This document shows, in pieces, positions 1 through 64,000 of a stretch of 64,000 nucleotides of DNA. The stretch spans positions 1 to 64,000 of the forward strand of contig JAUIKY010000008.1 of assembly GCA_030430535.1 (NCBI GenBank), given 5' to 3'. The notes under the pieces are model-generated. The model did no database searches, was not told where the DNA came from, and saw only the letters and a list, made by a program, of their open reading frames with translations. Every line of letters begins with the position of its first letter. Position 1 is the stretch's first letter. A program made the translations under genes and the position numbers. Origin of the DNA: Bacteroidia bacterium. Its GTDB lineage: Bacteria; Bacteroidota; Bacteroidia; Flavobacteriales; Flavobacteriaceae.

Positions 1-589
1 TAGGATCTAAATACTGAGTTTCTTTATACATCTCAGGGTCAACCAAGCCTTCCAATTCAATGCCAAGTCCAAAAACACCAATTTTTATATTTCCCTTTTT
101 GAACACTTCATAAGGCTTGGTATGGGTATCCATGATGGTATTCGAAAAATCGTAATTTGCCGTGATAAACTGAAATTCGGCATGTGGCAATTGGGCATAC
201 AGACCCTCAATGCCATTGTCGAAATCGTGGTTGCCAATTGTGGCTGCATCGTATTTTAGTTTGCTCATCAATTTAAATTCCAATTCGCCACCATAATAAT
301 TAAAATAAGGGGTGCCTTGAAAGATATCGCCCGCATCGAGTAAAAGCGTGTTGGGGTTCTCTTTTCTAATAGAATCAATTAAACTGGCGCGCCTGGCCAC
401 ACCACCTTTATTCGCATTTCGACCATCTTCAGGACCAAAGGCATCAATATGGCTATGCACGTCGTTGGTGTGCAGTACCGTTACTTTTTCGATGCTTTCA
501 AACGATGTGAAAGATTGTAGTCCAAAATTCCCTATGGTAGCCAGAGCAGTGCCGGCAGCCGTGTGTTGAATAAATTTCCTGCGTTTCAT
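1..589 (-). CDS. Metallophosphatase, 5'-nucleotidase catalytic half (partial at window edge)
   Basis: The gene starts at the ATG complementary to 587-589 and runs off the left edge, so only about 196 N-terminal residues are visible. The start MKRRKFIQHTAAGTALATIG looks like a Tat-type signal (RRKF followed by a hydrophobic stretch). It is followed by LHTNDVHSH, then DAGDIFQGTPYF and GNHDFDNG, the metal-binding motifs of calcineurin-like 5'-nucleotidases (UshA type). It should hydrolyse nucleotides or related phosphoesters outside the cytoplasm. The usual C-terminal 5'-nucleotidase domain is encoded by the separate upstream gene that ends 5 bases before this start, so the two probably form an operon and a split enzyme. 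Confidence 0.85.
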   Translation of the reverse strand, partial: MKRRKFIQHTAAGTALATIGNFGLQSFTSFESIEKVTVLHTNDVHSHIDAFGPEDGRNANKGGVARRASLIDSIRKENPNTLLLDAGDIFQGTPYFNYYGGELEFKLMSKLKYDAATIGNHDFDNGIEGLYAQLPHAEFQFITANYDFSNTIMDTHTKPYEVFKKGNIKIGVFGLGIELEGLVDPEMYKETQYLDP

Positions 590-594
590 TCTCG

Positions 595-1353
595 TTATTT
601 TTGCTGAATAAATCTATTGTCCCGCACTGGGGCAATCGTGTCTTTTCGTTTGAAGTTGTCTATTAAAGCATTCCTAATTTTATAGTTTAAAACGTAAACG
701 CTATCGTTGGGTTTAAAAAAGCTCATGCTATCGCCTCCGTTATAAAGGTAGTCGTTAGTAGCCACAAAATACGTGCTGTCTTCAATAATTTCCTTTTCAT
801 TTATTCTGGCTTCTGAAACATTGAACTCTTGATCTAAAATCAGTTTTAATTTCGACACCGGATGTGCTCTTTGCGAACGGCTTAAATAGTTGGTTAAAGC
901 GTTAACCTGATAACCTTTTAATGCCACTACAACAATACTATTTTCAAAAGGCATAAGCTGGAACGCGGTGCGTTTAGTAACATTGCCCTTTGATAAAATG
1001 GAGCGGATGCCACCGTGGTTAAGCAATACCATATCGATGTTTTTTCCTGTTCGTTGTTTAAAAATGGGGTTGGCTTCTTCGTAAACGGCATCGGCCATAA
1101 AATTGCCCAAAGCGGTATTGAATTCTCCATCATTTTTGGTGTAGGTATCGGCCGAATATGCCAAAACGCTATCCAAATCCTTTTCAATATTATCACGGTA
1201 CGGCTTAACAAAAGATTCAATTTCGGGGTTCAACGGAAGCGAATCGGTAATGGCTATTTGTTTGCCTTCAATTTTTGAGAGGTGCCGTTCGGAAGGTTTA
1301 CACCCACAAAAAATTAAAAAATTTAACAAAATAAATAAATGTGTGATCCTCAT
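595..1353 (-). CDS. 5'-nucleotidase C-terminal domain lipoprotein
   Basis: 252 residues. The N-terminus is a short hydrophobic segment ending in FCGC, a plausible lipobox, so this is a predicted lipoprotein. The remainder matches the 5'-nucleotidase C-terminal (substrate-binding) domain: GNFMADA, then VLLNHGGIRS in the middle and TNDYLYNGGDSM near the end are family signatures. There is no metallophosphatase domain; that half lies in the next gene downstream on the same strand, 5 bases away. In UshA-like enzymes this domain binds the nucleoside, so the two products probably act as a pair in the envelope. The gene is divergent from the DUF6913-like gene at 1411. Confidence 0.85.
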   Translation of the reverse strand: MRITHLFILLNFLIFCGCKPSERHLSKIEGKQIAITDSLPLNPEIESFVKPYRDNIEKDLDSVLAYSADTYTKNDGEFNTALGNFMADAVYEEANPIFKQRTGKNIDMVLLNHGGIRSILSKGNVTKRTAFQLMPFENSIVVVALKGYQVNALTNYLSRSQRAHPVSKLKLILDQEFNVSEARINEKEIIEDSTYFVATNDYLYNGGDSMSFFKPNDSVYVLNYKIRNALIDNFKRKDTIAPVRDNRFIQQK

Positions 1354-1384
1354 GTGTAAATCAAATAAATGAATGTACTTTTGC

Positions 1385-1392
1385 TACCTTTG
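1385..1392 (+). promoter_or_regulatory. Predicted -7 element TACCTTTG
   Basis: The octamer fits the Bacteroidetes -7 consensus TAnnTTTG and lies 18 bases before the ATG at 1411. No clear TTTG is seen at the -33 spacing. It would drive the gene at 1411 and then dapA. Confidence 0.45.
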
Positions 1393-1410
1393 CGGAAAGG
1401 ATAAAGGTAA

Positions 1411-1929
1411 ATGATTTTAAAGGGTTTTAAGGAAAAATCTAATAAAAAATACTTGAACAAATTGTTATCGGAAAGACAAGCAAATGTTAACGATGGCAAG
1501 ATTATAAGTTTAGGAATTATCTTTAATATCGACGAAGTTGATAGCTTTGAGCAGTTCAGGAAATTGGCCGATTGTATTGATGTTAGGCCCAATAGGGTGA
1601 AAATTATCGCCTTTTCGGAAAACGAAAAAGAAAACATAAATACTTGGGATGCCTGTTACAATCCCAAAGATTTTGGCTGGAACGGTACCGTTAAAAATAC
1701 CGAGCTTCAAGAGTTTTTAAACACCGAATTTGATGCACTTGTAAGTTATTACGAAGAGGGTGTTTTGGAGTTGAAGTTGATAACGGCGCTTTCAAAAGCA
1801 AAATTTAAAATCGGTATTTTGCAGACCGATGAGCGTTTAAACGATTTAATAATAAAAACCCCTTTAAAGGAATTCAATTCTTTTAAAAAGGAAGTACATA
1901 AGTACCTAAACATTTTAAATAAAATATAA
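1411..1929 (+). CDS. Conserved DUF6913-like protein upstream of dapA
   Basis: 172 residues, no signal peptide or membrane segment, therefore probably cytoplasmic. Recurrent features are an N-terminal basic helix with KKYLNKLL, a strand-rich middle containing VKIIAFSE, and FGWNGTVKN followed by a LVSYYEEG segment. I recognise it as a small Bacteroidetes family that is commonly found directly before dapA (DUF6913, from memory). Here the gap to dapA is 6 bases, which supports cotranscription. The function is unknown; linkage to lysine/peptidoglycan precursor synthesis is the only functional hint. Confidence 0.65.
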   Translation: MILKGFKEKSNKKYLNKLLSERQANVNDGKIISLGIIFNIDEVDSFEQFRKLADCIDVRPNRVKIIAFSENEKENINTWDACYNPKDFGWNGTVKNTELQEFLNTEFDALVSYYEEGVLELKLITALSKAKFKIGILQTDERLNDLIIKTPLKEFNSFKKEVHKYLNILNKI

Positions 1930-1935
1930 ATAATA

Positions 1936-2814
1936 ATGAGTAGTAAGTTTTTAGGAACGGGAGTGGCATTGGTAACACCTTTTAATACTGATTTGAGTGT
2001 GGACCATAGCGCTTTGTCCGATATTGTAAATTTTAATATAGACAATGGCGTGGAGTACCTTGTGGTATGTGGCACCACGGCCGAAACGGCAACCCTTACT
2101 AAAGAAGAGAAAAAAGCAGTTTTACAAACCGTTATAAAAGCGAGCAGCGGGCGCGTTCCTATTGTTTTGGGTATTGGCGGTAATAATACTGCGGCGGTAA
2201 TTGAGGAAATACAAGCTACCGATTTTAATGGTGTCGATGCTATTTTATCGGTAACACCATATTACACAAAGCCAACGCAGGAAGGTATTTACCAACATTT
2301 TAAAGCGATTTCTGAAGCGTCGCCCATCGATATTATTTTATATAACGTGCCGGGAAGGACTTCCAAAAACATGGAGGCACAAACCACGGTAAGATTGGCC
2401 AACGATTTTAAGAATATTATCGGTGTAAAAGAAGCGGGCAATAGTATTTCGCAGTACTACGAGTTAATTAAAAACAAACCGGAAGATTTCTTGATTATTT
2501 CTGGTGATGACGATTTGGCACTCGGTGTGGTTTTGGCCGGTGGAGCGGGTGTGATTTCTGTAATCGGACAAGGGTTTCCAAAGGAGTTTTCAGAGATGAT
2601 TCGTTTGGGTTTAAAAGGCGAAGCCAAAGAAGCTTTCAAATTGCATTTCAAATTAATTGATGTTATTGGTTATATTTTTGAAGAAAACAACCCTGCAGGA
2701 ATAAAAGGTGTTTTTGAAGCCTTGGGCCTTTGTAAAGATGCAGTTAGGTTGCCATTGGTACCAGCTTCAAACGAATTAAAAGCCAAAATTACCGATTTTG
2801 TAAAGCAGTTTTAG
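1936..2814 (+). CDS. dapA: 4-hydroxy-tetrahydrodipicolinate synthase DapA
   Basis: Condenses pyruvate with aspartate semialdehyde in the diaminopimelate/lysine pathway, in the cytoplasm. The protein has 292 residues, the normal length, and forms a TIM barrel. Visible catalytic features are GTTAE (T47, T48), YNVPGRTS with Y136 and R141, and the Schiff-base lysine K165 in GVKEAGNS. The start ATG follows a short A-rich leader after the upstream gene. It is probably cotranscribed with the 172-residue protein before it. Nothing unusual is seen. Confidence 0.96.
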
Positions 2815-2924
2815 TAATTGTTTCAAAATTCAAAAAAACAATTACAGAGAGGAAATTTTGTTGTTAAATATAACTTAAACCTTCCTTTTACTGCCTTTAA
2901 GCCATTATTTTAGCGAAGAAATAA

Positions 2925-2958
2925 TATTTTTAAAATCCATAATAATAGCTTAATTTTG
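2925..2958 (+). promoter_or_regulatory. Predicted promoter of bamD-rpoZ-coaBC run
   Basis: TAATTTTG at 2951-2958 fits the Bacteroidetes -7 element TAnnTTTG. A T-rich TATTTT at 2925-2930 sits about 20 bases upstream, at the -33 distance. The element lies 19 bases before the bamD ATG. Confidence 0.45.
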
Positions 2959-2977
2959 CAAGCTGTAATAAAAATAA

Positions 2978-3808
2978 ATGAATAGATTTTTTTACATATT
3001 GATGCTGGCTGCCGTTTTAACGGGGTGTAGTGGATACCAAAAGGCCTTAAAGTCTGAAGATATTGCTACCAAGTTTAAAATGGGAGAGGAGCTTTACAAC
3101 GAAGGCCATTTTTCGAAAGCTAACCGATTGTTTGCCCAAATTGTACCCAATTACAGAGGGAAGCCACAAGCCGAAAAATTGATGTACCTGTACGCCAATT
3201 CATTTTACGAAATGAAGGATTATTACGTTTCAGGCTACCAATTTGAGCGTTTTGCTACCAGTTATCCCAACAGTGAAAAGCTGGAAGAAGCGTCGTTTTT
3301 AAGTGCTAAAAGTTACTACATGCTTTCTCCGGTGTATTCAAAGGATCAAACCGAAACCAAAGATGCCATTGAAAAACTTCAGAATTTTATCAACATGTTT
3401 CCAGATTCTGAATATATTTCAGAGGCGAGTAAATTGGTTCACGAATTGGATTATAAATTAGAAAAAAAGGCATTCGAAATTGCCAAACAATACAATACCA
3501 TTTCAGATTATCCGGCTTCCGTAAAATCGTTCAGCAATTTTATTTTTGAATTTCCTGGGTCGAGATTACGCGAAGAGGCTTTGTTTTACAGACTGGATTC
3601 GGCCTATAAATTGGCGATGAACAGTGTGGAAATGAAAAGGACGCTTCAAGACGGAATTGTCATGCTGAAAAAGAATAGGTTGGAAGAAGCCAAAGAATTC
3701 TCGGAAGCTTTTAAGGAAACTTACAGTACTTCCAAACATATTGAAGAAGTGAACAAAATGCAGGCAGATATTGCTGAAGAATTAAAGAGTTACAGCGCAA
3801 AAAGTTAA
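2978..3808 (+). CDS. bamD: Outer membrane protein assembly factor BamD
   Basis: 276 residues. A signal peptide with lipobox LTGCSGYQ predicts a lipoprotein on the periplasmic face of the outer membrane. The body has tetratricopeptide-like repeats (FKMGEELYNEGHF, KLMYLYANSFYEMKDY, ASFLSAKSYYML) typical of BamD, the essential partner of BamA in beta-barrel insertion. It is followed after 11 bases by the RNA polymerase omega gene, a conserved Bacteroidetes arrangement that supports the call. Length is normal for the phylum. Confidence 0.93.
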   Translation: MNRFFYILMLAAVLTGCSGYQKALKSEDIATKFKMGEELYNEGHFSKANRLFAQIVPNYRGKPQAEKLMYLYANSFYEMKDYYVSGYQFERFATSYPNSEKLEEASFLSAKSYYMLSPVYSKDQTETKDAIEKLQNFINMFPDSEYISEASKLVHELDYKLEKKAFEIAKQYNTISDYPASVKSFSNFIFEFPGSRLREEALFYRLDSAYKLAMNSVEMKRTLQDGIVMLKKNRLEEAKEFSEAFKETYSTSKHIEEVNKMQADIAEELKSYSAKS

Positions 3809-3819
3809 ATATAACAACA

Positions 3820-4146
3820 ATGGATTTAAAAAAAATCAATGCTCCGGTAAATACGGTAACGTACGACAGAAATCAAATAGATGAGCCAACAGAGAACATC
3901 TACGAGTCTATTTCTATCATTGCAAGACGTGCAGAACAGATCAATACAGAAATCAAAAAAGAGCTTATTGATAAACTGGAAGAATTTGCCACCTACAACG
4001 ACAGCTTAGAGGAAGTGTTTGAAAACAAAGAGCAAATTGAGGTGTCTAAATTTTACGAAAAGTTACCAAAGCCACATGCATTGGCCGTACAAGAATGGCT
4101 TACCGATAAAATTTATTTTAGAAATACAGAAGAAGATTCTAAATAA
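3820..4146 (+). CDS. rpoZ: DNA-directed RNA polymerase omega subunit (Bacteroidetes RPB6-like)
   Basis: 108 residues, acidic, no signal. The segment ENIYESISIIARRAEQINTE corresponds to the conserved helix of the RpoZ/RPB6 family that latches onto the beta' subunit. The Bacteroidetes form carries the extra C-terminal part seen here (EKLPKPHALAVQEWLTDKIY). Position between bamD and coaBC is the usual one in Flavobacteria. It aids RNA polymerase assembly. Confidence 0.85.
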   Translation: MDLKKINAPVNTVTYDRNQIDEPTENIYESISIIARRAEQINTEIKKELIDKLEEFATYNDSLEEVFENKEQIEVSKFYEKLPKPHALAVQEWLTDKIYFRNTEEDSK

Positions 4147-4272
4147 TTATTTCTAAATTTAATCCCCATTTAGCAAACTCCAAAACCGTTTTTATAAATG
4201 GCTTTGGAGTTTGTTTGGTTATTATTGAAAAAGAATTCCGCGACGTTCTGCGTCGAGGTATTAGTTGATAAT

Positions 4273-4348
4273 TGTCATTCTCGTGTGGTCACTGAGCTGC
4301 GGTTGCTGAGCGGAGTCGAAGCAAGTCGAAGTGAAAGCGGGAATCTAA
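4273..4348. repeat. Dispersed GAGCGGAGTCGAAG-type repeat between rpoZ and coaBC
   Basis: The segment begins gtcattctcg, contains ctgagcggagtcgaagc and ends gcgggaatct. The same core words recur at 8250, 17756, 41044 and 58276 in this window. It fills most of the 214-base gap before coaBC. An 80-codon reading frame across it is not credible as a gene. Confidence 0.6.
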
Positions 4349-4360
4349 GAGTCGATTTTC

Positions 4361-5572
4361 ATGAGCATTTTAAGCGGAAAAAACATACTGTTAGGCATTA
4401 CAGGCGGCATTGCGGCCTACAAAACAGCGTGGTTGGTTAGGCTATTGGTAAAGTCTGGCGCCAACGTAAAAGTGGTGATGACCCCCGCCGCCAAAGATTT
4501 TATTACCCCCCTTACTTTATCCACACTTTCAAAACACCCAGTGCATTCGTCTTTTACCAATGAAGACGACGAAAACGCCGTTTGGAACAACCACGTTGAT
4601 TTGGGCTTGTGGGCCGATTTGTTTGTTATTGCTCCGGCAACGGCAAACACGCTCTCAAAAATGGCCAATGGTGTTTGCGATAATTTATTGATGGCGACCT
4701 ATCTGTCGGCTAAATGCCCGGTATATTTTGCTCCGGCAATGGATTTGGATATGTACAAACACGAAAGCACTTTACGCTCGTTTAAAATTCTGAAAAACTA
4801 TGGTAACACTATGATTCCTGCCGAAAGTGGCGAACTGGCCAGCGGACTGGTAGGCGAGGGCAGAATGGCCGAACCTGAAGCTATCGTCTCTTATATTGAA
4901 AACGATATTTTAGGGAAATTGCCGTTACGTGGAAAAAAGGTGTTGATTACCGCTGGGCCAACTTATGAAGCCATTGATCCGGTGCGTTTTATTGGGAACC
5001 ATTCCAGCGGAAAAATGGGCTTTGAAATTGCCAAAGCGGCCGCCAACCTTGGCGCCAAAGTAGTTTTGGTTTCGGGGCCAACGCATCAAAAAGCGTCGCA
5101 CAGCTTAATAGAAGTGATTCCGGTAACCAGTGCCCAAGAGATGTACGAGGCCGTTCACCAGTATTTTGAAACGGTTGGTGTAGCCATCCTTTCTGCAGCC
5201 GTGGCCGATTTTACCCCAAAAGAAGTGGCCCAACAAAAAATAAAAAAGAAAACCGATACGTTAACTTTAGAGTTGACCAAAACCAAAGATATTTTGGCAT
5301 CGTTGGGCGAAATAAAAAAGCACCAATATTTGGTCGGTTTTGCGTTGGAAACCGATAATGAATTGGAAAATGCAAAAGGAAAACTAAAAAAGAAAAATTT
5401 AAACTTAATTGTTTTAAATTCGTTGAACGATAAAGGGGCCGGTTTTCAAGGGGATACCAATAAGGTGACTTTTATTGACCATAAGGACCAAATAACCGAG
5501 TTTGAATTAAAATCGAAAGCCGAAGTGGCTGTCGATTTAATGAATAAAATTATATCTGAAATTGATGCGTAA
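4361..5572 (+). CDS. coaBC: Bifunctional phosphopantothenoylcysteine decarboxylase / phosphopantothenate-cysteine ligase
   Basis: 403 residues, the usual fused CoaBC length. The N-terminal flavoprotein half (about 1-180) starts [15 protein letters not shown], has the decarboxylase histidine H78 in NNHVDL, and contains [14 protein letters not shown] and [11 protein letters not shown]. The C-terminal ligase half begins near [18 protein letters not shown] and includes GNHSSGKMG. The two activities convert 4'-phosphopantothenate to 4'-phosphopantetheine for coenzyme A. The last 8 bases overlap the start of the DUF4835 gene. coaE, a later CoA step, lies at 11873 in the same window. Confidence 0.96.
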
Positions 5573-6452
5573 CATACTGTTTTTATTGATATTTTGTTTT
5601 TCCGTAAACGGATTTTCCCAAGAATTGAATTGCAATTTAGTGGTGAATGCCGAACAGACCGGAAATGAAAACTTTCCCATTTTTAAAACGCTCGAAAAAG
5701 AGCTTACCGAGTTTGTAAACAACAGAAAGTGGACCAATAAAACCTTTAAGCCACAAGAGCGCATCAATTGCAGCATGGTTATTAACATTAGCAATTACAG
5801 TGGCGAAACTTTCCAAGGAACGCTTCAGGTGCAGTCGTCGCGCCCTGTTTACGGATCGTCATTCAGTACGCCGGTTTATAATTTCAACGACAAAGATTTT
5901 ACATTTCGGTATTTGGAATATCAGAATTTAATTTACAATCCGTCGCAATTCGAGTCGAATTTAGTTTCGGTTTTGGCTTATCATATCTACATGATTTTGG
6001 CTTTGGATGCCGATACCTTTGAACAAAATGGAGGCGACGAATACTACAAACAAGCACAAATCATCACCAACTATTCACAGCAAGGAAACTTTAAAGGCTG
6101 GAAAGTTGAGGATGGGCTACAAAGCCGCTTCGCACTAATCGATAACGTATTGTCGCCCACTTTTAAAGAGTATCGCGATGTGTTGTACACTTACCACCGC
6201 AACGGTTTGGATGTAATGAGCGACAATGTAAAAGAAGGAAAGGATGAAATCGCTTCGTCGTTACTAAGTTTCCAAGCTATGAACAGCCGTCGCCCGAACT
6301 CCTTTTTGTTGCGTACTTTTTTTGATGCCAAAGCCGATGAAATTGAGCAGATTTTTACCGATGGCCCCAACGTAAATATTGCAAAAGTTAAGGAGGCGCT
6401 CCAAAAAGTGGCGCCCATGCACAACAGCAAATGGCAAAATATCAAATTTTGA
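5565..6452 (+). CDS. DUF4835 family secreted protein (possibly PorD-like)
   Basis: About 295 residues. I take the ATG at 5565, giving [19 protein letters not shown], a clear signal peptide; an upstream in-frame TTG would add one residue only. Mature-protein features include LNCNLVVNAEQTG, INISNYSGETFQGTLQVQSS and a C-terminal helical segment. The family is restricted to Bacteroidetes and is nearly always directly downstream of coaBC and before recN, as here. Some annotation schemes link it to type IX secretion (PorD); nothing in this window tests that. The start overlaps the coaBC stop by 8 bases, suggesting translational coupling. Confidence 0.85.
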   Translation: MRNILFLLIFCFSVNGFSQELNCNLVVNAEQTGNENFPIFKTLEKELTEFVNNRKWTNKTFKPQERINCSMVINISNYSGETFQGTLQVQSSRPVYGSSFSTPVYNFNDKDFTFRYLEYQNLIYNPSQFESNLVSVLAYHIYMILALDADTFEQNGGDEYYKQAQIITNYSQQGNFKGWKVEDGLQSRFALIDNVLSPTFKEYRDVLYTYHRNGLDVMSDNVKEGKDEIASSLLSFQAMNSRRPNSFLLRTFFDAKADEIEQIFTDGPNVNIAKVKEALQKVAPMHNSKWQNIKF

Positions 6453-6529
6453 TTGTTGGCTGGAAGTTTGAAGGCTGAAGCCGGAAGTTAATGACTGCTA
6501 ACTGAGTACTGAAAACTGAAAACTAAAAT

Positions 6530-8182
6530 ATGCTAACCGCTCTATCCATAAAAAATTACGCTTTAATCGACAATTTACAGATCGATTTTAATAACGGATT
6601 TTCAATTATAACCGGAGAAACCGGTGCAGGAAAATCCATTTTACTTGGTGGCCTGTCCTTGATTTTGGGAAAGCGTGCCGATTTAAGTAGTTTGAAAGAT
6701 ACTTCCGAAAAGTGCATTATCGAAGCTGTTTTCAATATTTCAAATTACAACTTAAAAACGCTTTTTAAGGAGCAGGATTTCGATTTTGAGGAACAGACCA
6801 TCATCCGTCGTGAAATTTTGCCTTCTGGAAAATCGAGAGCTTTCGTCAACGATTCGCCCGTAAATTTAAGCAGTCTTCAGCTTTTGGGAGAACGCTTAAT
6901 CGACATCCATTCGCAGCACCAAACATTGGAATTGACGAGCAACGAATTTCAGTTCCAAGTGATTGATGCCTTAGCGAAAAACGAAGCGACACTGAATGAG
7001 TACAAAGAAGCCTTTAAAGGTTACAAAAGATTGAAAAAGGAACTTGACCAGCTGATAGCTTCAAAAGCAGAAGCCATAAAAGAACATGATTACAATGTGT
7101 TTTTGCTCAACGAATTGGTGGAAGCGCAATTGGTAGACGGCGAATTGGAGCAGTTGGAGGAAGAGTACGAAACCCTGAATAATATTGAAGGTATCAAAGA
7201 AAAATTGGGTGATGCCTATCAGTTACTGAGTGATGACGAAATAGGGGTGCTGTCTTCGTTAACCACGTTGAAAAATGCCTTCCAAAAGCTATCTGGGTTC
7301 TCTTCAAAATATGAAGACTTATTCAGCCGCGCCAACAGCAGTTTAATTGAAATGGACGATTTGTTTGGCGAAGTCAATAACCTGCAGGAGGAATTGGATG
7401 CCGACCCACAGCGTTTGGAAGTGGTAGATGCCAAATTGAAAATATTGCACAATTTGATGCAAAAGCATGCGGCAGCCGATGTTGCGGAACTGATTTCAAT
7501 TAAAAATGAGTTGGAAGAAAAAGTATCGGTTACCGAAAACCTGGATGGAAACATTCAGAAAAAAGAAGCAGAAATTGAAACAAAGGCCAATGAGCTAAAT
7601 GTGATTGCAGCAGAACTTCATAAAAAACGTACCGAGGTTATTCCATCACTAAAAAAGCAATTGGAAACTATTTTGGCGAGTTTGGGCATGCCCAATGCCC
7701 AATTCAAAATCGAGGCTGTTTTAGGCAAAACCTTTTTAGCTAACGGAAAAGACGAATTATCGTTTTTGTTTTCCGCTAACAAAGGTGGTCATTTCAACGA
7801 GCTTAAAAAAGCGGCTTCGGGTGGTGAATTGTCACGTATTATGCTGGCTATAAAATCGGTTTTAGCGAAATACATTCAACTGCCCACCATTATGTTCGAT
7901 GAAATTGATACGGGGGTTTCGGGCGAGATTTCCAATAAAATGGGCGATATTATGCTCGAAATGAGCAAAACCATGCAGGTGTTTTCCATTACGCATTTGC
8001 CTCAAATTGCAGCCAAAGGGCATTCGCATTTTAAGGTGTTTAAGGAAGATGTAAACGAGGTAACCCAAACCAATTTAATAAAGTTGGACCACGACGAACG
8101 CATTGTGGAAATTGCACAAATGCTGGGCGGTAAAGAGATGTCGTCTTCGGCCATTGCCCATGCTAAAGAACTGTTGAATTAG
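6530..8182 (+). CDS. recN: DNA repair protein RecN
   Basis: 550 residues, the usual RecN length. An SMC-like ATPase: Walker A GETGAGKS at 29-36, Q-loop region DIHSQHQTLEL, long central coiled coil (about 150-380), ABC signature ASGGELSR with S430, and Walker B IMFDEIDTGVSG with D457 and E458. It acts in recombinational repair of double-strand breaks. A 77-base gap separates it from DUF4835. In this gene order it is normally followed by a lipoprotein or fabI; here fabI follows after a 341-base gap holding a repeat. Confidence 0.96.
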   Translation: MLTALSIKNYALIDNLQIDFNNGFSIITGETGAGKSILLGGLSLILGKRADLSSLKDTSEKCIIEAVFNISNYNLKTLFKEQDFDFEEQTIIRREILPSGKSRAFVNDSPVNLSSLQLLGERLIDIHSQHQTLELTSNEFQFQVIDALAKNEATLNEYKEAFKGYKRLKKELDQLIASKAEAIKEHDYNVFLLNELVEAQLVDGELEQLEEEYETLNNIEGIKEKLGDAYQLLSDDEIGVLSSLTTLKNAFQKLSGFSSKYEDLFSRANSSLIEMDDLFGEVNNLQEELDADPQRLEVVDAKLKILHNLMQKHAAADVAELISIKNELEEKVSVTENLDGNIQKKEAEIETKANELNVIAAELHKKRTEVIPSLKKQLETILASLGMPNAQFKIEAVLGKTFLANGKDELSFLFSANKGGHFNELKKAASGGELSRIMLAIKSVLAKYIQLPTIMFDEIDTGVSGEISNKMGDIMLEMSKTMQVFSITHLPQIAAKGHSHFKVFKEDVNEVTQTNLIKLDHDERIVEIAQMLGGKEMSSSAIAHAKELLN

Positions 8183-8523
8183 ACACGAATTGCACGAATT
8201 TTTTTGATTGCCAGTTTTTAGTTGTAAGCTCTTGTTTGTGTTATAAAAAACTGTCACGCTGAGTGGAGTCGAAGCGTTGTTTCAGCATTTATAAACAAGC
8301 ATTTTATGATGGAGGCTGAAACAATCCCGATAATTATCAGGACAGGGTAACGAACAACTTTAAAATATAATGGCAGGCATTCAAATTAACTTTTCGTGTA
8401 AATTAGTGAAATTCTTGTCCAAAAAACTAAAGCACTTCAATATCAGGTTACAAAAACATAAAATTAAATACTATCTTTACCCACTCATAAGATAAAGACT
8501 AATCAACGTATAAAACACGACAT
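8183..8523. other. 341-base intergenic region between recN and fabI
   Basis: No credible gene. It holds a dispersed palindromic repeat (8250-8350, listed separately), then an AT-rich stretch of about 170 bases leading to fabI. A weak -7-like word TATCTTTA lies about 55 bases before the fabI ATG. No tRNA or structured RNA is evident. Confidence 0.6.
8250..8350. repeat. Composite dispersed repeat with internal inverted arms
   Basis: Begins ctgtcacgctgagtggagtc, a member of the GAGCGGAGTCGAAG repeat group. It contains the inverted words ttgtttcagc and gctgaaacaa, then aatcccgataattatcagga, an imperfect palindrome also present at 15673-15692. Likely a non-coding mobile or REP-like element. Confidence 0.6.
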
Positions 8524-9342
8524 ATGTATAATTTACTAAAAGGAAAAAAGGGAATTATTTTTGGAGCTTTAGATTCAAATTCAATCGCTTGGAAAACTGC
8601 CGAGCGCGTACATGAAGAAGGGGGTGAGTTTGTATTGACCAACGCTCCGGTGGCGATGCGCATGGGCCAGATTAACGAATTGGCCGAAAAAACAGGTTCG
8701 CAAATTATTCCTGCCGATGCCACTTCCGTGGAAGATTTGGAAAACCTAATTGAAAAATCCATGGAGATTTTGGGAGGCAAAATCGACTTCGTTTTACACT
8801 CTATCGGGATGTCCATTAACGTTAGAAAAGGAAAACACTACACCGACCAAAATTACGATTGGACACAAAAAGGAACCGATGTTTCGGCGATGTCATTCCA
8901 TAAATTGATGCAAACCTTGTACAAAAAAGATGCGATGAACGAGTGGGGAAGTATTGTAGCCTTGACTTACATGGCTGCGCAACGCGTGTTCCCAGATTAT
9001 AACGATATGGCCGATAACAAAGCCTATTTGGAAAGTATTGCCCGTAGTTTCGGTTATTTCTTCGGAAGAGACAAAAAAGTACGTGTTAACACCATTTCGC
9101 AATCGCCAACCCCAACAACAGCGGGTAGCGGTGTAAAAGGATTTGATGGCTTTATTGCTTACGCCGATAAAATGTCCCCACTGGGCAACGCCACGGCTAT
9201 GGATTGCGCCAATTATACGGTATCATTATTCAGTGATTTAACCAAGCGTGTAACCCTGCAAAACCTTTATAACGACGGTGGTTTCAGTAACATGGGTGTT
9301 AGTGATGCCGTAATGAGCACCTTTATGGGCGAGGACGAGTAA
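8524..9342 (+). CDS. fabI: Enoyl-[acyl-carrier-protein] reductase FabI
   Basis: 272 residues. A short-chain dehydrogenase fold enzyme that reduces enoyl-ACP with NAD(P)H in fatty acid elongation. The N-terminal KKGIIFGALDSNSIAWKTAE is the FabI-type nucleotide-binding region. FVLHSIGMS, then TYMAAQRVFPDYNDM and DNKAYLES supply the tyrosine and lysine of the Y-x6-K catalytic pattern, and NTISQSPTPTTAGSGVKGF is the substrate-binding loop. A rho-independent terminator follows at 9362, so it seems to be a single-gene unit. Confidence 0.95.
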   Translation: MYNLLKGKKGIIFGALDSNSIAWKTAERVHEEGGEFVLTNAPVAMRMGQINELAEKTGSQIIPADATSVEDLENLIEKSMEILGGKIDFVLHSIGMSINVRKGKHYTDQNYDWTQKGTDVSAMSFHKLMQTLYKKDAMNEWGSIVALTYMAAQRVFPDYNDMADNKAYLESIARSFGYFFGRDKKVRVNTISQSPTPTTAGSGVKGFDGFIAYADKMSPLGNATAMDCANYTVSLFSDLTKRVTLQNLYNDGGFSNMGVSDAVMSTFMGEDE

Positions 9343-9361
9343 TACAATTTGAACGATATAG

Positions 9362-9391
9362 AAAAAGCCACCTTTTAGGGTGGCTTTTTTT
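9362..9391 (+). terminator. Rho-independent terminator after fabI
   Basis: Stem AAAAAGCCACC / GGTGGCTTTTT with a 6-base loop, followed by a T run. It lies 19 bases after the fabI stop. Confidence 0.9.
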
Positions 9392-9447
9392 GTTACATTT
9401 GTGAGACATGAAACTGTAAAAATTTATAATCAAGGTAGTCTTATTTT

Positions 9448-9888
9448 ATGGATGATGATTTATTAGATAGTTTAACAGAAATTGAGGAAATTGAATGTGT
9501 TTTGAATTTATACTCTGAAGCGAAAGAATATCTTGAAAGCTTTGAATGGTGTTTAAATTCAAATAAGGTTTGGTTTGAAAACAAATACAGTTTTTATGAT
9601 AAAATTGGGGTTTTTCTATTTGAAATAGATCCCATAGACAATACTGTGGATGATTTTGTTTGGGTTATTGTTGGGGATTTGCCATCGGTTTATCTTGATA
9701 AAAGCGTTGAGTCAGGAAGAGAAGCAATCGAGATTTATTGTGAGTTAATGGAAGATTGGGTGCAAAATGTTAAGGAGGGTAACTCTACAATTGATTGTTA
9801 TCCAATACCAAATGAACCGACACTTGAAAATGCTGAATTATTAGAATCTCGAATTGAGTTTATAAAAACTAATTTGTTACTGTCTTAA
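9448..9888 (+). CDS. Small acidic protein of unknown function
   Basis: 146 residues, very acidic, no signal peptide or membrane segment. Distinct parts are FEWCLNSNKVWFENKYSFYD, VWVIVGDLPSVYLD and a helix EIYCELMEDWVQNVKEG followed by CYPIPNEPTLENAELLESR. I do not recognise a named family. The combination of acidity, small size and a VGDLP-type strand resembles immunity-type proteins found singly in Bacteroidetes, but no toxin gene is adjacent, so this is only a possibility. It lies between the fabI terminator and a glycosyltransferase gene 21 bases downstream. Confidence 0.6.
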   Translation: MDDDLLDSLTEIEEIECVLNLYSEAKEYLESFEWCLNSNKVWFENKYSFYDKIGVFLFEIDPIDNTVDDFVWVIVGDLPSVYLDKSVESGREAIEIYCELMEDWVQNVKEGNSTIDCYPIPNEPTLENAELLESRIEFIKTNLLLS

Positions 9889-9909
9889 AATATCGACTAA
9901 AGGAAAATT

Positions 9910-10911
9910 ATGCAATTACAATTTTCATTCATAATCCCCGTGTATAACCGGCCTGATGAAATTCAGGAATTGTTACAAAGTTTTAGTGCTTTGGAAGGCG
10001 ATGCCGATTTTGAAATTGTAATTGTTGAAGATGGCTCTGAAAAGTCTTCAAAATTAGTAGTTGATAGTTTTTCCGAAACACTGAGTATTTCCTATTTCTA
10101 TAAGGAAAATTCGGGACCGGGCGATTCCAGAAACTTCGGTATGCAACACGCCAAAGGCAATTATTTTATCATTTTGGATTCCGATTGTATTTTGCCCAAG
10201 CAGTATTTAAACGAAGTTAAAAAAAGCTTGCAAACCGATTATGTAGATTGCTTCGGCGGGCCTGATGCGGCGCACCCATCGTTTACCAATTTGCAAAAGG
10301 CCATTAATTTTTCCATGACCTCGTTTATTACCACGGGCGGTATTCGCGGTAGTAAAAATAGCGTGGATAAATTCCAACCGAGAAGTTTCAATATGGGGCT
10401 TTCAAAAAAGGCATTCGAAGCCTCTAAAGGGTTTGGGCGCATCCATCCGGGTGAAGACCCCGACCTTTCTATCCGTCTTTGGAATTTAGGGTTTAAAACC
10501 AAACTCATCCCTGAAGCTTATGTGTTCCATAAACGCAGAATTTCGTGGAACACCTTTTACAAGCAGGTACATAAATTCGGTTTAGTTCGGCCTATTTTAA
10601 ACAGTTGGCATCCATCAACAAAAAAACTGACGTATTGGTTTCCGTTGTTGTTTAGTGTGGGGTTGGTAGTTTCCGTTTTATTGCTGATTTTTCAAATAGA
10701 TTGGCTCTTTAAATTGTATCTACTATATTTTGTGTTGGCTTTTATATTGGCCTTGTTAAATACAAGTAACCTTGTGGTCGCCATATTGTCTGTGCCTGCT
10801 ATTTTGGTGCAGTTTTTGGGGTACGGTTACGGATTTTTAAAATCGACATGGGCCGTTTCAGTGTTAAAAAAGGACCCTGAAACCCATTTTCCAAAATTAT
10901 TCTTCAAATAG
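9910..10911 (+). CDS. Family 2 glycosyltransferase with C-terminal membrane segments
   Basis: 333 residues. The N-terminal GT-A domain shows FSFIIPVYNRPDEIQELLQS, the nucleotide-sugar binding IVEDGS, the GPGDSRNFGM segment, and the DXD-like LDSDC. HPGEDPDLSIRLW is a second acidic motif. The last 100 residues contain about three hydrophobic helices (WFPLLFSVGLVVSVLLLIF onward), so it should act at the cytoplasmic face of the inner membrane. Only 2 bases separate it from the YbbR gene. The acceptor is unknown. Confidence 0.85.
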   Translation: MQLQFSFIIPVYNRPDEIQELLQSFSALEGDADFEIVIVEDGSEKSSKLVVDSFSETLSISYFYKENSGPGDSRNFGMQHAKGNYFIILDSDCILPKQYLNEVKKSLQTDYVDCFGGPDAAHPSFTNLQKAINFSMTSFITTGGIRGSKNSVDKFQPRSFNMGLSKKAFEASKGFGRIHPGEDPDLSIRLWNLGFKTKLIPEAYVFHKRRISWNTFYKQVHKFGLVRPILNSWHPSTKKLTYWFPLLFSVGLVVSVLLLIFQIDWLFKLYLLYFVLAFILALLNTSNLVVAILSVPAILVQFLGYGYGFLKSTWAVSVLKKDPETHFPKLFFK

Positions 10912-10913
10912 AA

Positions 10914-11873
10914 ATGATAAAAAAAATAAAAAGCAGCATACTGTCGTCTATAAAGAACAAGCGCATCAATGTGTTTTTGCTGTTCTTTCTGTTTGCTTTT
11001 ATTATTTTAATTTTCACCAAACTTTCAAAAGAATACACCAAAACCCTCGCGTTGGATATTGAAAAGGTAAATGTACCGCAGGAATACATTATTTTAAATG
11101 ATTCCTCAAAAATCAATATTACCTTAAAAACCCATGGTTTTAGGTGGTTGAAATACGCTGTGGCCCGACCTAAAATTCAAATCGATTTTAGCCAAGATGT
11201 GTATAAAAAGGGAGCTATTTTCGAGTGGAGCAAAAGCAAGGCATTTTTAAATAACACTCAGTTTGATAAACAAGTGGAACTGCTGAGTATGAGCCCCGAT
11301 ACCCTAAGATTTCGGTACGGCGTAAACCTTATAAAAAAAGTACCAGTAAAAATCAATTCAGACCTTACATATAGTTTGGGTTACGATATTTCGGGAAAAA
11401 TAAAGGCAGAGCCCGATTCAGTAACGGTGGTTGGCCCTAACGTTTTGGTTTCAAAAATTGAGTTTTTGGAAACTGAAAAATTGAGTTTGACTGACGTACG
11501 TTCCGATTTAAATAAAAAGATAAAACTAAAACTACCGGACAATCAGGGCGATTTACAATTTTCAAAGAAAGAAGTGATATTAAAAGCACAAGTTGAAAAA
11601 TTTACCGAAGGCACTTTAAAAGTACCCGTAACGGTAGTTAATGTCCCCGCAGGTGTGGTTTTAAAATACTTCCCGAAAACGGTAAGTGTGTCGTATTACG
11701 TGAGTTTGGGCAATTTTACTTCGGTTACCGAAAAAGATTTTAAAGTGGTTTGCGACTATGCTAAAACCAGTGAAAACCAATCGTTTTTAATACCCGAATT
11801 GACGGCTTGGCCAAAAACAGTAAAGAGTGCCAAGGTGAATCAGCAACATGTAGAATTCATAATTATAAAATAA
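10914..11873 (+). CDS. YbbR-like (CdaR-type) membrane protein
   Basis: 319 residues. One N-terminal transmembrane helix (about residues 15-37, RINVFLLFFLFAFIILIF) precedes extracytoplasmic YbbR-like beta repeats; PDSVTVVGPNVLVSKIEFLE and FPKTVSVSYYV are repeat units. In Firmicutes such proteins regulate diadenylate cyclase; in Bacteroidetes the role is not established. The stop TAA overlaps the coaE start ATG by one base, so translation is probably coupled. Confidence 0.8.
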   Translation: MIKKIKSSILSSIKNKRINVFLLFFLFAFIILIFTKLSKEYTKTLALDIEKVNVPQEYIILNDSSKINITLKTHGFRWLKYAVARPKIQIDFSQDVYKKGAIFEWSKSKAFLNNTQFDKQVELLSMSPDTLRFRYGVNLIKKVPVKINSDLTYSLGYDISGKIKAEPDSVTVVGPNVLVSKIEFLETEKLSLTDVRSDLNKKIKLKLPDNQGDLQFSKKEVILKAQVEKFTEGTLKVPVTVVNVPAGVVLKYFPKTVSVSYYVSLGNFTSVTEKDFKVVCDYAKTSENQSFLIPELTAWPKTVKSAKVNQQHVEFIIIK

Positions 11874-12454
11874 TGATAGTAGGGCTTACAGGAGGCATTG
11901 GCAGCGGAAAAACAACGGTAGCAAAGGAGTTCGAAAAATTAGGGGTGCCCATTTACATCGCAGATGAGGAAGCCAAAAAACTTATGAACCGGTCGCCGGT
12001 TATCCGTCGCGAACTCACCCATTTATTTGGCAAGGATGCTTATGTTGACGGCGAACTCAACCGACCCTTCATCGCTAATATTATTTTTAACGATAAATCG
12101 TTTTTGGAGAAAATGAACGCCATTGTGCACCCCAGGGTTGGCAAGCATTTCAATAAATGGATTTTTAAGCAAAATGCGCCTTATGTGATTAAAGAAGTGG
12201 CCATTCTATTCGAAAATGGAGGAGACCAAGCTTGCGATTACATCATCACCGTGGTGGCGCCAAAAGCCGTTCGGATTAAACGATTACTAGAACGCGACAA
12301 TACTTCAAAGGAAAAAATAGAGGCCATAATGAAAAACCAGTGGAGCGACGAGGAAAAAGCCAAGCGTTCGCACTTTGTTATCAATAATGTAAATTTGGAT
12401 GACACCAAGGCTCAGGTTTTACAAATTCACCAAGAAATTCTTAAAAAATCTTAA
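11873..12454 (+). CDS. coaE: Dephospho-CoA kinase
   Basis: 194 residues from the ATG at 11873, which overlaps the YbbR stop by one base; an upstream in-frame ATG at 11807 would lie inside the YbbR gene and puts 22 unrelated residues before the family start. The protein begins MIVGLTGGIGSGKTT (P-loop, residues 7-15). YIADEEAKKLM is the substrate-binding helix and IVHPRV is a family motif. It phosphorylates dephospho-CoA in the last step of coenzyme A synthesis. Length is normal. Confidence 0.94.
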   Translation: MIVGLTGGIGSGKTTVAKEFEKLGVPIYIADEEAKKLMNRSPVIRRELTHLFGKDAYVDGELNRPFIANIIFNDKSFLEKMNAIVHPRVGKHFNKWIFKQNAPYVIKEVAILFENGGDQACDYIITVVAPKAVRIKRLLERDNTSKEKIEAIMKNQWSDEEKAKRSHFVINNVNLDDTKAQVLQIHQEILKKS

Positions 12455-12463
12455 ATTTTAACA

Positions 12464-12520
12464 TTTTTGTTAACGTTAGGTTAAAAGCCCTATGTCCTAA
12501 ATGTTAAAATGTTAATTTTG
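12464..12520 (+). promoter_or_regulatory. Predicted control region of the histidine kinase gene
   Basis: Contains the palindrome TTAACATTTTTGTTAA near 12459-12474, two directly repeated ATGTTAA words at about 12501-12516, and a TAATTTTG (-7 type) at 12513-12520. The last ends only 4 bases before the start codon, so a transcript from it would be almost leaderless. Repeats of this kind could bind the partner response regulator; this is inference. Confidence 0.35.
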
Positions 12521-12524
12521 GGTG

Positions 12525-14093
12525 ATGAGCAAAAAATTATTTGTCCTGTTGATAATACTGATGAGCCTGTCGCTTATAGGTATTATTTCCATTCAAGCTT
12601 ATTATATCAACGATTCGGTACAGAACGAAAAGGAGCGTTTTAAATCGAATGTGGTTACGGTACTCAACAACGTATCGAACACCATCGAAGAGAACGAGTT
12701 CGAGAAGTACTTTTCAGAATATTTAAGTTTGGATAAGGAAAAGAAAGCGGATGAAGATGCCGTTTCGCAGCTATTAATTTATCGAAAAAACAACAGCACC
12801 AAAGAAACACTCATCTATAGAAGTAACGTTTTAGAAGAGAACTATAAACTGTCTTCGTCGCTCTTTGACATTGGTTTAGATAGCCTCGACATCACTAACA
12901 TTATTGGCAATTCCAGTACCGAAATTTATAAGGATTTGGAATCGACCGACAAAGATTTAAAGAGTCCCATTTCAAAAATTATTAGAAGTGGAACGATTGA
13001 TGAAGCCCAAAAACTCACCTTTAAAAAGAACTTTAAGGAAGTATTTAAAAGAAAGCCGGTACATAAACGGGTTTCAGAAAGTGAGGTAAGAACATTGCTT
13101 TCCGAAAGGTTTAAAAAATACGGCATCAATATCGATTTTGAGTTTGCCATTTACGGTAACGATTTGGCCACTAAAGTGAGAAGTGAAAATTTTGAATACG
13201 AAGCCAATTCCACTTTTGGGGTTCCTATTTTTTACGACGAAAATAACCGAAGCCTGTACCGACTTTTAGTAAATTTTCCAGACGATAGAAAATTTATTTT
13301 ATCGACGGTAATTGGTATGGTGTTATTGTCGATAGTGTTTACTTCGGTTATTATTTTGGCCTACGGAAGCGCCTTGATGCAGTTGGTGAAACAGCGAAAA
13401 ATATCGGAAATAAAAACCGATTTCATCAATAACATGACGCACGAGTTTAAAACCCCGATTGCGACCATTAATTTAGCTTTGGATGCCATCCGGAACCCGA
13501 AGGTTATTGAAGATAAAGACAAGGTGATGCGCTACCTTTCCATGATTAAGGAAGAAAACAAGCGCATGCACGCCCAGGTTGAAAATGTATTGCGCATATC
13601 TAAACTAGAAAAAAACGAACTGAACATTAGTAAAGACCGTGTAGATCTGCACGATTTGGTTGAAGATGCCCTAACTCATGTAGAACTTATTGTTGAAGAC
13701 CGCCAAGGCTATATAAAAACCTTTTTGGATGCCGAGCAATCTTCGGTTTTGGCCAACGAAACCCACTTTACCAATGTGATAGTGAACATGCTGGACAATG
13801 CCATTAAGTATTCTCCAGATGCCCCAAAAATAGAGGTCTATACCGAAAATGTTGGGAACAATATTCTGTTAAAGGTAAAAGACCATGGTAGCGGTATGAG
13901 CAAAGCGGCTGCCAAACGGGTGTTCGAAAAATTTTATAGAGAACACACCGGAAACATCCATAACGTAAAAGGCCACGGTTTAGGTTTGGCTTACGTAAAA
14001 CGGATTGTTGAAGACCACCAAGGTCACGTATCAGTAGAAAGTGAAAAAGACAAAGGAAGCACCTTTATAATCAAGCTTCCGTTAATATCGTAA
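12525..14093 (+). CDS. Sensor histidine kinase (RprX-like)
   Basis: 522 residues from the ATG at 12525 (a GTG lies one codon earlier). Two membrane helices (about 4-26 and 260-285) flank a roughly 230-residue extracytoplasmic sensor region without a recognised domain. The cytoplasmic part has the H-box NNMTHEFKTPIATINLAL with phosphorylated H306, the N-box VIVNMLDNAIKYSP, KDHGSGMS and GHGLGLAYVKRI of the HATPase domain. The response regulator follows after 3 bases. The pair resembles RprX/RprY of Bacteroides and Flavobacteria. Confidence 0.92.
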   Translation: MSKKLFVLLIILMSLSLIGIISIQAYYINDSVQNEKERFKSNVVTVLNNVSNTIEENEFEKYFSEYLSLDKEKKADEDAVSQLLIYRKNNSTKETLIYRSNVLEENYKLSSSLFDIGLDSLDITNIIGNSSTEIYKDLESTDKDLKSPISKIIRSGTIDEAQKLTFKKNFKEVFKRKPVHKRVSESEVRTLLSERFKKYGINIDFEFAIYGNDLATKVRSENFEYEANSTFGVPIFYDENNRSLYRLLVNFPDDRKFILSTVIGMVLLSIVFTSVIILAYGSALMQLVKQRKISEIKTDFINNMTHEFKTPIATINLALDAIRNPKVIEDKDKVMRYLSMIKEENKRMHAQVENVLRISKLEKNELNISKDRVDLHDLVEDALTHVELIVEDRQGYIKTFLDAEQSSVLANETHFTNVIVNMLDNAIKYSPDAPKIEVYTENVGNNILLKVKDHGSGMSKAAAKRVFEKFYREHTGNIHNVKGHGLGLAYVKRIVEDHQGHVSVESEKDKGSTFIIKLPLIS

Positions 14094-14096
14094 ACT

Positions 14097-14801
14097 ATGG
14101 AAGAGCTTAAAAAAAGAATATTATTAGTTGAGGACGACCCCAATTTCGGAACCGTGCTTAAAGATTATTTAATGATGAACGATTACGAAGTTACCCATGC
14201 CAAAAACGGTATGGAAGGCTTCGAAAAGTTTAAAAAAGACGACTTCGATTTGTGCATTCTCGATGTGATGATGCCTTATAAAGACGGCTTTACCCTAGCC
14301 AAGGAAATTCGTGAAAAAAACAGCGATGTACCCATTATATTTTTAACCGCCAAAACCATGAAGGAAGACGTGTTAAAAGGCTATAAAGTGGGGGCTGACG
14401 ATTATTTAAATAAACCATTTGACAGCGAAGTGCTGCTCATGAAAATAAAGGCCATTATTCAACGTAAGGCTACCGAAACCATTTCAGACAGCAAGCAGTT
14501 TGAGTTTAAAATTGGAAAGTTCGATTTAAATTCCAAACTACGGTTCTTGCGTTTTAACGGCGGTGAGCCTGTAAAATTATCGCCAAAGGAAAACGAATTG
14601 TTACGTTTGTTGGCATTGCACGAAAACGATTTAATGCCCCGCGAATTGGCACTTACCAAAATATGGCGCGACGATAACTATTTTACCTCGCGTAGTATGG
14701 ACGTTTACATAGCCAAATTGCGTAAATACCTGAAACCAGACCCAAAAGTGGAAATCCTGAACATTCACGGCGAAGGCTTTAGATTGGTGGTTAACGAATA
14801 A
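14097..14801 (+). CDS. OmpR-family response regulator (RprY-like)
   Basis: 234 residues. Receiver domain (7-120) with acidic pocket E12-D13-D14, phosphoacceptor D56 in CILDVMMP, T84 and K106 in LNKPF. A winged-helix DNA-binding domain occupies about 138-234 and includes LSPKENELLRLLALHEND and SMDVYIAKLRKYLK. It is the partner of the kinase directly upstream. Its last 79 codons plus its terminator are present a second time at 15760-16050, with identical protein sequence and seven synonymous base differences. Confidence 0.94.
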   Translation: MEELKKRILLVEDDPNFGTVLKDYLMMNDYEVTHAKNGMEGFEKFKKDDFDLCILDVMMPYKDGFTLAKEIREKNSDVPIIFLTAKTMKEDVLKGYKVGADDYLNKPFDSEVLLMKIKAIIQRKATETISDSKQFEFKIGKFDLNSKLRFLRFNGGEPVKLSPKENELLRLLALHENDLMPRELALTKIWRDDNYFTSRSMDVYIAKLRKYLKPDPKVEILNIHGEGFRLVVNE

Positions 14802-14823
14802 AACCCATTTGTTTTGAATATTG

Positions 14824-14852
14824 AAAAATCCAGCCAAAAGCTGGATTTTTTT
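14824..14852 (+). terminator. Rho-independent terminator after the response regulator (copy 1)
   Basis: Stem AAAAATCCAGC / GCTGGATTTTT with loop CAAAA and a T run. The copy at 16022-16050 has the same stem with the loop replaced by its reverse complement TTTTG. Confidence 0.9.
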
Positions 14853-14912
14853 ATGTTTTTTTTGCTTGAAAATAGTAAAAGGCACTCACTAGTTGGCAAC
14901 CGGTTTTTTTTA

Positions 14913-15269
14913 TTAATAATCTTGAACTAACACTTCAGTTGGAATGTGAAGAGTTGAATTCAGTTTTCTTATCATTCCTAAAGTCAGTTTACGTTTTTTG
15001 CTTAAAATTTCGCTAACTCTACTTTTAAATCCAACAACTTCGGCTAAATCCTTTTGTTTCATTCCCATTTGTTCCATTCGGAATTTGATTGCCTCAATTG
15101 GGTCAGGCATTCCAATTGGAAAGTTCTCATTTTCATATTTGTCAATTAAGATTGAAAGTATTTCCAATTCATCTCCCTCGTCAGTTCCTTTTTTTGCATC
15201 AAAAATCTCTTCAAGTCTGTTTAGGGCGTTTTGATAGTCTTTTTCGTTTCTTATTGGTGTTATTTTCAT
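14913..15269 (-). CDS. higA: HigA-type antitoxin with helix-turn-helix
   Basis: 118 residues. An N-terminal helical part (DYQNALNRLEEIFDAKKG) is followed by PIEAIKFRMEQMGMKQKDLA and VGFKSRVSEILSKKRKLTL, a Cro/C1-type helix-turn-helix in the second half. The start is 2 bases after the stop of the toxin gene, and toxin-first order is the rule for higBA. It should neutralise HigB and repress the operon through the palindrome at 15600. The module lies inside a duplicated-flank structure (14561-17219), which marks it as accessory DNA. Confidence 0.88.
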   Translation of the reverse strand: MKITPIRNEKDYQNALNRLEEIFDAKKGTDEGDELEILSILIDKYENENFPIGMPDPIEAIKFRMEQMGMKQKDLAEVVGFKSRVSEILSKKRKLTLGMIRKLNSTLHIPTEVLVQDY

Positions 15270-15271
15270 AA

Positions 15272-15565
15272 TCAGATATTATTTGCGTCTATTTTATCAT
15301 ATTCTGCGTGAGTTCCAATGAATCTTATCCAGCATATTTGATATTCAAAGTTGAATTTTACAACTAAACGGTAGTTATTACCTTTAATATTATAAACAAT
15401 CCTGTTATCTATTAAAATACTTGCACTTGGATAATCGTTTTTTAATTCATTAATATTTTTCCATTCGGATTTTTCAGTCTCTCTAAACCAAGATTTTAAT
15501 TGTTCTTCGCAGTCTGCGTGTTTTTCCCAAAAATCTCGTAAAGTTCGTTTAGCTATTACTCTCAC
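15272..15565 (-). CDS. higB: HigB-type mRNA interferase toxin
   Basis: 97 residues, basic, RelE/HigB fold. Features are RTLRDFWEKHADCEEQLKSW, NNYRLVVKFNFEYQICWIRF and the C-terminal GTHAEYDKID, which is typical of the HigB toxin family that cuts mRNA on the ribosome. The start is a GTG (complement of 15563-15565); the nearby ATG is followed at once by TGA and cannot be used. It is followed by the antitoxin gene after 2 bases. All core motifs look intact, so the module is probably functional. Confidence 0.88.
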   Translation of the reverse strand: MRVIAKRTLRDFWEKHADCEEQLKSWFRETEKSEWKNINELKNDYPSASILIDNRIVYNIKGNNYRLVVKFNFEYQICWIRFIGTHAEYDKIDANNI

Positions 15566-15582
15566 ATTGTATTTATTTGTCG

Positions 15583-15614
15583 CAAATATAACAAATAAGT
15601 TACCAAAATGGTAA
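15583..15614 (-). promoter_or_regulatory. Predicted promoter and operator of higBA
   Basis: On the minus strand, TATATTTG (complement of 15583-15590) is a perfect -7 element 18 bases before the higB GTG. Just upstream, TTACCAAAATGGTAA at 15600-15614 is a perfect palindrome with 6-base arms. It is well placed for HigA to repress transcription. Confidence 0.5.
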
Positions 15615-15674
15615 TAATTTTTTTTCAGCTTTTTGATTGCTTTAATGATATGCGTCGTTTCAATACTGAAACAA

Positions 15675-15692
15675 TCCCGATAGTTATCGGGA
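15675..15692. repeat. Perfect palindrome TCCCGATAGTTATCGGGA
   Basis: 8-base arms with a 2-base centre. A degenerate copy with the same preceding gaaacaa word lies at 8317-8340. It sits just upstream of the junction block at 15701, between the higBA promoter and the duplicated flank. Confidence 0.65.
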
Positions 15693-15700
15693 CAGCAGAG

Positions 15701-15759
15701 TTAAATGAAGGTAGTTGAGATTTTTTACAAAGTCAAGTTTAAAACTTCTCAAAATCATC
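15701..15759. repeat. Second copy of the 3' end of the NTF2-like gene and its downstream bases
   Basis: Matches 17161-17219 at 51 of 59 positions, including a 36-base identical run. On the minus strand it carries the last six codons (DDFEKF, stop) of the gene at 17199, with a GAC/GAT synonymous change. It joins directly, at one shared C, to the response regulator fragment at 15760. Confidence 0.85.
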
Positions 15760-15999
15760 GGTGAGCCTGTAAAATTATCGCCAAAGGAAAACGAATTGTT
15801 ACGTTTGTTGGCATTGCACGAAAACGATTTAATGCCCCGCGAATTGGCACTTACCAAAATATGGCGCGACGACAACTATTTTACCTCGCGTAGTATGGAT
15901 GTGTACATTGCCAAATTGCGTAAATACCTAAAACCAGACCCCAAAGTGGAAATCCTGAACATACACGGCGAAGGCTTTAGATTGGTGGTTAACGAATAA
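15760..15999 (+). pseudogene. 3' fragment of the response regulator gene (duplicate)
   Basis: Encodes 79 residues identical to residues 156-234 of the response regulator at 14097, from GEPVKLSPKE to the stop. Seven base differences are all synonymous. The receiver domain and the first strands of the winged helix are missing. An in-frame ATG at 15715 lies in the unrelated 59-base block upstream, so translation of a 94-residue chimera is conceivable but not expected to give a functional regulator. I call it a gene remnant left by recombination. Confidence 0.85.
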
Positions 16000-16021
16000 A
16001 ACCCATTTGTTTTGAATATTG

Positions 16022-16050
16022 AAAAATCCAGCTTTTGGCTGGATTTTTTT
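16022..16050 (+). terminator. Rho-independent terminator (copy 2)
   Basis: Same stem as at 14824-14852, loop TTTTG instead of CAAAA. Part of the duplicated response regulator tail. Confidence 0.88.
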
Positions 16051-16141
16051 TATGGGGTTTATTTAGGGAATTAAGCATGGTTTTTTTATTTAAAACCACT
16101 CGTTTTAAATGAGTGCTAGCTTGGGTCAGCTTGGGGTAATG

Positions 16142-17113
16142 CTATTCCGCTAATTTGGTTCTTACTATCTTCCATTTCCCATATTGGTATTCTAAAATCA
16201 GTATTTGTTTCCATCTCCTTGATGTGTGCAAAGGGTCTCTTGCATAATAATCAGCATATACAACCGCTTGGTCATCAAAAGCATTTTCAAGCCTTATTTC
16301 ATAAATATTTACATAATCAATCCCGCCATAGGCATCGGTGGATGAAAACCATTTATAGCCACCATTTTTATTCCAGCTTGGATTATTGGTCAATGAAAAA
16401 GCACTATAAAATTCTTTATTTCCTAAATGTTTTAAAAAACTCTTAACGACTGAAGTCGGACCGACTTCTTGGCTGTTTTCGATGATTTTTTTACTAGATA
16501 TGAGACTATTACTTAGAAACCCTATGTAAAATCCGTCCTCAACTTCTACAATTATTTTTGTCCAAGAACTATATGTTGAATTGTCAATTATTCTGATTTT
16601 ATCATTTCGTTTAATAGTTGTTAGCACATTGGTAATAGTTGTTGGGCCTAATCTCAAATTAGCTTTTCTTGCCGAAACGTATTTACTTGGTAAAGCGTAA
16701 ATTTTAGAAATGTCTATATCAAAAATTTCATTTACAGTAGTGGTTTTTGAAGTAGGGTGATTGGTGCTATAATCTCTCGCTTTATTATTCGAATAGTCCG
16801 TATTCGATGACGTACTATTTATTCTTTTGTAATTCGAATTAGAGTACGTGGTATTTGAATATGTACTCGGTGTATGAGTAGATGATGTATTACTGTCTGG
16901 TTTTATATATCCAGGTTGTCCTGTATAAGGATTTATATTGCCACGAGTTGAGAAATTATCTCTATTGGTGTTATTTGGAGCAGTTCTGTAATGTGGTTTT
17001 ACGTATGTTCCATTGCTTCTGTAATATCCGCTTACATAAACATGATTTGGATTTGTTTGTGCAAATGAGAATAAGAATAAAAAGAAGAATAAAATTGTAA
17101 ATACCTGCTTCAT
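16142..17113 (-). CDS. Secreted SH3-domain protein with Ser/Thr/Asn-rich linker
   Basis: 323 residues with a signal peptide (MKQVFTILFFFLFLFSFAQT). Residues 25-70 carry the motif GYYRSNGTYVKPHYRTAPNN followed by NPYTGQPGY, seen in many small secreted bacterial proteins. A low-complexity linker rich in S, T, N and Y spans about 70-125. An SH3b-like domain lies at about 143-205 (SARKANLRLGPTTITNVLTT, then WTKIIVEVEDGFYIGFL), and the C-terminal domain resembles NTF2-like folds (KSFLKHLGNKEFYSAFSLT). Possibly a cell-wall-associated protein. It is the cargo of the second segment between the duplicated flanks, convergent with the response regulator remnant. Confidence 0.7.
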   Translation of the reverse strand: MKQVFTILFFFLFLFSFAQTNPNHVYVSGYYRSNGTYVKPHYRTAPNNTNRDNFSTRGNINPYTGQPGYIKPDSNTSSTHTPSTYSNTTYSNSNYKRINSTSSNTDYSNNKARDYSTNHPTSKTTTVNEIFDIDISKIYALPSKYVSARKANLRLGPTTITNVLTTIKRNDKIRIIDNSTYSSWTKIIVEVEDGFYIGFLSNSLISSKKIIENSQEVGPTSVVKSFLKHLGNKEFYSAFSLTNNPSWNKNGGYKWFSSTDAYGGIDYVNIYEIRLENAFDDQAVVYADYYARDPLHTSRRWKQILILEYQYGKWKIVRTKLAE

Positions 17114-17198
17114 AGTATTATTTGGTTTTTCGCATTATATAACTTCAAGTATATGAATCATATAACGAAGATAGCCGAAATTTTTTACAAAGTCAAGT

Positions 17199-17708
17199 TT
17201 AAAACTTCTCAAAATCGTCAATAGCAAAGGCGGCGTTAAATGCAGTTTCGTCAATAGTTTGGTTTTCTGAAGAATCGTAATCCACCAACAACTTCCATAC
17301 GCCGTGTTCCTTTCTTAAAATCACATGGAATTTACCATAATAACTAACGGCTTTTGGGGTGTTCGGGTCTAAGGTTAATTTGTAAACACCGCGCTCTGAA
17401 GCCGATTGGTTATTGGCAATCCGTTCCAAAAACCGAAAGGAAATGGTTCGTTTAAGAGTCTTGTTTTGCCAACGGGTTTTATAGCCGTTTATGTATTCCG
17501 TTTTGCGACGAATAACTTGGTTATCGCCACCCACACGAATTAAGCTGTCACTGTGTATGCTTGCAAAAAGTTCAGCGTCCAGAGTTTCAAAAGCTTTGGT
17601 GAAGTTGCTCCAAACTTGGGTGTTAATAGCTTGCAGTTCGATTTTGTTTTGAGCGAAAACAGAAGTGGTGGAGAGGATAAAAACAAGAAAGGCAGCTTTT
17701 AGTTTCAT
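17199..17708 (-). CDS. Secreted NTF2-like (DUF4440/SnoaL-type) protein
   Basis: 169 residues with a signal peptide ending near VFAQ. The mature part has the NTF2-like pattern: an N-terminal helix (VWSNFTKAFETLDAELFASI), HSDSLIRVGG, and the strands GKFHVILRKEHGVWKLLVDY. Such proteins bind or modify small ligands, but no function can be assigned. Its last six codons and the bases after its stop are repeated at 15701-15759, so it forms the right-hand flank of the rearranged spot. Confidence 0.72.
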   Translation of the reverse strand: MKLKAAFLVFILSTTSVFAQNKIELQAINTQVWSNFTKAFETLDAELFASIHSDSLIRVGGDNQVIRRKTEYINGYKTRWQNKTLKRTISFRFLERIANNQSASERGVYKLTLDPNTPKAVSYYGKFHVILRKEHGVWKLLVDYDSSENQTIDETAFNAAFAIDDFEKF

Positions 17709-17755
17709 ATTCGGGATGAGTTCGATTTTATTAATTAGCTATAATAAATAGAATC

Positions 17756-17868
17756 AACCGTGTCAGGTTGAGCGGAGTCGAAACCTAATTAAAATACGCG
17801 TTTTCAAATACCTTTCGACTTTAGTTTATCTTGAGCGAAGCCGAAAGGCTCAAGGTGACAAACGGTTC
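17756..17868. repeat. Palindromic dispersed repeat with imperfect terminal inverted arms
   Basis: Ends are aaccgtgtcaggttgagcgg and ggctcaaggtgacaaacggt, which are imperfect reverse complements about 75 bases apart. The interior contains cttgagcgaagccgaaagg. A member of the same repeat group as 4273, 8250 and 41044. It fills the gap between two minus-strand genes. Confidence 0.65.
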
Positions 17869-17905
17869 TAAATTCATTTAACAGATTGCAACCAAAAGAT
17901 ACGAA

Positions 17906-18562
17906 TTATATCCGTTCTGCCAACCAAGCCTTAAATTCATAAAAATTCTGTGGTGCCACACCATGCCCCACTGGAAACTCCGAATATTGGTGTTTTATTT
18001 TCAAACTTTTTAAGAAAGTGGGGGTTTGCCTCGCCCAATCTACCGGAATCACTTGGTCTACACTGCCATGTGAGCAGTAAAAATCCAAATGGGAGTAGTC
18101 GGCAGTTTTTAAATCTTTTGGAAGGATGTCGTGATTTACATAGCCACTTAACGCTACGATGTTTTTTACTTTTTCAGGATAAGTCAAAGCCACGGCATAG
18201 CTCAATATGCTACCTTGGCTAAAGCCCAAAAGGTTTACGTTGGTTTTGTTTACGGGGTAAGCCTCAACGGCTTCGTCAATAAACTGGGCAATTAAGTCAC
18301 GTGATTCTTTGGCCTGCTCGTTGTCGTTCCATTTGCCTTTTTCGGCATCAAAATTAATGGCATACCATGCATTACCAAAAGGTTGCATGGGGTAGGGGGC
18401 TTTCACCGAAATGATAAACAATTCTTCGGGCAATTCCTGTGCAAATGAAAATAAATCGTTTTCATCGCTGCCGTAACCGTGCATCATGATCAGCAACGGT
18501 GCGTTTTCGGTTAAAGTCGATTTTCGAATAATATGTTCTAAAGACAATGCGGTGTTTTCCAT
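17906..18562 (-). CDS. Alpha/beta hydrolase, phospholipase/carboxylesterase family
   Basis: 218 residues, no signal peptide, so cytoplasmic. LLIMMHGYGSDENDLFSFA is the oxyanion-hole region, LLGFSQGSILSY holds the nucleophile serine in G-x-S-x-G, HGSVDQVIPVDW gives the acid aspartate and VGHGVAP the histidine, so the triad is complete. The length suits the small carboxylesterase family. Substrate not deducible. It starts 1 base after the small membrane protein gene at 18564 and belongs to the minus-strand run down from 22086. Confidence 0.88.
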   Translation of the reverse strand: MENTALSLEHIIRKSTLTENAPLLIMMHGYGSDENDLFSFAQELPEELFIISVKAPYPMQPFGNAWYAINFDAEKGKWNDNEQAKESRDLIAQFIDEAVEAYPVNKTNVNLLGFSQGSILSYAVALTYPEKVKNIVALSGYVNHDILPKDLKTADYSHLDFYCSHGSVDQVIPVDWARQTPTFLKSLKIKHQYSEFPVGHGVAPQNFYEFKAWLAERI

Positions 18563-18563
18563 G

Positions 18564-18902
18564 TTATGCGCCTAAGTTTGCAAATAATTTTTGATAAAAT
18601 GCCCCAACCAAAGGAACTTCGGTGGTTTTTCGTGAAATGGCTCCCGAAAATCCATAAATAAAAAGTACGGCAAAAAAAAGGTAGAAAGCCGAAGTGACCA
18701 TCCAGCTGTCAAAGCTTCCAACCGGGTAGCCCAAGGCCCAAAAGGTGAGCCACAAACCCAACGATTGCCGAATGTGGAAACTGGCAAAGGCACTTTTGTT
18801 TTTTTCTTCGTTGTTTAAAAAGTAAGCGATTATCACACCAATAATGGTAATGTAGCTGATAATGGCGTTGTTGCGCCCGCGGTCAATATCTTGTTCGGTC
18901 AT
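18564..18902 (-). CDS. Small multi-pass membrane protein (DUF4870/Tic20-like)
   Basis: 112 residues with about three hydrophobic helices (IISYITIIGVIIAYFL, LGLWLTFWALGYPVGSF, FYLFFAVLFIYGFSGAI). FASFHIRQSLGLW is typical of the DUF4870/Tic20-like group of small membrane proteins. Function unknown. Gaps to its neighbours are 1 and 5 bases, so it is in an operon with the dihydroorotase-like gene and the esterase. Confidence 0.75.
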   Translation of the reverse strand: MTEQDIDRGRNNAIISYITIIGVIIAYFLNNEEKNKSAFASFHIRQSLGLWLTFWALGYPVGSFDSWMVTSAFYLFFAVLFIYGFSGAISRKTTEVPLVGAFYQKLFANLGA

Positions 18903-18907
18903 GATGT

Positions 18908-20164
18908 TTATGGATTTAAAACCACTTGGTTGTTGGCTACAATGCCGTAAACCTTTCCTTTTAGGGTTTCGTTTTCAAAAATGGCATTTTTAGATTTTGA
19001 AACGATATGGTTTTTAGTGAAAGCAGATTTAGTATTTGGGTTGAACAGCGTTAAATCAGCCGTATTTCCAACATTTATGCTTTTTGATTCCAAACCGAAA
19101 CGCTTTTTTCCTTTAGTGAGCAGTTCGATGGTTTTCTTTAAACTAAAAACATTTTGAAGCGCTCCAAATGCACTTTCCAGTCCAATAGTGCCGTATTCCG
19201 CGTGGTCAAACTCCACTTTCTTTTGCTCGACATCAATAGGGTTGTGGTCGCTGGTTACCATGTCGATGGTACCGTCTTTCACGCCTTCAATTAAAGCATC
19301 CACATCGGTTTGAGTACGTAATGGCGGCAATACTTTAAAATGGGTGTTGAAATCGCCCAACACATCGTCGGTAAAATATAGATTGTAGATGGCCACGCTA
19401 CAGGTTACATCCAGTTTTTTCTTTTTGGCTTCGCGAATTAACTGCACCGCTCCAACCGTTGAAATGGTAGGGATATGCAGTTTTCCGCCGGTGTATTCCA
19501 ATAAAAATAAATCGCGGGCAATTTGCAATTCTTCCGCTAGAGCGGGAATGCCTTTAAGTCCCAATCTAGTACTATTAATATGTTCGTTTACTACGCCCTT
19601 TCCAACAATTTTGTTTTCCTGCGGAAAGGAGCACACCAAACCGCCAAAGTTGCTCGCATATTGTAATGCAATTTTCATTAGGTTGGGGTTGGCAATCGGT
19701 TTTTTATAATCGTAAAAAGCTACTGCGCCAGCCGTGTTCATATCGTAGAGTTCGGCTAAATCCTCACCGTCGCTTTTAACGGTCAAGGCACCAATGGGCA
19801 GTAGATTTACTGCATGGTTTTGGGCTTTAGACTTTAAAAAAGTAATATCGGAATTCGAATCAATCACCGGATTGCTATTCGCATTAACGGCTACGGAGGT
19901 AAACCCAGAAGCCGCAGCGGTTTTCAGTCCGTTTTGTATGGTTTCGCGTTCCTCGTAACCAGGTTCGCCAAAACACACGCTGCTATCAAACCAGCCTTGC
20001 GAAACGTGCAGGTTTTCGGCATCGATTTCCTGAAAATTTTTAGTGTTTTTTATACTTGGGGCTATTTGGGTAATCGTGCCGTTTTCAATTAAAATATCCT
20101 GGGTAGTGTTGTGGAATTCACTTTTCGAATCAAGGATGGTGGCCGATTTTATAAGTATGTTCAT
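18908..20164 (-). CDS. Dihydroorotase-like amidohydrolase, probably non-catalytic
   Basis: 418 residues, full length for type I dihydroorotase and clearly of that family (EPGYEERETIQNGLKTAAAS, PLRTQTDVDALIEG, VTSDHNPI). The metal-binding start of the family, D-x-H-x-H-x-R, reads D60-S-S62-V-C64-F-G66, so both histidines and the arginine are replaced. HIPTIST also lacks the second histidine of the usual HxxH-type strand, whereas the aspartate in TSDHNP is kept. It therefore resembles inactive dihydroorotase homologues known to act as structural partners in some bacteria. It overlaps the BatA/vWA gene by 4 bases. Confidence 0.85.
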   Translation of the reverse strand: MNILIKSATILDSKSEFHNTTQDILIENGTITQIAPSIKNTKNFQEIDAENLHVSQGWFDSSVCFGEPGYEERETIQNGLKTAAASGFTSVAVNANSNPVIDSNSDITFLKSKAQNHAVNLLPIGALTVKSDGEDLAELYDMNTAGAVAFYDYKKPIANPNLMKIALQYASNFGGLVCSFPQENKIVGKGVVNEHINSTRLGLKGIPALAEELQIARDLFLLEYTGGKLHIPTISTVGAVQLIREAKKKKLDVTCSVAIYNLYFTDDVLGDFNTHFKVLPPLRTQTDVDALIEGVKDGTIDMVTSDHNPIDVEQKKVEFDHAEYGTIGLESAFGALQNVFSLKKTIELLTKGKKRFGLESKSINVGNTADLTLFNPNTKSAFTKNHIVSKSKNAIFENETLKGKVYGIVANNQVVLNP

Positions 20165-22086
20165 TTAAAGAATTTTAAGATGAGCATTTCTACAAGCAGT
20201 AGCGCTAGTGCAAAAATAACAAACCATTTCCATAGCGCATTAATTTTTGAGTCACTTTTTAAGGCATCAAAAATTTCGGGAATGGAATCGCTAACGGTTA
20301 CATTTTCTGCAGAAGATAGGTCGCGGTAGCTTAAACGGCTTTCGGTTCTGTTATAATTGTAACTGACGTTTTTTATGGTTTCTTCTTTGTTTTTAATGGT
20401 GTAAATACCCGAAATATCTGGGGTTTCGGAAGTATTGACGACGACTTTATTATTGAAATATTGCTGCTTGGGGATGATGCTCGTACCGTTATGTTCTAAA
20501 TTCAAAACGGCATCTTGCTGCATTTGGGTTTCCACATCAAAAGTGTTTTCCTTTCCAATTGTGTAATACAGTTCGGGAATTTTTAAACTTTGTTTGCCCA
20601 TATTGTATAGCGTTGGAACGATGAGCGGTGAATTTTGAAAGTTTGAATTTTTAGTGTTGATGGCCGAAGTAAACACATAAACATTGTTGTTTTGGCCCAA
20701 AAACGGTTTGCCATCTTCAAACTGCAGCACAGAAGCCATATTGTTTGAAGCGAGGTTATAAAAGCTATTGACTTTCGGGTATTGAAAGTTTTTAACCTGT
20801 TTTTCAAATACGCCATTGCTAAATAGTGGGTGACCGTAATTGATGGTGGTTACTCGTTTTTCGGATGGATTTAATTCGGAAAATCTGTTTCCAAAATGTC
20901 CCGAAAAAGCATTGTACGATTCTACATTAATGTCTTCCGAAGGAATAACAATAACAATGCCCTCTTGCTCGGTAAACTGTTTTAGGGCGGCCGATAACGA
21001 TACGGGAATGTCATTCAGTTCATTTAAAACAATGAGGTGCTGCTCGTCAATAAGGTTGTAATTTAATTGGCCGGGAGCGGTTGAAATATAGTTGAATTCA
21101 TCATTGGTGTAAATGCGTTTTAAAAAGGAATCGTCTGAAGCACTCACCGCTAAAACATTAATTTTTGATGCTTTGTTGATGTTGAAGTACAAATTGTTGT
21201 CAAATTGTAAATGGGCATCGTTAATACTTATTTTTCCGTTAATGACTTCGTTGGCCGGAATAGAAAACGAGGTTTCAGCCGTTTTGTTGATGGCCACCGA
21301 GGTTTTGGCAATGAGGTTGTCATTATTGAACAGCGAAACGGGTAAATTTTCAACAGCAGCACCGCTGTTTTTCAAAATAACGTTGAGTTCAATGGTGTTG
21401 GCTGTATGCTTTGAAATATAGGCGCTATCAACTGAAATGTTGTTGGTGTTTACGGGTGCTAATTTTACCAAATGGATTTGGGTAAGCGAGTCCGTTGGAA
21501 TCTCAAAACTATCGTTATTTGATTGAAAATCAGAAATAAAAACCAAGTTCTTCAATGTGCCGATTTTTCTGCTGAAAGCACTTTTACTCTTTAAAAATGC
21601 GGCCTCGGTATCCATATTATTTGACGAATAATTCCATTGCAGCATATCGTTTTTTAAGGCTTTAATGTTGGTATTTTTAAAGCTGTTGCTATTGGTAATT
21701 ATAGAGATATTTTCATTTTCTGGAACGTTGGCAATCAAATCCTGTACGGCACGTTTAAATAGTTCGCCTTTGTCGCCCTTGGCTTGCATACTGAACGAAT
21801 TGTCTAAATAAATTACCGTTTCCTTTTCTGTTTTAAAGGCATCGTTTTTTGCGGTGAAAGGTTGTGCAAAAGCAAATACCAAAGCGGCTAAAAGGAACAT
21901 GCGGGTAAATAGAATGAGCCATTTTTTTATTTGCGAACTTTTTCGGGTTTGCAGCGTCGCCTCCTTTAAAAACGCTACGTTGGTAAAATCGACCTTTTGG
22001 AATTTACGAAGCTGAAAAAGATGGACAATAATAGGAATAAGCAGTAAAAATAAGGCGTAAAGAATTTCGGGGTGTTTAAACTGCAT
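20161..22086 (-). CDS. BatA N-terminal / von Willebrand factor A membrane protein
   Basis: 641 residues. Two N-terminal hydrophobic helices (about 8-24 and 56-75) with HLFQLRKFQKVDFTNVAFLK are the BatA N-terminal signature. A vWA domain starts at VIYLDNSFSM, where D95, S97 and S99 form the DxSxS metal-binding motif. A long extracytoplasmic region follows, with a final membrane helix at about 620-638. Likely an inner-membrane protein with a large periplasmic part; function unknown, related to Bat proteins for envelope stress. First gene of the run and overlapping the dihydroorotase-like gene by 4 bases, as is common in Flavobacteria. Confidence 0.85.
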   Translation of the reverse strand: MQFKHPEILYALFLLLIPIIVHLFQLRKFQKVDFTNVAFLKEATLQTRKSSQIKKWLILFTRMFLLAALVFAFAQPFTAKNDAFKTEKETVIYLDNSFSMQAKGDKGELFKRAVQDLIANVPENENISIITNSNSFKNTNIKALKNDMLQWNYSSNNMDTEAAFLKSKSAFSRKIGTLKNLVFISDFQSNNDSFEIPTDSLTQIHLVKLAPVNTNNISVDSAYISKHTANTIELNVILKNSGAAVENLPVSLFNNDNLIAKTSVAINKTAETSFSIPANEVINGKISINDAHLQFDNNLYFNINKASKINVLAVSASDDSFLKRIYTNDEFNYISTAPGQLNYNLIDEQHLIVLNELNDIPVSLSAALKQFTEQEGIVIVIPSEDINVESYNAFSGHFGNRFSELNPSEKRVTTINYGHPLFSNGVFEKQVKNFQYPKVNSFYNLASNNMASVLQFEDGKPFLGQNNNVYVFTSAINTKNSNFQNSPLIVPTLYNMGKQSLKIPELYYTIGKENTFDVETQMQQDAVLNLEHNGTSIIPKQQYFNNKVVVNTSETPDISGIYTIKNKEETIKNVSYNYNRTESRLSYRDLSSAENVTVSDSIPEIFDALKSDSKINALWKWFVIFALALLLVEMLILKFFK

Positions 22087-22189
22087 AGTGATAATTGTTA
22101 GTCAAAACTACATATTTTTTCTGATTGTTTGCATTCGGAGCTAAAATCTTATTCGATTCCACTTTTTTGGTCAGAAAACCTTGTTTTCC

Positions 22190-22217
22190 GTCATGCTGAA
22201 CTCGATTCAGCATCTCC
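22190..22217. repeat. Short hairpin repeat ATGCTGAA / TTCAGCAT
   Basis: 8-base inverted arms with a 5-base loop in the 211-base gap between the BatA gene and the GT2 gene. The words gtcatgctga are shared with the repeat at 41044. Confidence 0.5.
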
Positions 22218-22297
22218 TTTTGTTTGTAAATTTTATAAAACTATTCGAGTATTCGAGGCAACTTTATAATACATTTTTAAACCTTGAGTCATTTTTA

Positions 22298-23305
22298 CTA
22301 GCAAAAGAAAACATAATCTTGTACGGGCTTTAAATCTAAGTTTTTAAGATAGCTCCTTATTTCTTTTTGAGCTGCTTTATTAGCCACGGTAATGATGCTT
22401 TGCGGGTTTTTAATTTTTGAAAGCGTTTCAAACGGCTGCATGGTTTTGCCGTAAATATCCTTGCCTATTTTTTTGGGGTTGTCGCAAATCCATTCAAAAT
22501 CTATATTACGTTCTACAAGTGTTTGGGCGATAATTTTGCCTTTGGTCCCAGCACCCCAAACCACCAACGTTTTATTGGGGCTGAAATCAATATCCAAAAA
22601 ATGATTGATTTTTAACGATGTAAAATGGTTTTGGGCATAATGTATATGCGTTCGGGAAGTTCGGGTGCTGTAGTCGCGCCATTGGTGCAAAATCTCGTTA
22701 CACGGAATACATTTATAGCCGCTTTTGTAAAACCGAAACGTGAGGTCGTAATCTTCGGGGTAAATATGTGGGTTAAACGCGTCGCAGGCCAGTAAATCGG
22801 TTCGATATACCATCCAGCACGGTGAGGGAATCACGCATTCCTTGTAAATTTCATTGTAATTGCTGCCCGTTCTGGTAAGTTTGTTCAGCCAGTTTTCATA
22901 GCTTTTATAGCCTGGTTTTACGCCACCTTCAGCGAAGTATTTTACCAACCCAACGGCAACATGTTTTTTTCCGTGGGTTAAAAGGTTGTTGGCCAATACT
23001 TCAATTTTATTGGGCATCATAATATCGTCGCTATCCATTCGGGTGATAAATTCACCTTTACTTTTTGACAATGCCAATTGCAGGGCATCAATAATACCGC
23101 TGCCCAAGTTTTTAAAAAGCTGTATTCTGGCGTCTTGTTCCGCGAAAGCGTTAACCGTATTGTAACTGCCGTCAGTTGAACCATCGTCAATCAATATCAT
23201 TTCCCAATTTTGGAAGGTTTGTTCGATAACGGATTGAATACATGCAGCCAAAAAACGTTCGGTATTTTTAAACGGCACTAAAATGCTCACTAAGGGCAGT
23301 TCCAT
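22298..23305 (-). CDS. Family 2 glycosyltransferase fused to a nucleotide-binding-like C-terminal domain
   Basis: 335 residues. The GT-A half begins VSILVPFKNTERFLAACIQS, with DDGSTDGS, and the metal-binding RMDSDDIM; YPEDYDLTFRFYKSG follows. The last 100 residues are different: TLVVWGAGTKGKIIAQTL is a glycine-rich Rossmann-like turn, followed by WICDNPKKIGKDIYG and NPQSIITVANKAAQ. That arrangement resembles sugar-nucleotide or CoA-binding domains attached to some transferases. It stands alone on the minus strand, far from the glycan cluster. Acceptor unknown. Confidence 0.82.
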   Translation of the reverse strand: MELPLVSILVPFKNTERFLAACIQSVIEQTFQNWEMILIDDGSTDGSYNTVNAFAEQDARIQLFKNLGSGIIDALQLALSKSKGEFITRMDSDDIMMPNKIEVLANNLLTHGKKHVAVGLVKYFAEGGVKPGYKSYENWLNKLTRTGSNYNEIYKECVIPSPCWMVYRTDLLACDAFNPHIYPEDYDLTFRFYKSGYKCIPCNEILHQWRDYSTRTSRTHIHYAQNHFTSLKINHFLDIDFSPNKTLVVWGAGTKGKIIAQTLVERNIDFEWICDNPKKIGKDIYGKTMQPFETLSKIKNPQSIITVANKAAQKEIRSYLKNLDLKPVQDYVFFC

Positions 23306-23448
23306 TTTCAGTTTTTTAAAAATTATGACTTATTTTTAAGCACCCATTATGGGCGGATACGCTGCGAATTTAACAAAACCTTAAGAAAGGAGGCGGTAAC
23401 ATAGTGGTATTTTGCACGTCAATTTATAAACCTAAAAACTATTCATAA

Positions 23449-25341
23449 ATGAATTCAAAATCGGTAATGGCAGTAATGGCCGGAATATTATTGGCCAGTT
23501 GTGGATCGGCCAATAAAACAGCGAATGATTTGGCCACCAGTTTGCCCATTGAAGCGACCATAGATTTATCGAAAATTAATGATGATAAAGCACCCGTAAC
23601 CATCGATCCGGGGCGATTTACCGTAAAAACGGTGACTTACCGTTTGCCAAGGGTGATTCAGGGAACCTATTCGGTGAGCGATTTTGGAAAGTATGTGGAA
23701 GGTTTTAAGGCTTACGATTATTCCGGAAATGAAATGGAAGTGATCCAATTGGATACCAATACTTGGACGATTGAAAACGCCAAAAAACTGGATAAAATCA
23801 CTTATTTGGTGAACGATACCTACGATATTGAAGAAGAAGGTGGCATTGGTAAAGACCAGCCGTTTTCGCCAGCTGGAACGAATATCGAACCCAAAAACTA
23901 CGTGTTGAATCTGCACGGTTTTGTGGGCTATTTCGATTCTTTGAAAAGCAACCAATACAAGTTGAACGTGACTGCTGATGCCGATTTTGTACGTACTTCA
24001 GCCTTGCAAAATGTTAATTCTACAAAAAGTGAAGACGGCAAATACTTAACAACAACCTATTTGGCGCCACGTTATTTTGATATTACCGACAACCCGATGA
24101 TGTACGGTAATTTGGATGTTGAGGAATTCGAGGTGGGCGATATAAAAATTGTATTGAGTGTTTACTCGCCAAACCAAAAACATTCGGCAGCATCGATGAA
24201 AGAAACTATTTTTAAAATGATGCAGGCACAAAAAGCCTATTTAGGAGATATTAACTCTACGCCTCGCTATGATATCTACTTGTATTTATCGGACGGTGAA
24301 GACGATTCGCCAAAAGGCTTTGGTGCTTTGGAACACCATACTTCAACCGTTGTGGTTTTACCAGAATCGATGGACGAACAAACGTTGGCCGATGCCATGA
24401 TTGACGTGGTGTCGCACGAGTTTTTCCACATTGTAACGCCTTTAAGCGTGCATTCGGAAGACGTGCATTATTTCGATTATAACAATCCTACATTTTCAAA
24501 ACACCTTTGGATGTATGAAGGGGTAACCGAATATTTTTCAACCTTGTTCCAAATCGACCAAGGTTTGGTGGATGAAGCTACATTCTATGGCGACATTTAC
24601 GAAAAAATAGAAGCCTCAAGGCGAATGAACGATGCCATGAGTTTCACCATTATGAGTGAAAACGTATTGAAGGCACCGTACAAAGATCAATATTTAAACG
24701 TGTATCAAAAGGGAGCTTTGATAGGCATGTGCATTGATATTTTAATGCGTGAGGAAAGCAACGGGGAACGCGGTATTTTGTCATTGATGAAAGAACTTTC
24801 CAATAAATACGGAAAAAACAAACCTTTTGAGGACGATAAATTGATTGCCGAAATTACTGAAATGACCTATCCATCGGTTGGTGAGTTTTTAAATACCCAT
24901 GTGGTTGGCGATATTCCAATTGATTACAATGTGTTTTTTGAAAAAGTAGGCTTGGAGATTGGTGAAGGACAGGTAGAGGCCAATTATATTTTAATGGACG
25001 GTGCGCCCATAGTAAGTGGTGATGCCCAAACAGGTACAATCTTTTTCACCGATAAAGTATTGGAAAATAGCTTTTGGAAAGCACAGGGCGTTCAGCCCAA
25101 TGATGTGATAAAAAGTATTGATGGCACCGAGCTGACCATGCAAAACGCCAACCAAGTGTTACAGCAAGTGTTTATGTGGAAACCTGGACGTGATGTGGAA
25201 GTGGTATTAGAACGTAATGGTGAGGAAGTTGTTATTAAAACAACCACTACCAAGGCATACACTAGCGGAGAGATGATTGTTGAAAAACCAAATGCTACCG
25301 AGGCCCAAAAGACTTTGCGTAAAGCTTGGTTGAAAGGTTAA
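23449..25341 (+). CDS. M61 family metallopeptidase lipoprotein with PDZ domain
   Basis: 630 residues. Lipobox LLASCGSA after a short hydrophobic segment predicts a lipoprotein. The N-terminal beta domain is followed by the zinc motif H323-E-F-F-H327 within VVSHEFFHIVTPLSVHSED, and LWMYEGVTEYFSTLF supplies the third ligand glutamate. A PDZ-like domain at about 505-600 includes GVQPNDVIKSIDGTELTM. Family members are glycyl or general aminopeptidases. Monocistronic, ending at a repeat-bearing hairpin at 25362. Confidence 0.92.
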   Translation: MNSKSVMAVMAGILLASCGSANKTANDLATSLPIEATIDLSKINDDKAPVTIDPGRFTVKTVTYRLPRVIQGTYSVSDFGKYVEGFKAYDYSGNEMEVIQLDTNTWTIENAKKLDKITYLVNDTYDIEEEGGIGKDQPFSPAGTNIEPKNYVLNLHGFVGYFDSLKSNQYKLNVTADADFVRTSALQNVNSTKSEDGKYLTTTYLAPRYFDITDNPMMYGNLDVEEFEVGDIKIVLSVYSPNQKHSAASMKETIFKMMQAQKAYLGDINSTPRYDIYLYLSDGEDDSPKGFGALEHHTSTVVVLPESMDEQTLADAMIDVVSHEFFHIVTPLSVHSEDVHYFDYNNPTFSKHLWMYEGVTEYFSTLFQIDQGLVDEATFYGDIYEKIEASRRMNDAMSFTIMSENVLKAPYKDQYLNVYQKGALIGMCIDILMREESNGERGILSLMKELSNKYGKNKPFEDDKLIAEITEMTYPSVGEFLNTHVVGDIPIDYNVFFEKVGLEIGEGQVEANYILMDGAPIVSGDAQTGTIFFTDKVLENSFWKAQGVQPNDVIKSIDGTELTMQNANQVLQQVFMWKPGRDVEVVLERNGEEVVIKTTTTKAYTSGEMIVEKPNATEAQKTLRKAWLKG

Positions 25342-25361
25342 TTTATAAGTGTTAAAAAGAT

Positions 25362-25491
25362 AAAAGCTGTCTGAAAAGGACTTTTGTCATTTCGATTGAA
25401 GTTGAGAAATCTCATCATATTGAAAATAAATTTCATATTTAAAAGATTCTTCGCTTTGCTCAAAATGACAGCCTTTCAGACAGCTTTTTTT
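25362..25491. repeat. Inverted-repeat element acting as a bidirectional hairpin, with dispersed repeat inside
   Basis: Outer arms aaaagctgtctgaaa and tttcagacagctttttt pair and would end transcription of both convergent genes. Inside, gtcatttcgattgaagttga and cgctttgctcaaaatgac form a second inverted pair of the flavobacterial GTCATTTCGA repeat group. It looks like a repeat element inserted into a terminator loop. Confidence 0.65.
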
Positions 25492-25506
25492 ATACCCATA
25501 CTTTTT

Positions 25507-27309
25507 TTAATAGACCAAATCAGAGTTTGGCGAATCGGTAAGCGTATTTAAAAACGCTATAATATCCTGTTTTTCTTTTTCGGTCAAGTTTAATGGATCG
25601 GGAGGAAGGGTTTGGTTTTCCATCTCGATGCCCAAACCGGCTGCGCCACCAATATTGTAAAAGTGCATCACTTCCTCTAAAGTGCCGTAAACCCCGTTGT
25701 GCATGTAAGGGGCGGTTAAGGCAATATTCCGTACGGTAGGTGTTTTAAAAAAATGTTTTCGTTCTTCGGTATGGAATAAATCGTAACGACCTAAATCGTC
25801 GTCAATTTTAGCGTTAATGGTATCGGTAGTTTCCGGTACTCCTATCAATTCCATTTCAGATTCTTTATAAGCGGTGGGCACCGTGCCGTTAAATAGTGGC
25901 GCGAAATGGCAAGTGGCACATTTGGCCTTTCCGTTGAAAAGGTTGAACCCATTGATTTCAGATTCGGTTAACGTATTTTCAATGTTGTTGATGTTTCTGT
26001 CGAACTTGGAATCGAAAGGTGCTAAACTTCTAATAAAACTGGCAATGGCATGCCTAATATGCTCTTGTTTAATAGAATCCTTAAAAACGGACTGAAAAAC
26101 TTCGGTATATTCCGTGTTATTTTTTAAAGCTTTTTCAAAAGCTTCCAAATCGCTATGGAATTCATTTTCGTTATTGATTACTGAAACAATTTGCCCTTCT
26201 AAACTTCCGGCTCTGTTATCGTAAAAGAAACCTTTTTGCAGCCCAGCATAAAGTAGGGTAGGGCTGTTGCGTGTTACCCCTTTTGAAATGGCCAAGCCAT
26301 CGGTATAACCTTTTTCGGGAATGTGGCATGAGGCACAACTTGTAGATTTTGAAGCAGACAGTTCAGTTTCAAAAAAGAGCTTTTTGCCCAGGTTGACTTT
26401 TTCTTCAGTTAAACTGTCGTTGTAAACCGAAAAATGATTCAAGTTGAACGTGTTGCTTGAAAACAATGAAGTGGCGTTATTGTTTATCGCTTTGTTAAAC
26501 GGAAATTGTACTTGCCAATCGGCCACTGTTTTGTTCCAAAGCTCTAAATTTTTGTGGGTATGGTTTTTTATGAAGCTGTAGCGGTCAAAGGAATTAAAAT
26601 CGGCATTTAAGTCTGTTTGTGCCTTTTTAATCGCTTCGGTCAATTGATTGTAAATTTCAGCATTGTTAAATTCCGATTGGTAAATCTCTAAATACTGTTT
26701 TACGGCCTCATAAGAGGTTTGTGCTTCTGTGAGCGATTGCTCTAAGGCAGGCGAGTCGAAACCGGTAATTCCTGTTAGCGCGGTTCGGATAATTTGGTCC
26801 CTCACCATCCAAAGTAGGTGATAAGGCTTTATGTAATTTAAATTGAGGTTTTTTTGGATAAGTTGCAGCCTTTCGGATGTTTTTTTGGCGTGCCGTTTTA
26901 CGCTTTCAAAATCGGGATTTTCAGTAAAGATGTTTTCTTCTAAAACCTGAAATCCGGTGGGGTGTTTTATTTTAATATCGGTGGCATCTTCTTCTTCAAT
27001 TTTTAAAATATTGGGCTGATTTAAAAATTTATAATTTTCAGAATCTATGAATGCCAAAACGGGCTCGGCCATTTTAAACTGATGCCTAGCGTTTAGGTAA
27101 TGCTTTTCTAAAGCAGTGGTTTCGGTTGCCGAGTTGATGCTGTCTAAAGACGCTATGGCTGCCGAAAGGGTGTTAGAAAATGTGTTTTCCAACACTCGGG
27201 TTGGATTGTTTTTCGTTTGGTGGGCCTGCTGTTGGTTTAAGCAAGCGCTTAATAATAGTGAAAAGAGGCCTATGAAAACATAAGCCCCTTTTTTGGTATT
27301 GAAATTCAT
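25507..27309 (-). CDS. Di-heme cytochrome c peroxidase with long N-terminal helical domain
   Basis: 600 residues, lipobox LLSACLNQ. Two heme motifs, C325-A-S-C328-H329 and C464-A-T-C467-H468, lie in the C-terminal half, which has the arrangement of bacterial cytochrome c peroxidase/MauG proteins (KGVTRNSPTLLYAGL, FFYDNRAGSLEGQ, FKTPTVRNIALTAPYMHNG). The first 290 residues are helical and contain YHLLWMVRDQIIRTALTGIT; they resemble imelysin-type domains, but this is a weak match by eye. Probably reduces peroxide or oxidises a substrate in the envelope. The upstream PhoX-like gene is 6 bases away, so they are cotranscribed. Confidence 0.85.
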   Translation of the reverse strand: MNFNTKKGAYVFIGLFSLLLSACLNQQQAHQTKNNPTRVLENTFSNTLSAAIASLDSINSATETTALEKHYLNARHQFKMAEPVLAFIDSENYKFLNQPNILKIEEEDATDIKIKHPTGFQVLEENIFTENPDFESVKRHAKKTSERLQLIQKNLNLNYIKPYHLLWMVRDQIIRTALTGITGFDSPALEQSLTEAQTSYEAVKQYLEIYQSEFNNAEIYNQLTEAIKKAQTDLNADFNSFDRYSFIKNHTHKNLELWNKTVADWQVQFPFNKAINNNATSLFSSNTFNLNHFSVYNDSLTEEKVNLGKKLFFETELSASKSTSCASCHIPEKGYTDGLAISKGVTRNSPTLLYAGLQKGFFYDNRAGSLEGQIVSVINNENEFHSDLEAFEKALKNNTEYTEVFQSVFKDSIKQEHIRHAIASFIRSLAPFDSKFDRNINNIENTLTESEINGFNLFNGKAKCATCHFAPLFNGTVPTAYKESEMELIGVPETTDTINAKIDDDLGRYDLFHTEERKHFFKTPTVRNIALTAPYMHNGVYGTLEEVMHFYNIGGAAGLGIEMENQTLPPDPLNLTEKEKQDIIAFLNTLTDSPNSDLVY

Positions 27310-27315
27310 AAATGA

Positions 27316-28755
27316 TTATCTCTTTAAACCTTTTAAAACATAAAGCATACTGCCTTCGTTAGAATCTGTTGCTGGGTTAGCCAATGGATCTGTAAATAAA
27401 GGGTTGATCCAGCCGTGGTTTTGTGTAATCAATAAGAAGGTGCCGTCTACGTCGATAGTTTCAGAAATATCAATCATACCAGTAATTTCCCAAGTTCTGT
27501 CGGTTGTTCCGTAGCCCATTGAAGCTGCGTAATCTTGGTTACACTCTAAAACGGTTTTAAGGTTTTTAGATTGGATGTTGTATTGGTACAATTGGGCGTA
27601 GTGGTCTTTTTCTGGTGTGTCTGGGTATCCGTTTGGATCTTCTTGAATGTACACGTAGTTTTCAGTCACCACGATGTTATCTGGACTGTGGAAGGCTTTT
27701 GCTTTTCCGTCTAATTTATCACCATCCAACACACAGGTAATAGTACCGTTAAGCGGGTTGTTTTCGTCAAGTACCACATGGTAAACTCTTCCGTAGAATG
27801 AACCTTTTCCTAAAAGTGCATCTCTCTTTCTTCCCGTTACAGCAAAGAAAAACTCTCTGTTGTTGCTGGCCGAACCGCGTCTCCAGTCGATATCCTCAAC
27901 TCTAGAGAAGCCCATGATGCCTTTAGCTCTCGATTCGGCCTCAAGTTCATCTAAAGTTCTTTCGTTGTACTCTTCAAAAGTAACATCGTAGCTTACGCCT
28001 TCTTGCATGTCCATCTCGTAGTTAATGCCATCGGTAGTTACTTTTAAACCGTAAAGATTTCCGCCGTTTAAATCGCCTTTGTTCCCCACGTACATGGCCA
28101 ATTGCCCAGAAGGTGTTTCGTTATCACTGGTATCGTCACCAATTAAAACTACGGTTTTTCCAGGGAAAGCATTTTGGTGCATGGCAACAGCATTTTCGGT
28201 AGACCACTGACCCAAAGCAGGCAAGGTTTGCGCTATGGATGCATTGACAGCATCTTTGTATGGATCAATTGAAAATACAGCTTTTGAAGCACCGCCCCAC
28301 TCACCACCAGAAAGGTAAAGCGGACCAAAACCATGCTCTTCTGGAGTGATTAACGAACCAGAACATTGTGCAGTACGCGCAGAAGCTTCAGCATTTAAGA
28401 TGTACTCACCACTTACTGGTTTAAAAGTTTCATCTAAAGTGATTCTGGCTACAGAATAATCGGCTTCAATATTGTTGATTAGTGTATAAGTGCCATCGCT
28501 GTTTTTTAATAACCCGGCACCGTCGGCCATACTTCCGTAAACAAAGTTTGGAGAGTCTTCCAATTGGTCTTCAGAAGAAAGCAACGTAGTGATTTCAACG
28601 TTTTCAAAACCAGACTTCAGTTCAAGCAGGTTAGGGGTTTTAGAGTGGTTTACAAGCTCAATTTTTTTGTTGTCTCCTTCAATGGTGCCATCTTTTGTAT
28701 CGCATGATGCTAAAACCGTGCAGGCTAAAATGCCGTAAAGAATAGAATGTTTCAT
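27316..28755 (-). CDS. PhoX-like (DUF839) secreted beta-propeller lipoprotein
   Basis: 479 residues from the ATG complementary to 28753-28755, which starts MKHSILYGILACTVLASC with a lipobox; a longer frame upstream has no signal-like sequence. Typical parts are GPLYLSGGEWGG, GDDTSDNETPSGQLAMYVG, AKAFHSPDNIVVTENYVYIQ followed by EDP, and a WINPLF end. The pattern SPDN..IQED and GDDTS resembles PhoX-type calcium-dependent phosphatases or DUF839 propellers. The substrate cannot be stated. It forms a two-gene unit with the cytochrome peroxidase. Confidence 0.68.
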   Translation of the reverse strand: MKHSILYGILACTVLASCDTKDGTIEGDNKKIELVNHSKTPNLLELKSGFENVEITTLLSSEDQLEDSPNFVYGSMADGAGLLKNSDGTYTLINNIEADYSVARITLDETFKPVSGEYILNAEASARTAQCSGSLITPEEHGFGPLYLSGGEWGGASKAVFSIDPYKDAVNASIAQTLPALGQWSTENAVAMHQNAFPGKTVVLIGDDTSDNETPSGQLAMYVGNKGDLNGGNLYGLKVTTDGINYEMDMQEGVSYDVTFEEYNERTLDELEAESRAKGIMGFSRVEDIDWRRGSASNNREFFFAVTGRKRDALLGKGSFYGRVYHVVLDENNPLNGTITCVLDGDKLDGKAKAFHSPDNIVVTENYVYIQEDPNGYPDTPEKDHYAQLYQYNIQSKNLKTVLECNQDYAASMGYGTTDRTWEITGMIDISETIDVDGTFLLITQNHGWINPLFTDPLANPATDSNEGSMLYVLKGLKR

Positions 28756-29008
28756 TTTTGATGTTTTTGGATTAGTTCTATTTATTTTTTTTCCAAAATT
28801 ATGCGCTCGGCACCTCAAAAATGTTAGCTTAAGTTTGGCTTTAAGTGAAGAATTTGTGAATGTAATGTTACTTGTGTAAACTTTAGCTTAATATTTAAAA
28901 TGAATCTAATTAACTAGAATAAATGATGAGAAAATTGCTTGTTTTCGATTCAAATTCCACTCATTCCATTTGTAAAATTCACTCAAACTTACGAACATGC
29001 CTTGTTAA

Positions 29009-29851
29009 TTAAAACTTTTCGAAAACGCCCAAGCCAAATAGTGCGAAATCGTATTTTACCGGGTCTTTGGGGTCGAGTTTCCTTAGTGCGGTATCTAGTT
29101 CCAATAGGGCCTTGGCGTCGTTTTGCTTTCGGTTTAGTAATCCCAATTTTCTGGCTACATTGCCTGAATGAACATCTAATGGGCAGGAGAGTTGGTTAGG
29201 CGAAAGGCCTTCCCAAATACCAAAATCCACCCCGGTATTGTTTGGGCGCACCATCCAGCGTAAAAACATGTTAATGCGTTTTGCAGCTGAATTTTTCAAC
29301 GGATCGCTTACATGCTTTTGAGTTCGCGGTAAATGCTCGATTTCAAAAAAAATAGATTTGAATTTTGAAATGGCAGGCTGCAGCGAATCGGTTTCAGCAT
29401 GTTGGGCAAATACCTGTTCCAAACCTTTGTGATGCGTGTAAATGTGTTTTAATGAAGCAATGAATTGAATACAGTCGGTGCCGTTAAATGTTCGGTGTAC
29501 AAACGGTAACAATTTTTCCAAATCAGCTTCTTGGTGGTTCATCACAAAATCATGTGGGGCATTATCCAGTAAACCCATCAATTTTTGCGCATTGTTGATG
29601 ATGCTTTTGCGATTACCCCAGGCAATGGTCGACGTTAAAAATCCCGCAATTTCAATATCCTCTTTTTTTGAAAATTGATGTGGAATTTGAATGGGGTCGC
29701 TTTCAATAAAATCAGGGTTGTTGTAGATTTCGACTTTGGCGTCAAGAAATTCTTTTAATTCAGATGGACTTAGGTTCAAAAAAGTGGTTTTTGTGTTCAA
29801 AATCAAGTTCAAAAATACAATTTTCGGGAGTTTTAATTGCTTAAAAGCCAA
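29009..29851 (-). CDS. TIGR02757 (DUF2400) family protein
   Basis: 280 residues, cytoplasmic. FLTSTIAWGNRKSIINNAQK, FVHRTFNGTDCIQFIASLKH, RMNMFLRW-like KRINMFLRWMVRPNNTGVDF and PLDVHSGNVARKLGLL identify this conserved Bacteroidetes family of unknown function with helix-hairpin-helix-like character. The first 20 or so residues are poorly conserved in type and the true start could be internal at an alternative codon near the helix LSPSELKEFLDA. The gene is commonly beside the ABC ATPase now found at 31414; here two lipoprotein genes lie between. Confidence 0.82.
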   Translation of the reverse strand: MAFKQLKLPKIVFLNLILNTKTTFLNLSPSELKEFLDAKVEIYNNPDFIESDPIQIPHQFSKKEDIEIAGFLTSTIAWGNRKSIINNAQKLMGLLDNAPHDFVMNHQEADLEKLLPFVHRTFNGTDCIQFIASLKHIYTHHKGLEQVFAQHAETDSLQPAISKFKSIFFEIEHLPRTQKHVSDPLKNSAAKRINMFLRWMVRPNNTGVDFGIWEGLSPNQLSCPLDVHSGNVARKLGLLNRKQNDAKALLELDTALRKLDPKDPVKYDFALFGLGVFEKF

Positions 29852-29994
29852 AAAGTAAATCCAGAATTTTAGCTAAACAAATATGAAAAACATCGACGAA
29901 ACACCTAAAATAACACTTTAAGTGTGAATTAGTATATCTGGAGTACACTAAAATTAACATTTATGGCGTTATTTGATGAACTAAATTTTATGTT

Positions 29995-30804
29995 ATGAGA
30001 AAACTTATTGTCCCCATTTTGGCCATGCTATTTATGGCTTGCGAAGAAACCGAAAAAGCAAAAGAGAGTGTTGATTCGGCATCGGCTATCGAGGCCTTAA
30101 CCGAATACGCCACCGTAAACAAGGTGTTTCAGGATGTTGGAAACAACAGTGGCGATGCCGTGTTGTCTGCCGAAAGTTCAACCGAATCGAAAGTTGGGAA
30201 ATCGGAAACCGATGGTCCCACCATTACTGTTGAACCGCTGGATTTAACCACATTCCCAAAAACCACCACCATTGACTATGGTGATGGTGTTTTGTGTAAA
30301 GATGGCGTTACCCGAAAAGGTATTATTACTGTAGAATCAACGGGTTGGTACAGGCAAGAGGGTAGTGTGCATACTTCAACATTCAGCAATTATTATCACG
30401 AAGATTTTAAAGTTGAGGGCACCCATGTGGTGAAGAATCTTGGAACAGATGACGATGAAAATCAACAATACAGTGTGGTTATCGATAATGGAAAAATTAC
30501 TACGCCAGCTGGCGCAAGCATCAATTACACCGAAAACTCTACACGGACTTGGGTGGCCGGTGCCGATACGCCGTTCAATATTTGGGATGACGAATATACT
30601 TTAGATGGTTCGCAATCTGGGGTAAGCTCTAAAGGTGTTGAATACACTTTAACCGTAGAAGAAGAACTTCATTTTGTGCTATTGCCTCGCGGTATTGAAT
30701 CTGGTATTTTGGATGTGAGCGTTGGTAATATCGACGATATAAAAATTAACTATACCACTTCTACCATTACTGTTTTAGGTATAGAATTTGATTTTGGTGA
30801 GTAG
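29995..30804 (+). CDS. Secreted lipoprotein of unknown function
   Basis: 269 residues with lipobox LFMACEET. The mature domain contains TIDYGDGVLCKDGVTRKGII, STFSNYYHEDFKVEGTHVVK and several beta strands. I recall this DYG-G--C-DG-TRKG pattern from uncharacterised Bacteroidetes lipoproteins, in which it recurs as an all-beta fold. The cysteine in the motif is single. No neighbour suggests a role; it reads opposite to TIGR02757 and precedes another small lipoprotein. Confidence 0.72.
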   Translation: MRKLIVPILAMLFMACEETEKAKESVDSASAIEALTEYATVNKVFQDVGNNSGDAVLSAESSTESKVGKSETDGPTITVEPLDLTTFPKTTTIDYGDGVLCKDGVTRKGIITVESTGWYRQEGSVHTSTFSNYYHEDFKVEGTHVVKNLGTDDDENQQYSVVIDNGKITTPAGASINYTENSTRTWVAGADTPFNIWDDEYTLDGSQSGVSSKGVEYTLTVEEELHFVLLPRGIESGILDVSVGNIDDIKINYTTSTITVLGIEFDFGE

Positions 30805-30925
30805 TTTTAATGGTTAGTCCGCACATTGGAAAAAAAAATTAAAAGTTTGGTTAGGAAGAAAGTAAGCTTAACTGTTATATTATAAATAACCAAATCAATT
30901 AATAGTAACTAAAATCAATTTTCAA

Positions 30926-31354
30926 ATGAAAAAATCAAACTTAAATCTATTAGGAATCTTAACCGCCATAGTATTTTTTGTGTCATTCACATCGTGTTCT
31001 GATGATGACAACGATTTAATGGTTAATATTACCGTTAACGAAGGTTCACAAGGCGATATTGGTGGAGATTTTACCGGTAATGGTGGCAGTGGCGAAAGAG
31101 TAATTAGTTGGACAAATAATTTGGCAACGGCCGATTATAATGCTGATATTACGGCTTCTGCAGGAGGAACGTTTCAGATGACTGTAAAAGACGCCAATGG
31201 CACTGTTGTTTTAGAAAGAAGCTTAATAGGGAGTGTTGAGCCTGATAGTTTTTCTGGAGTTACTTCTGCAGGAGAGCCAGGTACTTGGACGGTAACCATT
31301 ACCTTAACCGATTTTAATGGTGACGGTAGTTACTCATTAAGTGCCGGTGACTAA
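30926..31354 (+). CDS. Small secreted lipoprotein of unknown function
   Basis: 142 residues. Signal with lipobox SFTSCSDDD. The mature 115 residues are a beta-rich, acidic domain with a GDIGGDFTGNGGSGERVISW segment and the end TWTVTITLTDFNGDGSYSL, which looks like a pre-peptidase or Ig-like beta-sandwich with a calcium-type acidic loop. No family name assigned. The gene ends at a strong bidirectional terminator. Confidence 0.7.
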   Translation: MKKSNLNLLGILTAIVFFVSFTSCSDDDNDLMVNITVNEGSQGDIGGDFTGNGGSGERVISWTNNLATADYNADITASAGGTFQMTVKDANGTVVLERSLIGSVEPDSFSGVTSAGEPGTWTVTITLTDFNGDGSYSLSAGD

Positions 31355-31368
31355 TAAATACTTAAATC

Positions 31369-31420
31369 TAAATAAATAAAAAAGCTTGCTGAGAATTCTG
31401 CAAGCTTTTTTATTTATTTA
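31369..31420. terminator. Bidirectional terminator between convergent genes
   Basis: Perfect 21-base inverted repeat (arms 31369-31389 and 31400-31420) with a 10-base loop; the core is AAAAAAGCTTGC / GCAAGCTTTTTT. Works for the plus-strand lipoprotein gene and the minus-strand ABC gene, whose stop it covers. Confidence 0.9.
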
Positions 31421-32088
31421 GGTTGGTCGTTTATAATTTTACCATCCACCATGGTGAGTTTTCTATCGGCCATATCGGCAAGTTCTTCGTTATGGGTTAC
31501 AATAACAAAGGTTTGCCCAAATTCATCCCGAAGTTTAAAAAACAAGTTATGCAGGTTTTCGGCACTTTCACTATCTAAATTTCCCGAAGGTTCATCGGCA
31601 AAAATTAAATCGGGGTTGTTTATCAATGCCCGTGCAACGGCCACACGTTGCTGCTCGCCGCCCGACAACTCATTAGGCTTGTGGTCGTAGCGATGCGATA
31701 ATCCTAAAAAATCCAACAATTCTTTGGCGCGTTTTTCAGCCTCCAATTTATTGGTACCTTTTATAAAAGCGGGGAGGCATACGTTTTCAATCGCGGTAAA
31801 TTCCGGTAATAGTTGGTGGAACTGAAAAATAAATCCGATATGTTCATTTCTAAATTTCGCCAAGGCTTTATCTTTTAGCGAGCTTACATCGGTACCGTTA
31901 ATTTCGAGGCTAAAAGGTGCTTTAGAGGAAGCTTTGTCCAACGTGCCCAAAATTTGTAGTAAAGTGGTTTTTCCAGCACCCGAGGCCCCAACAATAGAGA
32001 CTACTTGTCCTTTTTCAATATGCAAGTCAACCCCTTTTAAAACTTGTAAATCGCCGTAATATTTATGAATGTTTTTCGCTTGGATCAT
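31414..32088 (-). CDS. LolD-like ABC transporter ATP-binding protein
   Basis: 224 residues. Walker [16 protein letters not shown]-loop [15 protein letters not shown], signature [15 protein letters not shown], Walker [13 protein letters not shown] and the H-loop IVTHNEELA are all present. The length and the [12 protein letters not shown] segment place it in the MacB/LolD group that powers lipoprotein release or envelope transport. No permease gene is next to it, so partner subunits must be elsewhere, as usual for Flavobacteria. Confidence 0.88.
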
Positions 32089-32210
32089 CTGTAGAGAATA
32101 TCAGTGGGGAAATTACTATTTTATGCTGTTCTGTACAATTTCAAATCGCTTTTTATTGTGGTATGCGTTTTATGGGCTATATTTAGTTGAAAAATTTAAA
32201 TTACCAAGGC

Positions 32211-32798
32211 ATGCCGTACAAGCATTTTGAAGAATACAATATCAAGATTACCGACGATGTAAAAAACAGATACGAAAATATTATAAAGGATTTGGGTGAG
32301 GATGCCAACCGCGAAGGCTTACTTAAAACGCCCGAACGTGCCGCCAAAGCCATGCAGTTTTTAACTCAAGGCTACCATCAAGATCCGGTTGAAATCCTAA
32401 AAGGTGCCATGTTTAAGGAGTCGTACAACGAAATGGTGATTGTAAAAGATATTGAATTGTATTCGCTTTGTGAGCACCATATTTTGCCTTTCTTCGGAAA
32501 AGCTCACATTGCCTACATTCCCAACGGACATATTGTGGGGTTGAGTAAATTACCGCGTATTGTTGATGTATTTGCCAGACGCTTGCAGGTGCAGGAACGT
32601 TTAACCGAGCAGATTCTCGATTGCATAAATGATACTTTACAACCGCAAGGCGTGGCCGTAGTAATTGAAGCCTCGCACATGTGTATGATGATGCGCGGTG
32701 TGCAAAAACAAAACTCGGTAACCACCACTTCCGGTTTCCGTGGACAGTTTGAAAAAATTGAAACCCGTAATGAGTTTTTAAAGCTTATTGGGAAGTAG
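32211..32798 (+). CDS. folE: GTP cyclohydrolase I
   Basis: 195 residues from the ATG at 32211; the reading frame also opens from a TTG at 32187. Converts GTP to dihydroneopterin triphosphate, the first step of folate/pterin synthesis. The zinc-binding and active-site region [20 protein letters not shown], then [20 protein letters not shown] and the C-terminal [12 protein letters not shown] with the second zinc cysteine are intact. Standard FolE, a cytoplasmic homodecamer in the family. Confidence 0.95.
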
Positions 32799-32840
32799 TT
32801 TTTGGTACATTTCTTGTTCTAAACGAAGAAAAATTATTGA

Positions 32841-33104
32841 ATGAATAAATACAAAAAACTAATTATCGGTATCGTTTTGGATGCCTTGGGCTATGTTTCT
32901 TTTTTTATTCCCGGCGTGGGCGAATTCTCCGATATCGTTTGGGCGCCCGTTTCAGGTTGGGTAATGACGAAACTTTATAAAGGAAAACCCGGGAAAATAG
33001 CTGGGGTTATTGCGTTTGTTGAAGAAGCCTTACCCGGATTGGACGTGATTCCCACGTTTACCTTAATGTGGATTTACACTTATATTTTCAAAAAGGAAAA
33101 ATAG
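32841..33104 (+). CDS. Small conserved membrane protein
   Basis: 87 residues with two hydrophobic stretches (KLIIGIVLDALGYVSFFIPG and TFTLMWIYTYIF). The pattern DALGYVSFFIPGVGEFSD and the later EEALPGLDVIPTFTL suggests a re-entrant pair of helices. It is a small Flavobacteriaceae family of unknown function that I do not know by name. It follows folE after 42 bases and ends at a hairpin terminator. Confidence 0.7.
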   Translation: MNKYKKLIIGIVLDALGYVSFFIPGVGEFSDIVWAPVSGWVMTKLYKGKPGKIAGVIAFVEEALPGLDVIPTFTLMWIYTYIFKKEK

Positions 33105-33181
33105 GCACGGATTTTGTAAATACGGAAGTATTCCTGTCTGGACCATGTAAATGATTCGAATCCAGATTATCTTAATTTTAT

Positions 33182-33215
33182 AAAAAAGACCGATAGAATT
33201 TCTATCGGTCTTTTT
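33182..33215. terminator. Bidirectional hairpin terminator
   Basis: 16-base arms AAAAAGACCGATAGAA / TTCTATCGGTCTTTTT with a one-base loop centre; lies between the small membrane protein gene (plus) and secA (minus). Confidence 0.88.
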
Positions 33216-33223
33216 GATTTATT

Positions 33224-33317
33224 CTGTCATTGCGAATTGCGTTTTTCGTAATGTGACAATCTGGCTTTAGAGTTATGATTCAACAGACTGCCGCGTCATT
33301 ACATTCCTCGCAGTGAC
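33224..33317. repeat. Dispersed inverted repeat next to the secA 3' end
   Basis: Ends ctgtcattgcgaattgcg and cattcctcgcagtgacgtt are imperfect reverse complements; an inner pair gacaatctg / cagactgccg also occurs. It is the common tcattgcgaggaatg repeat of Bacteroidetes and abuts the secA stop. Confidence 0.6.
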
Positions 33318-33318
33318 G

Positions 33319-36300
33319 TTATTCCTCTACCAATACCCAATCACCTTTAGCAATTAGTGGCTCTGCTTGCTTGTACTTAAGGGTTTTGTTTTCACCATTC
33401 AGTACATGTTTGATCGTTACACGATCGTTTCGTCCAATTTTGGGTTTATCGCGCACAATGGTCTCCAAAACTTCTGGTTGACGTTGGGTATTTCCAGCGG
33501 CACGACTTTGTGCAGAACGCTCGTCAAGATTAGGGATTTCCTCTTTTGTGGTTTGTACCTTTTCTTGTTTGTGGGCTCTGGCCTCTTGGATGGTATCTTG
33601 TGTTTCCTGTGGCAATTCGCCTTTAAACAAGAATGAAATCACATCTTTGTTCACTTGGTCAATCATGGCTTTGAACAATTCGAACGCCTCAAATTTATAA
33701 ATCAATAAAGGGTCTTTTTGTTCGTGAACCGCCAATTGCACCGATTGTTTCAGCTCGTCCATTTTACGTAAATGGGTTTTCCAAGCATCATCGATAATGG
33801 CCAGAGTGATGTTCTTTTCAAAATCGGTAATCAATTGCTTTCCTTGGCTTTCGTATGCTTTTTCAAGATCGGTAACAACATTCAAACTTTTTGTTCCGTC
33901 GGTAAACGGCACGACGATGCGCTTAAATTTATCGCCTTGGTTTTCGTAAACATTTTTAATAACCGGGAAGGCAAGCTCGGCATTGCGCTCCATCTTTTCA
34001 CGGTAATGTTCAAATGCCGCTTTATAGATTTTTGAAGTGATTTCTTGAGCGGAAAGTTTGCCAAATTCAGCTTCGGAAACCGGTGAACTCATTGAGAAAT
34101 AACGAATCAATTCAAATTCGAAATTTTTGAAATCGTTGGCGTTTTTGTTGGTTTCAGCAATGCCTTCCGAAGTATCGAAAATCATATTTGCCAAATCCAC
34201 ACGAAGACGTTCTCCATGTAAAGCGTGCTTTCTACGTTTATAAACCACCTCACGTTGGGCGTTCATCACATCGTCGTATTCCAACAATCGTTTACGAACC
34301 CCAAAGTTGTTTTCCTCTACTTTTTTCTGGGCACGTTCAATAGATTTTGAAATCATGGAATGTTGAATCACTTCACCTTCCTTCAAGCCCATACGGTCCA
34401 TCATTTTGGCGATACGCTCACTACCGAACAGACGCATAAGGTTGTCTTCAAGCGACACATAGAATTGCGAGCTTCCTGGGTCTCCTTGACGGCCAGCACG
34501 ACCACGCAACTGTCTATCTACACGTCGTGAATCGTGGCGTTCGGTACCTACAATGGCTAAACCGCCCGCTTTCTTCACTTCGTCACTCAATTTAATATCG
34601 GTACCACGACCCGCCATATTGGTGGCAATGGTTACCTGGCCGGGTTGTCCGGCTTGGGCCACAATATCAGCCTCTTTTTTATGTTGTTTCGCGTTTAATA
34701 CGTTGTGTGGAATTTTTCGGATGCTCAACATTTTTCCGAGTAATTCTGAAATTTCAACCGAAGTGGTACCAATCAACACCGGGCGACCCGCTTGTGATAG
34801 TTGGGTAACCTCGTCGATAACAGCGTTGTATTTTTCGCGTTTTGTTTTGTAAACCAAATCCTCACGGTCGTCTCTGGCAATGGGGCGGTTGGTTGGTATT
34901 TCAACCACATCCAATTTGTAAATTTCCCAGAATTCTCCAGCTTCGGTTACCGCAGTACCAGTCATACCAGAAAGTTTACGGTACATTCTAAAATAATTTT
35001 GAAGTGTTACCGTCGCAAAAGTTTGGGTAGCGTCTTCAATTTTTACGTTTTCTTTGGCTTCGATGGCTTGGTGCAATCCGTCGGAATAACGGCGACCGTC
35101 CATAATACGACCCGTTTGCTCGTCAACAATCATTACTTTGTTGTCCATTACCACATATTGGGTGTCTTTTTCAAACAAAGCGTAAGCCTTTAAAAGTTGG
35201 TTTAGCGTGTGGATACGTTCTGATTTTACACCGAAATCCTTAAATAATTCTTCTTTAAGTTCGGCCTCTTTTTCCTTCGGAAGATTTTGCTCTTCAATTT
35301 TAGCAATTTCAACACCAATTTCTGGCATCACGAAAAAGTTCGGGTCGTCTTTTCCGGAAATGTATTCCACCCCTTTGTCGGTCAGTTCAATCTGATTGTT
35401 TTTTTCCTCAATCACATAATACAGTTCGGCATCAACCTTTGGCATTTCACGGTTGTTGTCCTGCATGTAGAAGTTTTCGGTTTTTTGAAGCAGTTGTTTT
35501 ACGCCTTCCTCACTTAAAAACTTGATAAGTGCTTTGTTTTTTGGCATACCACGGTACACACGTAACAATTGGAAACCGCCTTCTTTGGTATCTCCAGAGG
35601 CAATCAGTTTTTTAGCTTCGGCCAAAACGCCAGTTAAATATTTGCGCTGAACCGCAACAATATCATCTACTTTGGGTTTCAATTCGTTGAATTCATGGCG
35701 GTCGCCCTTGGGGATGGGGCCAGAAATAATCAATGGCGTACGGGCATCGTCAACCAAAACGGAATCGACCTCATCGACAATGGCGTAGTGGTGCGGACGC
35801 TGAACCAAATCTTCTGGGGCATGCGACATGTTATCACGAAGGTAGTCGAAACCAAATTCGTTGTTGGTACCGTAAGTAATATCGGCGTTGTATGCTTTTC
35901 TACGGGCAGCCGAGTTGGGCCTGTGGTAATCGATACAATCAACGCTCAGTCCGTGGAACTCAAAAATAGGCGCCATCCAAGCGCTATCACGTTTCGCCAA
36001 ATAATCGTTTACCGTTACCAAGTGTACGCCTTTTCCAGCTAATGCATTGAGATAAACGGGAAGTGTAGCCACAAGGGTTTTACCTTCACCGGTTTGCATC
36101 TCGGCAATTTTACCTTGGTGCATGGCAATACCACCAATAAGTTGTACATCGTAATGCACCATATCCCAAGTGATGGGTTTTCCAGCGGCATCCCACGAGT
36201 TGGCCCACGAGGCTTTGTCGCCGTCTAGGGTAACATAGTCTTTTTCGCCAGAAAGTGTGCGATCGAATTCGTTGGCCGTTACGGTAATGGTAGTATTATT

Positions 36301-36672
36301 TACAAAACGCTTTGCGGTTTCTTTTACCACAGCAAAGGCTTCGGGCAAAATATCGTTTAAAACGTCTTCGGTGATTTTGTAGGCATCATCCTTTAAGCTA
36401 TCTATTTGTTCGTAGATGTCTTCGCGTTGGTCAATATCCTCGGTGTTTTCGGCTTGTTGCAAAAGTTGGGCAATTTGCTCATCAATCGCTTTGTTGGCTT
36501 CGGCAATTTTGGCTTTGAACTCGGCCGTTTTGGCTCTAAGTTGGTCGTGAGAAAGGGCTTCGAGAGCAGCCTCGAAACTTTTAATTTTATCGACTATAGG
36601 TGTGATGGCCTTCACATCCTGTTTGGATTTGTCGCCAACAAACATCTTTAGTACAGAATTTAAAAAATTCAT
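33319..36672 (-). CDS. secA: Preprotein translocase ATPase SecA
   Basis: 1117 residues, the long form usual in Bacteroidetes. Walker A MQTGEGKTL (G195-T199), YAIVDEVDSVLVDDARTPLI as the DEAD-box and start of the preprotein cross-linking domain, TNMAGRGTDIKL, and QLRGRAGRQGDPGSS of motif VI are present. A coiled, acidic insertion at about 60-105 is typical of the phylum. The C-terminus ends in LIAKGDWVLVEE and lacks the CxCx8CH zinc motif found in E. coli SecA. Motor for Sec-dependent export at the inner membrane. Confidence 0.97.
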   Translation of the reverse strand: MNFLNSVLKMFVGDKSKQDVKAITPIVDKIKSFEAALEALSHDQLRAKTAEFKAKIAEANKAIDEQIAQLLQQAENTEDIDQREDIYEQIDSLKDDAYKITEDVLNDILPEAFAVVKETAKRFVNNTTITVTANEFDRTLSGEKDYVTLDGDKASWANSWDAAGKPITWDMVHYDVQLIGGIAMHQGKIAEMQTGEGKTLVATLPVYLNALAGKGVHLVTVNDYLAKRDSAWMAPIFEFHGLSVDCIDYHRPNSAARRKAYNADITYGTNNEFGFDYLRDNMSHAPEDLVQRPHHYAIVDEVDSVLVDDARTPLIISGPIPKGDRHEFNELKPKVDDIVAVQRKYLTGVLAEAKKLIASGDTKEGGFQLLRVYRGMPKNKALIKFLSEEGVKQLLQKTENFYMQDNNREMPKVDAELYYVIEEKNNQIELTDKGVEYISGKDDPNFFVMPEIGVEIAKIEEQNLPKEKEAELKEELFKDFGVKSERIHTLNQLLKAYALFEKDTQYVVMDNKVMIVDEQTGRIMDGRRYSDGLHQAIEAKENVKIEDATQTFATVTLQNYFRMYRKLSGMTGTAVTEAGEFWEIYKLDVVEIPTNRPIARDDREDLVYKTKREKYNAVIDEVTQLSQAGRPVLIGTTSVEISELLGKMLSIRKIPHNVLNAKQHKKEADIVAQAGQPGQVTIATNMAGRGTDIKLSDEVKKAGGLAIVGTERHDSRRVDRQLRGRAGRQGDPGSSQFYVSLEDNLMRLFGSERIAKMMDRMGLKEGEVIQHSMISKSIERAQKKVEENNFGVRKRLLEYDDVMNAQREVVYKRRKHALHGERLRVDLANMIFDTSEGIAETNKNANDFKNFEFELIRYFSMSSPVSEAEFGKLSAQEITSKIYKAAFEHYREKMERNAELAFPVIKNVYENQGDKFKRIVVPFTDGTKSLNVVTDLEKAYESQGKQLITDFEKNITLAIIDDAWKTHLRKMDELKQSVQLAVHEQKDPLLIYKFEAFELFKAMIDQVNKDVISFLFKGELPQETQDTIQEARAHKQEKVQTTKEEIPNLDERSAQSRAAGNTQRQPEVLETIVRDKPKIGRNDRVTIKHVLNGENKTLKYKQAEPLIAKGDWVLVEE

Positions 36673-36822
36673 AAGTGTTTAATTTTATATTATCTGAAAT
36701 AAAAACCGAATTAGGAAGAACCGGAATCTATTTCACTTTATTTTTCAGAAGTATCTTTTACCTGCTGTTTTTAAAGCACTCAAAGATACATTATGTTATT
36801 AGTTTTATTAAAAGATTAGTAC

Positions 36823-36852
36823 AAAAAAAAGCCTCGAAATCGAGACTTTTTC
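36823..36852 (-). terminator. Hairpin terminator after the DUF2795 gene
   Basis: On the minus strand AGTCTCG-ATTT-CGAGGCT followed by TTTTTTTT, with one mismatch in the stem. It separates the DUF2795 gene from secA. Confidence 0.75.
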
Positions 36853-36873
36853 ACTATTCTTTATGCTTTTGTT

Positions 36874-37095
36874 TTAATATTCATCTTCATTCCAAAGATA
36901 ATCCTCATCCGTAGGGTAGTCAGACCATATTTCTTCAATAGAATCATACGAGTCGCCCTCATCTTCAATTGACTGTAAATTTTCAACAACTTCAAGAGGG
37001 GCACCGGTTCTAATAGCGTAATCTATTAATTCGTCCTTTGTTGCTGGCCATGGCGCATCACTTAAATAAGATGCTAATTCTAAAGTCCAATACAT
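36874..37095 (-). CDS. DUF2795 domain protein
   Basis: 73 residues, acidic, soluble. MYWTLELASYLSDAPWPATK followed by DELIDYAIRTGAPLEVVENL matches the DUF2795 fold, a small helical domain of unknown role. It is conserved upstream of secA in many Flavobacteria, here with the terminator in between. The C-terminal tail is rich in D, E and Y. Confidence 0.8.
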   Translation of the reverse strand: MYWTLELASYLSDAPWPATKDELIDYAIRTGAPLEVVENLQSIEDEGDSYDSIEEIWSDYPTDEDYLWNEDEY

Positions 37096-37272
37096 TTTCT
37101 ATACTTTTAATTTTGTGCAAAAATAAATTTTTAGTTCAAACAGGCAAGTAAAAAATGAATTATTTAATCATTAATTATAAGAACGTGTGCTGTTGGGGTT
37201 TAAACCTTAACAAATCTGCTTTTGCGGGTTGATATTTGGAGACTTTTGATGGTGTTTTGTAAAAAAGAGATG

Positions 37273-37845
37273 TCATTCTTTTTCGGGAATCCACTTAATT
37301 TCTTCCGCTTTCAAATCAAATGACAACTTTCGTGCCAATACAAAAAGGTAGTCAGAAAGGCGGTTTAGGTAAATTAAAACATGGGCTTCGAACGGTTCCA
37401 ATTCGTTTAAAGCAGAAGCCAAACGTTCGGCGCGACGGCACACACAGCGTGCTATATGACAGAATGACACGGTTTGATGGCCGCCCGGCAACACAAAATG
37501 CGTCATAGGCGGGAGGGCATCATTCATTTGGTCCATTTCTTTTTCGAGCAGCTCAATATCCTCAGTTGAAATTTTTTCAATGTCCAAGCGTTCTTTTCCG
37601 CTTTTTAATATCGCTTTTTGGGGATCTGTAGCCAAAACAGCTCCAATAGTAAACAGTTTGTTTTGAATGTTTTGAATGGTTTTTTTATAATGTGAATCGA
37701 TGTTTTGGTCGCGAATCAACCCCAAATGCGAATTGAGTTCGTCTACCGTACCGTAACTATCAATACGAATATGATGTTTGGGTACACGCGTGCCGCCAAA
37801 TAGTGCAGTGGTGCCTTTATCTCCGGTTTTGGTATATATTTTCAT
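37273..37845 (-). CDS. Cob(I)alamin adenosyltransferase, PduO type
   Basis: 190 residues from the ATG complementary to 37843-37845; a longer frame upstream lacks family features. It starts MKIYTKTGDKGTTALFGGTR, the ATP-binding N-terminus of the PduO/MMAB family, and has FVLPGGHQTVSFCHIARCVC followed by RRAERL, the conserved arginine-rich helix, plus NRLSDYLFVLAR. It transfers the adenosyl group to cobalamin. No other cobalamin genes or a riboswitch are seen nearby. Confidence 0.93.
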   Translation of the reverse strand: MKIYTKTGDKGTTALFGGTRVPKHHIRIDSYGTVDELNSHLGLIRDQNIDSHYKKTIQNIQNKLFTIGAVLATDPQKAILKSGKERLDIEKISTEDIELLEKEMDQMNDALPPMTHFVLPGGHQTVSFCHIARCVCRRAERLASALNELEPFEAHVLIYLNRLSDYLFVLARKLSFDLKAEEIKWIPEKE

Positions 37846-38057
37846 GGGTTTGTTTTTGTGCTTTTTAGCGACTTCTTTTGTTTTAGCTTTAAGATAATAG
37901 TTGGTTTTTTGGGTTAAATATAAATGTAAAAAATAAATCACCACATTTGGGTATTGCCTTGTAAGAAATAGGTGTGTATTTTAACATCCTTTAACATAAA
38001 AAGATTATTTTCGCAACTAAATACAATTAATGTAAAACAAACCAAATCTTAAAATTT

Positions 38058-40154
38058 ATGAAAAAAACTGCTTTATCAGTATTGTTATTGTTAGGTGCCA
38101 TGGGTACGCAAGCGCAATCGTTTATTGGCTATCTTACCGATAATTACAGCGGGGTAAATAGTGTTACGGCAAACCCGGCTAATATTGTCGATTCCCGTTT
38201 TAAAACCGATATTAATCTAGTTGGCGCAAGTGTTATTGCCGGAAACGATTACTACGGTGTAAATGTAATGGATGCCTTAAAGGATGACTACGATTTCGAT
38301 TTAGACGCTATGAAATCACCATCAAACAGCAACAATTTTGGAACTTATGAGGATATTTTAGGCCCGTCATTTATGTTCAATTTGAACAAGAATAGTTCTA
38401 TTGCTATTTTTACAAGAGCGAGGTCTGTGGTTAACATCAACGATATTAACGGAAATACCATTGATAAGATTGACAATAATGATTCTGAAGATTTTGTTTT
38501 AAACCAAGGAGAGGCTGATTTCAATGCCTTTGGCCAAGCTTGGGCTGAAGTCGGTTTGACTTATGCGCGAGTGTTAATGAATAATGAGCAGCACTTTTTA
38601 AAGGGTGGTCTGTCGTTAAAGTATTTACAGGGAGCAGGTAGCGGTTATGCATACACAAACAACGTTATGGTTGACTATGATGCCGATGGTGCTGGCCCTG
38701 ACCAATGGAGTTTTGAGTCGACCGGTGAAATAACCTATGGTCGTTTCGATAATTTTGATAACGATAATTACGACTACGAATTACCAGATGCCAACGGTTT
38801 TGGTATCGATTTAGGGTTTGTATACGAATGGCGACCAAACTATGCCGATTATACAAAAACGAATTCTGATGGTGAAAGCTATACGTTGAAGCATAAAAAT
38901 AAGTATAAATTAAAATTAGGGTTATCTTTAACCGACATTGGTTCCATTAATTATAAAGAGGGACTGGAAGATTTTTATGTGATAGATACTCAGGGAGAAG
39001 TTACCGAACAAGATTTTGATAACGCAGATGATTTTCAACAATTCTTGTTGGGTATATCAACTTCAGATGAATCAAGGGTTGGTTACAAAACCCACTTGCC
39101 AACAGCACTTCATTTTAATGCTGATTGGAATTTTAGCGGTAAATTCTACTTGAATTTAAACACCGATTTGTCTTTGACTAAAAAAGGCAAGGAAAACACC
39201 AGTAGTATTTTGAATATTGCCTCTTTAACACCGCGTTTCGAAAGCCGATGGTTCAGTTTTTATTTGCCTTTAAGCATGGTGGAGTACAACGGTTTTCAAG
39301 CGGGTGCTGGTTTGAGAATGGGGCCACTTTACTTAGGTTCTGGTTCGGTATTTACCGCTTTAACCAGTGATGATACCAAAGGCGCCGATGTATATGCTGG
39401 TTTAAAAATACCAGTTTACCAAGGTAAGGCCAAAGATAAAGATGGCGACGGTGTGATTGATAAATTAGACGGATGCCCAAAAACTGCTGGCCCTGTTGAA
39501 AATAACGGATGCCCTTGGACCGATAGAGACGTGGATGGTGTTATGGATAACGTTGATAATTGTCCAGATGAAAAAGGCCCAGAAGAAAACAATGGTTGCC
39601 CATGGGGCGATGCCGATGGCGATACCGTTTTAGACAACAAGGATGAATGCCCAGAGGTTGCAGGGCCAATTGAAAACAACGGTTGCCCATGGCCAGATAC
39701 CGATGGTGACGGTGTTTTGGATAAAGACGACCAATGCGTTAATGAAGCAGGAACTGTGGCAAACAACGGTTGCCCAGAATTAGAGCCAGAGGTAACTGAA
39801 GAAATTCAAAAAACGTTAAACGAATATGCAAAAACCATTTTGTTCAATTCCGGTAAATCTACCATTAAGGAAGAATCGAATGAGGTGTTGCAGGAAATCG
39901 TAAACATTTTACAGGAGTATCCTTCGGCTAAGTTTGCTATTGAAGGGCATACCGATAGTGTTGGAAGTGATAGTTTAAATCAAACCCTTTCAGAAGCCAG
40001 AGCAAGTGCCGTAATGAACTATTTAATTGAAAACGGAGTGGCTTCAAACCGATTAACTTCACAAGGTTTTGGAGAGAGCAAACCAATAGCTCCCAACTCC
40101 ACAAAAGCTGGACGTGCTTTAAACAGACGCGTTGAAATTAATTTAGTGAAGTAA
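38058..40154 (+). CDS. DUF5723 / TSP type-3 repeat / OmpA C-terminal outer membrane protein
   Basis: 698 residues with a signal peptide ending TQAQ. Residues 20-460 are a predicted beta-barrel of the DUF5723 type. Four calcium-binding thrombospondin type-3 repeats follow ([15 protein letters not shown], then three variants with ENNGCPW spacers). The end is an OmpA domain ([55 protein letters not shown]) that binds peptidoglycan. It should anchor the outer membrane to the cell wall. Monocistronic, closed by the terminator at 40177. Confidence 0.92.
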
Positions 40155-40176
40155 AAACAAACAATTCCATCTTAAT

Positions 40177-40210
40177 AAAAAATCCCGGAGTTTGTGCTTC
40201 GGGATTTTTT
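40177..40210. terminator. Hairpin terminator between convergent genes
   Basis: AAAAAATCCCG / CGGGATTTTTT with a 12-base loop, followed by T residues. It ends the OmpA gene and can serve the methyltransferase gene from the other side. Confidence 0.88.
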
Positions 40211-40239
40211 TGTTTTTACTCATAATGGATACACTTTAC

Positions 40240-41010
40240 TTATGCCCGAATCGTAAAGTGTTCCTTAACCTGTTCGGTTCTAAAAAACACAAAGCCCCAA
40301 AAAAAGGTATCGATGGTAACGGTGACTTTGGGGTGTTGCTTTATGGTTTCCCAAGCTTCCGTCATGCATGGGCTCCAATAAATATCATCAAAAATAAACA
40401 CCGAATCGTTGTGCGCTGTTTGTAGTAAAGTTTCAAAATAATGCAACGTAGCCTCTTTTTGGTGGTTCGCATCAAAAAATACCAAATCGAAGGAAATGGT
40501 TTTAAGTTTTTTAATGGCTTCCGAAATATCGCCGGTAACAACCGAAACATTTTTAACCCCATCTTTTTCCAGTTGCTCGTTCGTAAATTTTGAAATATTC
40601 GGACAGCCTTCAATGGAAATAATTTTGGCGTCAGGATTTCCCAAAGCCATAGCATGGGTGGCGATGCCTAACGAGGTTCCCATTTCTAAAATGGAATTGG
40701 GTTCAAAATACTGAACCATTCTGAACAATAATTTTGCCCGATGGTTGGTGCTGCCAGCATTTTTAGCCATTTCAGAAACCTTTCGCATTTTTCCTTTTGA
40801 AACTCGCGAACCGGCTCCTAAATCAGTCACCGCTAGTTTTTCGGAGCTATTTAGAAGTTCCTTTTTATAGTTTAAAATAGCTCGATAAGCCTCGTGCTTT
40901 TTTTTGTCATAAAAACATTGGGTCACCAAATTATAAACAAACGGGGAGTGTACCCCGTGCTGGTTGGTTGATTTTAAAAGGAATTTTATGTACTGTTTTA
41001 GCTGATACAA
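40240..41010 (-). CDS. Class I SAM-dependent methyltransferase (O-methyltransferase-like)
   Basis: 256 residues, cytoplasmic. NSILEMGTSLGIATHAMALG is the SAM-binding loop, IISIEGCPNISKFTNEQLEK the acidic-strand region, and FDLVFFDANHQKEATLHYFE with FIFDDIYWSP resembles the metal-dependent O-methyltransferase group. Substrate unknown. It lies 89 bases from the ABC-F gene on the same strand, with a repeat in between. Confidence 0.85.
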   Translation of the reverse strand: MYQLKQYIKFLLKSTNQHGVHSPFVYNLVTQCFYDKKKHEAYRAILNYKKELLNSSEKLAVTDLGAGSRVSKGKMRKVSEMAKNAGSTNHRAKLLFRMVQYFEPNSILEMGTSLGIATHAMALGNPDAKIISIEGCPNISKFTNEQLEKDGVKNVSVVTGDISEAIKKLKTISFDLVFFDANHQKEATLHYFETLLQTAHNDSVFIFDDIYWSPCMTEAWETIKQHPKVTVTIDTFFWGFVFFRTEQVKEHFTIRA

Positions 41011-41043
41011 AATTTAGTTTCAGGTTTGAAATTTCAAGTTGAA

Positions 41044-41098
41044 TGTCATGCTGAGCGCAGTCGAAGCATCTCTTAGCGCCTTCGCGCCTTTGCGAGAA
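41044..41098. repeat. Dispersed GTCATGCTGAGCGCAGTCGAAGCAT repeat
   Basis: Sequence gtcatgctgagcgcagtcga opens the unit, followed by agcatct and a gcgccttcgcgcctttgcga tail, a second frequently seen repeat word. Lies between two minus-strand genes. Confidence 0.6.
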
Positions 41099-41099
41099 A

Positions 41100-42965
41100 C
41101 TATCCTTCCAGTTTTGCCGAGAGTTCAAACCAACGTTCTTCTTTAGCCTCAATGGTGTCCAATAATTTTTGAAGCTCATCGGAAAGTGCGTTGATTTCAT
41201 CTTGCGTTAAATCAGGGTTGTTAAACTTGCTTTCCAGTTCTTTTTTATCATATGCCAAAGAATTAAGTTTACTTTCAATATTCTTCAGTTCCTTTTCTTC
41301 ATTGTACGATAGTTTGGTGGCTTCGTTTTGTTTCAGCGCTTCCTTTTCTTTTTTGTCTTCCGAAGTCGAATTGGAAACCACAGGCTGGCTGTCTTCATAA
41401 ACCCGATAGTCGGTATAATTCCCTGGGAAATCTTCAATCTCACCTTCACCTTTAAATACAAAAAGATGATCTACGATTTTATCCATAAAATAGCGGTCGT
41501 GCGACACTACGATAATGCAGCCCGGGAAATCCAAAAGAAATTCCTCTAAAACGTTTAGTGTTACAATATCGAGGTCGTTTGTGGGCTCATCGAGAATTAA
41601 AAAATTCGGATTTTGAATCAAAACCGTACACAAATACAAACGCTTGCGTTCGCCACCGCTCAGTTTTTCAACAAAATCGTATTGTTTTTTTCTACTGAAA
41701 AGGAAGCGTTCCAAAAGCTGCTGGGCACTAATTTGTCGTCCTTTTTTCAATGGAATGTAATCGCCAAACTCACGGATTACATCAATTACTTTTTGTTCGG
41801 GTTTTATGGCAATGCCGTTTTGGGTATAATAACCAAATTTTACGGTATCGCCCTTGACTACTTTACCAGAATCGGGCGCTGCGGTTTGCGTTAAAATATT
41901 CAAAAAGGTCGTTTTTCCAGTACCGTTTTTACCGATAATGCCCACGCGTTCCCCTTTTTTAAAGGTATAGTCGAAACCTTTTAAAATGGTTTTGTCCTTA
42001 AACGCTTTCGAAACTTTATGAAATTCTAAAATCTTGCTGCCCAGACGTTCCATGTTCAGTTCCAGCTGCACTTGGTGGTCGTTTCGGCGTTGGTGGGCGC
42101 GGTGTTTTATATCGTTAAAATCGTCAATCCTCGATTTCGATTTAGTTGTTCGCGCCTTGGGTTGGCGACGCATCCAGGCCAATTCCTTTTTAAAAAGTTG
42201 TTTGGCCTTTCCGGTTTCAACCGCTTCGCGTTCAATGCGCTCTTCGCGTTTTTCCAAGTAATAAGAATAATTTCCCTTGTAGCTGTAAAGTTCGCCTTCG
42301 TCGAGTTCAATAATTTCGTTGCACACACGCTCCAAAAAATAGCGGTCGTGCGTCACCATAAACAGGGTAATGTTTTCTTTGGCAAAAAAACCTTCCAACC
42401 ATTCAATCATTTCCAAGTCCAAGTGGTTGGTGGGCTCGTCCAGAATCAATAGATCGGGTTTGTTGATCAGGGCATTGGCCAGCGCTAATCGCTTTTTTTG
42501 TCCGCCCGAAAGTGTGCTTATTTTTTGCTCTAAATTATCGAGCTTGAGCTTAAAAAGGATTTGTTTGTAAAGCGTTTCGAAATCCCAGGCTTGATGGTGT
42601 TCCATGGCATCGAAAGCCGATTGGTAGGCATCGGTGTCTTCTGGATTTAAAAGGGCTTTTTCGTAGTTTGAAATGATTTTTAAAATGGGGTTGTCGCTGG
42701 CAAAAATGGTTTCTTCCACCGTTAAAGTTTTGTCGAATTTAGGGTCTTGAGACAAAAAGGCGACTTTAATGTCTTTACGGTAAATAACATTCCCCGAATC
42801 GGCTTGGTCATCGCCCGAAAGAATATTCAAAATAGACGTCTTTCCCGTCCCGTTTTTCGCAACAAAAGCAATTTTTTGGTCTTTATGGACACTGAAGGAA
42901 AGGTCTTTAAAAAGGGTGTGTTCACCGTAAGATTTCGATATGTTTTCTACTGTTAAGTAATTCAA
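41100..42965 (-). CDS. ABC-F family ATPase (Uup-like)
   Basis: 621 residues with two ABC domains and no membrane segment. First Walker A AFVAKNGTGKTSILN and signature LSGGQKKRLALANAL, second Walker A GIIGKNGTGKTTFLN and signature LSGGERKRLYLCTVL. Walker B sequences LLILDEPTNHLDLEM and FLILDEPTNDLDIVT carry the E of each site. The linker (about 235-300) and a C-terminal coiled coil (about 535-620) are typical of Uup proteins, which act on ribosomes or DNA structures. Not a transporter. Confidence 0.92.
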   Translation of the reverse strand: MNYLTVENISKSYGEHTLFKDLSFSVHKDQKIAFVAKNGTGKTSILNILSGDDQADSGNVIYRKDIKVAFLSQDPKFDKTLTVEETIFASDNPILKIISNYEKALLNPEDTDAYQSAFDAMEHHQAWDFETLYKQILFKLKLDNLEQKISTLSGGQKKRLALANALINKPDLLILDEPTNHLDLEMIEWLEGFFAKENITLFMVTHDRYFLERVCNEIIELDEGELYSYKGNYSYYLEKREERIEREAVETGKAKQLFKKELAWMRRQPKARTTKSKSRIDDFNDIKHRAHQRRNDHQVQLELNMERLGSKILEFHKVSKAFKDKTILKGFDYTFKKGERVGIIGKNGTGKTTFLNILTQTAAPDSGKVVKGDTVKFGYYTQNGIAIKPEQKVIDVIREFGDYIPLKKGRQISAQQLLERFLFSRKKQYDFVEKLSGGERKRLYLCTVLIQNPNFLILDEPTNDLDIVTLNVLEEFLLDFPGCIIVVSHDRYFMDKIVDHLFVFKGEGEIEDFPGNYTDYRVYEDSQPVVSNSTSEDKKEKEALKQNEATKLSYNEEKELKNIESKLNSLAYDKKELESKFNNPDLTQDEINALSDELQKLLDTIEAKEERWFELSAKLEG

Positions 42966-43016
42966 AATTTTAATTTTTTACAAAGAACGGACAAATAACC
43001 AAAAAATCCGATAAAA

Positions 43017-43048
43017 GTTTTATTGTTAAGGCGTAAAACTTATATTTG
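43017..43048 (+). promoter_or_regulatory. Predicted promoter of the glycan locus
   Basis: TATATTTG at 43041-43048 is a perfect -7 element, with a GTTTTATTG word about 20 bases upstream. It lies 22 bases before the wza-like ATG and after the divergent ABC-F gene, so it is the best candidate for the start of the operon. Confidence 0.55.
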
Positions 43049-43070
43049 CTTTAAATCAATGTGCCTCAAT

Positions 43071-43859
43071 ATGAAGAACCATTTTATTGTGTCTTTGCTG
43101 GTTATAGCTATGTTTTCAGTATCATGTATTTCCAACAAAGATATTGTGTACTTGCAGGACAAAGGTACGGCTATTGATTCTTTAGCGATTAAGGCACTTT
43201 ACAAGCCTTATCGTGTGCAGGTTAACGATATTTTGAGCATTAATGTGAAAGCCCTGGATCCAGAATTGGTTGGGATTTTTAATCCGGTTGAGCGTGCAAA
43301 TGGAGCAAATACAAGTGGGGGCGGACTTTATTTTAACGGTTTTACGGTAGATTTGCACGGTAACATTGAATTCCCCATTTTAGGAAAAATAAATGTTCTT
43401 GGTTTTACCGTTAAGGAGATAGAGGATAAAGTTGAACGTGAGCTGCTGTCGCAATATTTTAAGGATACCGCCGAAATTTTTGTTACGGTTAAACTGGCCG
43501 GATTGCGCTATACTACCGTTGGCGAAGTGGGTACAGGCGTGCACACGCTGTTTCAAGATCGTGTGAATATTATTGAAGCATTGGCCAATGCGGGAGATAT
43601 TGCACAAACTGGCGACCGAAAGGATGTTTTGGTGATTCGGCAATACCCCGATGGACAAAAAATCCATCACATCGATTTAACCGATATTAAGGCTATGCAA
43701 TCGCCTTACTATTACATTCAGCCCAATGATATTATTTTGGTGAAGCCTTTAAAACGTAAAGCCTTGGGGGCGGGACAAACGGCCATTCAAAACGTAACAA
43801 CAATTGCTTCTATCTTGTCGGTGTTGGTTTCCACTTATTTTTTAACAAAAAATCTGTAA
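43071..43859 (+). CDS. Wza-like polysaccharide export lipoprotein
   Basis: 262 residues from the ATG at 43071, giving MKNHFIVSLLVIAMFSVSC with a lipobox; an earlier in-frame start would add 16 residues before the signal. VQVNDILSINVKALDPELVG is the start of the polysaccharide export (Poly_export) domain, FTVDLHGNIEFPILGKINVL the core, and YTTVGEVGTGVHTLF a SLBB-like unit. The C-terminal hydrophobic stretch (TTIASILSVLVSTYFL) may span the membrane. It forms the outer-membrane pore for polysaccharide. Six bases precede the Wzc gene. Confidence 0.88.
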   Translation: MKNHFIVSLLVIAMFSVSCISNKDIVYLQDKGTAIDSLAIKALYKPYRVQVNDILSINVKALDPELVGIFNPVERANGANTSGGGLYFNGFTVDLHGNIEFPILGKINVLGFTVKEIEDKVERELLSQYFKDTAEIFVTVKLAGLRYTTVGEVGTGVHTLFQDRVNIIEALANAGDIAQTGDRKDVLVIRQYPDGQKIHHIDLTDIKAMQSPYYYIQPNDIILVKPLKRKALGAGQTAIQNVTTIASILSVLVSTYFLTKNL

Positions 43860-43865
43860 GGGAAA

Positions 43866-46343
43866 ATGGAAGAAGAGTTTGAAGTATCAGAAGGCCAATC
43901 GTCGTTTTCCTTTGATGTCAAGGCATTTTTATTTCGGGTTTTAAGTTATTGGAAACTGTTCGTGCTTTTTATTGGTGTCGGGGTTTTTATCGTTTACCAA
44001 CAGAATATCAGAACCCAGCAATCGTACCGCTTAGGGACTCAAATTTCAATAGAGGAAGCATCCAATCCTTTGTTTACTTCGAACACCAGTCTAACTTTTA
44101 ATTGGGGTGGTGTTTCTGGTAAAGTACAAACGATGATGACCTCATTAAGGTCGCGTTCCATTCACGAGGAAGTAGTTGATAACCTTCAGTTTTACATCAC
44201 TTATTTAAAACAATCACGTTTCAGAAAAGACGATATTTACACCTATGCACCGTTTCGGGTAGATTTAGCCCCGAATACTTTTCAGGTGTTGAATACTCCA
44301 ATTAAAATCACTTTCCTTGGCGAAGAACGGTATCAACTGTCATTTAACTTAGAAGAAGAAACCGTTAAGGGAACCCAGAATTTCAGTAACAAGAAAAAGG
44401 GCAGTATCACAATACCGGCCGGAGGGTTCACGCAACAGTTTAAGCTGAACGATTGGGTGGAAACACCATACTTTAGCGGTGTGGTAACTTTGGCGGACGA
44501 TAAAACCGTAGAACCAAACGATGAATACTTTTTCATGTTCAGTAACTTTGATGCGGTGGTTTCAAAATACCGTAATAAGCTGTCTATCGACAACCCAAGG
44601 AATTCGGCCATTCTAAACTTGAGTATGGTAGATGTCAATAAGGCTAAAATTGTAGATTATTTAAATGAAACCGTTCAGGTTTTAAGTGATGAACAACTTG
44701 AGCGCAAAAACCAGTTTGTAACCAATACCATTAACTTCATCGACCAGCAGTTGGAACGGGTGAAATCGCAATTGGTGCTGAATGCCGATTCGTTGAATAA
44801 TTATAAGCAGAAGAATAAAATCTTCAACTTGAATAACGAAGCGGAAGCCATCAATTCAAAAATCATCGAATTAGAAAACCAGAGGGATAACAATATTCAA
44901 AGGTTAGCTTATTACTCAAGTTTAAAAACCTATTTGGAAACCAGTGATTCGTTTACAGAACTTCCTGCGCCAGCTGTTGCAGGAATAGATGATGGTAACA
45001 TTGTTTCGAATATATCGAAAATCAATGCGCTATCAGTTCAAAAATCTCAATACGGTGCCACCGTAAGGAAAGATGCCACGATTTTCGCCGACCTGAACCG
45101 TCAGATAGATGGTTTAAAATTGGTGCTTTTGGAGAACATTAGTTCGGTAACCAATGAAATAAGGAGAGAGCAACAAACCATAAGTTCAAAAATTGCTGCT
45201 GAAGAGGCCAAAATAAGGAAGTTGCCCGTGGCGCAGCAAAAATTGTTCGATATTCAAAGGCAATATACTTTGAGTGAGCAAACTTATAATATGTTCTTGT
45301 CCAAACGGGGTGAGGCCGATATTATTAAATCGGCAACAGTATCCGATATTGTTGTGATTGATAAAGCCAAAGACACCGGGGCTACGCCAATAGATTTAAA
45401 ATTAAGTTCACGTTATTTATTCGCCATTATTGGTGGTGTTTTACCTCCGCTGTTATTGGCGTTTTTAATCACTTTTTTTGATAATAAACTCCATAATCCG
45501 CAGGTTCTGGAAAATTTATCGAAAATCCCTATTTTGGGTGTGGTCGGTAAAAACAATGCAGAGAACAATTTGGCTGTTCATTTAAAACCCAAATCGACCA
45601 TAGCCGAGGCGTTTCGTTCCATACGTTCCAGTTTGCAATACTTTTATAAAAATAGAGGCATTGACGGAACCAAAACCATTATGGTAACATCGACCGTTAG
45701 TGGAGAAGGCAAAACCTTTTGTTCAATCAATCTCGCTACGGTATTGGCCATGAGCGGTAAAAAGACCGTGTTGGTAGGATTGGATTTAAGAAAGCCCAAG
45801 ATATTTGGCGATTTCGATATTTCGAATGATACAGGTGTTGTTAATTATTTAATCGGTCAGAAGGAATTGAGTGAGGTATTGGTTAATAGTAAGGTGCCCA
45901 ATTTGGATGTGATAACCTCGGGGCCCATTCCGCCAAACCCATCTGAATTGCTTATTGGCGAGTACATTGATAAATTAATGTCTGTTTTAAAACAATCTTA
46001 CGATTATATTGTTTTGGATACACCACCAATTGGTCTGGTGGCTGATGCGTTTGAGCTTGTTGAATATGCCGATGCCACGGTTTATGTAGTTAGACAAGAT
46101 TACACCAAAAAAGGCATGTTAAACCTGATTAACTCCAAGTACGAGAAAGGTGAAATTAAAAATATAAGTTTTGTCTATAATGGCTATAACCAAAAAGGAA
46201 AGTACGGCTATGGTTATGGCTATGGCTATGGTTACGGCTACGGTTATGGTAGTTATGGCAATGGATATAATGACGACGGTAACCCTAAAAAGAGTTTTAT
46301 GGGAAGACTGAAACGTTTTTTTAATTTGATATCCAAAAGTTGA
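43866..46343 (+). CDS. Wzc-like polysaccharide co-polymerase and tyrosine autokinase
   Basis: 825 residues. Two membrane helices (about 32-50 and 515-535) flank a large periplasmic coiled-coil Wzz/GNVR region. The cytoplasmic BY-kinase domain has Walker A SGEGKT with G613-T617, Walker A' VLVGLDLRKPKI and Walker B YDYIVLDTPPIGLV. The C-terminal tail carries eight consecutive YG pairs from Y780 and two further tyrosines, the autophosphorylation cluster of such kinases. It controls length and export of a surface glycan with the Wza-like protein upstream. Confidence 0.92.
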   Translation: MEEEFEVSEGQSSFSFDVKAFLFRVLSYWKLFVLFIGVGVFIVYQQNIRTQQSYRLGTQISIEEASNPLFTSNTSLTFNWGGVSGKVQTMMTSLRSRSIHEEVVDNLQFYITYLKQSRFRKDDIYTYAPFRVDLAPNTFQVLNTPIKITFLGEERYQLSFNLEEETVKGTQNFSNKKKGSITIPAGGFTQQFKLNDWVETPYFSGVVTLADDKTVEPNDEYFFMFSNFDAVVSKYRNKLSIDNPRNSAILNLSMVDVNKAKIVDYLNETVQVLSDEQLERKNQFVTNTINFIDQQLERVKSQLVLNADSLNNYKQKNKIFNLNNEAEAINSKIIELENQRDNNIQRLAYYSSLKTYLETSDSFTELPAPAVAGIDDGNIVSNISKINALSVQKSQYGATVRKDATIFADLNRQIDGLKLVLLENISSVTNEIRREQQTISSKIAAEEAKIRKLPVAQQKLFDIQRQYTLSEQTYNMFLSKRGEADIIKSATVSDIVVIDKAKDTGATPIDLKLSSRYLFAIIGGVLPPLLLAFLITFFDNKLHNPQVLENLSKIPILGVVGKNNAENNLAVHLKPKSTIAEAFRSIRSSLQYFYKNRGIDGTKTIMVTSTVSGEGKTFCSINLATVLAMSGKKTVLVGLDLRKPKIFGDFDISNDTGVVNYLIGQKELSEVLVNSKVPNLDVITSGPIPPNPSELLIGEYIDKLMSVLKQSYDYIVLDTPPIGLVADAFELVEYADATVYVVRQDYTKKGMLNLINSKYEKGEIKNISFVYNGYNQKGKYGYGYGYGYGYGYGYGSYGNGYNDDGNPKKSFMGRLKRFFNLISKS
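46203..46250 (+). repeat. Eight tandem TAYGGY hexamers coding for the YG tail
   Basis: Eight in-frame hexamers (tacggc, tatggt and variants) encode alternate Tyr-Gly. Codon changes break exact identity, but slippage could still change the tyrosine number. Confidence 0.85.
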
Positions 46344-46359
46344 TTTGAGTTTGAATAGT

Positions 46360-47157
46360 ATGAGGGATTTACTTTTAAAAGCTATGGAAGCTGCTGTATT
46401 GGCGGGTAATGAAATAATGAAAGTATATTCGAGGGAGTTTAAAGTGGTTTTAAAGTCTGATAACTCACCACTAACATTAGCCGATGAAAAAGCCAATACC
46501 GTTATTAATAGAGCATTAAAAACCACCAACATCCCGATTATAAGTGAGGAAAATGCAGAGGTTCCATTTTCAGAAAGAAAAACGTGGAAAAGATGTTGGG
46601 TGGTCGATCCATTGGATGGCACCAAGGAATTTGTGAATAGAAACGGAGAATTTACAGTTAACATAGCCCTGATTGAAAACGGTCTGCCTATTTTAGGGGT
46701 CATTTATGTGCCGGTTGCCAAAACGCTATACTATGCAATAGTTTCAGAAAACAGAGCTTATAGAACAGTTTTGGATAATCATCAGGTTTCGGAAGTCGTT
46801 TTTGAAAATAGTGACATCATCAAACCAGAGAGTAAACCGAACCAGGAGCTAAAAGTGGTGGCCAGCCGTTCGCATCTCAATGATGAAACCGAAGCCTTTA
46901 TAGACGATTTAAAGTTAAAGGGTGAAAATGTTATGATAGTTTCAAAAGGAAGCTCATTAAAATTTTGTCTGTTGGCAGAGGGTGAAGCACATGTTTATCC
47001 TAGGTTTGCCCCTACCATGGAATGGGATACCGCTGCGGGACATGCCATTTGTAATGCCGTTGGAGTGCAAGTTCGCCTGGTGGACACTGAAAGAGATTTA
47101 AGATACAACAAAGAAAATTTGTTAAACCCTTATTTTTTGGCCAAAACAGTAGTATGA
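46360..47157 (+). CDS. cysQ: 3'(2'),5'-bisphosphate nucleotidase CysQ
   Basis: 265 residues from the ATG at 46360; TTG codons upstream are less likely. Hydrolyses 3'-phosphoadenosine 5'-phosphate (PAP), the by-product of sulfotransferases and of PAPS reduction. Motifs of the inositol monophosphatase superfamily: ISEENAEVPF, then WVVDPLDGTKEFVNRNGEFT with the metal-binding DPLDGT, and APTMEWDTAAGHAI. Placed between the kinase Wzc and CysC, which it overlaps by 4 bases. Confidence 0.92.
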   Translation: MRDLLLKAMEAAVLAGNEIMKVYSREFKVVLKSDNSPLTLADEKANTVINRALKTTNIPIISEENAEVPFSERKTWKRCWVVDPLDGTKEFVNRNGEFTVNIALIENGLPILGVIYVPVAKTLYYAIVSENRAYRTVLDNHQVSEVVFENSDIIKPESKPNQELKVVASRSHLNDETEAFIDDLKLKGENVMIVSKGSSLKFCLLAEGEAHVYPRFAPTMEWDTAAGHAICNAVGVQVRLVDTERDLRYNKENLLNPYFLAKTVV

Positions 47158-47738
47158 AAAACAACATTAAGCAAGATTACGCAATTGGGCAAAGCGATAG
47201 GGAGGCTTTAAATAAACATAAACCCTGTTTGGTTTGGTTTACAGGCTTGTCGGGGTCTGGAAAGTCGACTATAGCCAATTTATTGGAAAAGGAATTATAC
47301 AAACAAGGCATCCACACTTACACCTTAGATGGTGATAATTTGCGACGTGGATTGAATAAGGATTTAAAATTTACCAAAGAAGACCGTGTAGAAAATTTAA
47401 GGCGAACCGCCGAAGTGGGAAAGCTGTTTGTCGATGCTGGATTCGTGGTTTTGGCTGCATTTATTACGCCTTATAACGAAGTTCGGAAAAGCATAAGAAC
47501 TATTGTTGGCAATGAAAATTATATTGAAGTGTTTGTAAATACTCCTTTGGAAGTTTGTGAACAGCGCGATGTAAAAGGGTTGTATAAAAGGGCACGGGCA
47601 GGAGAGGTTAAAAATTTCACGGGAATCAGTTCGCCTTTTGAAATACCGAACAATCCAACTATCGAGATTCAAACCCTGAAAGAAAGTCCGGAAGAGGCTG
47701 TAAAAAGAATTTTAAAACTGTTAGAGAGCAAAATTTAA
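47154..47738 (+). CDS. cysC: Adenylylsulfate kinase CysC
   Basis: 194 residues. Phosphorylates adenosine 5'-phosphosulfate to PAPS, the donor for sulfotransferases. The P-loop FTGLSGSGKSTIANLLEKEL, TLDGDNLRRGLNKDL, FTKEDRVENLRRTAEVGKLF and YKRARAGEVKNFTGISSPFE are classical. The ATGA overlap with cysQ suggests translational coupling. No sulfurylase or PAPS reductase gene is in the window, so supply here seems directed to sulfate transfer rather than cysteine synthesis. Confidence 0.95.
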   Translation: MKNNIKQDYAIGQSDREALNKHKPCLVWFTGLSGSGKSTIANLLEKELYKQGIHTYTLDGDNLRRGLNKDLKFTKEDRVENLRRTAEVGKLFVDAGFVVLAAFITPYNEVRKSIRTIVGNENYIEVFVNTPLEVCEQRDVKGLYKRARAGEVKNFTGISSPFEIPNNPTIEIQTLKESPEEAVKRILKLLESKI

Positions 47739-47752
47739 TCGAAAACTATTCA

Positions 47753-48598
47753 ATGCCATTGGAAACCAAAATATACCAAAAGGAGAACAACTTAAAGATT
47801 AGTAAGTTGTTAAATACTGTTGTGTCCGATATGCTGTCTTCGAGATTTTTGGCCACCCAATTGGCGGTTCGGGATATCAAGGCGCAATACCGCCAATCAT
47901 ATTTGGGTATTCTCTGGATGTTTATAACACCTTTGGCCACGGCTTTTGTATGGGTGTTTCTTAATAGTACCGGAACGGTAAAGCTAACTGATACCGGCGT
48001 GCCCTATCCTGTTTATGCGTTTTCGGGAACACTAATTTGGGCTATTATAAAAGAAGCCATTAATATGCCCATGGCGAGTACTAATTCAGCACGTTCTATT
48101 TTAACAAAAATTAATTTCCCAAAGGAAGCCTTGATTGTTTCAGGGGTTTTTAAGTTGTTGTTTAACAGTTCAGTAAAAGTGTTGTTGCTCATCATTTTTA
48201 TTTTTGCTTTTGGGATTGGGTTCCATTGGTCCTTATTGTGGTTGCCCCTAACTATTTTGGCGGCAGTTGTTTTTGGCGTTACTTTAGGGCTTTTTTTAAC
48301 TCCAATTGGTATGCTTTATACCGATGTTGGTAAATTTATAAATTTTGCTTTGGGCTTTTTTATGTACATTACACCCGTAGTATATGCCATCCCGAAAGAA
48401 GGCATCATGAAAACGATTATGGTTTGGAATCCGTTTACCCCGTTTATATTGACCACACGCGATTTGGCCTTGGGTTTACCCCCTGAGCATTTAACATATT
48501 ATGCTGTCTTGCTGCTATGTTGCGTGCCTTTATTGGGTTTGGGACTGGTGTTTTACAGGGTGTCCATACCCATTATTGTGGAGCGGATGAGCGCATAG
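47753..48598 (+). CDS. Wzm-type ABC transporter permease for polysaccharide export
   Basis: 281 residues with about six membrane helices. ATQLAVRDIKAQYRQSYLGI is the cytoplasmic start typical of the ABC-2 polysaccharide exporters (TagG/Wzm/KpsM), and MYITPVVYAIPKEGIMKTIM and WNPFTPFILTTRDLALG are family segments. It moves a lipid-linked glycan across the inner membrane with the ATPase at 48754. Confidence 0.92.
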   Translation: MPLETKIYQKENNLKISKLLNTVVSDMLSSRFLATQLAVRDIKAQYRQSYLGILWMFITPLATAFVWVFLNSTGTVKLTDTGVPYPVYAFSGTLIWAIIKEAINMPMASTNSARSILTKINFPKEALIVSGVFKLLFNSSVKVLLLIIFIFAFGIGFHWSLLWLPLTILAAVVFGVTLGLFLTPIGMLYTDVGKFINFALGFFMYITPVVYAIPKEGIMKTIMVWNPFTPFILTTRDLALGLPPEHLTYYAVLLLCCVPLLGLGLVFYRVSIPIIVERMSA

Positions 48599-48698
48599 GC
48601 CCCGCTTGGACCCTACCCGAAGCGAAGGGAGTTAGAAAGCTGGGAATAGATTATGAATAAAAAAATATAAAATATCGGAGTTTGATTTCAAAATATGT

Positions 48699-48740
48699 TA
48701 TTCAGAGCGATAGCGAGGAATCTCATCGATATAAATTAGA
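48699..48740. repeat. Fragment of the dispersed GAGCGATAGCGAGGAATCTC repeat
   Basis: ttattcagagcgatagcgag and gaatctcatcg resemble half of the element at 58019. It occupies the 155-base gap between permease and ATPase genes, which are normally contiguous. Confidence 0.45.
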
Positions 48741-48753
48741 AGTCTAAAAAAAA

Positions 48754-49980
48754 ATGTCTAACACTATACCATCAAAATCAGAAAACGAAGTTCTCGTTAA
48801 GGTAGAAGGTTTAAGCAAAAAGTTCTGTAAAGACCTTAAAACCAGTCTATGGTATGGCGTAAAGGATTTGCTTACCGGTATGGGGGGCAACAAAAACGAC
48901 CGTGAGTTGCGCCCTAAAGAATTTTGGGCGGTTAAGGATGTAAGTTTTGAATTGCGCCGTGGCGAATGTTTGGGTTTGATTGGGCACAATGGCGCAGGAA
49001 AAAGTACCTTGTTAAAAATTTTAAACGGACTCATCAACCCCGATGCGGGTAAGGTTACTATAAAAGGCCGTGTGGGTGCGTTAATAGAATTGGGGGCCGG
49101 TTTTAATCCTATTTTAAGTGGGCGCGAAAATATTTACAACAATGGCGCTGTTTTGGGCTTCAGCCGAAAGGAAATCACAGAAAAACTAGACGATATTATT
49201 GCTTTTTCTGAATTAGAAGAATTTATCGATATGCCCGTTCAAAATTATAGTAGTGGGATGAAAGTACGTTTGGGTTTTGCCGTAGCCGCCCAAATGGAAC
49301 CCGATGTGTTGATTATTGATGAGGTTTTGGCTGTGGGGGATGTTAGTTTTAGAATGAAATGTTACAATAGAATTAATGAATTGTTAAAAGAAGTAGCAAT
49401 TATTTTTGTGTCTCACTCCATGCCTCAAATAGCCAAATTATGTACTTCTGCAATCATGCTTAGAAGAGGGGAGGTAAAAGCAAATTCTAATGACATATCA
49501 AGTGTTATCAACCAATATTTTTTCGATAGTAACGTTGAAAGTAAAGAACTGGTAAGTGGTAGTGGGAAGGCAACTTTGGCTAAAAGGAACTTTGATAATT
49601 CAAAATTAAACGTAATTGAAAAGGGAAGTACAATAAATTTGGGTTTTGATTTGAAAATTGATTTGACTACCAAGTATTTTAGCGTAAGAGGTATCATTTA
49701 TGATAAAGAGTTTAAAGGGTTATTGGAAATCAATGCATTGCATTCTGGACAGTTTTTTAAAAACGAAAACGGGTTAAATAATATAAATATATCTTTCATA
49801 AACCCTCTCAATCATGGAGATTTTACAATGACTTTAGTAATTTTTCAGGTCAATGAAATAGGGCAAATAACAGAAAGACTTTTACGTCATGAAAGTTTTT
49901 TTCAATTTAAGAGTATATCAGGTATTGGATTTGATTCCTATATCCCAATTAGTGTGGAAGCTAACATAAATCACAAATAA
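48754..49980 (+). CDS. Wzt-type ABC transporter ATPase with C-terminal cargo domain
   Basis: 408 residues. The nucleotide-binding half has LGLIGHNGAGKSTLLKILNG, LIELGAGFNPILSGRENIYN, signature YSSGMKVRLGFAVA and Walker B VLIIDEVLAVGD. The last 150 residues (from about 250) form a beta-rich Wzt-C domain (KGSTINLGFDLKIDLTTKYF), which in related exporters binds the modified non-reducing end of the glycan. That predicts an end-capped chain. The A+T rises from about here on. Confidence 0.9.
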   Translation: MSNTIPSKSENEVLVKVEGLSKKFCKDLKTSLWYGVKDLLTGMGGNKNDRELRPKEFWAVKDVSFELRRGECLGLIGHNGAGKSTLLKILNGLINPDAGKVTIKGRVGALIELGAGFNPILSGRENIYNNGAVLGFSRKEITEKLDDIIAFSELEEFIDMPVQNYSSGMKVRLGFAVAAQMEPDVLIIDEVLAVGDVSFRMKCYNRINELLKEVAIIFVSHSMPQIAKLCTSAIMLRRGEVKANSNDISSVINQYFFDSNVESKELVSGSGKATLAKRNFDNSKLNVIEKGSTINLGFDLKIDLTTKYFSVRGIIYDKEFKGLLEINALHSGQFFKNENGLNNINISFINPLNHGDFTMTLVIFQVNEIGQITERLLRHESFFQFKSISGIGFDSYIPISVEANINHK

Positions 49981-49983
49981 AAA

Positions 49984-50574
49984 ATGGGTGCATTTTTAAT
50001 GAATAATCCGAAATGTGTTTTTGTACATATTCCAAAAGCCGCAGGAACAACAATACGAAAAGGAGTTTTCAAAGAAGATTATCTAGGGCCGGTATTTAGA
50101 AGTATACCAGAGGATTGGTCTCCGTATTTTAAATTTACATTTGTAAGAAACCCTTATGATAGAATGGTTTCTGCTTGGAAGATGTTTACAGAAGGAATGG
50201 AAAAATCTAAATGGGCTTATAACAATGAGCCTCCATTAAAAAATATGAGTTTTATAGATTTTTTAAAAATTGCTGTAGATGATTCAATTGATTATCACTC
50301 CAGAAACTCTGTAGAAAGTGTTTTAAGGCATCATACTTTGCCACAAATTCACCCTTACCATTGCTTTATGGATTTAGATTTTATAGGAAGATTTGAAAAT
50401 TTTGAAGATGACTTTGCCCTTGTAGCTAAGGAAATAAGTTTAAAAAATTACGAACTAGGCCATTTGAACAAAACAAAAAGAATTCATTATAAAGAATACT
50501 ACGACAATGAATCATTTGAATTGGTTACAGATAATTACAAAGAAGATTTAGAAAGCTTCGGATATAGCTTTTAA
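49984..50574 (+). CDS. Sulfotransferase family protein (PAPS-dependent), first
   Basis: 196 residues, soluble. CVFVHIPKAAGTTIRKGVF is the 5'-phosphosulfate binding loop (residues 11-29) and FTFVRNPYDRMVSAWKMF the 3'-phosphate binding motif, as in the sulfotransferase 2/chondroitin-type group. The ATG at 49999 is an alternative start. It sits 4 bases after the Wzt-like gene. With CysC and CysQ in the same cluster, transfer of sulfate to the glycan is likely; the acceptor position is unknown. Confidence 0.85.
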   Translation: MGAFLMNNPKCVFVHIPKAAGTTIRKGVFKEDYLGPVFRSIPEDWSPYFKFTFVRNPYDRMVSAWKMFTEGMEKSKWAYNNEPPLKNMSFIDFLKIAVDDSIDYHSRNSVESVLRHHTLPQIHPYHCFMDLDFIGRFENFEDDFALVAKEISLKNYELGHLNKTKRIHYKEYYDNESFELVTDNYKEDLESFGYSF

Positions 50575-50575
50575 T

Positions 50576-51532
50576 ATGAAAAACCATAGCGCTAAAGAAT
50601 ATTATTCAAATCTTAAAAAAGAACAAATAAATTGCCCTGTTTGCGATAGTAGTAATTATAAGGTTCTTGCAAATCAAGATAGGTACGGTATGGGTTTGCA
50701 ATCTGTTATTTGTACCAATTGCAGTATGATTTTTATAAATCCGAGACCTACGGAGTTAGAGATGAACGATTTTTATAAGAATCACTATCGGTCTTTTTAT
50801 GAATCTGTAGAAAAACCAACTTCCGAATATATTAACAATGGCCCATTTATAGCAAGAGCTAATTATGTAAAAAATGTTTTGGGCAACTATCTTTATAATG
50901 CAAAGTCGGTTTTAGATGTAGGTTGTGCAGAAGGAACTCTCTTATTAACAATAGAGAAAGGTTTTCCAAATATTACAACCCAAGGCATTGAACCTAGCTT
51001 GAGTTTTGGAGCATATGCAAAGCAACAGTTAAAAGGAGAGGTGTTTATTGGTTCATATCAAGAGTTTATAAAGAAAAATAATAATAGAACATTCGATGTT
51101 TTAACTTCAACACATGTTTTGGAGCATATTTTAAATCCAAAAGAATATTTAAGTGAATTAAAAAAAATGATGCATAACGAAAGTGTGCTTTATGTTGAAG
51201 TCCCAAATATTATGGATAAAAGAGTAAATGGTTTGGGTGCTGTGCATTTAGGACATGTACTTTCTTTTGATGCGTTTACTTTAAAAAGGCTTTTGAATGA
51301 TTGTGGTTTTGAGATTCTTGAAATTTTTATGGATGATTTACCAGCGAAAACTCCCGCAATGGCTGTTATTTGTAAAGTTGGCAATCCTATTAATAAAAAG
51401 TGTTCCCTATCAAAAAAGGATATTAAAAATAAAGAATCTTTGTTCAAGGAAAGGGTGCTAGGTGAAAACTTGAACAAATCAATAATCTCGAAGATAAAGA
51501 AAAAACTTAAGCTGTATGTCAAGAGTTTTTAA
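50576..51532 (+). CDS. SAM-dependent methyltransferase with N-terminal zinc-ribbon-like motif
   Basis: 318 residues. CPVCDSSNYKVL and CTNCSMIFINPRP form a four-cysteine N-terminal module, followed by the class I fold: SVLDVGCAEGTLLLTIEKGF (SAM loop) and DVLTSTHVLEHILNPKEYLS, typical of methyltransferases in polysaccharide clusters. It may methylate a sugar or the chain end. The last 17 bases overlap the next sulfotransferase gene. Confidence 0.85.
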   Translation: MKNHSAKEYYSNLKKEQINCPVCDSSNYKVLANQDRYGMGLQSVICTNCSMIFINPRPTELEMNDFYKNHYRSFYESVEKPTSEYINNGPFIARANYVKNVLGNYLYNAKSVLDVGCAEGTLLLTIEKGFPNITTQGIEPSLSFGAYAKQQLKGEVFIGSYQEFIKKNNNRTFDVLTSTHVLEHILNPKEYLSELKKMMHNESVLYVEVPNIMDKRVNGLGAVHLGHVLSFDAFTLKRLLNDCGFEILEIFMDDLPAKTPAMAVICKVGNPINKKCSLSKKDIKNKESLFKERVLGENLNKSIISKIKKKLKLYVKSF

Positions 51533-52463
51533 AAGCAAGTCTAAAAATCATTTCTTAATCTCCGCGCCACGCTCAGGTAGTACATGGCTACAAACCATGT
51601 TTAATGCCCATCCTAAATTGGTATGCGTAGAGCGCCGGTTGTTTGGTAATTATGCCGATTTGGTTTTGGATGATGGTATAAAAACACCAAGGTTGCGGGT
51701 AACTTTAGATAAGTATGTCCAAAGTTTATTGCTCCACCATGGTTATCCTCAAAAAGAGCATAAAAAGCTAACAAATATTTTTATAGATTCATTGCTGAAA
51801 GCAGAACAAAACGAACTGGGCAAAAGGCATGTGGTAGATAAAATAACGCCATACGTACATACTTCACAAATAGTTGTTGAGCAAATTCAAAATTATTTTC
51901 CAAAGTCAAAGGTTATCTTTTTGGTTCGAGACGGCCGCGATGTTTTAACCAGTGGTGTTTTTCATTGGTTCAATAAGCAGCCAGCCAATGCAATTTTGTC
52001 CGATTTTGAAAAGAAGCGTCGGGCTTATTTTATAAATGGGGAAGGCCAACGTCCAAACCGATTTTTTCAAGACCATGAAATAGAGCAGTGGGCCAACGAG
52101 TGGCAGCAACCTTTGCAAACTATTGAGTCCGTTCAAGAAAAACACAAAGTAGAGATAATTACTTACGAAAACATGTTGGAAGACCCACAAACCGTATTGC
52201 GGTCGTGCTTTCAGTTTTTTAAGGTGAACCGTTCCGAAAAAACACTAATTGCCTGTTTGCAAGCAGGAAAATTTAAAGCTATGAGCCAAGGACGGGAGCG
52301 GGGTGAGTCAAAAGCTAATGCCCATGTTCGTAAAGGGGTTTCTGGCGACTGGCAAAATTATTTCACTTACCAAGACGGAAAGTTATTTCAAGAGATTGCA
52401 GGTGAAATGTTAATGAAATATGGGTATGTTACATCGAGTGCATGGTATGAGGAACTTAGATGA
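51516..52463 (+). CDS. Sulfotransferase family protein (PAPS-dependent), second
   Basis: 315 residues. LISAPRSGSTWLQTMFNAHP is the 5'-phosphosulfate loop (15-34) and VIFLVRDGRDVLTSGVFHW the 3'-phosphate site, placing it in the sulfotransferase 1/3 group. It differs from the first sulfotransferase, so two different positions may be sulfated. VDKITPYVHTSQIVV lies in the acceptor region. It overlaps the previous gene by 17 bases. Confidence 0.88.
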   Translation: MSRVFKSKSKNHFLISAPRSGSTWLQTMFNAHPKLVCVERRLFGNYADLVLDDGIKTPRLRVTLDKYVQSLLLHHGYPQKEHKKLTNIFIDSLLKAEQNELGKRHVVDKITPYVHTSQIVVEQIQNYFPKSKVIFLVRDGRDVLTSGVFHWFNKQPANAILSDFEKKRRAYFINGEGQRPNRFFQDHEIEQWANEWQQPLQTIESVQEKHKVEIITYENMLEDPQTVLRSCFQFFKVNRSEKTLIACLQAGKFKAMSQGRERGESKANAHVRKGVSGDWQNYFTYQDGKLFQEIAGEMLMKYGYVTSSAWYEELR

Positions 52464-53847
52464 AAAAGCCTATGATATTGTTTGTAATTGGTATAAAGCT
52501 ACAGGTTTTAACCCTGTTTATAATGGTATTGATTACAGTTTGATTATTCGGTTTTATTTATGGGATAAGGTAGGAAGAGCACTTAGGTTATATCATGACA
52601 ATACAAGTAAAGAAACTATAACTTACAAAAAAGATTTGTTTAGATATTCTTTTTATCATACTCCCATTGTTTCTAATGGTAAGTTTAAAAAAAGTTTCTG
52701 GAACAAAAGTAAGATAATATATTCTCCATTTATAGTTCCCGATTATTTAGAGAATGGGTTTAAAGTCAACAGGAAGTTTAAATTGTTAACCAATACAAAT
52801 AATTATTTAAGTAAAAAAAGACAAATTAGGTCTCCAAAAATACAAGAAGACTATTGGTATAAGGATTTAACAAAAGCACTGTTAAAAAGCTTGGAAGAAT
52901 TAGAGGTACACTTAATTTCTGAAGACATCTTGCTTCTTGAAAAACAGATTTTGGGAACATTTAAAATTACACTCTTAGCTTTGACTGAATTAGAAAAATA
53001 CAGGCCACATGGCGTTTTTGTATATTCAGATAATCACCCTCCATTCATTAATTATGTTTTGGCAGCAAAAAAACTTGGAATTCCTACTTTTACCTATCAA
53101 CATGGATTAGATTGTGAACATTATTATTTAGATGATTGCTTTGCTGATTTTGTAGCGGTTTGGAGTGAAAATCGTAAAAACCGTTATGTTAAAGATTCTC
53201 TTTTTCAACCAAAAAAGTATGAGATAGTAGGAAGTGTAAAGCATGTTTCTCGGTCAAATAGAATAGACGAGGACAAAAATATAAATGCAACTGATGATAC
53301 CAAGACTTTACTTTTTATAACAAGGCCACATCATCCAATCAAGTGTTATTCTCCCAGTAGAAGCTTTTTGGAAGGAACTGAAATACTAAAAGTTATTTTA
53401 CAATTTATGGAATTAAATAAGGATGTAAACTTAATTGTGAAACCGCACCCTTCTGATTTGGTATTTAATTATAAAGATTTGGTAAATGATTTTGGAGAGC
53501 ACGATAGGGTAACTTTTTCAAAAGCTAGTTTGTCATCTTTGATTAAAAAAGCACGTGTTGTTATAACAGAGGATTCAACAGCGGGAGTGGAAACTATGGG
53601 ATTCAATAGGATAGTTATTCATACACATTTTGCTAACACAAGACCAGTATTGCCTTTAGTGCAACGAAAATGCGCTTTATCAGGATATAATATCGAAGAT
53701 TTAAGAAAAAGTCTTGAAAAGTGCTTTTATTTAGATGATGAAGAAATAAAGACAATGAGTAAAAATCAAGATTGTTTTTACAGTGAATATATTCCCGAGT
53801 TTAGTAAGGAAAAATTAATAAATTTTGTTGAACAAAATATATTATGA
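52447..53847 (+). CDS. GT-B-type surface carbohydrate biosynthesis protein
   Basis: 466 residues from the ATG at 52447; an in-frame ATG at 52420 is possible but overlaps the upstream gene more. Soluble. Residues around KLGIPTFTYQHGLDCEHYYL, LIVKPHP and ITEDSTAGVETMGFNRIV form the C-terminal nucleotide-sugar site of GT-B-type enzymes of the capsule synthesis/CDP-glycerol transferase group. I cannot name the sugar. Very AT-rich codon use. Confidence 0.7.
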   Translation: MRNLDEKAYDIVCNWYKATGFNPVYNGIDYSLIIRFYLWDKVGRALRLYHDNTSKETITYKKDLFRYSFYHTPIVSNGKFKKSFWNKSKIIYSPFIVPDYLENGFKVNRKFKLLTNTNNYLSKKRQIRSPKIQEDYWYKDLTKALLKSLEELEVHLISEDILLLEKQILGTFKITLLALTELEKYRPHGVFVYSDNHPPFINYVLAAKKLGIPTFTYQHGLDCEHYYLDDCFADFVAVWSENRKNRYVKDSLFQPKKYEIVGSVKHVSRSNRIDEDKNINATDDTKTLLFITRPHHPIKCYSPSRSFLEGTEILKVILQFMELNKDVNLIVKPHPSDLVFNYKDLVNDFGEHDRVTFSKASLSSLIKKARVVITEDSTAGVETMGFNRIVIHTHFANTRPVLPLVQRKCALSGYNIEDLRKSLEKCFYLDDEEIKTMSKNQDCFYSEYIPEFSKEKLINFVEQNIL

Positions 53848-54965
53848 AAATACTCTTTATATCACACGAAACCACCCTAACGGGGGCGCCCAAAGTCCTT
53901 TTACTTTTTTTAAAATGGGTTAAGGCCAACCGAAAGGACGTTGTTGTGGATGTATTGACACTTCGGGGAGGGAATTTATCAGAAGAGTTTAAGCATTCAT
54001 GTAATCATTTTTATGATTTTAGTGCATTAACTCAATATAAAAAGCCAAGTCTTTTTGAGCGAATTTTGATGAAATTCAGATTTAAAAAAAAGAAAGATTT
54101 AAAAGAAAAATGGATTGGAGTATTATCGTCAAACCACTACGATGTTATTTATGCTAATAGTATACCATCATTAGAGGTGGCGGTAACTCTTAAAAGACAA
54201 TCAAAATTCGCAAAGCTTTTACTTCACCTTCATGAGTTGGATACTGTTTTAAATATGTATCTTAATAAAAGCGAAAATACATTATGCGATGTAAACCAGT
54301 TTATAGCGGCATCAAGTATAGTAAAAGCTAACTTGGTAGATAATTGGGACGTAGAAAAGAATAAAATTGAAGTCGTTTACGAGTTTTCTGAGGTTAGCCA
54401 AGTTGATTTAAAAAGGCAATCAAAGCAATTCGTTGTAGGTGCCTCAGGCACAGTAGAAACAAGAAAAGGTACTGATGTTTTTATTCAAATAGCCAGGTTG
54501 GTCAACAAAACAAATCCAGATAGCAACATAAAGTTTGTATGGGTTGGAAAGGACACTAAAGAAAGTTACGTGCAAGGGGATTTAAAAAAGTTAAATCTAA
54601 TCAATAGTGTTAAGTTTGTTGGTGAACAAACAAACCCTATAAATCATTTTAATGAGTTTGACATCTTTTTAATGACTTCTAGAGAAGATCCATTTCCTTT
54701 AGTGTGTATAGAAGTAGCCAATCTTAAAAAACCAATAATTTGTTTTGAGGGAGCTTCTGGAACACAAGAAATTTTAGAGCACGGAGGAGGTTACGTTGTA
54801 CCTTATTTCGATGTAGAAGCAATGACAGAAAAGATTATGTTCTATTTTAATAATCCAGAAGCAGTTGCTGCAGATGGGCAAAAGGCTCAACAACTTTTTT
54901 CTAAGTTTACTCCAGAGCAATCGTGCCCTTTAATTTATAAAATAGTGGAGGATATGGTAGAATAG
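53844..54965 (+). CDS. Family 4 (GT-B) glycosyltransferase
   Basis: 373 residues. MKILFISHETTLTGAPKVLL is the N-terminal Rossmann start with the TGAP motif, FVVGASGTVETRKGTDVFIQ opens the C-terminal domain, and TSREDPFPLVCIEVANLKKP with ASGTQEILEHGGGYVVP is the nucleotide-sugar binding E-x7-E region of GT4. It overlaps the preceding gene by 4 bases. Confidence 0.9.
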   Translation: MKILFISHETTLTGAPKVLLLFLKWVKANRKDVVVDVLTLRGGNLSEEFKHSCNHFYDFSALTQYKKPSLFERILMKFRFKKKKDLKEKWIGVLSSNHYDVIYANSIPSLEVAVTLKRQSKFAKLLLHLHELDTVLNMYLNKSENTLCDVNQFIAASSIVKANLVDNWDVEKNKIEVVYEFSEVSQVDLKRQSKQFVVGASGTVETRKGTDVFIQIARLVNKTNPDSNIKFVWVGKDTKESYVQGDLKKLNLINSVKFVGEQTNPINHFNEFDIFLMTSREDPFPLVCIEVANLKKPIICFEGASGTQEILEHGGGYVVPYFDVEAMTEKIMFYFNNPEAVAADGQKAQQLFSKFTPEQSCPLIYKIVEDMVE

Positions 54966-55022
54966 TTGTCGGTCCAACATGTTTTGTTTGTTTTAAAGAA
55001 CTCATATTACCAAAAATTTTAA

Positions 55023-55865
55023 ATGATATCAATAATAATTTGTTCACGAACAAAGAAGTTAGCTCAAAACTTTCTTGAAAATATAAAAAATACTATTGGA
55101 GAAAAGTATGAACTCATTGTTATTGATAACGCTGAAAATAAGTATTCTATATTTGAAGCCTATAATTTAGGTATAGAGCAAAGTAAAGGGACATTTTGGT
55201 GCTTTGTGCATGATGATGTTGTGTTTCTCACGAAAAATTGGGGCTTGAAGATTAAAGAAATTTTTGAAAGCGATTCGGAAATTGGTTTAATTGGGGTAGC
55301 AGGATCTAAAGTAAAAACCAGAATGCCTTCAGCTTGGTGGGATTGCCCACACCATTTAATGGTGACAAATATTATTCATCATTTACCCAATAATACAAAA
55401 AACAAACAATACCATGGTTTTGATTATGGAGATAATGTGGAAGTTGCTGTTATAGATGGGGTTTTTATGGCAGCAAGAGTAAATGCATACATCGCTTTTG
55501 ATGAAAAATTAAAAGGATTTCATCAATACGACTTAGATTTATCGCTTCAATATATCAATCAAGGTTTTAAAATCATGGTTACAAACCAAGTTTTAATAGA
55601 GCACTTTTCGGTGGGTAAGTTAGATGAATCTTGGCTAAAATCTGTGTTTAAATTCCATAGCCATTATAATAACTGCTTGCCATTAAAAGTAGATAATGAA
55701 AATTTAAATTTAAAGGCCATTGAAGTTGCTAATGCAAATATGTTTTGTAACAAATTAATTGAAAATAATTTTAAGATATTAGCATTACGTTTATGGTTTC
55801 GTTTAATATGGCTGAAACCTATTTCTAAATTTCATATGCAAATTTTAAAAAAGTTTATAGCTTAA
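55023..55865 (+). CDS. StrF-type glycosyltransferase family 2-like protein
   Basis: 280 residues. ISIIICSRTKKLAQNFLENI, LIVIDNAENKYSIFEAYNLG, WCFVHDDVVFLTKNWGLKIK and VAVIDGVFMAARVNA are the pattern of GT-A domains of the StrF (glyco_tranf_2_5) family; HDD replaces DXD. LKGFHQYDLDLSLQYINQG is the acidic acceptor motif. AT-rich, part of the glycan cluster, 57 bases after the GT4 gene. Confidence 0.82.
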   Translation: MISIIICSRTKKLAQNFLENIKNTIGEKYELIVIDNAENKYSIFEAYNLGIEQSKGTFWCFVHDDVVFLTKNWGLKIKEIFESDSEIGLIGVAGSKVKTRMPSAWWDCPHHLMVTNIIHHLPNNTKNKQYHGFDYGDNVEVAVIDGVFMAARVNAYIAFDEKLKGFHQYDLDLSLQYINQGFKIMVTNQVLIEHFSVGKLDESWLKSVFKFHSHYNNCLPLKVDNENLNLKAIEVANANMFCNKLIENNFKILALRLWFRLIWLKPISKFHMQILKKFIA

Positions 55866-55869
55866 ATAA

Positions 55870-56727
55870 ATGACTAAGAGCCAAATTTGTATTGCAATTC
55901 CAATTTACAAAGAAACTTTAAACGAATTTGAAGTAAAATCGGTACGTCAATGTATAAACGTACTTGTTGGATATAATATTTTTTTTGTTTGCTCAAATAC
56001 CTTAAACACAAAATTTTACAAAGAACAATTTTCTGAAATTAAAAATTATAAAACCTTTGAAAACCAATTCTTTGTCAGTTTAAAAGGTTATAATGCCTTA
56101 TTGTTAAGTGTTAGTTATTACCAAAAATTTGAAAACTATAAATACATGTTAATTTATCAAACAGACGCCTTTGTGTTTAAAGATGAACTCTTGAGTTGGA
56201 GTAAAAAAGGCTATGATTATATTGGAGGGCTTTTGTTTGAAGGTTTTCATGGCAATCCTCAAAAGGGAGCTAAATTATGGTGTGCCGGAAACGGCGGGCT
56301 GTCCTTAAGGAATATAAACACATTTGCAACTGTTTTAAAATCAAAGAAAAGACTAAAGAACAGAAGTCAGTTAATTCAAGAAAGGAAAAGTCTTGGAAAG
56401 CAAAAAGGCTTAATGAAAAGGTTGAAGCTTAATATATTATATTTTTTGAAACGTTTTGGGTATAAAAACAATGTATCTTTTTACGCTAAAAACTTTGATA
56501 ATAATGAGGATGTATTTTTCATTAGTTTATGTGAAAAATACAATGTGATGAGTATGCCAAAGGTAAGTGATGCTATGTATTTTTCGTGGGACAGATGTCC
56601 AGAATATTTATTTAATAGAGTGGGTAAACTCCCATTTGGTTGCCATGCATGGTTTAGAGATGATGTTCCATATGAAAGAAACAAAGAATTTTGGTTAAAA
56701 ATTTTAACGAAAGAAAGTTTTAAGTAA
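55870..56727 (+). CDS. DUF5672 family putative glycosyltransferase
   Basis: 285 residues. [37 protein letters not shown] and [19 protein letters not shown] are hallmarks of DUF5672, a GT-A-like group common in polysaccharide clusters. [17 protein letters not shown] and [20 protein letters not shown] complete the fold. Product specificity unknown. Confidence 0.82.
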
Positions 56728-56767
56728 TTCAGATAACGAAAATACTTTCCAAAACAAAAACCATAAA

Positions 56768-57835
56768 ATGAAAACAGCATTAATAACGGGAATAACTGGT
56801 CAAGATGGGGCCTATTTGGCCGAACTTCTTCTGACAAAAAACTATATGGTTCATGGTGTAAAGAGACGGTCCTCATCCTTAAATACAGAGCGCATAGACC
56901 ATTTATACCAAGACCCTCATGAAAATAATGTACGGTTCAAGCTGCACTATGGCGATTTGAGCGACTCCATGAACATAACTCGGATTATTCAAGAAGTACA
57001 GCCAGACGAAATTTATAACCTAGGTGCCATGTCGCATGTTAAGGTAAGTTTTGATACGCCGGAATACACGGCTAACATTGATGGACTGGGAACCCTAAGA
57101 ATCTTGGAAGCAGTTAGGCTATTGGGGTTAACCAAAAAAACAAAGATTTATCAGGCATCAACATCAGAACTGTATGGCTTGGTACAGGCAGTGCCACAAA
57201 ACGAAACGACTCCTTTTTATCCAAGAAGTCCGTATGGTGTTGCCAAATTATATGGATATTGGATTACCGTAAATTACCGAGAAGCCTATGGCATGTATGC
57301 CTGTAATGGCATACTGTTTAACCACGAATCGCCCTTACGGGGAGAAACTTTTGTAACCCGTAAAATTACAAGAGCGGTTTCGAGGATAGCTTTAGGTTTG
57401 CAAAAGGTGTTTTATATCGGTAACTTGAATGCCCAAAGGGATTGGGGGCATGCCAAAGATTATGTTGAAGCCATGTGGCTAATGCTACAACAGGAAAAAG
57501 CGGAAGATTTTGTGATAGCCACAGGCGTTACCACAACCGTGCGCGATTTTATTCATATGGCTTTTAGTTTTATTGGGATAAACATAGAATTTAGTGGTGA
57601 AGGAATAGATGAAGTGGGTAAAATAAAATCATGTACACGGGCTGAATATCAATTGCCCATCGGTCAGGCCATAGTAAAAGTAGACCCCAATTATTACAGG
57701 CCAACAGAAGTTGATTTGTTAGTAGGCGATGCTACAAAATGTAGGGAAAAACTAAAATGGTCTCCAAAGCACGATTTAAAGGCTTTGGTAGAAGATATGA
57801 TGGCTTCCGATTTAAAGTTGTTTACAGAAAAGTAA
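56768..57835 (+). CDS. gmd: GDP-mannose 4,6-dehydratase
   Basis: 355 residues. Converts GDP-mannose to GDP-4-keto-6-deoxymannose, the first step to GDP-fucose or related sugars. [12 protein letters not shown] is the NADP loop, [15 protein letters not shown] the characteristic N-terminal segment, [20 protein letters not shown] with [12 protein letters not shown] supplies the serine/threonine-tyrosine-lysine catalytic set, and [20 protein letters not shown] is conserved. Its partner fcl lies 495 bases on, separated by repeats. Confidence 0.96.
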
Positions 57836-58330
57836 ATAACCGATAGAGCGTTTTAAGCATAACATTTAGTTTAGATACCAGCCTGATTTAAGTGGTCAAA
57901 ATTTGTGCCTCGACTAAGGTCTTTAGAACTAACGGGAATGGACATTTTGTTAAAAAAAGAGAGTTCGACTTTAAAACAATTAGTAATCAGCTATTTAAAA
58001 ATACTGTTGAGCGAATTGTGTCATTCCGAACGAGGAACGAGGAGGAATCTCATAATTATGGGATTTCTCGTCGCTCGTTCCTCACTCTGTCGAAATGACA
58101 AAAAACTTGAAATCAATAACTTATGTTGAATATGAAAAGAAAACTTATATCGAACTCACGTTAAAAAGCTCAATAGTATGAATAGATTTATGTTGCTAAC
58201 CTCTCAAAAACAAAATGAAACATCCATGACTAAAAATCTTGTCACATCGCGGAATGATTGTATGGATGTTACATGCCAGTGCTGAGCGCGCAGTCGAAGC
58301 ATGACATTTGAAAACAATGACTATAAACAC
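57836..58330. other. 495-base non-coding gap between gmd and fcl
   Basis: No credible gene: the frames across it are short and run through repeat sequence. It holds the hairpin repeat at 58019-58100 and a gctgagcgcgcagtcgaagc word near 58281-58300. gmd and fcl are usually adjacent, so this gap is probably repeat-driven. Confidence 0.65.
58019..58100. repeat. Hairpin-forming dispersed repeat (GTCATTCCGA type)
   Basis: Ends tgtcattccgaacgaggaac and the reverse complement tcgttcctcactctgtcgaa followed by atgaca pair along most of the length; the middle aggaatctcataattatggg is itself an inverted pair. A complete copy of the element of which a half is seen at 48699. Confidence 0.7.
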
Positions 58331-59257
58331 ATGAAATTATCTTCTAAAATATACATTGCTGGCCATAATGGTATGGTAGGTTCTGCCGTGCTTCGGTATC
58401 TAAAACAGAAAGGCTATACCAACTTTATATTGAAAGATTCAAAAGAATTGGATTTAACCGATCAATTAAAAGTGGCTTCTTTTTTTGAAAAAGAAAAACC
58501 CGATTATGTGTTTTTGGCAGCAGCCAAAGTAGGGGGGATAGAGGCCAACAATACCTTTAGGGCCCAGTTTTTATATGAGAATTTAATGATTCAAAATAAT
58601 GTTATCCATCAGAGTTATCTGCAGAAAGTGAAAAAGTTGTTGTTTTTCGCTTCTTCGTGTATATACCCAAAGTTTTCTCCCCAACCCATAAAAGAGGATT
58701 ATTTGTTAACAGGACTGTTAGAGCCCACTAACGAGCCCTATGCCATCGCAAAAATTGCTGGAGTGAAAATGTGCGAAAGTTATAACAAACAATATGGTTG
58801 CGATTTTATTTCGGTAATGCCAACCAATCTGTATGGCCCTAACGATAACTATGATTTGAAAACGTCGCATGTACTTCCGGCTTTGCTCCGAAAGTTTCAC
58901 GAAGCAAAATTGCAAAGTAGTCCAAGTGTTGAGGTTTGGGGAACGGGAATGCCTAAACGGGAATTTTTACACGTGGATGATTTGGCCGAGGCCAGTGTCC
59001 ATTTAATGAAAAATTATACTGGAAACGTATCGGTTAATGTGGGCACAGGAGAAGACATTTCAATTAAGAACTTGGCTGAACTCATAAAGTCTATTGTGGG
59101 GTTTAAAGGAGAAATTGTGTGGAATGATAGCAAACCCGACGGAACCCCGCGAAAATTGTTGGATGTTTCATTGATCCAAAGTTTGGGGTGGAAGCATAAA
59201 ATAGAATTGGAAGACGGCATAAAGGCAGTTTATAAAAATGAATTTTTAGAACAATAA
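58331..59257 (+). CDS. fcl: GDP-L-fucose synthase
   Basis: 308 residues from the ATG at 58331; an upstream in-frame ATG at 58301 is inside repeat sequence. KIYIAGHNGMVGSAVLRYLK is the NADP loop, FFASSCIYPKFSPQPIKEDY and PYAIAKIAGVKMCESYNKQY give S-Y-K catalytic residues, and VWGTGMPKREFLHVDDLAEA is family-specific. It epimerises and reduces the Gmd product to GDP-L-fucose. So the exported glycan probably contains L-fucose. Confidence 0.95.
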   Translation: MKLSSKIYIAGHNGMVGSAVLRYLKQKGYTNFILKDSKELDLTDQLKVASFFEKEKPDYVFLAAAKVGGIEANNTFRAQFLYENLMIQNNVIHQSYLQKVKKLLFFASSCIYPKFSPQPIKEDYLLTGLLEPTNEPYAIAKIAGVKMCESYNKQYGCDFISVMPTNLYGPNDNYDLKTSHVLPALLRKFHEAKLQSSPSVEVWGTGMPKREFLHVDDLAEASVHLMKNYTGNVSVNVGTGEDISIKNLAELIKSIVGFKGEIVWNDSKPDGTPRKLLDVSLIQSLGWKHKIELEDGIKAVYKNEFLEQ

Positions 59258-59259
59258 GG

Positions 59260-60036
59260 ATGCTTGTCTCGATAATTACAGTAAGCTATAACGATAAAGA
59301 AGGTTTGGAGCGCACCATAAAAAGCGTTCAAGACCAAACATGCTCCAATTTCGAGCTCATTGTAATTGATGGCGGTTCTAATGATGGAAGTAAAGCGGTT
59401 TTGGAGGAAAACAGCGCTTATTTCAGTTTCTGGGTGAGTGAACCAGACCGTGGTATTTACCATGCCATGAATAAAGGCATAAAAAAGGCTAAAGGTGAAT
59501 ATTTGTTCTTTTTAAACAGTGGCGACGATTTTGTGAATAGTACGGCTTTGGAAAATATAATGCAATACCTTACGGGCGAAGACATCGTTTATTTCAATAT
59601 CAATAAAGTAAACGGAAATGTTATTAATGTGAAAAAAGTACCGAGCCAACTTTCGTTCTCGTATTTGTACCACGATTTGCCTCCACACCAATCCACCTTT
59701 ATAAAAAGGAAGTTGTTTGAGGATTATGGGTATTACGATGACACCCTGAAAATTGTTGCTGACTGGAAGTTTTTAATCATTGCTTTATTGAAGCATAATG
59801 CCACTTATAAGGCTGTCGATAAAATTTTTACTAACTTCTATTTGGGCGGTATAAGCAGTAACCCTGAAAGCATGGCGAGAATGAATGCCGAAAGGAAGCT
59901 GGTTTTAGACCAAGAGTTTCCTATTTTGATGAACGATCTTAAATACAAGTACAAGCTAGAACGTATTGTCAGAAATTTAAGGAAATCAAAAAAAATCCAA
60001 TGGATGGTTAGATTAGGATTAATTGATAAATTTTAA
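59260..60036 (+). CDS. Family 2 glycosyltransferase (WcaE-like), copy A
   Basis: 258 residues, GT-A fold. LVSIITVSYNDKEGLERTIK, VIDGGSNDGSKAVLEE, VSEPDRGIYHAMNKGIKKAK and FFLNSGDDF are the motifs of colanic-acid WcaE-like transferases. SFSYLYHDLPPHQSTFIKR is the acceptor region. It starts 2 bases after fcl. Paralogous to the gene at 62003, with which it shares long motifs in the same order. Confidence 0.9.
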   Translation: MLVSIITVSYNDKEGLERTIKSVQDQTCSNFELIVIDGGSNDGSKAVLEENSAYFSFWVSEPDRGIYHAMNKGIKKAKGEYLFFLNSGDDFVNSTALENIMQYLTGEDIVYFNINKVNGNVINVKKVPSQLSFSYLYHDLPPHQSTFIKRKLFEDYGYYDDTLKIVADWKFLIIALLKHNATYKAVDKIFTNFYLGGISSNPESMARMNAERKLVLDQEFPILMNDLKYKYKLERIVRNLRKSKKIQWMVRLGLIDKF

Positions 60037-60051
60037 TTCAAGTTTTTATAA

Positions 60052-60996
60052 GTGGAATTCACAGTTTCTGTAATCATACCGGTTTATAATGCTGAAGCTT
60101 TTCTTGAGAAGGCCATAAAATCGGCTTTGCAGCAACCCGAAGTTTTGGAAGTAATAGTGGTAAACGACGGTAGTACAGATGGTTCGTTGGAAATAACAGA
60201 AGGGCTGAAGCAAAAAGATACAAGGGTTAAAATTTATCACCATAAGAATTATACAAATAAAGGGCGCTCGGCTAGCCGGAATTTAGGCATAGAAAAAGCC
60301 AATGCCAATTACATTGCGTTTTTGGATGCGGATGATTATTATCTGGAAAATAGATTTGTCGAAGATAAAAAAGTTTTTGAACAGCATGAAGAAGCCGAAG
60401 GAGTATATAATGCTATAGGAGTAGATTTTTACAGGACTTTTTCTGAAGATGAAATGAAAGAATTACAGCTTTATACATTAACTAAAGTAATACCTGCAGA
60501 TAAACTTTTCAATGCTTTAATGTCTGGAGATTATGGTCATTTTTCAATAGATGGATTAACTGTTAAGAAGTCCATTTTTAAAAAAGTAGGCTGTTTTCAA
60601 GAAAACTTAGAAGTGGCTGAAGATACCGATTTAATATGGAAAATGGCATTAGTCTGTAAGTTGTACTCTGGGATTTTAAGTAAACCCGTAGCAAAGCGTG
60701 GTGTACATACACAAAATGTTTTTAATAACAAGGATTTGTATGTTATTTATGATTTAAAACTTTATGAATCGTTATTTTCTTGGAGTGTCAAAAATAAAAT
60801 GAACATAAAAATTAATGAGCGTTTTCTTGAACGTATATGGATCTTGAAGTATCGGCAAACCAAAAGTGTAATCAAGCATTTATTTTACTATTTTCGATTA
60901 AATCTAAAACAGCCTAAATTATTTTTCACATATTTGGGGGTAAAATATTTTCCGTTAATACGTTTTAGAAATAAATATTTCTCAAAGCATTCATGA
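60052..60996 (+). CDS. Family 2 glycosyltransferase, copy B
   Basis: 314 residues beginning at a GTG; no in-frame ATG lies upstream. FTVSVIIPVYNAEAFLEKAI, VIVVNDGSTDGSLEITEGLK, NKGRSASRNLGIEKA and FLDADDYYLENRF define the GT-A fold, with the DXD-like DADD. Paralogous to the next gene, with the NKGRSASRNLGI segment identical. C-terminus basic. 15 bases after copy A. Confidence 0.9.
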   Translation: MEFTVSVIIPVYNAEAFLEKAIKSALQQPEVLEVIVVNDGSTDGSLEITEGLKQKDTRVKIYHHKNYTNKGRSASRNLGIEKANANYIAFLDADDYYLENRFVEDKKVFEQHEEAEGVYNAIGVDFYRTFSEDEMKELQLYTLTKVIPADKLFNALMSGDYGHFSIDGLTVKKSIFKKVGCFQENLEVAEDTDLIWKMALVCKLYSGILSKPVAKRGVHTQNVFNNKDLYVIYDLKLYESLFSWSVKNKMNIKINERFLERIWILKYRQTKSVIKHLFYYFRLNLKQPKLFFTYLGVKYFPLIRFRNKYFSKHS

Positions 60997-61943
60997 CTTT
61001 TAAAGTATCCGTTGTCATACCGGCCTACAATGTTGAGCGTTTTATCGAAAAAGCTGTTCTTTCTGTTTTTAAACTTGAAGAGGTTAGGGAAGTTATTGTT
61101 GTTAACGATGGAAGTGCTGATGGAACTTTAAGAATTATAAAGGGCTTAAAAGAGAAGTATCCTGATAAGCTGAAAGTATTGCATCATCCTAACCGGATTA
61201 ATAAAGGTCGTTCAGCTTCAAGAAATCTAGGGATAAAAAATGCGACATCTGGATATGTAGCATTTCTAGATGCTGATGATTATTATTTGCAAAATAGGTT
61301 TCATAAAGATAAATGTGTTTTTGAAAACGATAGTGTGGAGGTGGTTTATAATGCGGTAGGATACGAATTCTATAGGTCTTTAAAAATCGAAGAAAAAGGA
61401 TATTTCGATAAACTAAATTCGGTAACTCAACCCTTGGAAAAAGGGAATGTTTTTGAAGCTTTACTGTCAAGCAAGTACGGTTATTTGCATCTAAATGGAT
61501 TAACCGTTAAGAAATCGGTTTTTGAAAAAGTGGGTTATTTTAATGAAAAGCTGCCAGTGGCAGAGGATTCAGATTTTATATTTAAGCTGGGGCTACTCTG
61601 TGAGTTTAAAGCAGGAAATATAAGTGAAGCTGTTGCTATTCGGGGAATCCACGATAAAAATATTTACAACGATGATAAGTTGTACAAAAAATGGAATAGT
61701 AAATTGTACGAGTCAATACTTGGGTGGTGTTATGGGCAGGGTACATCAAAAGAAAATATTGATAGTGTTTTAAAGTGGTTGTGGGAAATTAAGTTTAGAG
61801 ATAATAAAGATTTATTTCACTATATATATTATTGGATAGCATTAAGTTTTAAGTTTCCACAAACCATTTTTTCAATTTTTTTTATAAAATATTTTCCAGT
61901 TGTAAGGCTTAGAAAAAAATTAATGCCTTCTGTTTTTAGATAA
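60993..61943 (+). CDS. Family 2 glycosyltransferase, copy B'
   Basis: 316 residues. FKVSVVIPAYNVERFIEKAV, VIVVNDGSADGTLRIIKGLK, NKGRSASRNLGIKNA and FLDADDYYLQNRFHKDK parallel the previous gene throughout. YGYLHLNGLTVKKSVFEKVG is the conserved acceptor part. It overlaps copy B by 4 bases, which fits a tandem duplication that has since diverged. Confidence 0.9.
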   Translation: MTFKVSVVIPAYNVERFIEKAVLSVFKLEEVREVIVVNDGSADGTLRIIKGLKEKYPDKLKVLHHPNRINKGRSASRNLGIKNATSGYVAFLDADDYYLQNRFHKDKCVFENDSVEVVYNAVGYEFYRSLKIEEKGYFDKLNSVTQPLEKGNVFEALLSSKYGYLHLNGLTVKKSVFEKVGYFNEKLPVAEDSDFIFKLGLLCEFKAGNISEAVAIRGIHDKNIYNDDKLYKKWNSKLYESILGWCYGQGTSKENIDSVLKWLWEIKFRDNKDLFHYIYYWIALSFKFPQTIFSIFFIKYFPVVRLRKKLMPSVFR

Positions 61944-62002
61944 AAATTATTTTTAAATCACGTTATTTGTTAAAATAATTATCTTTCAATGTTACCTGAA
62001 CT

Positions 62003-62785
62003 TTGAATCCGAAAATTTCCATAATAACCGTTAACTATAACAACCTCGATGGTTTACAAAGAACCGTTGAGAGTGTAAAGGAACAAACTTACCAAAAGTT
62101 TGAGTATATAGTTATTGATGGAGGGTCCACTGATGGAAGCGCAGAGTACATTGAAAATAATAAAGAGGTATTCGATTACTGGGTGAGTGAGTCTGATACC
62201 GGTGTATATCACGCCATGAACAAGGGCATAAAAAAGGCGTCGGGAGAGTATTTATTGTTTTTAAATAGTGGTGACCATTTTTATGATAGTAAAGTTTTGG
62301 AGAGAAATATCGAGTTGATAACAGCAAAAGATATTATTTATTTTAACCTTCAAGTGGTCGAAGATGACAAAATATTCATTAAGGATTACCCCGAGAAACT
62401 TTCATTTTCATACTTTGTTAACGATACACTGCCACATCCTGCAACTTTTATAAAAAGGGATTTATTTCAAAAGGTTGGATGGTATAAGGAAGACTTTAAA
62501 ATTGTTTCCGATTGGAAATTTTTCATCGATGCACTTGGTAAGTATAATGCAACTTATAGCTATATAAACAAGCCTCTATCTACGTTTTATATTGGGGGGC
62601 TTAGCTCAATACCAGAGAATAGAATTGTAAAGAAAAAAGAAAGGGATGAGGTGTTGAATACCGATTATGCGCTGTATATGCAAGATTTAGAGGATGTAAT
62701 CGCATTTAGGAACACTTTAAATAGCTTAAGAGCGTCCAGAATAATAAAATTGTTAGTCAAACTCAAATTTTTAAATAAATTTTAG
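62003..62785 (+). CDS. Family 2 glycosyltransferase (WcaE-like), copy A'
   Basis: 260 residues from a TTG start; a nearby ATG at 61989 meets a stop and cannot be used. ISIITVNYNNLDGLQRTVES, VIDGGSTDGSAEYIE, VSESDTGVYHAMNKGIKKAS and LFLNSGDHF match copy A at 59260, as does LPHPATFIKRDLFQ. 59 bases after copy B'. Starts of this kind are weakly supported and the true start could be a few codons away. Confidence 0.88.
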   Translation: MNPKISIITVNYNNLDGLQRTVESVKEQTYQKFEYIVIDGGSTDGSAEYIENNKEVFDYWVSESDTGVYHAMNKGIKKASGEYLLFLNSGDHFYDSKVLERNIELITAKDIIYFNLQVVEDDKIFIKDYPEKLSFSYFVNDTLPHPATFIKRDLFQKVGWYKEDFKIVSDWKFFIDALGKYNATYSYINKPLSTFYIGGLSSIPENRIVKKKERDEVLNTDYALYMQDLEDVIAFRNTLNSLRASRIIKLLVKLKFLNKF

Positions 62786-63634
62786 ATGGCTAAACAGGTT
62801 TCCATAATTGTACCTTGCTATAACCAAGCTCATTTTTTAGACGAGGCACTGCAATCAGTTTTAAACCAAACCTACACCAACTGGGAATGTATTATTGTAA
62901 ACGACGGCAGCCCAGACCATACCAAAAACGTCGCTGAAAAATGGTGCGAAAAAGATAATCGGTTTAAATATCTGGAAAAAGAAAACGGCGGACTCTCAAG
63001 TGCTCGAAATGCGGGAATAGAAATCAGTGAGGGTGAGTATATTTTGCCGTTGGATGCTGACGATTTGTTGCACGAAAAGTTTCTGGAAATTTTAGTGCCC
63101 GAGTTGAAGCAAAATAAAAACTTAGCTATTGTATCGTGTTACAGTAAATTTTTCTTCGGAAGTAAAAATAATATCATCCACGAGCTGAAACCCAAGGGAA
63201 CAACATACCATGCCTTACTCTACGAAAATATTTTGGTTGCAACATCCTTGTATCGAAAATCATGTTGGGAAGCTGTTGGCGGGTACGACGAAAGCATGAA
63301 AAATGGTTTTGAGGACTGGGAGTTTTGGGTTGCCATTACAAAAATAGGTTGGACGTTTAAAATTGTAGAGGAGTTTTTATTTTACTACCGAAAACAAAAA
63401 CAATCGATGTTAACCGATACTTTAGAAAATCACAGGTTGGCCAATATGGAATACGTGTTTAACAAACACAAGGAAATATACATCGATAAGTACCAAACCA
63501 CTTTAAAATATCTGTTTTATTTGATAAATAAGCATAGCACTAGCGAAAGGAATATTAAAAAATCGGTGGAATATAAAATTGCCAAATTAATAGGTAAACC
63601 ATTTGGGTTTTTTAAAAAGTCTCTTAAAGATTAG
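62786..63634 (+). CDS. Family 2 glycosyltransferase
   Basis: 282 residues, directly contiguous with the previous gene. VSIIVPCYNQAHFLDEALQS, IIVNDGSPDHTKNVAEKW, GGLSSARNAGIEISEGEYIL and PLDADDLLHEKFLE are the nucleotide-sugar motifs. NGFEDWEFWVAITKIGW is the acidic acceptor motif. A further step of the glycan chain; sugar unknown. Confidence 0.9.
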   Translation: MAKQVSIIVPCYNQAHFLDEALQSVLNQTYTNWECIIVNDGSPDHTKNVAEKWCEKDNRFKYLEKENGGLSSARNAGIEISEGEYILPLDADDLLHEKFLEILVPELKQNKNLAIVSCYSKFFFGSKNNIIHELKPKGTTYHALLYENILVATSLYRKSCWEAVGGYDESMKNGFEDWEFWVAITKIGWTFKIVEEFLFYYRKQKQSMLTDTLENHRLANMEYVFNKHKEIYIDKYQTTLKYLFYLINKHSTSERNIKKSVEYKIAKLIGKPFGFFKKSLKD

Positions 63635-63650
63635 TCACAAAAAGGGAATT

Positions 63651-64000
63651 ATGATTTCAGTAATAATCCGAAATAAAAACCAAGAAAAAGCTTTAGGTTT
63701 TCTTTTGAAGAACCTCACTGAAAGGTATGTTGACGATATTGCTGAAATTATAGTAATAGATAATATCTCGGTTGATAATAGCAAAACTATATCTGAACAG
63801 TTCGGAGCTAAGTTTGTCACAATTAAAAACTTTAGTTACGGAGGTAGTGCTAATTTTGCCACGCAGCAGGCCAGCTTTCCTATTGTGGTGATGTTTAGTG
63901 CGCACTCGTATCCCGTAAGTCACGATTTTTTTAAGCTGATAAAAAATAAATTTGATGAAAACCCTAATTTGGCAGGGGTGAGGTGTTTGCACAACCCTAA
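63651..64000 (+). CDS. Family 2 glycosyltransferase (partial at window edge)
   Basis: About 116 N-terminal residues before the window ends. MISVIIRNKNQEKALGFLLK and IIVIDNISVDNSKTISEQFG start a GT-A domain; FSYGGSANFATQQASFPIVV with FSAHSYPVSHDFF lies at the metal-site position. The glycan locus continues beyond the right edge. Confidence 0.85.
   Translation, partial: MISVIIRNKNQEKALGFLLKNLTERYVDDIAEIIVIDNISVDNSKTISEQFGAKFVTIKNFSYGGSANFATQQASFPIVVMFSAHSYPVSHDFFKLIKNKFDENPNLAGVRCLHNP

Follow-up and report, generated by a model that had tools for sequence, protein, structure and literature searches.

The window analysed here, a stretch of 64,000 nucleotides from a Bacteroidia bacterium of the Flavobacteriaceae (contig JAUIKY010000008.1), carries a polysaccharide export gene followed directly by a wzc-type gene, whose kinase motifs were compared across 185 distinct orthologs of the family (sampling described below).

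43023..43859, + strand: OPX/Wza-type polysaccharide export gene (Pfam Poly_export PF02563, 57.2 bits, cutoff 28), directly upstream of the wzc-type gene
43866..46343, + strand: wzc-type gene, 825 aa, a PCP-2a polysaccharide co-polymerase with a C-terminal BY-kinase (NCBIfam TIGR01007, Pfam AAA_31, phmmer)
45606..45626, + strand: ExxRxxR motif EAFRSIR, residues 581-587; E, R and R kept in 184/185 orthologs, the remaining row being a gap
45696..45716, + strand: Walker A, VSGEGKT, residues 611-617; Lys616 in 185/185
45765..45800, + strand: Walker A', TVLVGLDLRKPK, residues 634-645; the motif's first Asp is Gly638 and the second is kept as Asp640, both in 185/185
45999..46028, + strand: Walker B, YDYIVLDTPP, residues 712-721; D718 in 185/185

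The gene at 43866..46343 encodes a Wzc-type BY-kinase with a Tyr-rich tail, an identity that an earlier note had read from the letters and on which profile matches, phmmer and the conserved motifs agree. Its product scores 158 bits against TIGR01007 (cutoff 108) and 50.7 bits against AAA_31 (cutoff 27), and phmmer pairs it with solved structures of Wzc, among them 7nhr (E 2e-44), the alignment covering residues 204-354 and 434-794; the GNVR match is weak, at 23.5 bits under a cutoff of 27.7. A membrane co-polymerase part fused to the kinase and an adjoining OPX gene are both present at the locus. Elsewhere in the genome lies a low-molecular-weight phosphatase gene (126 bits), and a genome search for a CpsB/CapC phosphatase gave no match.

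The Walker A' consensus is hydrophobic-D-x-D-x-R, of which the Arg and second Asp are kept in every ortholog and the first Asp is replaced by Gly. Among 43 further loci (three paralogs and 40 distant homologs), an expression fixing the second Asp and the Arg gave 41 matches, with G at the first-Asp position in 24, E in 13, D in 3 and S in 1. The solved structures 7nhr, 9exo and others are those of E. coli K30 Wzc, with which the window protein shares domain order, Walker A and B motifs, a C-terminal Tyr-rich tail and Y-x-Y spacing. The pocket differs: E. coli Glu675 corresponds to Met751, which is Met in 185/185 orthologs, and the position of E. coli Ser679 holds Ile, Val or Leu in 185/185, a mapping that rests on the phmmer alignment.

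The tail itself consists of three parts, which together carry ten tyrosines.

46203..46250, + strand: array of eight TAYGGY units that encode (Tyr-Gly)8 at residues 780-795, with seven overlapping YxY steps, in frame with the ATG at 43866
46251..46268, + strand: SYGNGY, which adds Y797 and Y801 to the tail tyrosines; similar xY(G/A)NGY ends occur in many relatives
46269..46340, + strand: C-terminal end NDDGNPKKSFMGRLKRFFNLISKS, acidic then basic; many relatives end similarly

The earlier note had described eight TAYGGY units with tyrosine at every second position from Y780 and two more tyrosines behind them, and this description is exact. The units run TAC GGC / TAT GGT / TAT GGC / TAT GGC / TAT GGT / TAC GGC / TAC GGT / TAT GGT, so that four different hexamers occur among the eight and just one neighbouring pair is identical: the repeat is perfect in the protein and imperfect in the DNA. 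Tandem Repeats Finder accordingly reports 46203-46250 with period 18, 2.7 copies, 86% match and a score of 75. A slippage-driven contingency repeat is expected to be nearly pure in its DNA, which the window array is not. Across the assembly, which spans 3.6 Mb in 110 contigs and is 98.8% complete, four consecutive TAYGGN units are found nowhere else, all 5 overlapping matches lying at the array, and the reversed four-unit pattern has 0 matches.

To place this tail among its relatives, 217 loci were gathered, from which 28 duplicates, three paralogs (L002, L006, L007) and one locus without a match (L003) were dropped, leaving the 185 distinct orthologs; these were drawn from the best-scoring places listed, 318 of the 397 family genomes matching in all, and the genome collections hold one genome per species. 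Among these best-scoring matches, 184/185 orthologs have at least two consecutive Tyr-Gly units, the count ranges from 1 to 11 and its mode is eight (85/185); YxY motifs per tail likewise have their mode at seven (85/185). Eight units occur in 21/23 orthologs at 70% identity or above, a figure that rests on the first 119 orthologs, later additions all lying below 60% identity. A sister genome (91% identical) also has eight units, in a different codon order. In ladder, modal count and flanking residues the window resembles orthologs from Algibacter, Flaviramulus, Lacinutrix, Tamlana and others; no notable tail difference separates it from them, and it is an ordinary member of the family. Beyond the family the reading covered 39 of 65 matching genomes, with one region from each (for G500 the second-listed match), and 34 of the 40 more distant homologs have at least three units. 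The tail of 7nhr contains SSYYRYGHNHYGYSY in the alignment and is a looser tyrosine cluster; the K30 tail has a gap in its ladder (N711) and less regular spacing, whereas the window tail is a strict ladder of eight. The earlier suggestion that other Wzc tails are looser thus holds for the solved protein but not for the window's own relatives, which have the same ladder.

Unit number does change. A constant copy number in all relatives, which the earlier note had named as what would refute its reading, is not what the 185 orthologs display. In three of the seven closest pairs within the family the counts are unequal: a point substitution splits the run in one (L197/L198), a 12-bp in-frame length difference lies in the array of another at 99% protein identity (L117/L126), and the third has 7 vs 8 units (L173/L175). 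On a tree that includes two short rows (L077 and L081) and totals 41 substitutions per site, the unit count changes 67 times, fewer than the 95 changes that shuffled labels need on average, and the count thus shows phylogenetic inertia. In close pairs, moreover, Tyr codons match less often in the array than in the rest of the gene (26/54 vs 217/314 and 34/86 vs 331/473), which hints at additional turnover there, although the array also has a different codon composition; for Gly codons these pairs give no comparable gap. Where the ladder is interrupted, Gly is changed in 15 cases and Tyr lost in 9; interruptions do not clearly spare tyrosine, which counts against the explanation that we favour below.

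Synonymous codons within the array are scrambled. Across 160 family arrays of at least five units, adjacent units share their Tyr codon in 485/1069 cases vs 569 expected under permutation (z -6.1) and their Gly codon in 313/1069 vs 392 (z -6.0), and the individual codon series lie under expectation 233 times, over it 66 times and at it 15 times. Adjacent identity is also below the between-species level (Tyr.456 vs.535, Gly.303 vs.363). All five of the largest 70% clusters show the effect, and three clusters with three arrays apiece give mixed results; cluster-bootstrap intervals exclude zero, and when one random array is picked per single-linkage 70% cluster (24 clusters), the combined z for Tyr and Gly averages -2.8. 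Greedy 70%-identity subsets (39 arrays) reach z values of just -1.4 and -1.1, and among the window's nearest relatives (22 arrays) scrambling is weak, with ratios of 0.93 and 0.92. In the 133 arrays of at least seven units used for the lag profile, 4 contain five or six consecutive identical units. Gly codons two units apart are more alike than chance, suggesting past 12-bp duplications, and repeat rhythms of 12 bp and 18 bp are seen in arrays. In eight-unit arrays, Gly codon order is hardly shared between species below 90% identity, which makes the arrays nearly independent of one another.

Several causes of the scrambling were considered and rejected. A single inherited codon order does not fit, since the Gly match is near its composition value below 90% identity (above 90%: 0.46 vs 0.36). 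RNA structure was dismissed on unchanged folding (mean z -0.06, 160 arrays), and local context on weak pair tables. General short-range codon anti-repetition was set aside on same-residue pairs two apart, whose ratio is 0.99 in the gene outside the array and 1.03 in 243 flanking ORFs. At a distance of one residue, Wzc genes outside the array give z -4.65 and flanking ORFs -0.64, pointing to some short-range avoidance in the Wzc gene that is separate from the array. In the rest of the gene, Tyr and Gly codons show no scrambling (z -0.24 and -0.74); of 13 residues tested there, Asp (z -2.5) and Ser (-2.5) fall under expectation and Thr (+2.3) over it. Simulated duplication and deletion, whether blind or homology-dependent, did not clearly drive adjacent identity below the between-array level, whereas a simulation that penalised identical neighbours and allowed 12-bp duplication came out similar to the real arrays (parameters hand-set, single run). 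Scrambling did not recur in 24 further arrays, almost all of which come from other families (L238 is a member of this one), and pure or 18-bp repeated arrays occur outside, for example L254, L237 and L221. Because neighbouring codons differ beyond chance, Tyr and Gly codons in the rest of the gene, flanking genes and RNA folding lack the effect, and duplication models did not reproduce it, the array DNA looks guarded against slippage within the family.

We consider it somewhat probable that the array is an autophosphorylation tail, an unbroken YxY ladder whose roughly eight steps are kept by selection, with codon scrambling hindering slippage and the array serving as no tuning switch. Within a kinase ring, each Wzc tail would reach into the adjacent subunit, and phosphate would be added stepwise along the ladder until its charge loosens the ring, after which a phosphatase would reset the tail. 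With a tyrosine at every second residue, the next tyrosine would always come to the same place at each step, making such stepwise phosphorylation possible. About eight steps may be held by selection in the family, and since neighbouring units differ in their synonymous codons beyond chance, the repeat should slip less easily while the protein stays regular. Against this reading stand the variable unit count with its unequal closest pairs, the lower match of Tyr codons in the array, the scrambling that did not recur outside the family and is weak near the window, the few arrays with long identical runs, and the Gly in place of the first Walker A' Asp. In PMC11986026 a YxY ratchet and tail insertion are described for Wzc, and phosphorylation of the E. 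coli tail is reported to govern when the ring forms and comes apart, thereby regulating surface polysaccharide polymerisation. The E. coli pocket residue E675 has been proposed to reject phosphotyrosine; with Met751 in place of E675, and Ile, Val or Leu in place of S679, a ratchet here could not work via the same contact. According to PMC8285477, no single tail tyrosine is essential or sufficient. A broader reading, which we put forward tentatively and with more doubt than confidence, is that the Bacteroidota Wzc tail is a measured ratchet track held near eight steps by selection and working with a tyrosine pocket that differs from the E. coli one, and that the Flavobacteriaceae keep the gene synonymously non-repetitive so that slippage cannot readily change the step number.

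The earlier note had proposed instead that the array gains and loses units by slippage within populations, tuning tyrosine number and polymer output. Its premise of a variable tyrosine number is borne out between species and in the unequal closest pairs, including the 12-bp difference at 99% identity, and the likeness of Gly codons two units apart and the few arrays with long identical runs also speak for slippage events; a switch or tuning is unsupported, however, given the near-constancy of eight units among the orthologs at 70% identity or above, the tree changes falling below those for shuffled labels, and adjacent units that are less alike than chance, contrary to what a pure, slippage-prone repeat would show and visible in the mixed hexamers of the window itself. 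We regard such tuning as quite unlikely. Neutral turnover, in which Tyr/Gly richness suffices, with length and codon order free to drift through block duplications and point changes and the count of eight passed on by descent without selection, seems to us unlikely too, if a little less so. Inertia of the count, the 12-bp and 18-bp rhythms, the wide count range in the family and the extra Tyr codon turnover all suit it, yet simulated copying did not produce adjacent identity below the between-species level, and the run persists in 184/185 orthologs despite turned-over codon order.

A translational cause, in which codons would alternate to suit the speed of decoding or the supply of tRNA in a repetitive segment, could draw on the shift of array codons relative to the rest of the gene, Gly moving to GGC/GGT and Tyr to TAC (119 orthologs). 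Tyr and Gly codons elsewhere in the gene do not alternate, however, and bacteria normally read TAT and TAC with a single tRNA, and GGT and GGC likewise, so that alternation would leave the tRNA unchanged; this cause appears very unlikely.

In what the literature searches listed, no description of a strict Tyr-Gly ladder tail came up. Selection against slippage-prone coding repeats, as set out in PMC1378130, likewise works through synonymous choices that avoid repeats while the protein is kept, but that work deals with mononucleotide runs across the genomes of E. coli, yeast and worm, whereas the present comparison follows a single-locus hexamer array through 160 distinct sequences. The staphylococcal serine-aspartate (SD) repeats (PMC3324548) are also a bacterial two-residue protein repeat built from tandem DNA; they belong to surface adhesins, with repeat variation as the theme of that article, whereas here a kinase tail keeps the same count in most nearest relatives. 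Codon scrambling makes it possible to follow, at one gene, how stable a functional protein repeat is across many lineages that are nearly independent. Furthermore, as the strict ladder forms a natural series across species, the relation of step number to polymer output is directly testable.

The C-terminus of the wzc-type kinase carries an unbroken tyrosine-glycine repeat, encoded at one site:

46203-46250, + strand: (TAYGGY)8, eight exact units in frame with the open reading frame 43866-46343, coding residues 780-795

Ser-Tyr-Gly-Asn-Gly-Tyr follows directly and supplies Y797 and Y801, in agreement with the earlier note, which had described eight units and two further tyrosines. The protein repeat is perfect while the DNA repeat is imperfect, with four hexamer types in eight units and a single identical neighbouring pair; Tandem Repeats Finder describes it as period 18, 2.7 copies, 86% match. 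No second site with even a four-unit version of the pattern was found in the 3.6-Mb draft assembly. An antisense ORF of 194 codons (46119-46703, - strand) overlaps the array and may be mechanical, since stops are absent from two of the three frames antisense to TAYGGY units.

Domain content, Walker A and B motifs and tail together mark the predicted 825-aa protein as a Wzc/BY-kinase. It scores 158 bits against the polysaccharide tyrosine-autokinase model TIGR01007 (cutoff 108) and 50.7 bits against AAA_31 (cutoff 27), with a GNVR match under its cutoff. The nearest solved structures are Wzc entries (7nhr, E 2e-44, which we take to be the E. coli K30 Wzc octamer), and the upstream gene encodes an OPX exporter (Poly_export). 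Protein matches were obtained in 318 of 397 family (Flavobacteriaceae) genomes at E 1e-60 and, at E 1e-50, in 106 of 395 genomes of the phylum; discarding 28 duplicates, three paralogs and a locus that did not match reduced the 217 loci fetched to 185 distinct orthologs, which share 40-100% identity with the window protein. All of these orthologs have Walker A Lys616, Walker A' Asp640 and Walker B Asp718, and the ExxRxxR residues are conserved in 184/185, the remaining row being a gap. In 185/185 family orthologs, Gly stands in place of the first Walker A' Asp (residue 638, 45777-45779), so that a kinase motif is altered throughout the lineage; among 41 hits in distant homologs and paralogs, the position is G in 24, E in 13, D in 3 and S in 1. 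Given this substitution in the family, and Gly or Glu in most of those hits, kinase activity of the window protein is putative.

The tail is a real, conserved and functional-looking feature, and the window's version is ordinary within the family, where hosts include Algibacter, Flaviramulus, Flavivirga, Lacinutrix, Tamlana, Hyunsoonleella and Seonamhaeicola. The longest pure Tyr-Gly run has eight units in 85 of the 185 orthologs, the others having one (1 ortholog), two (5), three (7), four (12), five (10), six (17), seven (24), nine (13), ten (9) or eleven (2). A run of at least three occurs in 34 of 40 more distant homologs (39 of which lie outside the family), and one of at least five in 24. 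Repeat number thus varies between species, and the outcome that the earlier note had named as refuting it, a constant count in all relatives, does not occur. Of the 23 orthologs that are at least 70% identical, 21 have eight units. A FastTree tree built from the protein minus its tail (total length 41.35 substitutions per site) requires 67 count changes; 100 label shuffles needed 95 on average and never fewer than 90. Unit count therefore changes with strong inertia, without being constant. Disjoint nearest pairs share their count in 4/7 cases at distances below 0.05, 6/9 at 0.05-0.1, 16/21 at 0.1-0.2, 9/16 at 0.2-0.3, 10/22 at 0.3-0.5 and 5/17 beyond. Three of the seven closest pairs differ: a point substitution splits the run between loci L197 and L198, L173 and L175 have seven and eight units, and L117 and L126, 99% identical, have eight and ten, a 12-bp in-frame length difference with codons matching on either side.

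If pure-repeat slippage drove the array, adjacent hexamers should resemble each other, and the resemblance observed is below chance. In 160 arrays of at least five units, shuffled within arrays 1000 times, adjacent Tyr codons are identical in 485/1069 cases (569 expected, z -6.1) and adjacent Gly codons in 313/1069 (392 expected, z -6.0), with 0/1000 shuffles as low. Gly codons two units apart match above chance (414/909, 334 expected), giving a 12-bp rhythm. The deficit survives resampling by 62 clusters (133 arrays; Tyr -0.090, interval -0.125 to -0.052; Gly -0.073, interval -0.109 to -0.036) and recurs in each of the five largest 70% clusters (ratios 0.66-0.92); the three clusters that come next in the list, each with three arrays, are mixed (0.61-1.20). 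Neighbours are even less alike than codons drawn from different species (Tyr 0.456 vs 0.535, Gly 0.303 vs 0.363); 50/133 arrays lack identical neighbours, against about 28 expected, and 4/133 hold five or six identical units in succession, against about two. Codon orders are nearly independent between species: Gly matches at aligned positions of eight-unit arrays reach 0.38-0.42 in pairs below 90% identity (0.36-0.39 by composition) and 0.46 above it (0.36 by composition). In close equal-count pairs, the array's Gly codons have changed about as much as those elsewhere in the gene, and Tyr codons match less often in the array (26/54 vs 217/314 and 34/86 vs 331/473 in the rest of the gene).

The earlier note's suggestion that slippage could change the repeat, tuning tyrosine number and polymer output, is turned round within the family, where the repeat appears protected from slippage; we infer that repeat identity is selected against. 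Such avoidance of slippage-prone repeats through synonymous choice is known for mononucleotide runs (PMC1378130). A similar pattern might also arise if slipping arrays were preferentially lost and tail length then came under selection. In single-run simulations with hand-set parameters, adjacent identity rose or stayed close to the between-array level, whether units were duplicated or deleted blindly (one, two or three at a time) or slipped in a homology-dependent way. A profile resembling that observed arose when adjacent identity was penalised and 12-bp duplications were rare events. Real and codon-shuffled arrays did not differ in RNA folding. Elsewhere in the gene, Tyr and Gly codons show no deficit (z -0.24 and -0.74), with mild departures among 13 residues tested (Asp -2.5, Ser -2.5, Thr +2.3). 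Same-residue pairs two apart show no deficit of note outside the array (3885/9008 vs 3927 expected) or in 243 flanking ORFs (2502/5286 vs 2430 expected). Directly adjacent same-residue pairs outside the array share a codon in 3531/8477 cases in the Wzc genes of 160 orthologs (3728 expected, z -4.65), a deficit not found in flanking ORFs.

Because the deficit between neighbours is absent from 24 arrays of more distant homologs (one actually of the family; z for Tyr -0.2, for Gly -0.5, for the whole unit +0.6) and weak in the window's nearest relatives (22 arrays, ratios 0.93 and 0.92), codon scrambling is a family-level statistical effect and not a trait of each array, with which the window's own array is consistent. 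The 24 distant arrays have an 18-bp rhythm (unit z +2.6 at three units). Some distant homologs show evident repeat expansion in this tail at the DNA level: L254 has a run of eight TATGGG units, and L237, L218 and L221 have clear 18-bp unit repeats.

PMC11986026 describes how the E. coli K30 Wzc tail enters the neighbour's active site, with phosphorylation progressing from the C-terminal end, the tyrosine two before the active-site one held in a pocket that orders the tail, and the octamer dissociating after the fourth addition. In the same work, filling in a missing rung (N711Y) in a 3YE mutant restored capsule to about wild-type level. No tail tyrosine is singly essential or sufficient (PMC8285477). 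The (Tyr-Gly)8 tail is a strict form of this YxY rule, with seven successive overlapping steps and a small residue between. Since seven is also the modal number of YxY motifs per tail (85/185 orthologs), a ladder is probably the most economical reading of its anatomy. Transfer from E. coli is incomplete, because the pocket residue Glu675, proposed to reject phosphotyrosine, aligns with Met751 (46116-46118; Met in 185/185 orthologs) and Ser679 with Ile, Val or Leu; a ratchet operating here would have a differently constructed pocket. The window protein departs from the Wzc/BY-kinase type in its strict ladder, in the pocket residue and at the altered Walker A' position. The literature searched, a partial coverage, yielded no description of a ladder tail. 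Phosphate cycling is plausible from gene content, because the assembly encodes one low-molecular-weight tyrosine phosphatase, on a different contig from wzc, with no CpsB/CapC match. A second BY-kinase gene, L002 (G000:C81:4-1170), has a short tail, NFGYGARYGYY, and is interrupted by a contig end; such a gene also occurs in two congeners (L006, L007).

Directly downstream of wzc (46345-52463) lie cysQ, apsK, an ABC exporter gene pair (Wzm/Wzt-like, scoring under NCBIfam cutoffs) and two further genes:

49984-50574: sulfotransferase gene
51516-52463: sulfotransferase gene

Together these genes suggest a sulfated polysaccharide made via an ABC-exporter route next to the Wza/Wzc pair. Further along, an A-rich stretch with an eight-A run (54078-54110), within a glycosyltransferase gene (53844-54965), is a possible slippage site.
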